Virus record (IMG/VR): IMGVR_UViG_3300032245_000578
Coordinates: 1 to 37,510 of that record
Direction: 5' to 3' (one strand)
From: a virus
Length of the DNA stretch: 37,510 bases
The translations under genes were made by a program, and so were the position numbers. The notes under the pieces were generated by a model. It had not been told where the DNA came from. It made no database searches and saw only the letters and a program-made list of their open reading frames with translations. Of this stretch, positions 1 to 37,510 are shown piece by piece (positions within the stretch are counted from its first letter, which is position 1; every line of letters starts with the position of its first letter).

Positions 1-573
1 AATGTATTATTGCAATTGATGGATGAGGGTACCGTTACATCTAGCAATGGCAAAAAAGCAGATGCACGTAATGCTATCATCATCATGACCAGCAACTTGG
101 GGGCCGCAGATAGTGAGCGTAACAGCATCGGCTTTGGTGCACAGGAAAAAACCGGCGAAGATGATAAGGCTGTTAAGGATTTCTTTAGACCCGAGTTTCG
201 TAATCGCTTAGATGGCATTTGTAAATTCAACAAACTAGACAAGTTGAGCATTAAGAAAGTGGTTGCCAAGTTTATTAACGAAGTCAATGACTTGTTAAGT
301 GAGAAATCTATTAAGATTCGATTGACCGAGACGGCTGTAGACTATTTAGCCGAAGTTGGATATGATAGCAAGATGGGTGCAAGACCCCTGGGTCGTAAAA
401 TTAACGATTTAATCAAAGTGCCGCTGAGTAAAAAGATACTATTTGAGTGCGTACCCACTAATAGCAGTATCACTGTAGACTGGACCGGAACAGAGTTTAC
501 ATTTGATAGTCGCATTGGCATTGATTTACCACCAACTGTGGATGAGCATGGATATATCGTACTGGAAAAATAA
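1..573 (+). CDS. ClpA/ClpB-like AAA+ ATPase, C-terminal part (5' end outside window)
   Basis: The reading frame is open from base 1 and ends at TAA 571-573. It shows the end of a Clp/Hsp100 second AAA+ domain: a Leu-Leu-Gln-Leu-Met-Asp-Glu-Gly stretch, then a sensor-1 region (I-I-I-M-T-S-N-L-G) and an arginine-finger type segment (F-F-R-P-E-F-R-N-R-L-D). The C-terminal small domain follows, with a sensor-2 motif (G-A-R-P-L-G-R). Family members unfold proteins, often for a partner protease; T4-like phages of aquatic bacteria sometimes carry one. No ClpP partner is visible here. The N-terminal domain and Walker motifs lie upstream of the window. The next gene starts inside its last codons. Confidence 0.9.
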   Translation, partial: NVLLQLMDEGTVTSSNGKKADARNAIIIMTSNLGAADSERNSIGFGAQEKTGEDDKAVKDFFRPEFRNRLDGICKFNKLDKLSIKKVVAKFINEVNDLLSEKSIKIRLTETAVDYLAEVGYDSKMGARPLGRKINDLIKVPLSKKILFECVPTNSSITVDWTGTEFTFDSRIGIDLPPTVDEHGYIVLEK

Positions 574-1258
574 AAATTACCAGATTCAATTCGAAGAAAC
601 TACCAAACAGTTTTTTGGGAAATATCTATATCGTCTAAGACTGGAAGTCTACGGCGGCCGTATCATGCAAGAATCCAAAGATTATGCAGAAGCAGTCGAA
701 GCTCGAAAACACTTTCGTCAATTCAACCCCGGTGGGTATTGGGGTAGAGCAGGACTACGGGAAATAGACAAAATTGATATAGCACTATTGCATAGTATCT
801 GTTCATTAAAGAACAGTAACCCAAATTTGAAAACACGTACTGAAGAGCCAGAGATACAATTCTATGCCGAAACTGAAAATGAATTAAAGATACTGGTTGA
901 CCAATTGGATACTGTATATAAACACATTATATTGGCGGTGTCTGGTCCCGGAGACAACACAAAAGAATTGCTCAAAAGCGGTGTAATTATACGTAAAAAA
1001 GAATCCGGATACAAATATAAGATTGTGCTACGCGATGGCCGCTGTGATATCACCACTAAAAGACAAATACTTAACTATATTGAGGCCCTGGGGTTAGAAG
1101 AAGCCAAGGTATCAAATGGAGTTAAGAACATGTTATTATCGCAATATGACGGCTTTTGGAATGTTTGGTTTTACGCCAACGATGAAAAAGTTGTAACTTT
1201 TCTGGAATTAATACACCCTAGTGCAGTATTAAATATTCATCCGGTGGTTGTTGTCTAA
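548..1258 (+). CDS. Hypothetical phage protein, 236 aa
   Basis: I do not recognise the family. An upstream in-frame start exists at 503, but ATG 548 (or 542) gives a sensible N-terminus and a short overlap with the Clp gene. The protein is mixed alpha/beta, with alternating charged and hydrophobic segments and no membrane span or signal peptide. Residues near 35-60 hold a Tyr/Gly/Arg-rich stretch followed by a helix. The stop codon runs directly into a TAAATAAATA motif that may be a late promoter for the following genes. Function is unknown. Confidence 0.7.
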   Translation: MDISYWKNKNYQIQFEETTKQFFGKYLYRLRLEVYGGRIMQESKDYAEAVEARKHFRQFNPGGYWGRAGLREIDKIDIALLHSICSLKNSNPNLKTRTEEPEIQFYAETENELKILVDQLDTVYKHIILAVSGPGDNTKELLKSGVIIRKKESGYKYKIVLRDGRCDITTKRQILNYIEALGLEEAKVSNGVKNMLLSQYDGFWNVWFYANDEKVVTFLELIHPSAVLNIHPVVVV

Positions 1259-1266
1259 ATAAATAC
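1255..1266 (+). promoter_or_regulatory. Candidate T4-type late promoter element
   Basis: The sequence CTAAATAAATAC resembles the T4 late -10 element TATAAATA and the CTAAATA-type late motif of T4-like cyanophages. It sits 23 bases before the start of the small gene at 1289, with an AAGGAG ribosome site between them. No -35 element is seen, as expected for a sigma gp55-type promoter. The motif is short and AT-rich, so chance occurrence is possible. Confidence 0.35.
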
Positions 1267-1288
1267 TTGTATATCAAGGAGAAGCCCA

Positions 1289-1453
1289 ATGGCTAAAATT
1301 CAAGAAGAAGCAATCGTTATTACTGTTAGTCGACTGGTCAAAAACGATGAGCCAACACAAAACATTGTAGATACAGATACACTTGTAGCACTAGCATCTG
1401 TAGCCGAAGAGCTACTGGGCCAGGGCGTAGTTGTTGAAGTTAGCAAAGCATAA
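1289..1453 (+). CDS. Small hypothetical protein, 54 aa
   Basis: An ATG at 1289 preceded by a good Shine-Dalgarno sequence (AAGGAG, 1276-1281) opens a 54-residue frame ending at TAA 1451-1453. The product begins Met-Ala-Lys-Ile-Gln-Glu-Glu and ends Val-Glu-Val-Ser-Lys-Ala. It has a beta strand (A-I-V-I-T-V-S-R-L), a central acidic Asp/Thr stretch, an amphipathic helix and a final beta strand, so it could be a small folded domain. The family is not recognised. The ribosome site, and the fact that the frame fills the space between two genes, support it as real. Confidence 0.7.
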   Translation: MAKIQEEAIVITVSRLVKNDEPTQNIVDTDTLVALASVAEELLGQGVVVEVSKA

Positions 1454-1474
1454 ATTAACCTAAGAAAGCAATCA

Positions 1475-2371
1475 ATGAGTAAAGAAAAAAAGATTAATCA
1501 ATCTGCCGCTGTAGACTTGATCAAAAAAGCCGCAGCCGCTAGAGCACAGCAACAAGCACAAGCACCTATGCAACAACAAGGTCCCGGTGTACCATTTGAC
1601 TTTAGCAAGGTACATTTGCATATTGGCATTCCCTGTTATGGCGGAATGGTCAGTGAGCCCACCATGACCAGTTTCTTGCGTTTTATTTTGCTGGCGCAAC
1701 AAGCAGGCCTAAACTGGAGTCTAGACACCATGGTCAACGAGAGCTTGGTAACTAGAGCTCGCAACAACTTGATGGCCAAAATGATGACCAACAAAGAAGC
1801 CACGCACTTCATGTTTATCGATGCAGACATTCGCTTTGAACCAGATGCTATTCTCAAAATGATTGCCTGCGACAAAGATGTTATTGGCGGCCTGTATCCC
1901 AAGAAAGCCCTGCCGGTTAATTATGTTATTAACCTATTGCCGGAAACAAAGATCCAAGGCGACATCTTTACCGTGGACACCATGGGCACAGGTTTCCTGT
2001 TGTTCAAACGACAAGTATACGAAAAATTGATTGCCGCGCATCCAGAATGCAAGTATGTGGACGATGTGGGCTTAGGCAAACAGTACGAGCCAATGATGTA
2101 CTCAATCTTTGATTGCAACATCGATGCCCGAGGTCACTATTTGAGTGAAGATTGGTTGTTCTGTAGACGCTGGGTTGCACTCGGTGGCGAAATCTGGGCA
2201 CACGGCAAGGTACTATTGAATCACATCGGGCACTATGAGTTTGCCGGTGACTTGAGCAAGATGCCAAAGTTTGGCAACGAAGCTAGTAACGCATTGCCGG
2301 GTGGCGCACCAGCCGCATTACGTGATGCAATTGATATGGCTGTTAAAGCGGCACCAAAACAGGAGGCTTAA
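1475..2371 (+). CDS. GT-A fold glycosyltransferase, 298 aa
   Basis: After about 45 residues of Lys/Ala/Gln-rich N-terminal tail, the protein shows a GT-A (family 2-like) nucleotide-sugar fold: a first strand with I-G-I-P-C-Y-G-G, a helix with an ARNNL segment, and F-I-D-A-D-I-R-F carrying the D-x-D metal and nucleotide-sugar motif (D116, D118). A Gly-Thr-Gly-Phe-Leu-Leu-Phe acceptor loop and an E-D-W-L-F-C catalytic-type acidic segment follow. Such enzymes occur in many aquatic phages and could glycosylate virion proteins, modified DNA or host glycans; which of these cannot be read from sequence. The stop overlaps the next start (TAATG). Confidence 0.8.
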   Translation: MSKEKKINQSAAVDLIKKAAAARAQQQAQAPMQQQGPGVPFDFSKVHLHIGIPCYGGMVSEPTMTSFLRFILLAQQAGLNWSLDTMVNESLVTRARNNLMAKMMTNKEATHFMFIDADIRFEPDAILKMIACDKDVIGGLYPKKALPVNYVINLLPETKIQGDIFTVDTMGTGFLLFKRQVYEKLIAAHPECKYVDDVGLGKQYEPMMYSIFDCNIDARGHYLSEDWLFCRRWVALGGEIWAHGKVLLNHIGHYEFAGDLSKMPKFGNEASNALPGGAPAALRDAIDMAVKAAPKQEA

Positions 2372-2844
2372 TGGCATCCGAAACCATACACTTTAAAATA
2401 GGATTAAGTGGCACATATTGGGATAAAAAACCCCAGTATGCTATTCTTGTCAATGATAAAGAGTACCATAATGGTTTTATTAGTAAGGCGTCGGATCAAA
2501 TTGAATACATAGAATTTGATTGCGAAGTAGAAGAAGATCAGTCACATGTATTGAAAATACGATTAGATAACAAATCAATTGAAGATACTGTAACTGATAC
2601 CACCGATCCCGACAATCATGTTATTGTCAGGGACATGTTGTTGAATTTGATCAGCATCGAGGCCGATGACATCAGTTTGGGAAATCTAGCACAGATGTTT
2701 GGAGTCTTTAAATTCTCTGAGCCACACGATTATCCCACTCCGGGCAGTACAGAAATACCCCATTGTATTAACTTTGGTTTTAACGGGGTGTATGAACTGG
2801 AATTTAGTAGCCCATTTTATCTTTGGTTATTGGATCGTATTTAA
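2371..2844 (+). CDS. Beta-rich hypothetical protein, possible carbohydrate-binding-like fold, 157 aa
   Basis: Translationally coupled to the glycosyltransferase, with AGGAGG just before its ATG. The sequence is dominated by beta strands: F-K-I-G-L-S-G-T-Y-W-D, Y-A-I-L-V-N-D-K-E-Y, then an acidic strand and H-V-L-K-I-R-L-D-N-K. This resembles small calcium-dependent carbohydrate-binding modules. The gene at 3760 has the same strand order on a shorter scale (Y-R-I-Y-V-D-D-D-L-I, then H-T-L-R-V-E-N). It may be a virion decoration protein, but that is inference. The gene ends at a strong terminator. Confidence 0.65.
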   Translation: MASETIHFKIGLSGTYWDKKPQYAILVNDKEYHNGFISKASDQIEYIEFDCEVEEDQSHVLKIRLDNKSIEDTVTDTTDPDNHVIVRDMLLNLISIEADDISLGNLAQMFGVFKFSEPHDYPTPGSTEIPHCINFGFNGVYELEFSSPFYLWLLDRI

Positions 2845-2867
2845 AAAGGCCCGCAAGGGCCTTTTTT
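2843..2867 (+). terminator. Rho-independent terminator
   Basis: GGCCC (2848-2852), a GCAA tetraloop and GGGCC (2857-2861) form a GC-rich stem flanked by five A residues before and six T residues after (2862-2867), so the stem can extend through A-T pairs. It lies directly on the stop codon of the preceding gene. This is the clearest intrinsic terminator in the window. Confidence 0.9.
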
Positions 2868-2875
2868 GTTTCCAG

Positions 2876-2884
2876 CTAAATATA
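2876..2884 (+). promoter_or_regulatory. Candidate T4-type late promoter element
   Basis: CTAAATATA lies just after the terminator and 14 bases upstream of the ATG at 2890. It resembles the T4-type late -10 element. The overlapping TATAAT at 2881-2886 has no convincing -35 box 16-18 bases upstream. The position directly after a terminator supports a new transcription unit. Confidence 0.4.
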
Positions 2885-2889
2885 ATACT

Positions 2890-3756
2890 ATGTTTATTTT
2901 TGAACTGTTTGAAGCAAAACCAGCCGAAAAGACTGTGGTCATATTGCCCGGTGGATTCCACCCTTTTCATCCCGGACACCTTAGCCTATATACGTCGGCG
3001 CAACGAGCCTTTCCTGGGGCAGATATCTATTATGCCGCCACCAATGACAAAGAGGAAAGACCGTTTGATATCACAGACAAAGCACGACTGGCACAAATTT
3101 CCGGTGTTCCTGCAGGTCACTTTGTGCAGGTAAAAACTCCGTATGCGGCAACCGAAATAACCAGCCGTTATGACCCAGAAACCACAAGACTAATTTTTGC
3201 CAAGAGTGAAAAGAACGGTCCCAATGGCCCTGACCCCGAAGGTCCCTTCCCTGCAGAGCCTGACCCACAGACTGGACAACTACCCCTGGTCACACGGGGT
3301 CCACGAAAAGGACTACCGGTTAGCGATCGCTTGCAATACTACAGAAAGGGTCAGCCAATGGCCCCAATGAGTCGTCATAGTTATATTGCATATTTGCCCA
3401 CTGTAAAATTCCCTGCAGGGCCCAGCGGTGTTACTAACGCTTCACAAATCCGTGCAATGTGGCCCAAGGCAAGTCCTGAACAAAAAACACAGATTGTCAG
3501 CGACCTATATCCCAAGAACCCCAGGTCCGCACGTCAAATACTAGACAAGTATCTCAGCGAGGATGCCAACGCCAACATGGGAATGAATAGTGTAGACAGC
3601 ACAAGTCCGGTTGGCGGAGTGTCAGAACACATTGGCAAAGTCAAAGGTGGTTATCGTTTATATAGCCATAAAGGCAAGAACTTGGGCACATTCCCATCCA
3701 AGGCTGGTGCAGAAAAGCACGAGCGTGAAGTACAATACTTTAAACACAAGGGATAA
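2890..3756 (+). CDS. Cytidylyltransferase-like nucleotidyltransferase, 288 aa
   Basis: The N-terminus has the class I nucleotidyltransferase signature: V-V-I-L-P-G-G-F-H-P-F-H-P-G-H, with the HxGH motif at H27 and H30. A later V-S-D-R-L-Q-Y-Y segment and an S-G-V-T-N-A-S-Q-I-R-A-M stretch could serve as the ISSTxxR-type substrate motif. Members transfer a nucleotidyl group from NTP to a phosphate acceptor. The last 40 residues, a Gly-Tyr-Arg-Leu-Tyr-Ser core ending in a basic His/Lys tail, look like a separate small domain. ATG 2890 was chosen over the upstream TTG at 2866, because that would lie in the terminator. No ribosome site is obvious. The substrate is unknown. Confidence 0.75.
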   Translation: MFIFELFEAKPAEKTVVILPGGFHPFHPGHLSLYTSAQRAFPGADIYYAATNDKEERPFDITDKARLAQISGVPAGHFVQVKTPYAATEITSRYDPETTRLIFAKSEKNGPNGPDPEGPFPAEPDPQTGQLPLVTRGPRKGLPVSDRLQYYRKGQPMAPMSRHSYIAYLPTVKFPAGPSGVTNASQIRAMWPKASPEQKTQIVSDLYPKNPRSARQILDKYLSEDANANMGMNSVDSTSPVGGVSEHIGKVKGGYRLYSHKGKNLGTFPSKAGAEKHEREVQYFKHKG

Positions 3757-3759
3757 TAT

Positions 3760-4044
3760 ATGTTACGATATGCTGAGTTGGTGTTTAGTGTACATTGCTT
3801 CTACGATCAACCCGTGCCACCAAGTTATAGAATATATGTCGACGATGATCTCATCACCGAGAGAACTTTTGCATGGAATCCTGTAACTGATTATATAGAA
3901 GAACATGTGGCAGTTGAAGCTAGACTAGGTCCTCATACATTGCGTGTTGAAAATATCACTCCCAAATTAGGCACCTTTGTGGTGGAAAATCTTCGTGTAG
4001 ACGGGTTGCCTGCGAACAGCAACTCAGTGTTCAATATAACATAA
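3760..4044 (+). CDS. Small beta-sandwich-like hypothetical protein, 94 aa
   Basis: The product is mostly beta strand: A-E-L-V-F-S-V-H-C-F-Y-D, Y-R-I-Y-V-D-D-D-L-I, V-A-V-E-A-R-L-G-P-H-T-L-R-V-E-N. A final L-R-V-D-G-L-P strand follows. The pattern matches the first half of the 157-residue protein at 2371, so the two may be distant relatives of a carbohydrate-binding-like fold. It starts three bases after the preceding stop. No signal or membrane segment is present. A role as a virion accessory protein is possible. Confidence 0.65.
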   Translation: MLRYAELVFSVHCFYDQPVPPSYRIYVDDDLITERTFAWNPVTDYIEEHVAVEARLGPHTLRVENITPKLGTFVVENLRVDGLPANSNSVFNIT

Positions 4045-4050
4045 ATATAA
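4041..4050 (+). promoter_or_regulatory. Candidate T4-type late promoter element
   Basis: ATAAATATAA overlaps the stop of the preceding gene and lies 20 bases before the ATG at 4070. It matches the TAAATA core seen near 1255 and 2876. The site is AT-rich and short, so it is a weak prediction alone. Confidence 0.3.
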
Positions 4051-4069
4051 AGATAGACAGGATTAGGAT

Positions 4070-4558
4070 ATGAAACCAACAGATTTTATTGTAGAACACA
4101 ACCCATTTATTGCACAAGATGCTGACCAAATGCATCAAGATCACGAAGTGCAAATGGCTCGTGCTGACTGCTACAATGCCGCAGACTATGCCATCAAACT
4201 GCACAAGATTTTACAAGGCGTAAAAGAAACTGGACAACTAGAAGGATGGGTCAGCGAAAAACTCACCTTGGCCAACGACTACTTGCGTACTGTGTACGAG
4301 TATCTAAGTTACGAACAAATTGAACAAGAAAAAGGTGCAATGCCGGCTTTTGCTTACGAATCAGCCGAGCGTCAATTTGAAGACATTGTGTCCGAGTCAG
4401 CCTCAGTCGGCGCCAGTGTCTCGGGTGGATTTGTTACGGGTCCAGTGGCAGACGCCGCTCCTGTACAACGCCGGGTCAAGCAAGAGTCAGCTGCCACTAA
4501 AAAGTATGGCAACGCAATGAAAACAAAACAGCCCAAGATTGGTAAGGGCGTATACTAA
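4070..4558 (+). CDS. Helical hypothetical protein, possibly virion-associated, 162 aa
   Basis: Residues 25-90 are strongly helical, and the segment L-E-G-W-V-S-E-K-L-T-L-A-N-D-Y-L-R is a pattern I associate with a small conserved protein of T4-like marine phages. The C-terminal third is Ala/Ser/Gly-rich and ends in a basic tail (K-P-Q-K-I-G-K-G). Several hydrophobic-x-Glu tripeptides occur (I-V-E near residue 8, V-S-E before S-A-S), the type of site cut by T4-like prohead proteases. An RBS-like AGGATTAGGA precedes the ATG. The stop overlaps the next start. Confidence 0.65.
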   Translation: MKPTDFIVEHNPFIAQDADQMHQDHEVQMARADCYNAADYAIKLHKILQGVKETGQLEGWVSEKLTLANDYLRTVYEYLSYEQIEQEKGAMPAFAYESAERQFEDIVSESASVGASVSGGFVTGPVADAAPVQRRVKQESAATKKYGNAMKTKQPKIGKGVY

Positions 4559-5241
4559 TGGACATGCGAGACCTGCTAGGTAAGTTGGATACTCTTAACG
4601 AAGGCACAATGGCCGACGCTAAGAAAAAACCTACAGGTCCAAAACATACAGGCAAGTGGAAAGGCACAGATCCAGCCGGTGCGGCCAAGACCAAGTATGT
4701 GGGTGGTGAAAGCGTACTACGTGACTTAGAGGCCGCACTACACGAAACACCCGCTAGAGATTTGATGCGTGAATATAAGAACTTCATTAAAGAAGCACCG
4801 GTACAACCCAATGCACCCACATTGGGCACAGATTTAACCAAACCCGGTACACCGCAACAACAGCAACAACAGCAACAGCAACAAGATCCCGCACAAGTGG
4901 CTGCACAGCAAAAATTAGCACAACAAGAAAAAGCTGAACAAGTCAATTTACAAAAAGGTGTTGCCAATTTAAAGGCTGCTGGAGCCGCTGTCAGCAATCC
5001 AGCACAGGTGGTAAAAGCATTTGACAAAGTAGATGACCAACAGGCTTTGACTCCAGCAGATAAAGGCGCAGTTGCTACCGCAGGAACAGTATTAGCACCC
5101 ATCATGGCCAACCCACAGCTACAAGGCAAATTTAAAGATTTAGTCACGCAGGCCAGTGCCGAGCAAAAGAAACAACAACAAGCACAACAAACTGCCGCAC
5201 CTTCCGGCGCTGTGGGTGCACCAGTTCCAGGACCCAAATAA
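4558..5241 (+). CDS. Poly-Gln, Ala/Lys-rich hypothetical protein, 227 aa
   Basis: Coupled to the previous gene by TAATG. The N-terminus has L-D-T-L-N-E-G, then a Lys/Gly/Pro-rich low-complexity stretch. A short conserved-looking helix follows (E-S-V-L-R-D-L-E-A-A-L-H-E, then M-R-E-Y-K-N-F-I-K-E). Ten consecutive glutamines are coded by mixed CAA/CAG codons at 4855-4884. The C-terminal half is an Ala/Gln/Lys-rich helical region. L-N-E-G, L-H-E and I-K-E fit a hydrophobic-x-Glu protease site. It may be a scaffold or internal head protein, which is inference from composition and position. Confidence 0.6.
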   Translation: MDMRDLLGKLDTLNEGTMADAKKKPTGPKHTGKWKGTDPAGAAKTKYVGGESVLRDLEAALHETPARDLMREYKNFIKEAPVQPNAPTLGTDLTKPGTPQQQQQQQQQQDPAQVAAQQKLAQQEKAEQVNLQKGVANLKAAGAAVSNPAQVVKAFDKVDDQQALTPADKGAVATAGTVLAPIMANPQLQGKFKDLVTQASAEQKKQQQAQQTAAPSGAVGAPVPGPK

Positions 5242-5242
5242 T

Positions 5243-8200
5243 ATGAATTTATACGATTTATCCCACCCTAGCAAAAAGAAAAAGCAACAACTAATCAAAG
5301 AAAGCCGTTTGGCTGAATTTGCACCACCCGATGGCGAGTCTGGACGCTGGTACACAGATGATCAAATGACTGACCTAGTGGGCGATGGTTGGTGGCAAGA
5401 CATGGACATCAGCGGTGCAAACATTGGCGTGCCTGATTCAGAAGTACCAAAAGCGTACATGATCAAACAGGCACAACGCTGGTTAAAACGTCAAGGTCAT
5501 GATGTACAAGTAGTCAATGTTCGAGTGAATGATGATGATTGTGAATGGTACATTCAAGGTGAATTAAAAAACAGCAAGTTACAAGAATTTGCACCACCCG
5601 GTGGTGATGATGGCGGCCCCGACGAAGATGAGATACTATTCAAACTAGCCAAACAATGGTGGCTCGGAACTGAATCGGACATGATTCGTGTGGAACGCAC
5701 ACTAGCATCAATGGGTTGGGAAATCGGCGAAGATGAAGGCAGTTACGACGATGGCGGTGTGTTTGTGGTACGTGCCGGTGATGAGAACGGTAAAAGTTAT
5801 CAGTCATGGCCGCATGAGGAATTAGTAACGGAAGGTGCCCCGGTAACAACGACTCCTGGATCCGTTGAGACAGGTGGTGCAGTTGATAACTTCAAACAGC
5901 AAATGGCCAACAATACCGAACTTGCGTATCAGCAAAAGCAACAAGGCATGGCCGAAGGTGATACCGTAGTTAAACACCGTATTGGCCTAACTGTTACAGA
6001 TCCAAATCATCCCATGGTCAGCAAGCGTGACGAACCCTTTCAACGGACTGTGCGTGTGCCCGGCGCGGATGCCGCCAAGGCCATCAATGCGGCCATTGCA
6101 CACTATCGCCGCAAAGGTTACAAGGTACACGACCATCACTACATGGGCACAGTGGACTACACAATAGACGAAGCGGCACCCGATTGGTTAAGACGCACAG
6201 CCGGTGCGGCAACAGGTGCATTGGCCGGCGTTGGTGCAAGTTTCCCCGGTGCGGCCATTGCAGGTCCCATTGGTGGTGCAGTGGCAGGTGCATACGGAGC
6301 CAAAGCCGGATATGATTTGGGTGCCGGTGCCGCTGACTGGGTATACGATAAAGTCACCGGTAAACGAGTTCCAGCAGACAAGGCTGTTGATGAAGCATTA
6401 ACAATGAAGCATCAGCGAGATCATGACACTCAACGACGCCCCGACATCAGCAATAGCCTGGCCGATAGAGACTTTGACATGTCAGAGAAACCCAATGTTG
6501 CCAAGAGTGCAGATGGTCATCCCACAGTCAAATGGCGTCACCATGGACATGCCGGACATAGTCGTGTTGAGCCTACCCTGAACCCGACCACGGTGCAACG
6601 CAAAGATCCAAGACCCATACCATCTTTCTTGAAAAAAGGTGTGGCGGAAGGCTCGACTGGTCTATCTATACAACAACTGGCCACCATCAGCGATGAAGCA
6701 TTAGATAATGCTTATCATTATGGTCGTAGTACCCCAGGTAATACATTTGGCTGGCAAGCAAACTTGAAGTCAGCGGCTTATGCTAAACAAATGATTGACA
6801 AGGGTGTTACTGATATTGAAGCCATTAGCGATGCTATTCATAAAGGTTGGAATACCACTGCTCAAGCATTTGTAAAAAATCCTGATCAATTCAGTGACAC
6901 CGAAAAACTAAAAGCCGCTGGTAAACTTGAGGCTAAACTTCAACAACGAGCACAATTGATGAAACAAAACTATGCTCAACTCCCAGAAGAAGAAAAAGAA
7001 AAAGACCGTGTGGTTGCTCGTGCATTGTTACAGGCTATTAAAGGCGAACAAGGTGTGGCGGAGGGCTTCTTAAACGAATCAGCATATGAGGAAGCGTGGG
7101 AATTGATTAGTCAACCTGTTCCAGAAATACAACAATTTGTAAAACAATTAGGATTAGCACAAGACGACACTACGGCTAAACAAATAGCACCAATGATTGA
7201 TGCTACCCCAGATACGCAACTGCCTGCCGCAAGTATTCCTAAATTAAAGAATCTCGCTAATAAAGGCAATGATGTCCAAACATTAAAAGCAATTCAACAA
7301 ATCAGCGGACGCCCAGATGCGGCTCAACAATATGCTAAAATAATGCAGGCTCGTGACGCAGGAGAAGGCAGACAGCGTGGGTATGATGTTAGCGGTTTAA
7401 TCAACTCTGTTAAATCTGGAAATTATGAAGCACCGGTGTTATTAAAATTAGCCACCGGAACTTATGTAATAGGTGGTAGAACAAGATTATACGCCGCATT
7501 AGCCTTGGGTATCCCTGCGAAAGTAAAAATTATTAGCGTGTCTACATTTGCTAAACAAGGTCAGCAAGGTGTGGCGGAAGGCTTGCCACAGACTCTACGC
7601 AAGGTTGTTCCAGGATATGCCAAGCGTGAAATAGATAAAAAAATGGATGCTGGAAAGTTTGGAAAAACTGACGCAGATAAAGATGCCAACTTCCAACGCT
7701 ATAAAAAGATTCAAGACAAGTTAAAAGAGCAAGGTGTGGCGGAAGGCTCAGGAGGCAATTGGTATATTCGGGTCAACGGCAAAATCCTCAATGACACCAA
7801 GTTTAAGCCAGTGATATTTTCATCTGAGGATGAGGCAAGAAGTCACGCAATGAAACTTGCTGATAAGAAACGCATACCATTATCACATATAAAACTAACA
7901 AAAAGTTGGATGGATGCTCCAGAACAAGGTGTGGCGGAAGGCGGCTATCAACATGGTTTCGCAGATCCCAACGCACCCAGTCTAGGTGGCAGTGGTAGAA
8001 AAGATGACGAAGGCAACTCCGAATTTGATGATCGTCAACGCCGTCAAACTGGTATGATCTTCTACAATGTTGACGACGCCGAAACAGCTCGTGCCATTGG
8101 TCTACAACAAACTCGTAGTGGCAAGTGGTACTTGCGTACAGGCAATAGACATGCACAACAGTCTGCAGATCGTGCATTTGGACTGGGACGCATCTGGTAT

Positions 8201-8632
8201 CCTGAATCAGTAGCGGAAGCCGGTGTATTTGGCTTTATGACTCCTGACCAACCAAAGCCTGAGATTAAAAAGCCCAAACTCACACTGAGTCAAATCCGAG
8301 ACTTGAGCAAACAAGAAGATGAAAAAGTTGCAAAATATGTGAGAAGCAACGATCTTCCCAAGAATCCCGATCATATGCGTGTGGTACACGACGACATAGA
8401 ACTCAGTGAACTCAGCAATGAATTGCTGGGTCGTTACAAGAAAGAATTGGGTGTTCGTGCAAGTGCCGCAGACCGTGCAGGTGATTACGATCGGGGTCAC
8501 GAATACTTTAAAAAAATCAACCGAGCAACCATGCGCCAAGGTGACAACGACGCTCGCCGTCATGCAGAAAAAGAAAACGACATGATGGAAACTCGTTTAA
8601 ATATGATGCGTAAGGCAGGATACGATCTATGA
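5243..8632 (+). CDS. Giant mosaic protein with GVAEG seams, putative packaged polyprotein, 1129 aa
   Basis: ATG 5243 follows the previous stop by one base; a longer frame from 5156 overlaps the upstream gene and is rejected. The protein is a chain of unrelated small modules. Two begin E-F-A-P-P (residues 25 and 115). Others are separated by near-identical G-V-A-E-G seams whose Glu is at 469, 607, 779, 834 and 899, with weaker versions at 197 (V-T-E-G), 238 (M-A-E-G), 310 (I-D-E-A) and 992 (V-A-E-A). A glycine-zipper hydrophobic region spans about 320-365. The module ending at 779 contains a ParB-like V-I-G-G-R-T-R-L motif (G744-R748). Hydrophobic-x-Glu followed by Gly or Ala is the known T4 gp21 prohead protease preference. 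I infer a precursor of several capsid-internal proteins; a fibrous multidomain protein is the alternative. Confidence 0.7.
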   Translation: MNLYDLSHPSKKKKQQLIKESRLAEFAPPDGESGRWYTDDQMTDLVGDGWWQDMDISGANIGVPDSEVPKAYMIKQAQRWLKRQGHDVQVVNVRVNDDDCEWYIQGELKNSKLQEFAPPGGDDGGPDEDEILFKLAKQWWLGTESDMIRVERTLASMGWEIGEDEGSYDDGGVFVVRAGDENGKSYQSWPHEELVTEGAPVTTTPGSVETGGAVDNFKQQMANNTELAYQQKQQGMAEGDTVVKHRIGLTVTDPNHPMVSKRDEPFQRTVRVPGADAAKAINAAIAHYRRKGYKVHDHHYMGTVDYTIDEAAPDWLRRTAGAATGALAGVGASFPGAAIAGPIGGAVAGAYGAKAGYDLGAGAADWVYDKVTGKRVPADKAVDEALTMKHQRDHDTQRRPDISNSLADRDFDMSEKPNVAKSADGHPTVKWRHHGHAGHSRVEPTLNPTTVQRKDPRPIPSFLKKGVAEGSTGLSIQQLATISDEALDNAYHYGRSTPGNTFGWQANLKSAAYAKQMIDKGVTDIEAISDAIHKGWNTTAQAFVKNPDQFSDTEKLKAAGKLEAKLQQRAQLMKQNYAQLPEEEKEKDRVVARALLQAIKGEQGVAEGFLNESAYEEAWELISQPVPEIQQFVKQLGLAQDDTTAKQIAPMIDATPDTQLPAASIPKLKNLANKGNDVQTLKAIQQISGRPDAAQQYAKIMQARDAGEGRQRGYDVSGLINSVKSGNYEAPVLLKLATGTYVIGGRTRLYAALALGIPAKVKIISVSTFAKQGQQGVAEGLPQTLRKVVPGYAKREIDKKMDAGKFGKTDADKDANFQRYKKIQDKLKEQGVAEGSGGNWYIRVNGKILNDTKFKPVIFSSEDEARSHAMKLADKKRIPLSHIKLTKSWMDAPEQGVAEGGYQHGFADPNAPSLGGSGRKDDEGNSEFDDRQRRQTGMIFYNVDDAETARAIGLQQTRSGKWYLRTGNRHAQQSADRAFGLGRIWYPESVAEAGVFGFMTPDQPKPEIKKPKLTLSQIRDLSKQEDEKVAKYVRSNDLPKNPDHMRVVHDDIELSELSNELLGRYKKELGVRASAADRAGDYDRGHEYFKKINRATMRQGDNDARRHAEKENDMMETRLNMMRKAGYDL
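6636..6652 (+). repeat. GVAEG seam repeat, copy 1
   Basis: A 17-base unit, AAGGTGTGGCGGAAGGC, codes for part of Lys/Gln-Gly-Val-Ala-Glu-Gly. It joins the glycine-zipper/His-rich part of the mosaic protein to the next helical module. Codon choice is identical in the other copies. Confidence 0.9.
7050..7066 (+). repeat. GVAEG seam repeat, copy 2
   Basis: Same 17-base unit with one synonymous change (GAG for the Glu codon). It precedes the module that contains the ParB-like motif. Confidence 0.9.
7566..7582 (+). repeat. GVAEG seam repeat, copy 3
   Basis: Exact copy of the 17-base unit, between the ParB-like module and a short basic module of about 50 residues. Confidence 0.9.
7731..7747 (+). 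repeat. GVAEG seam repeat, copy 4
   Basis: Exact copy of the 17-base unit, 165 bases after copy 3. It precedes a 60-residue module that starts with W-Y-I-R-V-N-G-K. Confidence 0.9.
7926..7942 (+). repeat. GVAEG seam repeat, copy 5
   Basis: Exact copy of the 17-base unit, 195 bases after copy 4. It precedes a module with an S-G-K-W-Y-L-R core; the next seam (V-A-E-A, 8210-8221) is diverged. Confidence 0.9.
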
Positions 8633-9060
8633 CATTATCAGAAGCCACAAAAATAGCATTTGCCAGCGAATTTAGTTTTTATTTAAAAGCACACAACTTC
8701 CATTGGAATGTGGAAGGTGCTGACTTTTTAGAACATCATCAATTGTTCGGCCTTATCTACGAAGAAGTATACGGCGCCATCGATGACTTTGCAGAAAAGA
8801 TTCGCGGCATTGGAAGCTATGTACCTGCCAGTTATACTAGATTTAGTCACTTGACTGAAATCAACGACGAAACTGACATACTTAGTCCCGGTGCCATGTT
8901 ACATGAACTGTTTGCAGACAATGAAAAAATGTTAGTGGTTCTTAAGATGGCCTACGATCTGGCCGAACAAGTGGGTGAACATGGCTTCTCCAACTTCTTG
9001 GCTGAACGCATGGATGCACATCGTAAACACGGTTGGATGTTGAGAGCAAGTCTAAAATAA
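8629..9060 (+). CDS. Dps/ferritin-like protein, 143 aa
   Basis: The sequence carries the Dps signature H-N-F-H-W-N-V-E-G near residues 22-30, followed by D-F-A-E-K-I-R-G-I-G. These supply the His, Asp and Glu ligands of the inter-subunit ferroxidase site. Four helices of ferritin type fit the 143-residue length, slightly shorter than E. coli Dps because the basic N-terminal tail is missing. Dps proteins oxidise and store iron and protect DNA from peroxide. The start overlaps the mosaic gene by ATGA, so the two are probably co-expressed. A role in protecting host or phage DNA during infection is inferred. Confidence 0.85.
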   Translation: MTLSEATKIAFASEFSFYLKAHNFHWNVEGADFLEHHQLFGLIYEEVYGAIDDFAEKIRGIGSYVPASYTRFSHLTEINDETDILSPGAMLHELFADNEKMLVVLKMAYDLAEQVGEHGFSNFLAERMDAHRKHGWMLRASLK

Positions 9061-9761
9061 TGTTGCCCATTATAGCAACATTGATCATGACACATATCAC
9101 TATCATATGTGTTACAGTTTTCCTACACCGTGGACAAGCACATCGTGGATTGACGTTTCACCCCATACTGAGTCATTTCATGCGAGCCTGGCTTTGGCTC
9201 ACAACCGGAATGGTCACTAAACAATGGGTAGCAGTACACCGTAAGCATCACAGATTCACAGAACAAGAGGGAGACCCACATAGTCCCCATGTGTTTGGTA
9301 TCTGGCGAGTATTTTTTAAAGGAGCAGTATTATATCATGAAGCAAGCAAAGATACGGACATGGTTAATACATACGGTGTTGGCACTCCTGCTGATTGGGT
9401 CGAGCGCAACATATACTCTCGTCACAGTAGACTTGGCATTGGCATTCTCCTTGTGCTCAACTGCTGGTTATTCGGTTGGGTGGGCGCCATAGTATGGGCG
9501 GTGCAAATGCTGTGGATTCCATTCTGGGCCGCTGGAGTCATAAACGGATTAGGACATTGGATAGGATATAGAAATGGACATACTAAAGATCATAGTCGTA
9601 ATATTAGTCCTTGGGGCATTGTTATTGGTGGCGAAGAGCTCCATAACAACCACCACCTGGACCCAGCGAGTCCCCGGCTCAGCAAGAATTGGTTTGAATT
9701 TGATATAGGTTGGATGTATATAAATATTTTTAAATTACTCGGCCTTGTCAAAATCAAATGA
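9060..9761 (+). CDS. Fatty acyl-CoA/acyl-lipid desaturase, 233 aa
   Basis: Three histidine boxes of membrane desaturases are present: H-R-G-Q-A-H (H23-H28), H-R-K-H-H (H60-H64) and L-H-N-N-H-H (H195-H199). They bind the di-iron centre that introduces a cis double bond into an acyl chain. Hydrophobic segments near residues 1-20, 30-55 and 125-165 fit the stearoyl-CoA desaturase topology, although the protein is shorter than bacterial homologues. ATG 9060 overlaps the dps stop (TAATG) and is preferred over ATG 9033. A second desaturase is at 30566. The likely effect is a change in host membrane unsaturation during infection. Confidence 0.9.
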   Translation: MLPIIATLIMTHITIICVTVFLHRGQAHRGLTFHPILSHFMRAWLWLTTGMVTKQWVAVHRKHHRFTEQEGDPHSPHVFGIWRVFFKGAVLYHEASKDTDMVNTYGVGTPADWVERNIYSRHSRLGIGILLVLNCWLFGWVGAIVWAVQMLWIPFWAAGVINGLGHWIGYRNGHTKDHSRNISPWGIVIGGEELHNNHHLDPASPRLSKNWFEFDIGWMYINIFKLLGLVKIK

Positions 9762-10387
9762 CGTTTTTCTATAAAGAGTTGGATTTACCTGCTATCCCCG
9801 ACGAATTATTAAACAAGTTACCAACCACAAGTTTTGGTGGCTTTACTGATCTTGGATACGGATATCAACATTATAAAAATGGAGACAAAATTTATCCCTG
9901 TAGTTACAAATGGGGACGAATTGACTCTGGGCTGTTATTTAACTGGCTAATTGAAAACATACAACCAATACAGGCACACCTGACAAACAGCAATGCAGAT
10001 GTACCCAATGTGTTTATGCACACAACCACTCCCCGGAACCCTTCGGGAGGAGCTCATATTGTGCATTCAGATTTTAAAAGAATTGTTGCATTAAACTACC
10101 ATTGGTCATTGGGTGGCGATGCAGTTATTAATCGCTGGTATAAAGAAAATGGAAAACCACTGTCTCGTAAAAAAGCACGTCCCGGGGGGCAAGTTGACTC
10201 GGGACAAGTGAAATATGACGACTTAGAAATACTAGAAGAAGTTATCATTAAAAAAAATCGTTGGTATTTGATCAACGTTGATTGTTTACACGATGTGCAA
10301 AATATTATAAGTATAAGACAAGGTATAACTGTGCCGTTTGCAACCAAAAACGAGTTAGACCATGCAGGATTTAAAGAACACCCTTAG
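9758..10387 (+). CDS. 2-oxoglutarate/Fe(II)-dependent oxygenase-like protein, 209 aa
   Basis: The arrangement H103-S-D105, then H178, then R187 matches the iron facial triad (HxD...H) and the 2-oxoglutarate-binding Arg of the double-stranded beta-helix oxygenases. The intervening strands (A-L-N-Y-H-W-S-L, R-W-Y-L-I-N-V-D) fit the jelly-roll core. It overlaps the desaturase by ATGA, so the two oxygen-dependent enzymes are made together. The substrate could be protein, lipid or nucleotide. Phages of aquatic hosts often carry 2OG oxygenases, but I cannot assign a specific reaction. Confidence 0.65.
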   Translation: MTFFYKELDLPAIPDELLNKLPTTSFGGFTDLGYGYQHYKNGDKIYPCSYKWGRIDSGLLFNWLIENIQPIQAHLTNSNADVPNVFMHTTTPRNPSGGAHIVHSDFKRIVALNYHWSLGGDAVINRWYKENGKPLSRKKARPGGQVDSGQVKYDDLEILEEVIIKKNRWYLINVDCLHDVQNIISIRQGITVPFATKNELDHAGFKEHP

Positions 10388-10486
10388 GACCGCGACTTAG
10401 TTGCGTGGGTGACCCGGCTGCTGGGTTCTGAATGTGGGAGTCGTGCCCCATCAAGCATTTGGTAAAGTGAGCATTTTTTTATAATT
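10388..10486 (+). ncRNA. Structured intergenic stretch, three hairpins, possible RNA element
   Basis: This 99-base gap can fold into three successive hairpins: 10391-10396 with 10400-10405 (6 bp, 3-base loop), 10412-10417 with 10421-10426 (6 bp, 3-base loop) and 10435-10438 with 10447-10450 (4 bp, 8-base loop). The first two each contain one G-U pair. A run of seven T residues (10474-10480) and a TATAAT (10480-10485) precede the next ATG. It does not fit a tRNA. It may be a leader RNA, a processed ncRNA or a weak terminator-promoter junction. Confidence 0.35.
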
Positions 10487-11044
10487 ATGTTGATTAACAA
10501 ACAATGGGCATTGACTCGCCCAACTGATAAATCTGAATTACTAATAAGTGACAATCTACGTTTATTAAAATTCGTACAACTGGTCATGTCTAAAAGTATC
10601 ATTTTGTCTGTGAAAGAATCCACCGGAGTTGAAACCACAGACACACAACTACTGGACACACAAAACAAAGTAAAACTAACATACAAGTTGATAGAATCAG
10701 AACTGTCAAACATAGACCTGTTGTGTTTACAAAAACAACAAGAGTGGTTTCAAGTTGAATTGTTAGATGCTGTAAATGAATACTTGAACATTGTTGAAAT
10801 ACAAGATGAATTTGTTAATGCGGCATACAAATCTGAAAGAGATACTTTATTGATTTTTCAAACCACATGTAGTCAGCATAAAACTTTTATTTTTAAGTTG
10901 TTATCGTCAATTGACTATGTTGGTGGCTATGATGATATAAAACGACATTTAGAACTTGCAATAAAAGAGTCTATAGTTGGAGATACTAGATTTGTATTTG
11001 CAGATTTAAACAAATCCATACTGAAAGTTCTAAAAAATGTCTAA
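10487..11044 (+). CDS. Helical hypothetical protein, 185 aa
   Basis: No family is recognised. The sequence is mainly amphipathic helix with few glycines or prolines, for example L-T-Y-K-L-I-E-S-E-L-S and E-L-L-D-A-V-N-E-Y-L, and lacks membrane or signal segments. ATG 10487 follows a TATAAT by one base and has no Shine-Dalgarno sequence, so initiation could be leaderless or occur further downstream. The end overlaps the next gene (PP-loop enzyme) by eight bases, suggesting that the two work together. Confidence 0.65.
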   Translation: MLINKQWALTRPTDKSELLISDNLRLLKFVQLVMSKSIILSVKESTGVETTDTQLLDTQNKVKLTYKLIESELSNIDLLCLQKQQEWFQVELLDAVNEYLNIVEIQDEFVNAAYKSERDTLLIFQTTCSQHKTFIFKLLSSIDYVGGYDDIKRHLELAIKESIVGDTRFVFADLNKSILKVLKNV

Positions 11045-12215
11045 TGTTGCCCAATTGATTAGAACCAACAGACATATCAACATACCACTCACTGGTGGTA
11101 TGAACAATATCAACGGACGGTACTGGTTATCAATGCCAAGTATTATCTTTGCATTAACCGAAATCCGAGCAAGATCAGGCACATTTGCCAATCCCTGGCA
11201 GGCCGGGAAGAGTGAAGTATGTGCTCCACCACCGTTTGTAACAATACCCGACCGACTGAGTGATTTGCTTGATCAACGTGCAATTGAATTAAGTACCATT
11301 GCAAAAAGTCAAAACAAGCGCATACTGATCATGTGGAGTGGTGGGATTGATTCCACTGTGGTGGTTTCTTCGTTTATTAAAAATTTAAATGCGGCCGATT
11401 TAGACAATGTATCGATATTGTTGACCATGAATTCCATTACTGAGAATCCAGATTTTTACCAATCATACATTTCTGGACGTATTCATTGTATGCCTTATTT
11501 AGACTATGTTGTCAATAAAGAAAATCTCAACAAGTACATGTTGCTACACGGCGATCCAGCTGATTGTTTGTTTGGTCCAAGCACAGCCATGTTTGCAGAT
11601 TTAATTCCCACAGGAGACCATCTTAGACCCTTCAAGGACAATGTAAACTTGATTGCCAAATCAATTGATCGTAAATCGTTAAAAATAATTAAACAGCATC
11701 GAGTTGAGGGTTTTGGTAATTGGTATGCAAATAAAATCACCAACAATTTGCTTGAAGTTGCACCGCCCGGAGTAGATACCATTGGTGATTGGTGGTGGTG
11801 GCATTACTACAACTTCAAATGGGAATTTAGCATATGGCGTTATGTATTTCGTCGAAAATGTAACGGACACGAAAAAGAGTCGTTGAGTGAGAACGATATT
11901 AAACAAATTGTTGACCATACTTATTTTAATACGCCAAAATTCCAGCAATGGAGTTATACCAACTTAAAAAATCATATACAAACAGATCTCAAGAGTCACA
12001 AATTGCAGGCCAAACAATACATATATGAACTAGACCATAACCAATTATATTTTGATCGTAAGACTAAATTTGAATCTGTGCCCACATACAATCAGGGCTC
12101 TTTACTGCGGCTGAACAAACCATTCTTGTGGTCGCACAATTGGACTGGCCATTATCCCGACGAGCCATATCTAAAATTGGCCTGCATTGACATGTTGGAA
12201 TCGTATAAAGGTTAA
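11037..12215 (+). CDS. Asparagine-synthetase-like PP-loop ATPase without glutaminase domain, 392 aa
   Basis: The PP-loop S-G-G-I-D-S is at residues 101-106, and a second motif, G-D-P-A-D-C-L-F-G, is at 172-180. The second motif corresponds to the G-D-G-x-D-E-L-F-G motif of asparagine synthetase B and its relatives, which argues against QueC or other short PP-loop enzymes. These enzymes adenylate a carboxylate and transfer an amine. The N-terminal class II glutaminase domain is absent: the first 90 residues show no Cys2 nucleophile. It may therefore use ammonia, or a partner such as the preceding helical protein. The substrate is unknown; amidation of a peptide or base is possible. Confidence 0.65.
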   Translation: MSNVAQLIRTNRHINIPLTGGMNNINGRYWLSMPSIIFALTEIRARSGTFANPWQAGKSEVCAPPPFVTIPDRLSDLLDQRAIELSTIAKSQNKRILIMWSGGIDSTVVVSSFIKNLNAADLDNVSILLTMNSITENPDFYQSYISGRIHCMPYLDYVVNKENLNKYMLLHGDPADCLFGPSTAMFADLIPTGDHLRPFKDNVNLIAKSIDRKSLKIIKQHRVEGFGNWYANKITNNLLEVAPPGVDTIGDWWWWHYYNFKWEFSIWRYVFRRKCNGHEKESLSENDIKQIVDHTYFNTPKFQQWSYTNLKNHIQTDLKSHKLQAKQYIYELDHNQLYFDRKTKFESVPTYNQGSLLRLNKPFLWSHNWTGHYPDEPYLKLACIDMLESYKG

Positions 12216-12222
12216 AAAACTA

Positions 12223-12251
12223 TTGACTTTGTTTGATTTTTGCTTTACAAT
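12223..12251 (+). promoter_or_regulatory. Sigma70-type promoter for the dsbA-like gene
   Basis: TTGACT (12223-12228), a 17-base spacer and TACAAT (12246-12251) match the bacterial housekeeping consensus at ten of twelve positions. They lie in a non-coding gap 30 bases before the ATG, with a CAGGAG ribosome site in between. It is probably read by host RNA polymerase early or mid-infection. Confidence 0.8.
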
Positions 12252-12281
12252 ACAGCTTGTACCATTTTAACAGGAGTTTAC

Positions 12282-12548
12282 ATGAGTGATTACAATCGTA
12301 GCTTTAACGGAGAAGCTAAAATTAAACTTACACAATTGATCAACGAAGGCATGCAGGTCATGCAGGAAGTTGAAGATCTCAACACCGGGCTTACTGAAAC
12401 CATCAAGGCCATTGGTGAAGAATTGGAAATCAAACCGGCCACGCTGAAAAAAGCAATTCGTATTGCCCACAAAGCTCGACTAGGTGAAACCAATCGAGAT
12501 CACGATGAGTTGAATACTATCCTGGAAACTGTTGGCAAAACTCTATAA
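12282..12548 (+). CDS. dsbA: DsbA-like double-stranded DNA-binding protein, 88 aa
   Basis: Residues 25-88 resemble phage T4 DsbA, a small helical dsDNA-binding protein: an I-K-A-I-G-E-E-L helix, I-K-P-A-T-L-K-K-A-I-R-I-A-H-K in the position of the T4 basic helix, and a final E-L-N-T-I-L-E-T-V helix. The length (88) is close to the T4 protein (89). In T4 it binds near late promoters. ATG 12282 is chosen because it follows CAGGAG (12270-12275) and a strong promoter; a start at 12240 would fall inside the promoter. The stop overlaps the next start. The similarity is moderate. Confidence 0.6.
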   Translation: MSDYNRSFNGEAKIKLTQLINEGMQVMQEVEDLNTGLTETIKAIGEELEIKPATLKKAIRIAHKARLGETNRDHDELNTILETVGKTL

Positions 12549-12838
12549 TGAACGATATCCTGCATGGAATCTTTAAATGGATCCGAGAAGATTACACAAG
12601 CAATAGGCTTCGTTTTTGTTTTGAAGTTCTGGCTTGGGCTATAAGCGTTGGCTGTAGTGTCACCATGGCCCTGACCGTGCCCAACCCTCCACTTCTCACC
12701 ATGTACCCCATCTGGATTACAGGCTGTGCTATATATGCTGGGTGCGCTTATAGTAGGCGTTCCTTTGGTATGCTGGCTAATTATATCCTGCTTACCACAA
12801 TTGACACAATTGGATTAATCCGCATGTTGATTGTGTAA
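12548..12838 (+). CDS. Small membrane protein, 96 aa
   Basis: TAATG coupling joins it to the dsbA-like gene. Three hydrophobic stretches are visible, around residues 24-44, 50-68 and 74-96 (including W-I-T-G-C-A-I-Y-A-G-C-A-Y and L-A-N-Y-I-L-L-T-T-I), with a charged N-terminus. It resembles small inner-membrane proteins common in T4-like phages next to DNA replication genes. There is some likeness to a PnuC-type bundle, but it is too short for a transporter. Function is unknown. Confidence 0.65.
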   Translation: MNDILHGIFKWIREDYTSNRLRFCFEVLAWAISVGCSVTMALTVPNPPLLTMYPIWITGCAIYAGCAYSRRSFGMLANYILLTTIDTIGLIRMLIV

Positions 12839-12848
12839 AATAAATATT
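12839..12848 (+). promoter_or_regulatory. Candidate TAAATA-type promoter element before the polymerase
   Basis: The AAATAAATATTA stretch at 12837-12848 shares the TAAATA core seen upstream of other genes here. It starts the 79-base untranslated leader of the DNA polymerase gene, about 70 bases before its ATG. No good -35 box is found at the right spacing. Confidence 0.25.
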
Positions 12849-12887
12849 ACTATGGTCTCGCCGGACTTGAAACGGCATGTAGAGTCA

Positions 12888-12913
12888 GTATAGGCTTTAA
12901 ACTATACAAGGAG
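12888..12913 (+). promoter_or_regulatory. Hairpin next to the polymerase Shine-Dalgarno site, candidate translational operator
   Basis: GTATAG (12888-12893) pairs perfectly with CTATAC (12902-12907) around an eight-base loop, GCTTTAAA. AAGGAG (12908-12913) follows directly, four bases before the polymerase ATG. A smaller GCCG/CGGC hairpin (12860-12876) lies upstream. T4 and RB69 DNA polymerases repress their own translation by binding a hairpin with an eight-base loop just upstream of the ribosome site. The layout here is the same although the bases differ, so an autogenous operator is a reasonable inference. Confidence 0.5.
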
Positions 12914-12917
12914 AATT

Positions 12918-15581
12918 ATGAGTTACATTGACGCCTTATATGATAGGCAAAAAGATCGGATCCACATTGTGGAACGGGTCAATGGTGAGCGTGTGTACAA
13001 AGAGTACCCGGCTGAGTACATGTTTTATTATGACGACCCTCGTGGCAAGTTCCGTACAATCTATGGTACCACTGTTGGTAGATTTAGTACTCGCAACAGC
13101 AAAGAGTATCATAAAGAATTAAAAATAAATTCAAATAATCGTATATGGGAAAGTGATATCAATCCCATATTTCGATGTCTTGAGACTAACTACTTGGGAA
13201 TAAACAGCCCCAAACTACAAACTGCATTTTTTGACATTGAGGTTGATTTTGATCCTGAACGAGGGTTCGCTCCAGTCAATGATCCTTTTAATAAAGTAAC
13301 TGCTATTTCTGTTTATTTAGATTGGCTTGATAAGTTGGTTACATTGGTGATTCCACCAAAAAGTTATTCGTGGGCCACTGCCGAACAAATCACTAGCAAA
13401 TACGAAAATTGTTATTTGTTTGAAAGTGAAGCAGACATGTTAAATACTTTCCTTGATCTAATCGAAGATGCGGATGTATTAAGCGGTTGGAATAGCGAAG
13501 GGTTTGATATCCCGTATACAGTGGGACGCATTACTAGAGTATTAAGCAAAGATGATACTCGTAGATTTTGTCTATGGGGACAATTACCCAAACAACGAGA
13601 ATTTGAAAGATTTGGCGCAAGCAATATTACCTTTGATTTGATTGGTCGGGTGCATATGGACTATATGCAACTGTACCGCAAGTATACCTATGAAGAACGA
13701 CACAGTTATAGTCTAGACGCAATTGGTGAGTACGAAGAGTGTGGTAGTAAGGTTGCTTACGAAGGCACATTGGACCAGTTGTATAACAAGGACTTTCCCA
13801 AGTTCATTGACTATAACCGACAAGATACCATGCTATTGGCCAAACTGGATAAGAAGCTTCGCTTCCTGGACTTGGCCAATGAACTTGCTCATGACAATAC
13901 GGTGTTGTTACCAACCACAATGGGTGCGGTTGCAGTAACAGAGCAGGCCATCATTAATGAAGCTCACCAACGTGGTATGATTGTTCCTAATAGAAAGAGC
14001 AAAGATGATCCAAGAGAAACGCAAGCCGCAGGTGCCTATGTTGCTTATCCCAAAAAGGGAGTCCACGAATACATCGGCGCCATTGACATCAACAGTCTCT
14101 ATCCCTCGGCTATTAGAGCCCTTAACATGGGCCCGGAAACCATTGTTGGGCAACTTAGAACAACAATAACAGACCACTACATCAAGGAAAAGATGGACGC
14201 AGGTTCTTCTTTTGCTGATGCATGGGAAAACATGTTTGGCACATTAGAGTATCAAGCAGTTATGAATAATGAGCTTGGTACCGAAATTACAATTGATTGG
14301 GAGAACGGAAACGAAACAGTACATAGTGCCGCCGAAGTATGGCGACTAATCTTCAATGGTAACCAACCCTGGACGCTCAGTGCCAATGGCACTATATTTA
14401 GATACGACATGAAGGGCATCATCCCTGGACTGTTGGAAAGGTGGTATGCAGAACGTAAAGAAATGCAAGCAAAAAAGAAGACCGCAGAAACTGCTGAAGA
14501 CAAAGCGTTCTGGGATAAAAGACAACTTGTTAAAAAAATTAACCTTAACTCCCTATACGGCGCTATCCTCAACCCCCACTGCCGGTTCTTTGACCAACGC
14601 ATTGGCCAAAGTACGACGCTTACTGGCAGGATCATCGCCAAACACATGGACGCCACAGTTAACGAAGCAATTACAGGCGACTACGACCACGTTGGTTCGA
14701 GCATTATCTACGGCGACACGGACTCGGTATACTTTACAGCGTGGCCCGCGGTCAAAGCGGAAGTAGCCGCAGGTGCAATGGAGTGGAACAAAGACATTGC
14801 TGTACAACTGTATGACACTATCGCCGACGGTGTAAACGAATCGTTCCCAGGATTCATGGAACGTGCTTGTCATTGCCCCCGTGAAATGGGTGAGATCATC
14901 AAAGGTGGTCGCGAGCTTGTGGCTCGCAAGGGTTTGTTTATCAAGAAGAAGCGTTATGCTGTGTTAATTTATGATTTGGAAAATAACCGCCTTGATGTCA
15001 ACGGCAAGCCGGGCAAAGTAAAAGCCATGGGACTTGACTTGAAGCGTAGTGATACTCCCAAAATTGTGCAAGAGTTCCTAAGTGAAATTCTCATGGATGT
15101 GTTGACCACAGACGATGCTAGAGAAGTAGTAATCAACAAAGTGCGTGAATTTAAACTTGCCTTTAAAGAACGCCCAGCGTGGGAAAAAGGCACTCCCAAA
15201 CGTGTGAACAACTTGACCAAGTATAGTGCAGAAGAATCCCGACTGGGCAAAGCCAACATGCCCGGACATGTTCGTGCCGCAATGAACTGGAATAATCTAA
15301 AACGTATGCACGGCGATAATTATTCAACTAGTATCGTTGATGGTATGAAGACCATTGTGTGTAAACTAAAAGACAATCCCCTGGGTTACACTAGTGTTGG
15401 TTATCCCACAGATGAAACACACATACCGCAATGGTTTAAAGACTTGCCGTTTGATCAAGACAGCATGGAAACAGGCATTGTGGATCAAAAGGTAGAAAAC
15501 TTGTTGGGTGTACTAGAATGGCGCATTGCCGATAGCACAGACATCAAGTCAACATTTGACTCATTGTTTACTTGGGAGTAA
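12918..15581 (+). CDS. Family B DNA polymerase, T4 gp43-like, 887 aa
   Basis: All landmarks of a proofreading family B polymerase are present. Exo I is F-D-I-E-V-D (D106, E108) and Exo III is Y-N-R-Q-D (D303). Motif A is D-I-N-S-L-Y-P-S (D390), motif B is K-K-I-N-L-N-S-L-Y-G (N544), and motif C is Y-G-D-T-D-S (D600, D602). A K-K-K-R-Y-A motif follows. The length (887) is close to T4 gp43 (898). It replicates the phage genome with the clamp encoded at 16569. The gene has a good AAGGAG site and a leader hairpin that may control translation. The ends are set by ATG 12918 and TAA 15579-15581. Confidence 0.97.
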   Translation: MSYIDALYDRQKDRIHIVERVNGERVYKEYPAEYMFYYDDPRGKFRTIYGTTVGRFSTRNSKEYHKELKINSNNRIWESDINPIFRCLETNYLGINSPKLQTAFFDIEVDFDPERGFAPVNDPFNKVTAISVYLDWLDKLVTLVIPPKSYSWATAEQITSKYENCYLFESEADMLNTFLDLIEDADVLSGWNSEGFDIPYTVGRITRVLSKDDTRRFCLWGQLPKQREFERFGASNITFDLIGRVHMDYMQLYRKYTYEERHSYSLDAIGEYEECGSKVAYEGTLDQLYNKDFPKFIDYNRQDTMLLAKLDKKLRFLDLANELAHDNTVLLPTTMGAVAVTEQAIINEAHQRGMIVPNRKSKDDPRETQAAGAYVAYPKKGVHEYIGAIDINSLYPSAIRALNMGPETIVGQLRTTITDHYIKEKMDAGSSFADAWENMFGTLEYQAVMNNELGTEITIDWENGNETVHSAAEVWRLIFNGNQPWTLSANGTIFRYDMKGIIPGLLERWYAERKEMQAKKKTAETAEDKAFWDKRQLVKKINLNSLYGAILNPHCRFFDQRIGQSTTLTGRIIAKHMDATVNEAITGDYDHVGSSIIYGDTDSVYFTAWPAVKAEVAAGAMEWNKDIAVQLYDTIADGVNESFPGFMERACHCPREMGEIIKGGRELVARKGLFIKKKRYAVLIYDLENNRLDVNGKPGKVKAMGLDLKRSDTPKIVQEFLSEILMDVLTTDDAREVVINKVREFKLAFKERPAWEKGTPKRVNNLTKYSAEESRLGKANMPGHVRAAMNWNNLKRMHGDNYSTSIVDGMKTIVCKLKDNPLGYTSVGYPTDETHIPQWFKDLPFDQDSMETGIVDQKVENLLGVLEWRIADSTDIKSTFDSLFTWE

Positions 15582-15583
15582 CT

Positions 15584-16507
15584 ATGAAACTAAGTGAACT
15601 TGTTGAGTTACGTGAAAGATTAAAGACTGCGTTTTTTCTCGATCCAGTGTTGGCCAGTGTTGACGATTTACGACTCAACTTGAGTTTGGTAAATCAAAAT
15701 CTTGCACCCAACTATTCTGAGATGCTAGATGGCCTAATAAAAGATTATAGAGATATTCGCAGTAATATACAAACACCAACCAACCGTGTTATAGAAATAG
15801 TTGACGAAATCAATAAAGAAATTTCATCAAAGAGTAGTCATTTCTTTTTAAACAACTATGAAGAAGAACTGAATTACGAGGATCCGGACAATATTCGCAG
15901 AGTACGTGTCATGTACATACCGGGACAAATCCATCAAGATGTTGAAAGTAGAATTAATTTATATTCTAATTGGAAATACCCAGGACTAGAAATCGGGTGC
16001 AGGGACGGAGAGTGGACCAAATATCTGGTGGCTAGCGATCCACTATACTTGGTTGACGCACATCAAGATTTCTTAGATAAAACAATCAATCAGTATCAAG
16101 CCGAATATCAGAGGCGTCTGCGTACTTACTTGATCAACGACAACGATTACGGCACGTTGCCACAGAAACAATTTAATTTTGTATTTTCGTGGAACTATTT
16201 CAACTACAAGAGTCTCGAAACTATGAAACACACACTCAAGCAAGTTTATAACTTGCTGAAGCCAGGTGGTGTTTTTATGTTCAGTTACAACAATGGCGAT
16301 TTACCATCGGCGGCGGCCTATGCTGAAAGCTATTTCATGAGTTACATGCCCAAAAGCATGTTACTGCCCATGGCACAAAATTTGGGATTTGAAATTTTAC
16401 TGAGTAGAGATTACGAGCCAGCAGTAAGTTGGTTAGAAATACGCCGCCCTGGAGAATTATCTACAGTAAAAGGGCATCAGGCCCTAGGAACGATACTTAA
16501 AAAATAA
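15584..16507 (+). CDS. Class I SAM-dependent methyltransferase, 307 aa
   Basis: The C-terminal half is a Rossmann-like methyltransferase: motif I G-L-E-I-G-C-R-D-G-E (from residue 134), an acidic strand end at L-Y-L-V-D-A-H, F-N-F-V-F-S-W-N-Y-F at the motif IV position, and L-L-K-P-G-G-V-F-M-F-S-Y. The first 110 residues are helical and may be a substrate or partner domain. ATG 15584 lies two bases after the polymerase stop and behind a GGGAG site; the earlier GTG (15572) is inside the polymerase gene. No DNA-methylase DPPY or PCQ motif is present, so a protein, sugar or small-molecule target is more likely. Confidence 0.75.
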   Translation: MKLSELVELRERLKTAFFLDPVLASVDDLRLNLSLVNQNLAPNYSEMLDGLIKDYRDIRSNIQTPTNRVIEIVDEINKEISSKSSHFFLNNYEEELNYEDPDNIRRVRVMYIPGQIHQDVESRINLYSNWKYPGLEIGCRDGEWTKYLVASDPLYLVDAHQDFLDKTINQYQAEYQRRLRTYLINDNDYGTLPQKQFNFVFSWNYFNYKSLETMKHTLKQVYNLLKPGGVFMFSYNNGDLPSAAAYAESYFMSYMPKSMLLPMAQNLGFEILLSRDYEPAVSWLEIRRPGELSTVKGHQALGTILKK

Positions 16508-16516
16508 TCATTTAAG

Positions 16517-16546
16517 TTGACAGGTCTAAATACAATCATCTATAAT
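16517..16546 (+). promoter_or_regulatory. Strong sigma70-type promoter for the sliding clamp gene
   Basis: TTGACA (16517-16522) and TATAAT (16541-16546) are both perfect consensus hexamers, separated by 18 bases. They lie in a non-coding gap, 22 bases before ATG 16569 and upstream of a CAGGAG ribosome site. A CTAAATACA motif (16526-16533) inside the spacer resembles the candidate late elements, so the gene may be read by both polymerase forms. Confidence 0.85.
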
Positions 16547-16568
16547 ACACATTAACAGGAGAAACTCA

Positions 16569-17300
16569 ATGCAAGACTATTTGAAAGACATTGTACAGCA
16601 CACACACGGACTAGGCACTATTGATTTGGTCAAGGTCACTGGCACCGACACCGAAACTAGAGTTATTGCTCTAGCCGAAGACAAAACAGTTGTGGTAGAT
16701 GCGGTATTTAAAAGCGCACACCCAGACTTCATTGGCACATTTGGCATGCCAAACTTGGCCAAGTTAAACACCATCTTGGGTATTCCCGAATACAAGGAAG
16801 ATGCCAAACTGTCAATCACCAAACAAGATCGCAATGGCGAGAGTGTACCAGTTGGTATTCACTTTGAAAACAAAGCCGGTGACTTCAAGAATGACTATCG
16901 CTTTATGACTGCTGAAATCATCAACGACAAGTTGAAGAATCAAAAGATGCGTCCAGTCAAATGGAATGTGGACTTTGCGCCCACTGTGCAGAACATTCAG
17001 CGTCTGCGCTTCCAAGCCAGTGCCAACAGCGACGAAACCACATTTACAGCCAAGACAGAAAATGGCGACTTGAAGTTCTTCTTTGGTGACCATGCTAGCC
17101 ATGCAGGTAACTTTGTGTTCCAAGCCGGAGTCGCAGGCACACTGACCAAATCATGGTCTTGGCCAGTTGGTGCTGTGATGGCCATCTTGGCTCTGTCTGG
17201 AGACAAGGCATTTAGAATCAGCGATGAAGGGGCGGCACAGATCACTGTAGATTCGGGCGTTGCTGTTTGGAACTACACCTTGCCAGCACAAACAAAATAA
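16569..17300 (+). CDS. Sliding clamp, T4 gp45-like, 243 aa
   Basis: Length and fold pattern match the T4 gp45 DNA polymerase clamp. The segment D-F-I-G-T-F-G-M-P-N-L-A-K-L-N-T-I-L-G aligns with the gp45 region that reads D-F-D-V-A-I-Y-D-L-N-G-F-L-G-I-L. Two halves of alternating strands follow, ending near G-V-A-V-W-N-Y. Clamps form a trimeric ring that tethers the polymerase and, in T4, activates late transcription. Its own strong promoter and its position close to the polymerase support this. Direct residue similarity to T4 is low, so the call rests on one conserved block, size and context. Confidence 0.7.
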   Translation: MQDYLKDIVQHTHGLGTIDLVKVTGTDTETRVIALAEDKTVVVDAVFKSAHPDFIGTFGMPNLAKLNTILGIPEYKEDAKLSITKQDRNGESVPVGIHFENKAGDFKNDYRFMTAEIINDKLKNQKMRPVKWNVDFAPTVQNIQRLRFQASANSDETTFTAKTENGDLKFFFGDHASHAGNFVFQAGVAGTLTKSWSWPVGAVMAILALSGDKAFRISDEGAAQITVDSGVAVWNYTLPAQTK

Positions 17301-17938
17301 TGTTGAATCTAATGCGTAGGGGTTATATGCCAGGTGGAGGAATGTTATCGCCTGACAAAAAAACTTTTGTGTTGGCTATTCCCAAAAATGCCAGCACCTA
17401 CGTGACCAATGTATTGCGAGCAAATGCCTGGTCGTACTCGGATATCATGCATATAGTCAATGCCGGACACGAGCACATAAAATGCGTTGTACTACTTCGT
17501 GATCCAACTGATCGTTGGGTTTCGGGCTTTGCTACATACTGTGCCAGTTATGTGCTGGGCTATGGATATGGTAGTGAGTACTTTGTGCGTGACTATAACG
17601 ATTTAACTGAACGCATTATCTTTGATAATTTAGTTTTTGATGATCACACAGAGCCACAAACTACGTTTGTTAAACAACTGCCTGCTCAATTTGATAAACA
17701 GTTTGTTCTTATCAAAGGTGGACGTGAGCGGTTGATTAAAAATTTATCTGACATTGTTGGACAAGAATTAACTGTGCCATTTGTAGATGCCAATGCGTCT
17801 GAAGACACCTATGATGTTAAAAACATTGCAGATTTTATGCGGGGCAGAATCACTGCACCATTACAAACAAAAATATTCGATAGGTATTACCGAGACTACG
17901 AAATGTTAACACAAGTATTGATACATGAACCAAGATGA
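17300..17938 (+). CDS. Sulfotransferase-family protein, 212 aa
   Basis: Starts at ATG 17300, overlapping the clamp stop (TAATG); the track start upstream lies inside the clamp gene. F-V-L-A-I-P-K-N-A-S-T-Y (residues 23-34) fits the 5'-phosphosulfate loop of PAPS-dependent sulfotransferases. L-L-R-D-P-T-D-R-W-V-S-G-F (R67-F77) fits the 3'-phosphate-binding motif. Members move sulfate from PAPS to sugar or protein hydroxyls. A phage could use it to decorate glycans or virion proteins. The last 14 bases overlap the DpdA-like gene. A role linked to modified DNA is possible but unsupported. Confidence 0.7.
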   Translation: MLNLMRRGYMPGGGMLSPDKKTFVLAIPKNASTYVTNVLRANAWSYSDIMHIVNAGHEHIKCVVLLRDPTDRWVSGFATYCASYVLGYGYGSEYFVRDYNDLTERIIFDNLVFDDHTEPQTTFVKQLPAQFDKQFVLIKGGRERLIKNLSDIVGQELTVPFVDANASEDTYDVKNIADFMRGRITAPLQTKIFDRYYRDYEMLTQVLIHEPR

Positions 17939-19544
17939 TTTAACCAGTAAGCAAAAAGACTATGCAGTATTCTTGCCTGCTATCTCTGGCTTCTATGCCA
18001 CCTTCATAGGTAGGCAAAGAGATACTGCCAGTGTACCATATGTAGACCCTGCACGTTTTCCGCAGGGCTTGACTGATATGGAGCAACTCAACTGGTTGAA
18101 CAGCCAGAAGTCGTTGTTCCCATATAAGTGGTCGCTTTACTCCGGCGGCCATGCTAACCTAGACCTTGCCAAGCAGGACTGGAGCGAGGATATGGTTCGA
18201 AATCGCGATCCCAACACACTGGTCTTAGGCGACTCTGGCGGATTCCAGATTGCCAAAGGACTATGGGAAGGCGACTGGAAAGCCAACTCAGGATGCCCGA
18301 AGGCCCAGAAAAAACGTGAACAAGTTTTGGCTTGGCTGGACGGCATTGCTGATTATGGAATGATTTTAGATATACCAACTTGGGTGGTAAATGATCCACA
18401 TGCTAGTTCAAAATGTCAAATTACTACACACCAACAGGCAGTTGATGCCACCAAGTTCAACAATGAATACTTTATGCGTAACCGCAAAGGTGTTAAAAAC
18501 GGTGGCGCCAAGTTCTTGAATGTTCTACAAGGTGCCACACACAGCGAAGCAGAGGATTGGTATCAAACCATGAAGCACTACTGCGATCCGGTCAAGTACC
18601 CAGACACACACTTTGATGGTTGGTCAATGGGTGGACAAAACATGTGTGACGTACACTTGATATTGAAACGTCTAGTGGCCTTGCGCTATGACAATTTATT
18701 ACAAGAGGGTGTACATGATTGGATGCACTTCTTGGGCACTAGTAAACTAGAGTGGGCTGTTTTATTAACTGTAATTCAACGTGCCATTAGGAAATATGTT
18801 AACCCACAATTTACCATATCTTTTGACTGTGCCAGCCCATTCCTTGCAACAGCAAACGGACAAGTGTACTTTGAAAACGTGTTCGAACACGATTCAAAAT
18901 GGAGTTACCGAATGGCTCCAAGTGCTGACGATAAACGATACGCCACAGACACACGCAAATGGAGTGACGGAGTAGTTGCTGATGGTATCTATCCACGGTG
19001 GGAAGACAGTCCCGTGAGCGACCTGTTCAAGATGAAAGACATCTGTATATATCGAGCAGGTACTCCCAAGCCAGGGGTGGTATTAACAGAAGAAAACTTT
19101 AAAGATCCCGAACTGTATGATGTGCTACCAGATGTTAATAAAAATGGCAAGTGGGGCAAAACATCGTGGGATAGTTTTAGTTATGCATTGCTGATGGGCC
19201 ACAATGTGTGGATGCATTTGACTGCTGTACAAGAAGCCAATAGACGTTTTGACGCTGGTGAACATCCTGCAATGATGCAACGGTCAGGCGGAGACTATGC
19301 TAGGTTTGAAGACATTATAGAAGCAATCTTTGCGGCTCCTACCAAACAAGATGCATTGGACATTATCGAGCTGTACGATACATATTGGATGGAAATTATC
19401 GGAACTCGTGGTGCCAAGGGCAAGAAAGCCAAAAACTCAAACACCATGTTCAAATCTCTATTTGAAGTTGACGAGCCCGAAAGCAATGACGACTCTGTTG
19501 ACTTGGACCAAACAGCACTAGACAACTTGGAAGGATCACGATGA
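17925..19544 (+). CDS. dpdA: DpdA/TGT-like base-exchange enzyme for 7-deazaguanine in DNA, 539 aa
   Basis: The TIM-barrel transglycosylase motifs of tRNA-guanine transglycosylase are clear. L-G-D-S-G-G-F-Q has D103 as the general base. A G-W-S-M-G-G-Q motif lies near 232-238 as a base-recognition loop. F-D-C-A-S-P-F has D301 in the nucleophile position of the bacterial TGT F-D-C-V-x-P motif. The zinc-binding Cys cluster of tRNA enzymes is not seen. Together with the phage setting and FolE, QueD and QueE in the same window, this points to the DpdA family, which swaps guanine for a 7-deazaguanine base in DNA. The acidic Ser/Asp-rich C-tail is unusual. It overlaps both neighbours. Confidence 0.8.
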   Translation: MNQDDLTSKQKDYAVFLPAISGFYATFIGRQRDTASVPYVDPARFPQGLTDMEQLNWLNSQKSLFPYKWSLYSGGHANLDLAKQDWSEDMVRNRDPNTLVLGDSGGFQIAKGLWEGDWKANSGCPKAQKKREQVLAWLDGIADYGMILDIPTWVVNDPHASSKCQITTHQQAVDATKFNNEYFMRNRKGVKNGGAKFLNVLQGATHSEAEDWYQTMKHYCDPVKYPDTHFDGWSMGGQNMCDVHLILKRLVALRYDNLLQEGVHDWMHFLGTSKLEWAVLLTVIQRAIRKYVNPQFTISFDCASPFLATANGQVYFENVFEHDSKWSYRMAPSADDKRYATDTRKWSDGVVADGIYPRWEDSPVSDLFKMKDICIYRAGTPKPGVVLTEENFKDPELYDVLPDVNKNGKWGKTSWDSFSYALLMGHNVWMHLTAVQEANRRFDAGEHPAMMQRSGGDYARFEDIIEAIFAAPTKQDALDIIELYDTYWMEIIGTRGAKGKKAKNSNTMFKSLFEVDEPESNDDSVDLDQTALDNLEGSR

Positions 19545-19726
19545 TTAAAAACCGAATTGCACATCTAGAAGAAATGCACCATGCTCTAGACAAGCAAATT
19601 GATCAAATGGAACGCACAGGAACATTTTCGGACAAACAGATTGCTGAACTAAAGAAAAAGAGGTTGCACTTTAAAGATGAAATTGCTAAACTAAAGCAAC
19701 AACTCTGGGATGAATTGAATGATTAG
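19541..19726 (+). CDS. DUF465/YdcH-like small coiled-coil protein, 61 aa
   Basis: The 61-residue product matches the DUF465 (YdcH) pattern: an N-terminal helix with I-A-H-L-E-E-M-H-H-A-L-D-K-Q-I, a short turn after T-G-T-F-S-D, and a second basic helix with L-K-K-K-R-L-H-F-K-D-E-I. The family forms a short helical hairpin of unknown role and is frequent in phages. ATG coupling joins it to both the DpdA-like gene (four-base overlap) and the next gene. Confidence 0.7.
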   Translation: MIKNRIAHLEEMHHALDKQIDQMERTGTFSDKQIAELKKKRLHFKDEIAKLKQQLWDELND

Positions 19727-20255
19727 AGAAGGACATGAAGAAACAAAATTCTTCGTAGGCACAGAAGTAGAACATACTCCTGCGTTTGGTAAGACAACTT
19801 TGTTTGTGGTTGGCATCCAGGATGCGAAAGATATACAATTCATCATCAACGAACGATCAAGTCTACTTGACGAATCAAAACACATCCGGCATATCTACTT
19901 TGGTGCTAATCATAGTTTCCCCAACCTGGCAGTTAACGATGGTGCTGAATGGGCCAAATGGGAAAAGATGATTTACAACTTCTTGGACCGAGACTATCTA
20001 TGCACACTAGACATCGACGTAGCCTGTGTTGAAGGCTTGCTGGAAGCCGGCTTTGTTGAATATCACAATTTTATTCCTATGATTTCCGTTAAATTGCCTT
20101 ATGTACTGCAACTAGGATACAATGCTGTCATCAAACTCGATGACAAAGACTTCAATGCCACAACTCCAGGAGTTTGGTGTCATCAATTACACAACCTATT
20201 AGACCGTCAAGTATTTACCGATTGGCCTAAATATACCAAAGACGAAACACTATGA
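19719..20255 (+). CDS. Hypothetical protein, possibly linked to the base-modification locus, 178 aa
   Basis: No family is recognised. It is an alpha/beta protein with F-F-V-G-T-E-V-E-H-T-P-A-F-G at the start and a T-L-D-I-D-V-A-C-V-E-G-L-L strand-helix unit near residue 90. A Tyr-His-Asn-Phe-Ile-Pro strand and a D-D-K-D-F-N-A-T-T segment follow. It overlaps DUF465 by eight bases and the next gene by ATGA, so it belongs to the same co-translated group as the DpdA-like enzyme. It may serve that enzyme, but this is inference from position only. Confidence 0.65.
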   Translation: MIREGHEETKFFVGTEVEHTPAFGKTTLFVVGIQDAKDIQFIINERSSLLDESKHIRHIYFGANHSFPNLAVNDGAEWAKWEKMIYNFLDRDYLCTLDIDVACVEGLLEAGFVEYHNFIPMISVKLPYVLQLGYNAVIKLDDKDFNATTPGVWCHQLHNLLDRQVFTDWPKYTKDETL

Positions 20256-20830
20256 GTAATATAGTTAAATTTAAATTTACGCTTAAAGGCACAACTGTTC
20301 CCGATAACTATGGTGGCGAAAGTGGACGCTATGTAGAAACATTATTAAAATCTTTAGGCATTCCACTGGACAACAGCAAGGGCATGGATTGTAAACTATA
20401 CGGATTTGAATTAAAAACAAGGTATACCGATGCCACTAGCGGACAAACTGTGGCATCAACAACTATCGACGAGTGGATTGAGACCCCGTATGATAAAAGT
20501 ATAGTAAAAGAAAAATTTCAAAAACAATACAGGGTATATATAGATCCGATTTACAAAGATGGTGTACGATCAGGGGGTGTTATTATCAATGATGAGTTTT
20601 ACGACTTCAGCCCCGATCACATACAATCTTTAATAAAAGACGCTTATGATATTTGTCGTGAACAAATAACAGCAGGCTCAAGAGATGAATACATTCATGG
20701 ATCGTATTGGGGATATGCTGAACGTAAACCCAATTCAGATTCATATAGTTTTAGGGTCAATCCTAGTGCATACAAAAAGTTAGAAGCAATGACCAAATCA
20801 ACATATACAACATTATTTGAACAAAGTTAA
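20252..20830 (+). CDS. Possible PD-(D/E)XK endonuclease, 192 aa
   Basis: Residues 20-55 show G-G-E-S-G-R-Y-V-E-T-L-L and then M-D-C-K-L-Y-G-F-E-L-K-T-R-Y. The Asp followed by E-L-K-T-R matches the D...E-x-K catalytic pattern of MvaI/BcnI-type restriction endonucleases. A Ser/Thr-rich stretch follows, as in those enzymes. The rest is mixed alpha/beta, with a Tyr-Ser-Phe-Arg-Val-Asn strand near the end. If correct, it would cut DNA lacking the phage's base modification, such as the host chromosome. The motif is short and there is no other specific signature, so the call is tentative. ATGA overlap with the upstream gene. Confidence 0.4.
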   Translation: MSNIVKFKFTLKGTTVPDNYGGESGRYVETLLKSLGIPLDNSKGMDCKLYGFELKTRYTDATSGQTVASTTIDEWIETPYDKSIVKEKFQKQYRVYIDPIYKDGVRSGGVIINDEFYDFSPDHIQSLIKDAYDICREQITAGSRDEYIHGSYWGYAERKPNSDSYSFRVNPSAYKKLEAMTKSTYTTLFEQS

Positions 20831-20834
20831 TAAT

Positions 20835-21278
20835 ATGAACCAAGAAGCAAGAGAAACCATTGAGCGTATCAAAGCGGCCGCACAACGCACCATATTTGTC
20901 ACCTTCCAGAAAGAAGGCATTCACTGCTATCCGGCCGCGGCCACTGATCCCATGTTGGCCACCGGAGACGAGTATGATGTGAGCTTTTTGGGCTCACCAC
21001 ATCGTCACATATTCCACTTCCGTGTGGGCATTGCGGTGTTCCACAATGATCGTGATATTGAGTTTATTCAATTCAAACGCTGGTTGGAAAACTTATACAA
21101 AGATGCTATACTAGCATTAGACTACAAGAGTTGTGAGATGATTGCAGATGACTTGTACATACAGATTGCCGGGCGTTATCCCGGTCGCAATGTCACCATT
21201 GAAGTATCCGAGGACGGTGAAAACGGATGCGTCATACACTACAACCTTACCCGTCCAGCACAATCAATCGTTATTTAA
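20835..21278 (+). CDS. Hypothetical protein with possible tunnelling-fold (QueD-like) pattern, 147 aa
   Basis: ATG 20835 is used; the longer frame from 20817 would begin inside the upstream gene. The second half runs H-R-H-I-F-H-F-R-V, then D-I-E-F-I-Q-F-K-R-W-L-E, A-L-D-Y-K-S-C-E-M-I-A-D-D-L and V-T-I-E-V-S-E-D-G-E-N. This order resembles the strand-helix-strand layout of 6-pyruvoyl-tetrahydropterin synthase-like enzymes, without the Cys/His catalytic motif. It could be a degenerate member or partner. It sits near the DpdA-like gene but not next to it. Function is open. Confidence 0.5.
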   Translation: MNQEARETIERIKAAAQRTIFVTFQKEGIHCYPAAATDPMLATGDEYDVSFLGSPHRHIFHFRVGIAVFHNDRDIEFIQFKRWLENLYKDAILALDYKSCEMIADDLYIQIAGRYPGRNVTIEVSEDGENGCVIHYNLTRPAQSIVI

Positions 21279-21287
21279 GGAAATATA

Positions 21288-21554
21288 ATGTCGCAAGAAT
21301 GGCTTAAAAAATATCTTCGTATGAAACCCGAAGTCAACTTTCTCTTTGATGAACTCGATGAGTACTTAGAGTTCTGTAAGCGTCAGGGCTATGTGTACGA
21401 TGAAGGTCATCTAGGCAACGAAAAAACTCCATGGGGAGAATGGCAACGAGTAAAAGCCGGAAAGATTCCCAAGGACAATTGGAGTCCATATCCTAAAGAA
21501 CCACGCAAGGAGTGGAAGCCACGCAACACCAATACCAACTGGAAGTATCGTTAA
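21288..21554 (+). CDS. Hypothetical protein, 88 aa
   Basis: Preceded by AAGGAAAT, with ATG 21288. The N-terminal half is an acidic helix (F-L-F-D-E-L-D-E-Y-L-E-F-C). The second half is Lys/Pro/Trp-rich and basic (P-W-G-E-W-Q-R, then E-W-K-P-R-N-T-N), probably extended. No family recognised. The stop overlaps the glycosyltransferase start (TAATG). Confidence 0.65.
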   Translation: MSQEWLKKYLRMKPEVNFLFDELDEYLEFCKRQGYVYDEGHLGNEKTPWGEWQRVKAGKIPKDNWSPYPKEPRKEWKPRNTNTNWKYR

Positions 21555-22750
21555 TGCGTAAGTTATTCTACATGGGACTAGAGCCATACAAGGCTCGTTA
21601 TACGCTACAGTTACAGGACTGGAACGAAGCAGTATTTCGTCGCCGTGGCATTGATTATGTGTTGGTACCCGGTGATACACTCAGCAACGATCAAGCCATT
21701 GTGACAGGACAGGTGTTGGACGCACATGGACGCACATACTTTGGTATGAGCCAACTGATGAATCTAGTCAAGATGATGAAAGCAGGAGAAATCACAAATG
21801 AAGATGTTATCTACTTTGAAGACATGTTTCAGCCAGGTATTGAATCACTACCGTACATTATCAATCAAGTTCCAGCTAATCTACGCCCTCGCATTTTTGT
21901 TAGGTGTTTGGCTCAGTCGATCGATCCCGACGATTTTGTCCACGTATGGGGCATGAGTAAGTGGATGGGTCTCTATGAAAAGATGGTAGATTCGTTTGTA
22001 ACTGGCGTTTTGGCCTCAAACGAAGAAATGGTCATGCACATGAAAATTGCTGGCTGGGAAGCCCCCATATACAACATCTCCGGACTGGCGTTCGGTAAAG
22101 ATGAAGTCCGTGCTCGTGTACCAGGTGAACTGAAGCCATTTGATCAACGCAAAATGCGTGTGGGCTTTGCGGCTCGATGGGATCAAGAAAAGCAACCAGA
22201 CTTCTACATGGACTTGATTGAAGAATGGAATCGCCGACACGATGACATGGGACTTGACCCCAACAATCGTGTAGAGTTTGCCATCTTCTCAGGTGCAAAA
22301 CTAAAGAGCAACAACGACAGTTACATGGCCCGGACCCGAGACCTACAAGCTCGTGGGCTATTGACCATATACGAGGACTTGTCTAAAAATGATTACTATG
22401 CTTTGCTCAACGATACTAGGGTGTTATTTAATTGTGCTTTACAAGATTGGGTTTCTAACACCGTTAGCGAAGCTGACACTTTGGGATCGAATGTACTGTA
22501 TCCTGCTTATCGTAGCTTCCCTGAATCTTTTGCCAATGATCCTGACAGACTCTATGTCCCTTGGAGTATAGATGACGCCATCCGCAAGTTGATGCTGTTG
22601 TTGGTCAAACCACATAGCCGCATGGGCAGTATCAGCGACTGGACTGATGGCACTATTGATCGCATCTGCGATATTATGGAAGGTTCAGGTGAACAATGGC
22701 GGCGTATGAGCACCGATTATCGTAAGCACACACATGAGTCAAAGTATTAA
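21554..22750 (+). CDS. GT-B fold glycosyltransferase, 398 aa
   Basis: ATG 21554 overlaps the preceding stop; an earlier in-frame start at 21512 lies inside that gene. The C-terminal domain shows a GT4-like pattern: V-G-F-A-A-R-W-D-Q-E-K-Q-P-D as the first strand and linker, then L-F-N-C-A-L-Q-D-W-V-S-N-T-V-S-E-A, whose Ser-Glu corresponds to the nucleotide-sugar-binding acidic loop. G-S-N-V-L-Y-P-A follows. It probably transfers a sugar to DNA bases, virion protein or a host glycan. No acceptor can be assigned. The N-terminal 150 residues fit an acceptor-binding Rossmann domain. Confidence 0.75.
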   Translation: MRKLFYMGLEPYKARYTLQLQDWNEAVFRRRGIDYVLVPGDTLSNDQAIVTGQVLDAHGRTYFGMSQLMNLVKMMKAGEITNEDVIYFEDMFQPGIESLPYIINQVPANLRPRIFVRCLAQSIDPDDFVHVWGMSKWMGLYEKMVDSFVTGVLASNEEMVMHMKIAGWEAPIYNISGLAFGKDEVRARVPGELKPFDQRKMRVGFAARWDQEKQPDFYMDLIEEWNRRHDDMGLDPNNRVEFAIFSGAKLKSNNDSYMARTRDLQARGLLTIYEDLSKNDYYALLNDTRVLFNCALQDWVSNTVSEADTLGSNVLYPAYRSFPESFANDPDRLYVPWSIDDAIRKLMLLLVKPHSRMGSISDWTDGTIDRICDIMEGSGEQWRRMSTDYRKHTHESKY

Positions 22751-22759
22751 GGAGTTGCA

Positions 22760-23986
22760 ATGGCTAAAAAACAAAAAACTGAAGAAGTTGAAGTAGCGAA
22801 CCCCGAACATGAACAGTTGATGGCAACTCTCAAGTTCACACCACGCACCTATAAGATTAGTATGTGGGGCTACGGGGGCGAAAAAGTCATGGGCACAGTG
22901 GATCGAGCTGTGTGGGACTACTGTATGCAACACTCTGTTGACTTGTCTGACATTGCCTGGAGCGACGAGGAAACTGTTCAAGACGAAATGGGACTTGATG
23001 TAGACCAGTTGCCGTTTACTCCGGGATCATGGTACGAATGTGATGACATGGCACACACCAATGGTGTTAGCCGTAATGCCGGCACCCTACAGATTGAAGA
23101 TGAAAACGGTGAAGTAATATTCGAACGGAGATTAGAAGACTTAGATGGCGGCACAGACGATGGCCCCGAATGGTCATGCAATGACGAAGCCTGGGTTGGC
23201 AGTAAACCTGAGGGCACAGTGGTGTTCATTGGTACCAGCAACGAAAAAGGCACATTCTTCGAAGGCGAAATCAACCTTACCCAGCCTTTTGATATCACCA
23301 AATTGGCCTTGGGCTACGATGACATTGACGGTGAAGAACTGGTCAACAGCGTGACCTATGATGATGAAGATATCGACAATTGGGGCGGCAGCACCGATGG
23401 CAAGAGTTCAGACTTTGGCATGTATCTTGTGAAAGACAGCAACACCTGGGAAACTTATGCTCCTGAAGAAAAAGACTGGGGACATCCTCCGTATGGAACA
23501 AGTCCTAGCACTTGGGAACGGTCCGAGACATTCAAGTTTGATAAAGTCAAACCCACCTTGCCCGGATACTATAGTTGCACGTGGAAACACTTTGGCACAA
23601 CATACGGTTCAGCCTACTGGGATGGCACCCAGTTTGGTGAATGGGAATACGGCAAGTTTAATCCTATTACAGGAGAAATTGTCACTTGGTCAGGATACAA
23701 CTGGGATACAAGTTCGTGGGTCAATCAACCACCTGAGCCGGTAGATGTTGCGTGTGACAACAAAAAGTGCGGTTGGGTAGGTCGGGCCGAAGAGCGTCGT
23801 ACCGATGATGACTATAACGATCATTGTCCCGACTGTGAAGGCACCGAGTTTACCTGGATCAACTATGATCCAGATTCAAAAGAAGGTCGTGCCAATCGTG
23901 CTAAGTATTGCCAAGAGTGGGATCCTACTGTGGCATTAGAGCGTATTGTTGCTACTGCAACAGAACAGAGTTTAGAAGAAAAGTAA
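22760..23986 (+). CDS. Zinc-ribbon-containing hypothetical protein, 408 aa
   Basis: An AAGGAG site precedes ATG 22760. The protein is acidic and rich in Trp, Gly and Asp, with many short beta strands in residues 110-320 (for example S-W-Y-E-C-D-D-M and G-T-V-V-F-I-G-T-S). Near the C-terminus, C332-x4-C337 and C356-x2-C359 form a likely zinc ribbon, followed by a helical tail. I do not recognise the family. The large number of Trp-Gly units suggests a beta-propeller or virion-type protein, but that is speculation. Confidence 0.7.
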   Translation: MAKKQKTEEVEVANPEHEQLMATLKFTPRTYKISMWGYGGEKVMGTVDRAVWDYCMQHSVDLSDIAWSDEETVQDEMGLDVDQLPFTPGSWYECDDMAHTNGVSRNAGTLQIEDENGEVIFERRLEDLDGGTDDGPEWSCNDEAWVGSKPEGTVVFIGTSNEKGTFFEGEINLTQPFDITKLALGYDDIDGEELVNSVTYDDEDIDNWGGSTDGKSSDFGMYLVKDSNTWETYAPEEKDWGHPPYGTSPSTWERSETFKFDKVKPTLPGYYSCTWKHFGTTYGSAYWDGTQFGEWEYGKFNPITGEIVTWSGYNWDTSSWVNQPPEPVDVACDNKKCGWVGRAEERRTDDDYNDHCPDCEGTEFTWINYDPDSKEGRANRAKYCQEWDPTVALERIVATATEQSLEEK

Positions 23987-24008
23987 TCATTTAACAAAGG
24001 AAAATAAA

Positions 24009-24191
24009 ATGACTGATTTAAAAACACATTTCGAAGCATACTTGGCTGAGAACGAAAAATTTGAAGGTGGTAACAATGCCGCAGGCACCCGTGCTCGCAA
24101 GGCCCTGGCTGAATTAGGTAAAGCAGTTAAGGCACGCCGTAACGAAATTACAGAAACTAAAAATGCGAGAGTGGCTGCCAAAGCAAAATAA
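24009..24191 (+). CDS. Histone H1/Hc1-like small basic protein, 60 aa
   Basis: The 60-residue product contains N-A-A-G-T-R-A-R-K-A-L-A-E-L-G-K, followed by K-A-R-R-N-E-I, and ends in an Ala/Lys tail. This pattern is that of bacterial Hc1-type histone-H1-like proteins. Such proteins bind and compact DNA. An AAAGGA site precedes ATG 24009, and the stop overlaps galE. Together with the Lys-rich protein at 32486 it could coat phage or host DNA. Confidence 0.7.
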   Translation: MTDLKTHFEAYLAENEKFEGGNNAAGTRARKALAELGKAVKARRNEITETKNARVAAKAK

Positions 24192-25162
24192 TGAACAGAA
24201 CTGTTATTGTAACAGGCGGATGTGGCTACATAGGTAGCCACGTTGCGCGAGCATTCAAGCAAAATGGCGATCGTGTATATGCCATTGATCAAGTTCGCCG
24301 GGATCACACACTCAAAGATATCGATGGGTATTACATTGGCGACTTTGTCAGCGAAGCCAGTTTGTCAACCATATATGATCTAGCACCCGATGTGATTGTA
24401 CATTGTGCTGGAACCAGTCTGGTTGGACCCAGCATCACAGACCCTGCTGATTATTATGAGAACAACATAGTCAAGACCATTACCATGTTGAATCTCATAA
24501 AGAACATGCCCAAGAAACCCATCATACTGTTTAGCAGTAGTGCCAGTGTGTATGGTGTACCCGACACTTGGCCTACAGATGAACAGAGCGACATACAACC
24601 CATCAGTCCCTATGGTGCTACCAAGGCCATGACCGAACGCATATTGTCTGACTATCAATCGGCATACGGTATTCACAGCATGTGTTTTAGATATTTCAAT
24701 GCGGCAGGTGCTGAACCTGAGAATTCTGACCTCGGTCAAGAACTTGGTGCAACTCATATCATTGCTCGTGCCTTAGAGGCCAGTATTGCCAATCGTGCAT
24801 TTACTATCAATGGCAGTGACTTTGACACCGACGATGGCACCTGTGTTCGAGATTATGTACATGTATGGGACCTGGCACAGGCACACATATTGGGCGTTAA
24901 CTATATGTTAGATGACTATCCACAACCCGGTGCTTATGTGCTAAATCTCGGCACTCGAGAGGGAATAAGCAATAAACAAATTGTGGATTATGTAGTTGAC
25001 CACTATGGTCTACCTTTTGTTAATTATGGCGAACGCAGACCCGGCGATCCAGACATTCTAGTAGCAGATGCCACGCAGGCCAAAAACCTATTGGGATGGG
25101 AACCTAAATACAGCAACATTGGCACAATTATTGATAGTGCCTACAAATGGTATACAAAATGA
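24191..25162 (+). CDS. galE: UDP-glucose 4-epimerase (GalE-type SDR), 323 aa
   Basis: The N-terminus has the NAD-binding glycine motif T-G-G-C-G-Y-I-G-S-H (T8-H17). S-P-Y-G-A-T-K holds the catalytic Y141 and K145. G-T-C-V-R-D-Y-V-H-V is the late GalE signature and R-R-P-G-D-P the sugar-binding one. The length is as expected for the family. It interconverts UDP-glucose and UDP-galactose (or the N-acetyl forms), giving substrate to a glycosyltransferase such as that at 21554. It overlaps the upstream histone-like gene and the downstream cupin (ATGA). Confidence 0.9.
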   Translation: MNRTVIVTGGCGYIGSHVARAFKQNGDRVYAIDQVRRDHTLKDIDGYYIGDFVSEASLSTIYDLAPDVIVHCAGTSLVGPSITDPADYYENNIVKTITMLNLIKNMPKKPIILFSSSASVYGVPDTWPTDEQSDIQPISPYGATKAMTERILSDYQSAYGIHSMCFRYFNAAGAEPENSDLGQELGATHIIARALEASIANRAFTINGSDFDTDDGTCVRDYVHVWDLAQAHILGVNYMLDDYPQPGAYVLNLGTREGISNKQIVDYVVDHYGLPFVNYGERRPGDPDILVADATQAKNLLGWEPKYSNIGTIIDSAYKWYTK

Positions 25163-25518
25163 CACAATTAAAAGGCCTAGTCCCAAAAGGTTGGGGTTCA
25201 GAATATATCTGGACCACCAATGACAAGTATTGCGGCAAGTTTATGAACTTTAACGCAGGTGCACGATTCAGTATGCACTTTCATCGAGACAAAGAAGAAA
25301 CTTGGTATATACAATCAGGCAAGTTTATTGTTCGCTGGATTGATACTGCCACTGCCGAAGTTCACGAAGAAGAATTACGTGACGGCGCAGTATGGCACAA
25401 CGAGCCCTGCAAACCACATCAATTAGTATGCATTGAAGCCGGCACTGTGATTGAGGTTTCTACACCTGATTCGGTGGAAGACAACTATCGTGTGGGCAAA
25501 GGCGACAGCCAAAAGTAA
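25159..25518 (+). CDS. Cupin-domain protein, sugar-related, 119 aa
   Basis: ATG 25159 overlaps the galE stop. The sequence fits a single cupin barrel: F-S-M-H-F-H-R-D-K-E-E-T-W-Y-I-Q-S-G is the first metal motif (two His and a Glu). P-H-Q-L-V-C-I-E-A-G-T-V-I-E is the second. Cupins of this type act as sugar isomerases, epimerases or sugar-binding proteins. Its place directly after galE makes a nucleotide-sugar or glycan role the best guess. The exact reaction is not visible. Confidence 0.75.
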   Translation: MTQLKGLVPKGWGSEYIWTTNDKYCGKFMNFNAGARFSMHFHRDKEETWYIQSGKFIVRWIDTATAEVHEEELRDGAVWHNEPCKPHQLVCIEAGTVIEVSTPDSVEDNYRVGKGDSQK

Positions 25519-25533
25519 TATATGGCGCATAAG

Positions 25534-25562
25534 TTGACTATAAAAGAAAGATATGTTACAGT
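25534..25562 (+). promoter_or_regulatory. Sigma70-type promoter for the lipoprotein gene
   Basis: TTGACT (25534-25539), a 17-base spacer and TACAGT (25557-25562) lie in a non-coding gap before the GTG start at 25591. AAAGG (25580-25584) serves as a ribosome site. This gives the lipoprotein its own transcript. Confidence 0.65.
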
Positions 25563-25590
25563 ACAGCATCGTCTCTTTTAAAGGATTGCT

Positions 25591-26619
25591 GTGTATAAAC
25601 TGTCTACTGTTCTGTTAACTTTAGTATTAACTGCCTGTGGTGGGGGTGGAGGTAGTGGTTCTGCCGCCACCAATGCTAGTGTATCGGATTCATCGGATTC
25701 GGTTGCGAGCATAGCATTACCCACGTGGACTGTGATTGCTGATGCCAATTTTGAGCGAGCATTAATCTCCATGGGACTTGACGACACTTTAGATGGGCGT
25801 GTACTGACCAGTAACATCTCCAGCGTTACACAATTAAGTATACGCAAAGATTACTACAACCCAACCACTGCCAGCGCATCGTCCTTTAGCAGTATATTTT
25901 CTGATAACGGCTATGCGTATGCCACAGGCACTAGTAATTTGATCACAGATGTGACTGGGTTAGAAAACTTCAAGAGTCTAAGAGTATTATGGTTTGACAA
26001 TCAAAAAGCCACTAACTTTAATTTTAGTAACATGAAAAATCTACAGTATCTAAGTCTGTGGCAAGCACCTATTACATCAATTGATGTCAGTAGTCTAACC
26101 AAATTAAAATTGTTAGGTCTTGGCGAAACCAGTCTCACCACTGTTGATATTTCTAAACTGGTAAATCTAGAAGAAGTTGATTTCCAACAAGACAACAACG
26201 GTGTATTGCCCTATACTACCACCAGTGGCACAACTGTAACTGGATTCGCTAGTTTGGACTTTAGCAACAATACCAAACTGCAAAGAATTTACATAGCCAG
26301 CAATAACCTGACCACTATTGACCTTACTAAGAATACTGCTTTGCAACAATTCTGGGCCAATTACAATCGGTTTGTTACACTCAACTTTACTCAAAATACT
26401 TCATTATCTTATGCAATCTTAAGTAACAATACCACATTGACTAGTTTAAATTTAAGGGGTCCTGGATTATTGTATAGACTTTATACTGAAAATAATACTG
26501 CCTTAACTAGTATATTGGTCAATGACCCAACTGCCTACACAACTGCACGAGATGCTTGCTTGACCACATGCAACAGCAACTCCAGTATCTATACCGCTAC
26601 AGGAACTACTTTTAATTAA
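25591..26619 (+). CDS. Phage-encoded leucine-rich-repeat lipoprotein, 342 aa
   Basis: GTG start at 25591. A short signal ends in the lipobox L13-T14-A15-C16, so the mature protein should be lipidated at Cys16, followed by a Gly-rich linker. From about residue 110 onward, irregular leucine-rich repeats of roughly 20-24 residues appear, such as L-R-V-L-W-F-D-N-Q, L-Q-Y-L-S-L-W, L-K-L-L-G-L-G-E and I-Y-I-A-S-N-N-L. The protein resembles bacterial surface LRR proteins and was probably acquired from a host. Exported lipoproteins in phages often block superinfection. The stop overlaps the next start. Confidence 0.8.
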   Translation: MYKLSTVLLTLVLTACGGGGGSGSAATNASVSDSSDSVASIALPTWTVIADANFERALISMGLDDTLDGRVLTSNISSVTQLSIRKDYYNPTTASASSFSSIFSDNGYAYATGTSNLITDVTGLENFKSLRVLWFDNQKATNFNFSNMKNLQYLSLWQAPITSIDVSSLTKLKLLGLGETSLTTVDISKLVNLEEVDFQQDNNGVLPYTTTSGTTVTGFASLDFSNNTKLQRIYIASNNLTTIDLTKNTALQQFWANYNRFVTLNFTQNTSLSYAILSNNTTLTSLNLRGPGLLYRLYTENNTALTSILVNDPTAYTTARDACLTTCNSNSSIYTATGTTFN

Positions 26620-27203
26620 TGTTTGACGACTTATTTCGATTTGAATCAGCACTGGCAGAATACACCGGTGCTCCGTATGTGGTGGCCACAGATGGATGTA
26701 CCCATGCCATAGAACTATGCTTTAAACTCAATAGGATTACATCCTGTGAGTTCTCTGCATTTACCTACATCAGTATCCCACAGTTAATGCGACAGTTGGG
26801 TGTACACTATACATTAAGGTCTGACTATTGGAACTCTGTAGGCGAGTATAATTTTGTAGGCACCAATGTATGGGATAGTGCTAGGTTGTTGCGTCGAGGC
26901 ATGTACCGACCAGGTCAGATGCAATGCCTAAGTTTTGGTCATGGCAAACCATTGAGTATTGGTAAAGCCGGAGCCATATTGACTGACTCTTATGCACAAT
27001 ATCGTGAACTGAGCCTAATGCGTAGCGATGGTAGAGACCTATTGGTCACACCATGGGAGCGACAACAAACATTTGGTGAAGGTTATCACTATTGCCCAAC
27101 ATTGGAAACTTGTCGTTTAGGCATAGAAAAATTACCACAGGCAGACCCGGAACCTAAATATCATCAATATCCGGACTTGAGAACACTTGACTTCACCGGT
27201 TAA
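26619..27203 (+). CDS. Short DegT/DnrJ-type PLP aminotransferase-like protein, 194 aa
   Basis: It contains the core blocks of sugar aminotransferases: E-Y-T-G-A-P-Y-V-V-A-T-D-G-C-T-H-A near the N-terminus (cofactor phosphate contact), N-V-W-D-S-A-R (the cofactor-ring Asp) and S-F-G-H-G-K-P-L-S-I-G, whose Lys would bind PLP. Full-length enzymes have about 370 residues; this one lacks the whole C-terminal domain and much of the middle. It may be a minimal enzyme, a dimer-only form or a decaying copy. It is coupled to the lipoprotein gene by TAATG. The folE promoter lies inside its end. Confidence 0.65.
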   Translation: MFDDLFRFESALAEYTGAPYVVATDGCTHAIELCFKLNRITSCEFSAFTYISIPQLMRQLGVHYTLRSDYWNSVGEYNFVGTNVWDSARLLRRGMYRPGQMQCLSFGHGKPLSIGKAGAILTDSYAQYRELSLMRSDGRDLLVTPWERQQTFGEGYHYCPTLETCRLGIEKLPQADPEPKYHQYPDLRTLDFTG

Positions 27204-27215
27204 ATCTTCTATAAT
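27187..27215 (+). promoter_or_regulatory. Sigma70-type promoter for folE
   Basis: TTGACT (27187-27192), 17 bases, then a perfect TATAAT (27210-27215). The -35 box lies in the last codons of the aminotransferase-like gene. The next gene starts 21 bases later behind a GGAG site, so the leader is short. Confidence 0.8.
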
Positions 27216-27235
27216 ATACTACTTGGAGAAATAAA

Positions 27236-27970
27236 TTGAACGAAAATTGGATTGACACCATAGACGACAAAGGCTATGAAGAAGGTTACCTAGGCAACGC
27301 TATTCGTTTTCGAATGAAGCGTGACGGCAAAAGATTTTGGGCCGGCGACAACATCAGTGACTATGTCAGCGAAACAGACAAAGAACAATTGATCGACGAT
27401 GCCGCCGAAGCATTCGAAACTGTACTTGATCGTTTGTTGATTGATAGAGAAACTGACCCCAATAGTCAAGGCACAGCTCGTAGGCTGGCTAAGATGTACT
27501 TTAACGAAATAATGGCAGGAAGATATGAACCAGAACCAGATGCTACAGCATTTCCAAATGATTCGCAGGACCGTTACGAAGGCATGCTGGTTGTTCGCAG
27601 TGAGCTTCGGAGCATGTGTAGCCATCATCACCAACCCGTTGTTGGCGTTGCTTATATTGGTATTTTGGCTGCTAACAAACTTATTGGCCTATCCAAGTAC
27701 ACACGTATTGCTCAGTGGTGCGCCCGGCGAGGTACTCTCCAGGAGGAACTTTGTATTGATATTGCTAGGGAGATACAACGAGCCACCGACTCAGAAAACG
27801 TAGGTGTCTATATCCAAGCCACGCATGGTTGTTGCGAAAATCGTGGCATCATGGCACATAGCAGTTTGACCCAGACCACGGTGCTCCGTGGTGCGTTCAA
27901 AGACGATGCAGGGGTTAAGAAAGAGTTCATGGACAATATCAAACTGCAACAGGACTTTGCTCCGCGTTGA
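27236..27970 (+). CDS. folE: GTP cyclohydrolase I (FolE), 244 aa
   Basis: A TTG start at 27236, seven bases after GGAG, is preferred because no ATG lies at a suitable distance. The zinc ligands are present: C128-S-H-H131 and T-H-G-C199-C. Conserved G-L-S-K-Y-T-R-I-A-Q, Q-E-E-L and the C-terminal M-A-H-S-S-L-T-Q-T-T-V segment also fit. The enzyme makes 7,8-dihydroneopterin triphosphate from GTP, the shared first step of folate and of 7-deazaguanine synthesis. With queD and queE nearby, its role is most likely in the deazaguanine pathway. It has its own promoter. Confidence 0.92.
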   Translation: MNENWIDTIDDKGYEEGYLGNAIRFRMKRDGKRFWAGDNISDYVSETDKEQLIDDAAEAFETVLDRLLIDRETDPNSQGTARRLAKMYFNEIMAGRYEPEPDATAFPNDSQDRYEGMLVVRSELRSMCSHHHQPVVGVAYIGILAANKLIGLSKYTRIAQWCARRGTLQEELCIDIAREIQRATDSENVGVYIQATHGCCENRGIMAHSSLTQTTVLRGAFKDDAGVKKEFMDNIKLQQDFAPR

Positions 27971-27971
27971 T

Positions 27972-28000
27972 TTGGCATAAAAGGCGATCTTTGTTACAAT
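27972..28000 (+). promoter_or_regulatory. Sigma70-type promoter for the exported hydrolase
   Basis: TTGGCA (27972-27977), 17 bases, TACAAT (27995-28000), just after the folE stop. The ATG at 28006 is only six bases beyond the -10 box, so the transcript would begin at or next to the start codon (leaderless). Confidence 0.65.
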
Positions 28001-28005
28001 AAGGT

Positions 28006-28770
28006 ATGAAAAAACTACTCTTACCCATCCTATTTGCACTCGTTGCTTCGGCCCACAGTTATGAAATTGAGACTTTTGATGCTCCAAAAAGTCTCTTTTC
28101 AGAACCCACTGTGACTATTCGGTTTGCACAACCCAATGCCAATCGTGTGGTGATATTTTTACCAGGCGGCACGGGCAATTTTGCCATACCCAAAGAACAA
28201 GGAACTCCACGTGGATTTGGTGTTGTGTTAAATTCCATTTCAGAATCCTTGGGTGCCGACGTTGTTGTAGTCAATAACCCATATCCATTAAATGATTCGC
28301 CCGGAACTTGGTATCCTGCAATGCGAGACACCAATGATCATCTAACTCGCATAGAAACCATTGTGCGTCACTACCAAAGAACACATGACGTTTGGTTGAT
28401 GGGGCATAGCAACGGTACTTTTAGTGTTACTGCATTTATGCGCCGACTAGAACGGCAAAAAAATACAAATCTAGTCAAAGGCATTATACTAAGCGGTACT
28501 AGAGATGTTGCACAGTTCGATCGCAGTCCCGAGACTCGCACACTATTTGTGCATCATGTTAAGGATGCATGTAGAGTTACTTCTTTTGCTGAAGCACAGA
28601 GAAACTTTACTCGTATACAACAAATCAATAGTTATAAAACCGAGTTTGTTGCAGTCAATAGCGAAGGCTCTTCCACCGGAGATCCTTGCCACAGCGGCTA
28701 CCATATGATGCAGGGTGCCCATAAAGAAACAGCAAACGCTATCGTTAACTTTATAAAGGAATCATCATGA
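28006..28770 (+). CDS. Exported alpha/beta hydrolase, 254 aa
   Basis: M-K-K-L-L-L-P-I-L-F-A-L-V-A-S-A is a Sec signal peptide with a likely cleavage after A16. The mature part is an alpha/beta hydrolase: an oxyanion region F-L-P-G-G-T-G, a nucleophile elbow G-H-S-N-G with S135, an Asp in V-H-H-V-K-D-A-C and a His in the G-Y-H-M-M region. It would act in the periplasm on an ester or similar bond. This is unusual for a phage outside lysis cassettes; no lysis gene is adjacent. It has its own promoter. The end overlaps the next gene by ATGA. Confidence 0.75.
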   Translation: MKKLLLPILFALVASAHSYEIETFDAPKSLFSEPTVTIRFAQPNANRVVIFLPGGTGNFAIPKEQGTPRGFGVVLNSISESLGADVVVVNNPYPLNDSPGTWYPAMRDTNDHLTRIETIVRHYQRTHDVWLMGHSNGTFSVTAFMRRLERQKNTNLVKGIILSGTRDVAQFDRSPETRTLFVHHVKDACRVTSFAEAQRNFTRIQQINSYKTEFVAVNSEGSSTGDPCHSGYHMMQGAHKETANAIVNFIKESS

Positions 28771-29225
28771 CATGGTTGCTAGACTTTTTAGAACGGCATG
28801 GTCGTCGACGTACTGTCATGGATCGTGTCAACAACGAACCATATTTAGAACGCTACTATCTTTTCTTAAAAGATAGACAGCGTTTTCCCTTTAATGTGTT
28901 TTTACACAAGTTTTTAAAATCAGATCCCGACGATGTGCATGATCATCCTTGGCCCTATGCCACAGTAATTTTGAAGGGTGGCTACTGGGAATGGATTCCG
29001 CAATTTAATAGTGCAGGCCAAAAGTTTAACGAAATTGCCAAATGGCGTGGCCCCGGACACTTTCGGTTTAGTTCTGCCAACAGTTACCACCGTATCGAAT
29101 TGGATCCCACGGTAGAGTGTTGGACCTTGTTCATGCCGGGACCACAGCGAAGAGATTGGGGATTCTTGACTCGGCAGGGCTGGATACAACATGAAGAATA
29201 TCTATCTGCAAGGGCCGCAAAATGA
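28767..29225 (+). CDS. Cupin-like hypothetical protein, 152 aa
   Basis: The core D-V-H-D-H-P-W-P-Y-A-T-V-I-L-K-G-G-Y-W-E resembles the first cupin motif (two His). F-S-S-A-N-S-Y-H-R-I-E-L and the W-T-L-F-M-P-G-P strand resemble the second. A basic N-terminal helix of about 30 residues precedes it. Such single-domain cupins are common in phages and bacteria and are poorly characterised. ATGA overlaps link it to the hydrolase and to the following small gene. The substrate is not apparent. Confidence 0.7.
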   Translation: MTWLLDFLERHGRRRTVMDRVNNEPYLERYYLFLKDRQRFPFNVFLHKFLKSDPDDVHDHPWPYATVILKGGYWEWIPQFNSAGQKFNEIAKWRGPGHFRFSSANSYHRIELDPTVECWTLFMPGPQRRDWGFLTRQGWIQHEEYLSARAAK

Positions 29226-29545
29226 TGGCATTACCGCCAGGGGTAACAGTCAACTACTTTATTGCCATTGAGATTGATCGTTTAACTGAAGAAATGGTTG
29301 AATGGTTTGAGATGATAGGCGGCAAGGTCGGTTCAGAAATCAAATGGACCAGAAGTGGTAGTACGCAGAATTGGCCTGTTGTACAATACGGTCGAGGCAA
29401 ACCCAGTTACTACAGACAAGATGGATCAGGCGGTGTGCGTCTAAACTTTCACGGTGATGATGCCAGTGCGGCCAGCATGTTTATCTTGAAATTTATGGAA
29501 CATGTGCAACAACACAACTTGACAAATCACTATAATAGTGTATAA
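29222..29545 (+). CDS. Hypothetical protein, 107 aa
   Basis: ATG 29222 or 29225 is usable (ATGATG at the overlap with the previous stop). It is an alpha/beta protein with V-N-Y-F-I-A-I-E-I-D and V-E-W-F-E-M-I-G-G-K-V, a Gly/Ser/Arg-rich middle and a helix near the end. No family recognised. The last codons hold the promoter that drives queD. Confidence 0.6.
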   Translation: MMALPPGVTVNYFIAIEIDRLTEEMVEWFEMIGGKVGSEIKWTRSGSTQNWPVVQYGRGKPSYYRQDGSGGVRLNFHGDDASAASMFILKFMEHVQQHNLTNHYNSV

Positions 29546-29546
29546 T
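29519..29546 (+). promoter_or_regulatory. queD: Strong sigma70-type promoter for queD
   Basis: TTGACA (29519-29524), a 16-base spacer and TATAAT (29541-29546). A second TATAAT lies at 29531, too close for the same -35. A TAAATA motif (29546-29551) overlaps the -10 end. Transcription would begin near 29553, immediately before the pseudoknot leader. Confidence 0.8.
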
Positions 29547-29554
29547 AAATACAT

Positions 29555-29615
29555 AGCGGCCTTGGCTTCATCCCGCTTTACAAACTCTGCCAGCCTATGC
29601 TAATTAACATAGGAG
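29555..29615 (+). promoter_or_regulatory. Candidate preQ1-like riboswitch with Shine-Dalgarno hairpin in the queD leader
   Basis: AGCGG (29555-29559) pairs with CCGCT (29573-29577). Inside the loop, TTGGC (29562-29566) can pair with GCCAG (29589-29593), giving an H-type pseudoknot with an A-containing linker, ACAAAC (29580-29585). Preq1-I riboswitches share this order and the A-rich tail; the 5' stem A-G-n-G-G matches the B. subtilis element. Directly after it, CCTATG (29594-29599) pairs with CATAGG (29608-29613), which overlaps the AGGAG ribosome site (29611-29615) before ATG 29623. This would allow ligand-dependent control of queD translation. Confidence 0.45.
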
Positions 29616-29622
29616 AAACAGC

Positions 29623-30129
29623 ATGACAACATCGAATCCCGTAGTTTACAAGTACACCAGTACCAAAGAGTATCACGACGCATTTCCATGTGCGTACAGA
29701 CAGTGGAGGAGCGATAGCCATTGTAATTTGATACACGGATATTCATTCTCAATGAAGTTCTATTTTGGAACCAACGAACTGGATGTGCGTAACTGGGCCG
29801 CCGATTATGGTGGACTCAAAGAACTAAAGAAGACCTTGGAAGACCAATTTGATCATACACTTATTGTGGCACAGGATGATCCCGAGATGGAGACATTCAA
29901 GTTACTGCAAGAAAAGAATATGGCCAAGGTTGTTGTGTTACCCCGACTGGGTTGCGAAGGACTCAGTGACATGCTGTACAAATATGTAAACGGAGTTTAC
30001 ATTCCCGAAATGTGGGGACCAGGTGAAGCGGCTCGCTTGTGGTGCTATCGAGTAGAAGTTAGAGAAACACAGGCCAACATGGCGTTTCGCGAAGGACATC
30101 GTGAATGGAATGAGGATTTGTTTGCGTAA
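29623..30129 (+). CDS. queD: QueD-like 6-carboxytetrahydropterin synthase, 168 aa
   Basis: Residues 33-41 read H-C-N-L-I-H-G-Y-S. C34 and H38 match the catalytic Cys and a zinc His of QueD, but the usual HGH is HGY (Y40). F-D-H-T-L-I-V-A-Q-D-D-P matches the conserved L-D-H motif. E-V-R-E-T-Q-A-N matches the late Glu-Thr motif. The enzyme converts dihydroneopterin triphosphate to 6-carboxytetrahydropterin. The replaced His could shift zinc binding to another residue in the insert before C34. The leader holds a promoter and a possible riboswitch. Confidence 0.8.
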   Translation: MTTSNPVVYKYTSTKEYHDAFPCAYRQWRSDSHCNLIHGYSFSMKFYFGTNELDVRNWAADYGGLKELKKTLEDQFDHTLIVAQDDPEMETFKLLQEKNMAKVVVLPRLGCEGLSDMLYKYVNGVYIPEMWGPGEAARLWCYRVEVRETQANMAFREGHREWNEDLFA

Positions 30130-30283
30130 TCTTTGGCGGCTTTGGGCCAAAGCCCTGGGCGAAAAGGCAGGCGATACGGACAAGGAAGCGGACCGTATTG
30201 CTTGCATTCGCACTGTGATTGCGTTAACATACGTTGTAACTAACTGCTTTATTGTGGCAGGTGTAGTCAGACATTGGAACTAA
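30122..30283 (+). CDS. Small single-span membrane protein, 53 aa
   Basis: A TTG start at 30122 follows GAGG (30112-30115) and overlaps the queD end by eight bases. A basic amphipathic N-terminal helix (R-N-L-W-R-L-W-A-K-A-L-G) and an acidic patch precede one hydrophobic span of about 22 residues (T-V-I-A-L-T-Y-V-V-T-N-C-F-I-V-A-G-V-V). The topology could be holin-like, though the fit is weak and no lysin is adjacent. A longer start at ATG 30101 is possible but would overlap queD further. Confidence 0.55.
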   Translation: MRNLWRLWAKALGEKAGDTDKEADRIACIRTVIALTYVVTNCFIVAGVVRHWN

Positions 30284-30284
30284 T

Positions 30285-30569
30285 ATGAATAGTAAAACCG
30301 AAGAAGCATTGGGCATATTGCAAGAAGAATGTGCAGAAGTAATTGTAGAAGTCAGCAAGATTCGTCGCTTTGGACTAACAACTGCACACTTCAAATCTGA
30401 CATGCAACACACCCATCAAACCATGTTGGAAATGGAAATAGGTGATGTTTTGGCCATGGTTGATATATTACTGGATCAAGAAATAATCAATAAGGAACGA
30501 CTAGATCAATATAAACAAAACAAAAAAGACAAACTTAAAAAATGGTCAAATCTTTATACAACACCATGA
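30285..30569 (+). CDS. MazG-like pyrophosphohydrolase, 94 aa
   Basis: The all-helical MazG/dUTPase-like pattern is present: L-Q-E-E-C-A-E-V-I-V-E-V-S-K supplies the E-E-x-x-E metal ligands, and M-E-I-G-D-V-L-A-M-V-D supplies the E-x-x-D pair. The size fits single-domain phage MazG-like enzymes, which hydrolyse non-canonical or excess NTPs and may affect the alarmone pool. It starts one base after the previous stop and overlaps the second desaturase by ATGA. Confidence 0.75.
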   Translation: MNSKTEEALGILQEECAEVIVEVSKIRRFGLTTAHFKSDMQHTHQTMLEMEIGDVLAMVDILLDQEIINKERLDQYKQNKKDKLKKWSNLYTTP

Positions 30570-31381
30570 CAAAAATTAACTTGTACGCCATTGTTGCTAG
30601 ATCTCTTTTTGCGATCTGGATAATCTCTATTCCTGTTAGTTTTATCATAGCAATGAATTATGATTTATGGTGGTGGTTCATTGGCGGTATTGTATATTCT
30701 AAAATTCTCGCATTCATTGGTGTACAAATTGGATTACATAGATACTTTGCACACCGCAGTTTTACCACCGGTAAACTGAGACATGTATTTTTATGTTGGA
30801 TTAGTGTACTAACTGGAGAAGGTAGCCCAACGCAATGGTCTATGATCCATCAACACCATCATAAAAATAGCGATACTGATTATGATTTTCATACCCCAAG
30901 AGATGGGTTCTGGCATGCGGCCCTGCTATGGCCTTTTAAAGGAAGCCAATGGTTTGCCAGCAGAAAAGTAAACTGGTTACCAATTGCTTATGCCAAAGAC
31001 CGATATATCAATTTTGTACATCAGTACTACGGAATAATTTGGATCACTTTGATTGGTGTCACATTGGCTATTGATTGGAAAGTGGCAATATTCTTGTTGC
31101 TTTTGCCTGCAGGATTTGCTACAATTAACTCCAACCTAATCACTAATGTATTTTGCCATATGCGATTTCCAGGATCTTACAGAACATTTGATTTACAAAA
31201 CGATAGTATCAATAATAAATGGTTACAGATGTATCAGTGGGGCGAAGGTTTACACAATAACCATCATAAATTTCCACAAAAATACACACAGGCTTACTTA
31301 CCCAGTGAATTTGATCCTGCCGCCTGGGCAATTGAAAAGTTTTTTCTAGTCAACGACTCACAATCTAAATACAAATTTTAA
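30566..31381 (+). CDS. Second fatty acyl-CoA/acyl-lipid desaturase, 271 aa
   Basis: Three His boxes: H-R-Y-F-A-H (H58-H63), H-Q-H-H (H95-H98) and L-H-N-N-H-H (H230-H234). The transmembrane pattern fits the stearoyl-CoA desaturase family and is longer than the 233-residue enzyme at 9060. ATG 30566 overlaps the mazG-like stop. The two desaturases are diverged in sequence, so they may act at different positions or chain lengths. The likely role is to increase membrane unsaturation in the infected cell. Confidence 0.9.
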   Translation: MTKINLYAIVARSLFAIWIISIPVSFIIAMNYDLWWWFIGGIVYSKILAFIGVQIGLHRYFAHRSFTTGKLRHVFLCWISVLTGEGSPTQWSMIHQHHHKNSDTDYDFHTPRDGFWHAALLWPFKGSQWFASRKVNWLPIAYAKDRYINFVHQYYGIIWITLIGVTLAIDWKVAIFLLLLPAGFATINSNLITNVFCHMRFPGSYRTFDLQNDSINNKWLQMYQWGEGLHNNHHKFPQKYTQAYLPSEFDPAAWAIEKFFLVNDSQSKYKF

Positions 31382-31386
31382 ATATT

Positions 31387-32226
31387 ATGAAACTAAAAAT
31401 CGCAGAACTATTTTATTCAATACAAGGCGAAGGGCGCTACATGGGTGTACCCAGTGTGTTTTTGCGTGTGTTTGGATGCAACTTCAAATGTGCCGGCTTT
31501 GGCATGCCTCGAGGAGAACTAAGCAATGAAGCAGAACTTATTAACCCTACTGACTATACCGACTACAAATCCCTTCCTCTTGTTAGTACAGGTTGTGACA
31601 GTTACGCTAGTTGGGATCCTCGCTTTAAGCATTTATCTCCCCTTCTTGATACTGATGCGATTGCCCTTGCTATTGTGGATACGCTACCGCACAAGGAATG
31701 GCGCGACGAACATCTCGTAATCACCGGAGGCGAGCCTTTGTTGGGTTGGCAACGAGCCTATCCCGACTTGTTAGATCATCCCAAAATGGCCGGCCTGCAA
31801 GAAATCACTTTTGAAACAAACGGCACTCAGGAACTCTCACTGGAATTTAAAAAATATCTTGAAGACTGGGTAGCACAAGATCTGCGTAGAGAAATTACAT
31901 TCAGTGTAAGTGCAAAACTTCCCGGCTCAGGTGAGCGGTGGGAGGAGGCAATACTTCCAGAAGTAGTATGCGAATACGAACAATATGGTACAGTATATTT
32001 AAAATTTGTAGTGGCAACAGAACAGGATGTAGCAGATGCAGAACGTGCAGTGGCAGAATATCGTCGGGCTGGTTTTACAGGCCATGTGTATATTATGCCT
32101 GTTGGTGGTGTTGAGCGGGTGTACCATCTTAATAATCGAGCGGTTGCAGACATGGCAATGCAAAGAGGATGGCGGTACAGTGATCGACTACAAGTGCCAC
32201 TATTTAAAAACGAGTGGGGAACCTAA
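31387..32226 (+). CDS. queE: QueE-like 7-carboxy-7-deazaguanine synthase, 279 aa
   Basis: It opens with F-Y-S-I-Q-G-E-G-R-Y-M-G, the QueE signature. The radical-SAM cysteines appear split: C31-x3-C35, then a roughly 34-residue insert and C70 in T-G-C-D-S-Y-A-S-W. This layout is seen in some phage and proteobacterial QueE proteins. I-T-G-G-E-P-L is the SAM-binding Gly-Gly-Glu-Pro motif. The enzyme makes 7-carboxy-7-deazaguanine from 6-carboxytetrahydropterin. A TTTTAAATATTATG lies at its start; no good ribosome site is visible. Confidence 0.88.
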   Translation: MKLKIAELFYSIQGEGRYMGVPSVFLRVFGCNFKCAGFGMPRGELSNEAELINPTDYTDYKSLPLVSTGCDSYASWDPRFKHLSPLLDTDAIALAIVDTLPHKEWRDEHLVITGGEPLLGWQRAYPDLLDHPKMAGLQEITFETNGTQELSLEFKKYLEDWVAQDLRREITFSVSAKLPGSGERWEEAILPEVVCEYEQYGTVYLKFVVATEQDVADAERAVAEYRRAGFTGHVYIMPVGGVERVYHLNNRAVADMAMQRGWRYSDRLQVPLFKNEWGT

Positions 32227-32229
32227 CTG

Positions 32230-32484
32230 ATGTTTGGCATGGGCGCAGGCAGTTACGCATATGATCCAGGGGTACAAGCAGAAGATCCATTCTATCGTCG
32301 GTGCGTGGGCTGGCAATTACGATTTGTTTGGTGGCCAACTGAGTGCTATATATCAAAACGCCGCATGTGGTTGGAACGAGCCTACTGCGGTACCAGTGTG
32401 TTAAGTGGCCCCGGTGATCCAATTGTAGACTATCGTTGGCACGATCGACACGAGCATATCGTCTGGAAAATTAAAGGAAATTAA
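32230..32484 (+). CDS. Hypothetical phage protein, 84 aa
   Basis: ATG 32230 is three bases after the queE stop. The product is rich in Tyr, Trp, Arg and His, with an aromatic core (W-Q-L-R-F-V-W-W-P-T-E-C) and a D-Y-R-W-H-D-R-H strand near the end. It has no signal or membrane segment. I do not know the family. The stop is followed closely by the next start. Confidence 0.65.
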   Translation: MFGMGAGSYAYDPGVQAEDPFYRRCVGWQLRFVWWPTECYISKRRMWLERAYCGTSVLSGPGDPIVDYRWHDRHEHIVWKIKGN

Positions 32485-32485
32485 A

Positions 32486-32887
32486 ATGGTAGAAAAGAAA
32501 ATCCCGGCAAAGAAAACAGTAGCCAAAAAGACTGCGCCAAAGAAGTCTGCTGAACCAAAATTGCGAGTCACAGCCAAAGGTAAGACACCAAAAGAGCTTG
32601 CCACAGAAAAAGGTGAGCCATGGGTCAGTGTGCTCAATGTAGAACTGGATCCCGAAAACATCGGCAATGGTGCATTCGAACTGGACTGGAATGACAAGTT
32701 CATTGCCAACTTGGTACGTGCAGGTTACAAAGGCAAAACCGACAGCGAAATGGTCGACCAGTGGTTCCAAACAGTTTGTAAAAACATCCTAGCAGAAAAC
32801 TATGAGCAATGGGCCGCCAATCAACCCAATGGTGGACGCACTGTACAACAACAAGATCTAGGCAACGGTAAAACTTCAGTGAGTTGA
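32486..32887 (+). CDS. Lys/Ala-rich hypothetical protein, 133 aa
   Basis: An AAAGGA site precedes ATG 32486. The first 40 residues are a Lys/Ala/Pro tail (K-K-T-V-A-K-K-T-A) of histone-H1 type. The remaining domain has E-L-D-P-E-N-I-G-N-G-A-F-E-L-D-W-N-D-K-F, then helices ending in D-Q-W-F-Q-T-V. It may bind nucleic acid through the tail. No family assignment. Confidence 0.65.
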   Translation: MVEKKIPAKKTVAKKTAPKKSAEPKLRVTAKGKTPKELATEKGEPWVSVLNVELDPENIGNGAFELDWNDKFIANLVRAGYKGKTDSEMVDQWFQTVCKNILAENYEQWAANQPNGGRTVQQQDLGNGKTSVS

Positions 32888-32889
32888 CC

Positions 32890-33138
32890 ATGGAAGGTAT
32901 AAAGCCACCTAAAACAGTAAAGTTTTATCAACTGTTGAAGATGTCGACCAAGAACAGTTTTAGCATACACTCATGCGGTACCACCGTTGCCAACAACTAC
33001 ATGGGCACCGGAGTATATCTAACACTACAAGAAGCCGAACACAATCGCACAATGGAAACTCTCAAAGACACCGATGCGGCCTATAACACCTATCATATCT
33101 TTGAACTAGAGTTTCCCAATCCTGCATATCGCGAATGA
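32890..33138 (+). CDS. Hypothetical protein, 82 aa
   Basis: ATG 32890 is preferred to the TTG at 32884, which overlaps the preceding stop. The product is mixed alpha/beta, with Y-M-G-T-G-V-Y-L-T-L-Q-E-A-E-H and a final Y-H-I-F-E-L-E-F strand. ATGA joins it to the DUF2452-like gene. Family not recognised. Confidence 0.6.
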   Translation: MEGIKPPKTVKFYQLLKMSTKNSFSIHSCGTTVANNYMGTGVYLTLQEAEHNRTMETLKDTDAAYNTYHIFELEFPNPAYRE

Positions 33139-33602
33139 CCGACGAACTAAACAGTGCCAAAGGACGTGACAGTTTTGACATTGTCACTGGCAATACTGTG
33201 GTTAACTTTTTCAATAGAAACATAACACCCTACGCCACCAGCACATTAGGTCCCAAGTTTGATCTAGTTCCTGTAGAAAAACAGAAAGATCTAATGATCA
33301 ATCATGCCAGGATGTATGCCCAGCAAGAGTATGATCGTATTATGGAACTAGTGTCTGTATTACAGAAGCAAGCTGATGACATTCGACGCAGGCTAGAAGT
33401 TGCAGACGCTGTGCATGCCGCAGAATACAATTTTCAAATTGTAATGGGCAATTTGTATTGGTTGGTATGGGAAACCAGGCGACAAAAAACACTATTGGTC
33501 ATGACCGGTCCCAAGGACTGGAACACCGGAGCACCAGAAAGTTATGAATACTTAATGCAGGTGCGATACATGGGAGATCACACTTGGATGGAAATTAAAT
33601 GA
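33135..33602 (+). CDS. DUF2452-like protein, 155 aa
   Basis: The pattern matches what I recall of DUF2452. There is an N-terminal P-Y-A-T-S-T-L-G-P-K-F-D-L-V-P segment, then a long helix (E-L-V-S-V-L-Q-K-Q-A-D-D-I-R-R-R-L) and a C-terminal unit with N-L-Y-W-L-V-W-E-T, G-P-K-D-W and Y-M-G-D-H-T-W. Function of the family is unknown. It is coupled to both neighbours by ATGA-type overlaps. Confidence 0.6.
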   Translation: MTDELNSAKGRDSFDIVTGNTVVNFFNRNITPYATSTLGPKFDLVPVEKQKDLMINHARMYAQQEYDRIMELVSVLQKQADDIRRRLEVADAVHAAEYNFQIVMGNLYWLVWETRRQKTLLVMTGPKDWNTGAPESYEYLMQVRYMGDHTWMEIK

Positions 33603-34336
33603 TCTTGTACATCAACGGTGATAGTCACAGTACCGGAGCAGATGTTGTAGTTCCTTACAGTTTTGCCAACGATAGCGACCGTCACTACAATACGCCACAC
33701 AGACATGCCCATGCACAAAACCTATCAGCATCATTTGGTGTAGTTGCCGCACACAAGTTGGGTTGGTCCTGGATCAACCAAGCCGAAAGTGGTGGGTGCA
33801 ATGATCGTATCATTCGTACCACAGAAATCTTCTTAGAAACATCCGACATAACAGATTTGTTTATCCTAATAGGTTGGACCACTTGGGAACGAGAAGAATG
33901 GTTGCATAACGACGTCTACTATCAAGTCAACGCCAGCGGGCGTGACCAAGTTCCACCGGAATTACAAGATAAATACAAACAGTGGGTTATAGCCCAGGAT
34001 GATTTCGAACGAGAACGTAAAATGCTCGTATGGCATGAGCGTATACACCGATTCCATATGAGTCTCAGGTCTCGAGGAATTAGACATTTATTTTTTAATA
34101 CTTACGCAGACTTTGCACCAATTGGCCGTAACCAAATTACCACCAACCAAGTGAATCCAGGTCGGTATGATTGGCACAACAATTACATAGGTCCCTACAA
34201 CCAAAGTCAAACGTATTACTACTGGCTCGAAAATTTGGGATTCCAAACAGTGGCCAAAGGAAACTACCATTATGGTAAAGAAGCTCATCAAAAATGGGCA
34301 GAATACCTTGTTACGCATTTGACTCAATTTGAATAA
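33599..34336 (+). CDS. SGNH/GDSL-like hydrolase, 245 aa
   Basis: I-N-G-D-S-H near the N-terminus places the nucleophile Ser at S9 (block I). E-S-G-G-C-N-D-R-I fits block III with the oxyanion Asn, and Y-H-Y-G-K-E-A-H-Q-K-W supplies a late acidic/His pair. F-I-L-I-G-W-T-T is a central strand. SGNH enzymes cleave esters, for example sugar O-acetyl groups. There is no signal peptide, so action in the cytoplasm or on a virion is expected. The exonuclease promoter lies over its end. Confidence 0.65.
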   Translation: MILYINGDSHSTGADVVVPYSFANDSDRHYNTPHRHAHAQNLSASFGVVAAHKLGWSWINQAESGGCNDRIIRTTEIFLETSDITDLFILIGWTTWEREEWLHNDVYYQVNASGRDQVPPELQDKYKQWVIAQDDFERERKMLVWHERIHRFHMSLRSRGIRHLFFNTYADFAPIGRNQITTNQVNPGRYDWHNNYIGPYNQSQTYYYWLENLGFQTVAKGNYHYGKEAHQKWAEYLVTHLTQFE

Positions 34337-34347
34337 TATGCTATTAT
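34319..34347 (+). promoter_or_regulatory. Sigma70-type promoter for the 5'-3' exonuclease
   Basis: TTGACT (34319-34324), 17 bases, TATTAT (34342-34347). The ATG at 34354 is seven bases after the -10 box, so transcription would start at about the start codon. A TATAAC at 34345 is an alternative -10 with a 20-base spacer. Confidence 0.6.
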
Positions 34348-34353
34348 AACTAC

Positions 34354-35343
34354 ATGAAATATCTTATTGTAGACACCGCAAATACTTTCTTTCGTGCTCG
34401 ACATGCGGCACATCGTCAGAGTGACACCTGGGACCGACTTGGGTTTGCCATACACGTCACACTGAGTAGTGTCGCAAAAGCATTTCGAGATCAAAAGGCT
34501 GATCATGTCATATTCTGTTTAGAAGGTAGGTCGTGGCGTAAGGATTATTATGAGCCGTACAAAAAGAACAGAGCCGTTGCCCGTGCCGCGCTCACTGAAA
34601 AAGAACAAGAAGAAGATCAACTATTTTGGGACGCTTTTGATGAACTCAAAACGTTCCTGTACGAAAAGTCCAATTGTACTGTTCTCCAGCACCCACAGCT
34701 CGAAGCGGATGACCTGGTGGCAGGATGGATTCAAGCACACCCTGGAGATGAACATATAATTGTAAGTTCGGACACAGACTTCTATCAACTACTGGCCGAC
34801 AATGTTAAACAATACAACGGAATCTCAGATGAGCTCCATACCATCACGGGCATCTTTGACAAGAAAGGTGCCCCAGTCAAAGATAAAAAAACTAAAGAAG
34901 CAAAAACTGTTCCAGACCCTAAATGGATACTGTTCGAAAAATGTATGCGTGGAGATCCCACCGACAACATCTTCTCTGCCTACCCTGGTGTACGCACTAA
35001 AGGTTCTTCAAAAAAGATTGGCCTTGAAGAAGCGTTTACAGACCGCAACAGCAAAGGCTTCGCGTGGAACAATATGATGTTGCAACGTTGGGTTGACCAT
35101 AATGGAGTTGAGCACCGTGTACTAGACGACTATGAACGCAATCGTGTATTGGTGGATCTTACCGCACAACCCGATGCTATCAAAGCAATCATTGCAGAGA
35201 CCATTGCCACAAATAGTGTGGTAAAGTCGATTCCACAAATTGGTACCAAGTTCCTAAAGTTCTGCGGCAAGTATGATTTGAAACGCATCAGCGAGCAGGC
35301 GCAAACACATGTAGACTTTCTATCCAGGAGTTATCCAGAATGA
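34354..35343 (+). CDS. rnh: 5'-3' exonuclease / flap endonuclease, T4 RNase H-like, 329 aa
   Basis: Metal-binding acids of the FEN/T4 RNase H fold are seen. D7 is in L-I-V-D-T-A-N. R-K-D-Y-Y-E-P-Y-K-K-N-R is the arch region. L-E-A-D-D-L has E117, D119 and D120; S-S-D-T-D-F has D140 and D142; G-D-P-T-D-N has D201 and D204. The enzyme removes RNA primers and flaps during lagging-strand synthesis and works with the polymerase and clamp here. T4 Rnh has 305 residues, close to this length. No Shine-Dalgarno site is present, in keeping with a leaderless start. It overlaps the next gene by ATGA. Confidence 0.9.
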   Translation: MKYLIVDTANTFFRARHAAHRQSDTWDRLGFAIHVTLSSVAKAFRDQKADHVIFCLEGRSWRKDYYEPYKKNRAVARAALTEKEQEEDQLFWDAFDELKTFLYEKSNCTVLQHPQLEADDLVAGWIQAHPGDEHIIVSSDTDFYQLLADNVKQYNGISDELHTITGIFDKKGAPVKDKKTKEAKTVPDPKWILFEKCMRGDPTDNIFSAYPGVRTKGSSKKIGLEEAFTDRNSKGFAWNNMMLQRWVDHNGVEHRVLDDYERNRVLVDLTAQPDAIKAIIAETIATNSVVKSIPQIGTKFLKFCGKYDLKRISEQAQTHVDFLSRSYPE

Positions 35344-35558
35344 ATAAACGAATTCAAGAATTAATGAATCAAGCTGGCACCGATTCTAGTGGTAAATGGA
35401 TGGGTGTTGAACACGCAGAAAAATTCGCCCAGTTGATTGTTCAGGATTGCATGGATGTGGTTGATGGTTATACCAAGACCCGCACATTTGAAACACACTA
35501 TGATGCTGTGGCGCAGATTGAAAATCTTTTTGGAGTCAAGCATGAACGAGCGAATTAA
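35340..35558 (+). CDS. Small hypothetical protein, paralogue A, 72 aa
   Basis: Begins M-N-K-R-I-Q-E-L-M. The core is E-K-F-A-Q-L-I-V-Q-D-C, and it ends I-E-N-L-F-G-V-K-H-E. The next gene has the same plan (M-N-E-R-I-K-E-L, E-K-F-A-R-L-I-V-R-E-C, F-G-V-E-N-E), so the pair arose by tandem duplication. Family and function unknown. It is coupled to the exonuclease and overlaps its paralogue by 17 bases. Confidence 0.65.
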   Translation: MNKRIQELMNQAGTDSSGKWMGVEHAEKFAQLIVQDCMDVVDGYTKTRTFETHYDAVAQIENLFGVKHERAN

Positions 35559-35805
35559 GGAACTCGCTGATCGAGCCAAAGAAAGTGTGCCACAAGGTAT
35601 ACTTGATGTAGACAAATGGATTGAAACTTATAACGAAAAGTTTGCTCGATTGATTGTGCGAGAATGTGTCAACATTGTAAGGCCCACACAACATCATGAA
35701 GCATTTGCTCAGAGTTATCTAGGTGATGTTGATGGACTTGAGTTACTAGATGATAAAGTGAACCAAATTAAACAACATTTTGGAGTTGAAAATGAAAGCA
35801 TTTAA
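35542..35805 (+). CDS. Small hypothetical protein, paralogue B, 87 aa
   Basis: ATG 35542 starts this second copy; a longer frame from 35437 lies inside paralogue A and is rejected. It is longer than paralogue A by an insert between C-V-N-I-V and the C-terminal helix, carrying H-H-E-A-F-A-Q-S-Y-L-G-D. Same core and end as paralogue A. The stop overlaps a small membrane protein gene. Confidence 0.65.
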   Translation: MNERIKELADRAKESVPQGILDVDKWIETYNEKFARLIVRECVNIVRPTQHHEAFAQSYLGDVDGLELLDDKVNQIKQHFGVENESI

Positions 35806-35959
35806 AGAAATACTGTCCATTGCTATTTTGATAATGTCTACTATCATGGTGGTAGCAACTTGGGATCAGCCTGGCAACACCGGATGGTTAATTGCTGTAG
35901 TGGGATGGCTTGAAATTGTAGTAAATCAACGCAAGGAAACAAACAATGATCTCTCTTAA
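35792..35959 (+). CDS. Small membrane protein, 55 aa
   Basis: ATG 35792 to TAA 35957-35959. Two hydrophobic segments are visible (I-L-S-I-A-I-L-I-M-S-T-I-M-V-V-A near residues 7-22, and W-L-I-A-V-V-G-W-L-E-I-V-V), with a charged end. It overlaps both the upstream paralogue (14 bases) and the following gene. The two-span plan could suit a small pore or regulator, but nothing more can be said. Confidence 0.6.
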   Translation: MKAFKEILSIAILIMSTIMVVATWDQPGNTGWLIAVVGWLEIVVNQRKETNNDLS

Positions 35960-36506
35960 ACAATGGATGGAAGTGGTCAATTACCGTATCACTGAAGGTA
36001 GCAACTATGGTTGGCAATGTTACGGGCCCGATGCTCATATGCTGGATTCGTGGAACGGTGATCAAAATGGTCACAGCTTTACCATCATTTTTGATACCAA
36101 GACTCAAACAGTATACGAAGTACAAGCGCACGATTATGTTCACAATCGAGCCTATCGCATGATCAATCCAGACTATGCCAAAGCCAATAAGAAAGAAGCC
36201 AAACAGCGTGGTGTCAGCAGGAAAGAAGCCTGGGATGATGTTGACTATGTGGATTTAGAAACCGACGAGGACTGGCTGAACAAAGCACAGGCCATTGTTA
36301 GCGGCCAAGACTACGATAGTCGTGTAGATGTTCCGTTAGACCTAGAAGACGAACTGGTATTTGAAATGATGAAACAGGCACACGAGCGAGACATCACACT
36401 GAATCAATATGTTGAACTGATTTTGAAACAAGCGATTGACCATCACCAAGACACCGACAGTTTTGAAGAGCGACTATGGAAGCAGTCGCTGGCCAATGTG
36501 AGTTAA
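35946..36506 (+). CDS. Conserved-looking phage hypothetical protein, 186 aa
   Basis: The first half is an alpha/beta domain with W-M-E-V-V-N-Y-R-I-T-E-G, F-T-I-I-F-D-T-K-T-Q-T-V-Y-E-V and H-N-R-A-Y-R. I recall similar sequences as hypotheticals in T4-like marine phages, without a function. The end, H-E-R-D-I-T-L-N-Q-Y-V-E-L-I-L-K-Q-A-I, looks like a ribbon-helix-helix or similar DNA-binding element. It overlaps the upstream membrane protein gene by 14 bases. Confidence 0.65.
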   Translation: MISLKQWMEVVNYRITEGSNYGWQCYGPDAHMLDSWNGDQNGHSFTIIFDTKTQTVYEVQAHDYVHNRAYRMINPDYAKANKKEAKQRGVSRKEAWDDVDYVDLETDEDWLNKAQAIVSGQDYDSRVDVPLDLEDELVFEMMKQAHERDITLNQYVELILKQAIDHHQDTDSFEERLWKQSLANVS

Positions 36507-36509
36507 ATC

Positions 36510-36878
36510 GTGATTGAACAACTTTTACTCCTGTTAGTACTACTGCAAGTCAAGCATTGGTATGTGGATTTTGTTGATCAAACCACGGTAGAAATTGCTA
36601 GTAAAGGCATCTATGGCGATCAGTTGGGAGTAAATCACAGCGCAAAACACGCCATTGGCACCATGTTGTGTGTGTTGGCCATAACCGGTATAGATTATGT
36701 TGCCTTAACCGGAGTGGTGGCTTTTGTTGATTTTGTATTGCATTATCACATAGACTATGTTAAAATGCGATACAGCAATGGTGATATCAAAGCCAAAGAG
36801 TTTTGGATACACCTGGGTGCAGACCAAATGGCGCACCAGCTGACATATTTACTAATTGCATGGATGGTATTTGCATGA
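36510..36878 (+). CDS. DUF3307-like membrane protein, 122 aa
   Basis: GTG start at 36510. H-W-Y-V-D-F-V-D-Q-T and H-S-A-K-H-A-I-G-T near the N-terminus, then D-F-V-L-H-Y-H-I-D-Y and G-A-D-Q-M-A-H-Q-L-T-Y at the end, match the His/Asp pattern of DUF3307 proteins. Four hydrophobic spans are plausible. Family function is unknown, though it is found in phages and some bacteria. It overlaps the next gene by ATGA. Confidence 0.7.
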   Translation: MIEQLLLLLVLLQVKHWYVDFVDQTTVEIASKGIYGDQLGVNHSAKHAIGTMLCVLAITGIDYVALTGVVAFVDFVLHYHIDYVKMRYSNGDIKAKEFWIHLGADQMAHQLTYLLIAWMVFA

Positions 36879-37240
36879 TCAAAAACATATATATTAACGG
36901 GCCTTACATAACAGTTGATAGCGGACAAAGTTACAACACACCCTACATCGACATGAGCCGACCCAGTGCTGGCATGGTGCGTTGGAACAACAATCAATTT
37001 GAAGTGTACGACGGTGGCACTTCTTGGATGCCCATTGGCGGCAATGGATCAGCCATGATTGGTATGAGCGGTAATGCCGTCGGTGCTATCATGTGGGCCG
37101 AGAAGAAAATGCATGAAGAGTTGCGTCTTAAAGAATTGGCTGAAAAGCATCCTGCTGTGGCCGATGCTGTGGCGCATTTACAAGAAGCCGAAGATCGACT
37201 TCGAGTCGTGACAGCATTAGTAGAAGAGGAAAAACTATGA
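36875..37240 (+). CDS. Hypothetical protein with virion-like motif, 121 aa
   Basis: ATG 36875 is used, because the longer frame from 36803 lies inside the previous gene. The segment G-M-V-R-W-N-N-N-Q-F-E-V-Y-D-G-G-T-S-W is typical of tail-fibre and head-decoration proteins, where it forms a beta unit. A long helix with A-E-D-R-L-R-V-V-T follows, which could be a coiled coil. It ends in ATGA overlap with the next small gene. Confidence 0.6.
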   Translation: MIKNIYINGPYITVDSGQSYNTPYIDMSRPSAGMVRWNNNQFEVYDGGTSWMPIGGNGSAMIGMSGNAVGAIMWAEKKMHEELRLKELAEKHPAVADAVAHLQEAEDRLRVVTALVEEEKL

Positions 37241-37398
37241 CAATAGACTTGGATTTAGTCATAATGGTTATTATGGTCACTACATTTTTTGTGGGACTGT
37301 ATTTTTATGTTCAAAATATTGAACCCGGGTGTTCGGGCAACTGCCAACAAGGGCGAAGGCCTTGCGATTGCAATTTAAACAAAAAGGATCAAGTATGA
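37237..37398 (+). CDS. Small membrane protein with Cys-rich tail, 53 aa
   Basis: ATG 37237 to TGA 37396-37398. A single N-terminal hydrophobic span (V-I-M-V-I-M-V-T-T-F-F-V-G-L) is followed by a short tail with four Cys (C-S-G-N-C-Q, then P-C-D-C-N). This could bind a metal or form disulfides. Function unknown; a type I anchored protein is the likely form. Confidence 0.55.
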   Translation: MTIDLDLVIMVIMVTTFFVGLYFYVQNIEPGCSGNCQQGRRPCDCNLNKKDQV

Positions 37399-37510
37399 GT
37401 TTTCGAAGTTGGTTTAGAAATTGGTTACACAGTGATGATGAAATAAAAGTCGCCCGCGACAGCATGACAGTAGCAACTAGTGAGTTTGACACACCTATCA
37501 GACTCAGCAT
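37395..37510 (+). CDS. Hypothetical protein, 5' part only
   Basis: ATG 37395 overlaps the preceding stop and follows AAGGATC. The frame stays open to the end of the window (38 complete codons). It begins M-S-F-R-S-W-F-R-N-W-L-H-S-D-D-E and is basic and aromatic at first, then Asp/Ser/Thr-rich. The rest is outside the window. Confidence 0.5.
   Translation, partial: MSFRSWFRNWLHSDDEIKVARDSMTVATSEFDTPIRLS

Follow-up and report, generated by a model that had tools for sequence, protein, structure and literature searches.

A covarying pseudoknot in the leader of phage queD genes as a candidate riboswitch

The queD gene of a virus record from IMG/VR (IMGVR_UViG_3300032245_000578, positions 1 to 37,510; the whole 37,510-nucleotide stretch is hereafter the window) is preceded by a leader (29553-29622) that is almost certainly a structured RNA. 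Using computational analyses of this leader and its relatives, we give a probability of roughly 0.6 to its being a candidate cis-acting translational riboswitch of a class not in Rfam, in which a ligand turns queD ON. That the leader is a riboswitch, whatever the direction of its response, is quite likely: the aptamer is structured and conserved, and the mRNA leader that contains it is associated with a single pathway.

Layout of the queD leader

A small ORF, which ends at 29545, precedes the leader, and queD follows it. The elements are as follows.

29519-29546, plus strand: sigma-70 promoter (TTGACA at 29519-29524, 16 nt, TATAAT at 29541-29546), 12/12 match
29545-29551, plus strand: ATAAATA, like a T4 late promoter, 3 nt before P1 and overlapping the sigma-70 promoter
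29555-29559, plus strand: 5′ strand of P1, AGCGG, covarying with 29573-29577
29560-29563, plus strand: loop L1, CCUU; C29561 and U29562 are invariant in 57/57 protein-selected leaders, and 29560 is C, U or A
29564-29567, plus strand: 5′ strand of P2, GGCU (register test, z 9.1; tree test)
29568-29572, plus strand: loop L2, UCAUC; C29572 (column 26) is invariant (57/57) and occupies the position of the specificity base in preQ1-I
29573-29577, plus strand: 3′ strand of P1, CCGCU (covariation)
29578-29590, plus strand: loop L3, UUACAAACUCUGC, with the near-invariant UAnAAAYUCUGC (columns 33-45)
29592-29595, plus strand: 3′ strand of P2, AGCC, whose last two bases are the first two of the anti-Shine-Dalgarno (anti-SD) strand
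29594-29599, plus strand: CCUAUG, anti-SD strand of the sequestering helix P3 (6-bp hairpin, z -2.5)
29608-29613, plus strand: 3′ strand of P3, CAUAGG, covering AGG of the Shine-Dalgarno sequence (SD; folding, variants)
29611-29615, plus strand: SD, AGGAG (sequence)
29623-30129, plus strand: queD (QueD/PTPS family), the putatively controlled gene (PF01242, 2.6e-15; TIGR03367, 1.1e-8, below cut-off)

The initial annotation had reported a consensus promoter just before the leader, the stem AGCGG/CCGCT and an A-containing linker, and all three were recovered here as the sigma-70 promoter, P1 and L3. The transcript is expected to start within a few bases of P1. No terminator-like site was found.

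Related leaders and their gene context

A QueD search returned 80 loci, of which 75 hold upstream DNA, and the leader was found in all 75 of these related phage loci; the covariance model R1 scores the window leader at 59.9 bits. Scanning IMG/VR for the loop motif, blind to gene content, returned at least 120 loci. The protein-selected loci and the motif-scan matches listed amount to 143 distinct leader variants in two groups, one containing the window (window group, n = 94) and a sister group (n = 49). Part of this set was chosen by the motif, and the conserved columns quoted here come from the protein-selected set (57 distinct leaders).

Among the motif-scan matches listed and the QueD-search loci, 180 of the 184 true motif sites lie directly 5′ of queD. 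One gene is inserted between the leader and queD in L114, L123 and L148, with queD next, and the site of L130 is at a contig edge, where the downstream sequence reads as a QueD N-terminus at an apparent queD start. The inserted gene is methyltransferase-like in L123 and another gene in L148. In L052, counted in the 180, the first gene after the leader is PTPS-like, then comes queD; this gene (4575-5000) is a second, classical PTPS/QueD-like one. L058 has a methyltransferase-like gene inserted upstream of queD, and a degenerate second leader copy (3882-3929, 28.5 bits) was observed before this gene.

The 257 Gb of GTDB genomes gave one motif match, about the chance expectation for 19.5 specified bases, and bacterial copies of the leader were rejected on this ground. 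The leader was absent from the eight cultured-phage (isolate) queD loci examined, most of which are inside operons, and blastn of the leader against cultured phages gave weak matches only. Its carriers are environmental and probably T4-like phages.

Two helices covary in the leader family

Folding of the window sequence by itself gave a stability not beyond that of shuffles (z = -0.36 for the leader and -0.18 for the aptamer), the SD hairpin alone exceeding them (z = -2.5). Since the window fold was not beyond chance by itself, it was tested with relatives.

P1 is paired in 99.6-99.7% of cells, with 18 double-change cells compared to ~1.6 in shuffles, and 0/500 shuffles covaried as strongly. 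Its variants are AGCGG/CCGCU, ACCGG/CCGGU, AGAGG/CCUCU, AGUGG/CCACU and UGCGG/CCGCA. For P2, all registers were compared with shuffles over 75 distinct variants. The register of the family joins the stretch directly before UCAUC to the stretch directly after CUCUGC; it is paired in 81% compared to 51% in shuffles (z 9.1) and is realized by 16 different complete 4-bp helices, a bulge or mismatch being common. Mapped on the QueD protein tree, where leader exchange between phages would inflate the event counts, P1 changes on 13 branches, all from pair to pair and thus double compensations, and the first three pairs of P2 show 19, 11 and 15 pair-to-pair co-changes versus 0-6 in shifted registers; the third pair taken alone is within the co-change null (p 0.15).

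The initial annotation had proposed an H-type pseudoknot controlling queD, with the loop pairing UUGGC (29562-29566)/GCCAG (29589-29593), and had suggested looking for compensatory changes in related leaders. The fold and the leader are supported by the relatives, in which both P1 and P2 covary, but the P2 register drawn then is not: UUGGC/GCCAG can be drawn in the window (register z 2.7) and shows no clear excess of co-changes. We rejected it for the family, where GGCU/AGCC covaries instead; for the window RNA alone it is a possible pairing.

Nine loop bases (C9, U10, C26, A34, A37, A39, U41, C42 and G44) are invariant in the 57 distinct leaders not chosen by the motif, as expected of a ligand pocket. 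A coding explanation for the conserved block was rejected because leader length varies by single bases. At the level of sequence comparison, these data establish that the queD mRNA, at its expected 5′ end, carries a small H-type pseudoknot (P1 and P2) whose loops have invariant bases.

An alternative helix covers the queD start site

Leaders of the window group have a helix, P3, in which CCUAUG pairs with CAUAGG over the SD. The first two bases of CCUAUG also end the 3′ strand of P2, so that P2 and P3 exclude each other. The hairpin had been described earlier as formed by the 20 bases following the pseudoknot. It does cover the first three bases of AGGAG, but it does not simply follow, since two of its bases are shared with P2. 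CCUAUG/CAUAGG is present in 83 leaders, a compensated variant CCUAUA/UAUAGG exists, and a further compensated variant, CUCUAUU/AAUAGAG, occurs in a leader outside the window group. In 99% of the window group, at least 2 bases of P2 are also part of the best helix to the start region.

The start codon itself is the partner of the P2 3′ strand in the sister group: among 34 distinct cases, AUG is covered in 91%, mostly by 7-11 bp (L165, AAGUCAUC/GAUGACUU; L046, GCCAUUGUU/AACAAUGGC; L086, UGUCAUC/GAUGACA; L017, UGCCAUC/GAUGGCA). The P2 5′ strand of the sister-group leaders L068, L132 and L034 is AUGGCA, identical to the start region of queD, as if the two competed for one strand and the former were a start-codon decoy.

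In energy models used without pseudoknots, locking P2 made the start region cheaper to open by at least 1 kcal/mol in 95% of one set of leaders (n = 93) and 100% of a second (n = 47), the mean opening cost going from 6.7 to 3.8 in the first and from 10.2 to 6.1 kcal/mol in the second. Relative to a block of the loops alone, a block of P2 saves a further ~3-4 kcal/mol of this cost in the energy model. Both the shared bases and these models predict that aptamer and expression platform exclude each other.

For the window itself, locking P2 raised the unpaired fraction of the SD from 0.38 to 0.83 and lowered that of the start codon from 0.61 to 0.08; in the energy model, UAUGCU is freed and pairs with AGCAUG, which means that the ON effect may be partial. 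The opening cost falls from 6.6 to 4.5 kcal/mol, and the net sign in the window rests on this estimate.

Hence, as the P2 3′ strand is the anti-SD or anti-start strand, the start site should become accessible once the aptamer forms. A small molecule would stabilize the P1/P2 pseudoknot, which would take this strand off the start site and allow queD translation; with no ligand, the start site would be closed. We consider the ON direction likely, if with less assurance than the riboswitch function itself. An ON switch at a biosynthetic gene is unusual, and this counts against the ON reading.

A sequestering hairpin responding to no specific ligand, such as a thermosensor or a ribosome or stability element, could merely tune translation, and the sequestering helices are indeed modest (~-8 to -13 kcal/mol as duplexes). 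We regard this as very unlikely, as it leaves unexplained both the invariant, mostly unpaired bases of L1, L2 and L3 and the covarying P1/P2 pseudoknot.

Promoters around and probably within the leader

The late-promoter-like motif nTAARTA was found in the 35 nt that precede P1 in 82/94 window-group and 27/49 sister-group leaders, compared to 2.3% of random 35-nt windows, and in the window group mostly ends 3-12 nt before P1. Consensus sigma-70 promoters are located just upstream of the leader in the close kin of the window and, depending on the threshold, in 14-22 of the 49 sister-group leaders, some of which have the same arrangement as the window (e.g. L022, L029, L031 and L052).

The P3 loop reads TGCTAnnnT in 85/94 window-group leaders, 17-18 nt after an L3 hexamer that is TTTACA or TATACA. 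The C completing this L3 -35 is present in 86/94 window-group versus 5/49 sister-group leaders, counts that ignore kinship. L3 and the P3 loop of the window group look like a nested sigma-70 promoter with an extended -10 (e.g. L056, L010 and L025), and an mRNA started there would not include the switch. The nested -10 is missing in the window (CTAATTAA), where the upstream sigma-70 promoter is present instead.

This -35-like hexamer and its spacing to TGCTAnnnT could mean that the conserved block is a DNA promoter or operator and not an RNA. Such a reading is highly improbable, as the arms of both helices change together with pairing kept, the sister group lacks the -10 yet keeps the pseudoknot, and consensus promoters are found just upstream in the above fraction of that group. 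Promoter and RNA functions may be overlaid.

Pathway genes of the window and the putative ligand

The window encodes other 7-deazaguanine-related proteins in addition to QueD.

17925-19544, plus strand: TGT-fold (DpdA-like) base exchanger, 539 aa (AlphaFold pLDDT 80)
27236-27970, plus strand: folE, GTP cyclohydrolase I (PF01227, 2.9e-39)
31387-32226, plus strand: queE-like radical SAM enzyme (phrog_2076, 4.9e-52)

The 539-aa protein was not identified by Pfam, PHROGs, NCBIfam, PADLOC or PDB sequence searches, its predicted fold alone identifying it: tRNA-guanine transglycosylases fill the first 18 places among its PDB structure matches (E 6e-7 to 9e-5). It has relatives in 17/20 leader-bearing records. 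The motif LGDSGGFQ was also seen in this protein. No convincing QueC was found in the window; a 392-aa protein (11037-12215) is PP-loop ATPase-like (SGGIDST) and weakly QueC-like, and could be a divergent QueC. A small MazG-like protein (30285-30569, below the Pfam cut-off) is encoded just after queD, and the window also encodes a fatty acid desaturase (30542-31381, Pfam match) and a second desaturase-like histidine-box protein (9033-9761).

DpdA phages place 7-deazaguanine into DNA, and this pathway can protect phage DNA from restriction (PMC6884629). The set of FolE, QueD, QueE and TGT-fold protein fits a phage placing a 7-deazaguanine into nucleic acid, with DNA as the putative target.

With these four proteins encoded, a 7-deazaguanine or a pterin is a likely ligand. 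The gene context suggests a guanine-like compound of the queD pathway, possibly read by the invariant C29572. A 7-deazaguanine (preQ0, preQ1 or CDG) is our putative choice at a little under even odds; a pterin such as 7,8-dihydroneopterin triphosphate, the QueD substrate, has about one chance in four. The full picture, a phage-restricted class in which a 7-deazaguanine or pterin turns queD ON by a hand-over of one strand between aptamer and start site, with many members carrying a nested promoter for a switchless mRNA, likewise has a little under even odds. The class is likely new relative to Rfam 15 and the open literature searched.

Comparison with known systems

The leader had been annotated as a possible preQ1-type riboswitch, and several of its features speak for a divergent preQ1-I riboswitch (RF00522), in which preQ1 or preQ0 would bind the pseudoknot and repress queD. 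Like preQ1-I, it is a small pseudoknot of the H-type that opens the mRNA of a queuosine-pathway gene, with a P1 of ~5 bp closed by G-C (GG/CC invariant in the 57 distinct leaders), an A-rich first half of L3 and, as in some preQ1-I members, translational control without a terminator. C29572, just before the P1 3′ strand, corresponds in position to the preQ1-I specificity base (PMC11625349). This C (57/57) is preceded by U in 48, A in 5 and C in 4 leaders; UC, the form in most leaders, is also that of type I preQ1-I (PMC11625349).

However, two defining features of the preQ1-I pocket are absent. The first L1 position, U in preQ1-I (U6), is C in 23, U in 18 and A in 16 of the 57 leaders. The 13-nt L3 ends in CUCUGC (the six bases before P2 being YUCUGC in nearly all of the 57) and thus lacks the ligand-reading adenine before P2 (A30), whose placement at the P2 end of L3 is our interpretation of PMC11625349 and of known sequences.

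Rfam, its preQ1 models included, gave no match at E ≤ 10 to the window leader or to L017, the most preQ1-like leader by eye; RF00522 had no match above its gathering threshold in the whole window, and on 20 related records gave no match over the cut-off and none at a leader. In the usual preQ1-I logic, the ligand hides the SD inside P2. This logic is reversed in the leader, as its P2 3′ strand is the anti-SD or anti-start strand and not the SD, and so is the predicted sign. The leader also differs from preQ1-I in its single, chance-level GTDB match. No Rfam match to preQ1-II or preQ1-III was found at E ≤ 10 either, and the fold of the leader is H-type, not HLout. By the tests run, the leader is not preQ1-I, and we consider a divergent member of that class unlikely.

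The T4 gene 32 leader is likewise an H-type pseudoknot in a phage mRNA leader controlling translation, and its binding by gp32 is a precedent for a protein-binding operator (PMC3014915). A phage protein, for instance QueD or a T4-like translational repressor, could similarly bind the strongly conserved loops found here. The gene 32 pseudoknot nucleates a cooperative coating by gp32, which spreads on an unstructured A+U-rich leader, and it is not known to have an alternative strand of this kind, whereas the present leader has an alternative anti-SD or anti-start strand, dedicated covarying alternative helices and a tie to one pathway gene. A protein operator is therefore improbable, to about the same degree as a divergent preQ1-I, and we favor the ligand-driven riboswitch.

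Phage riboswitches are rare. A phage-only class, if the leader is one, would imply that metabolite sensors evolve within phages themselves. A P2 strand similar to the AUGGCA start region, competing with it for the anti-start strand, makes the start-codon version a clear and testable switch design, and the question of which compound these phages measure before making 7-deazaguanine becomes testable. A documented phage riboswitch belongs to a class known from bacteria: the marine methylophage Melnitz and its relatives carry a glutamine riboswitch (PMC9004378). The leader described here is, like it, carried by phages, but the Melnitz element represents a known bacterial class in a tmRNA context, while this one is phage-restricted and stands before queD.
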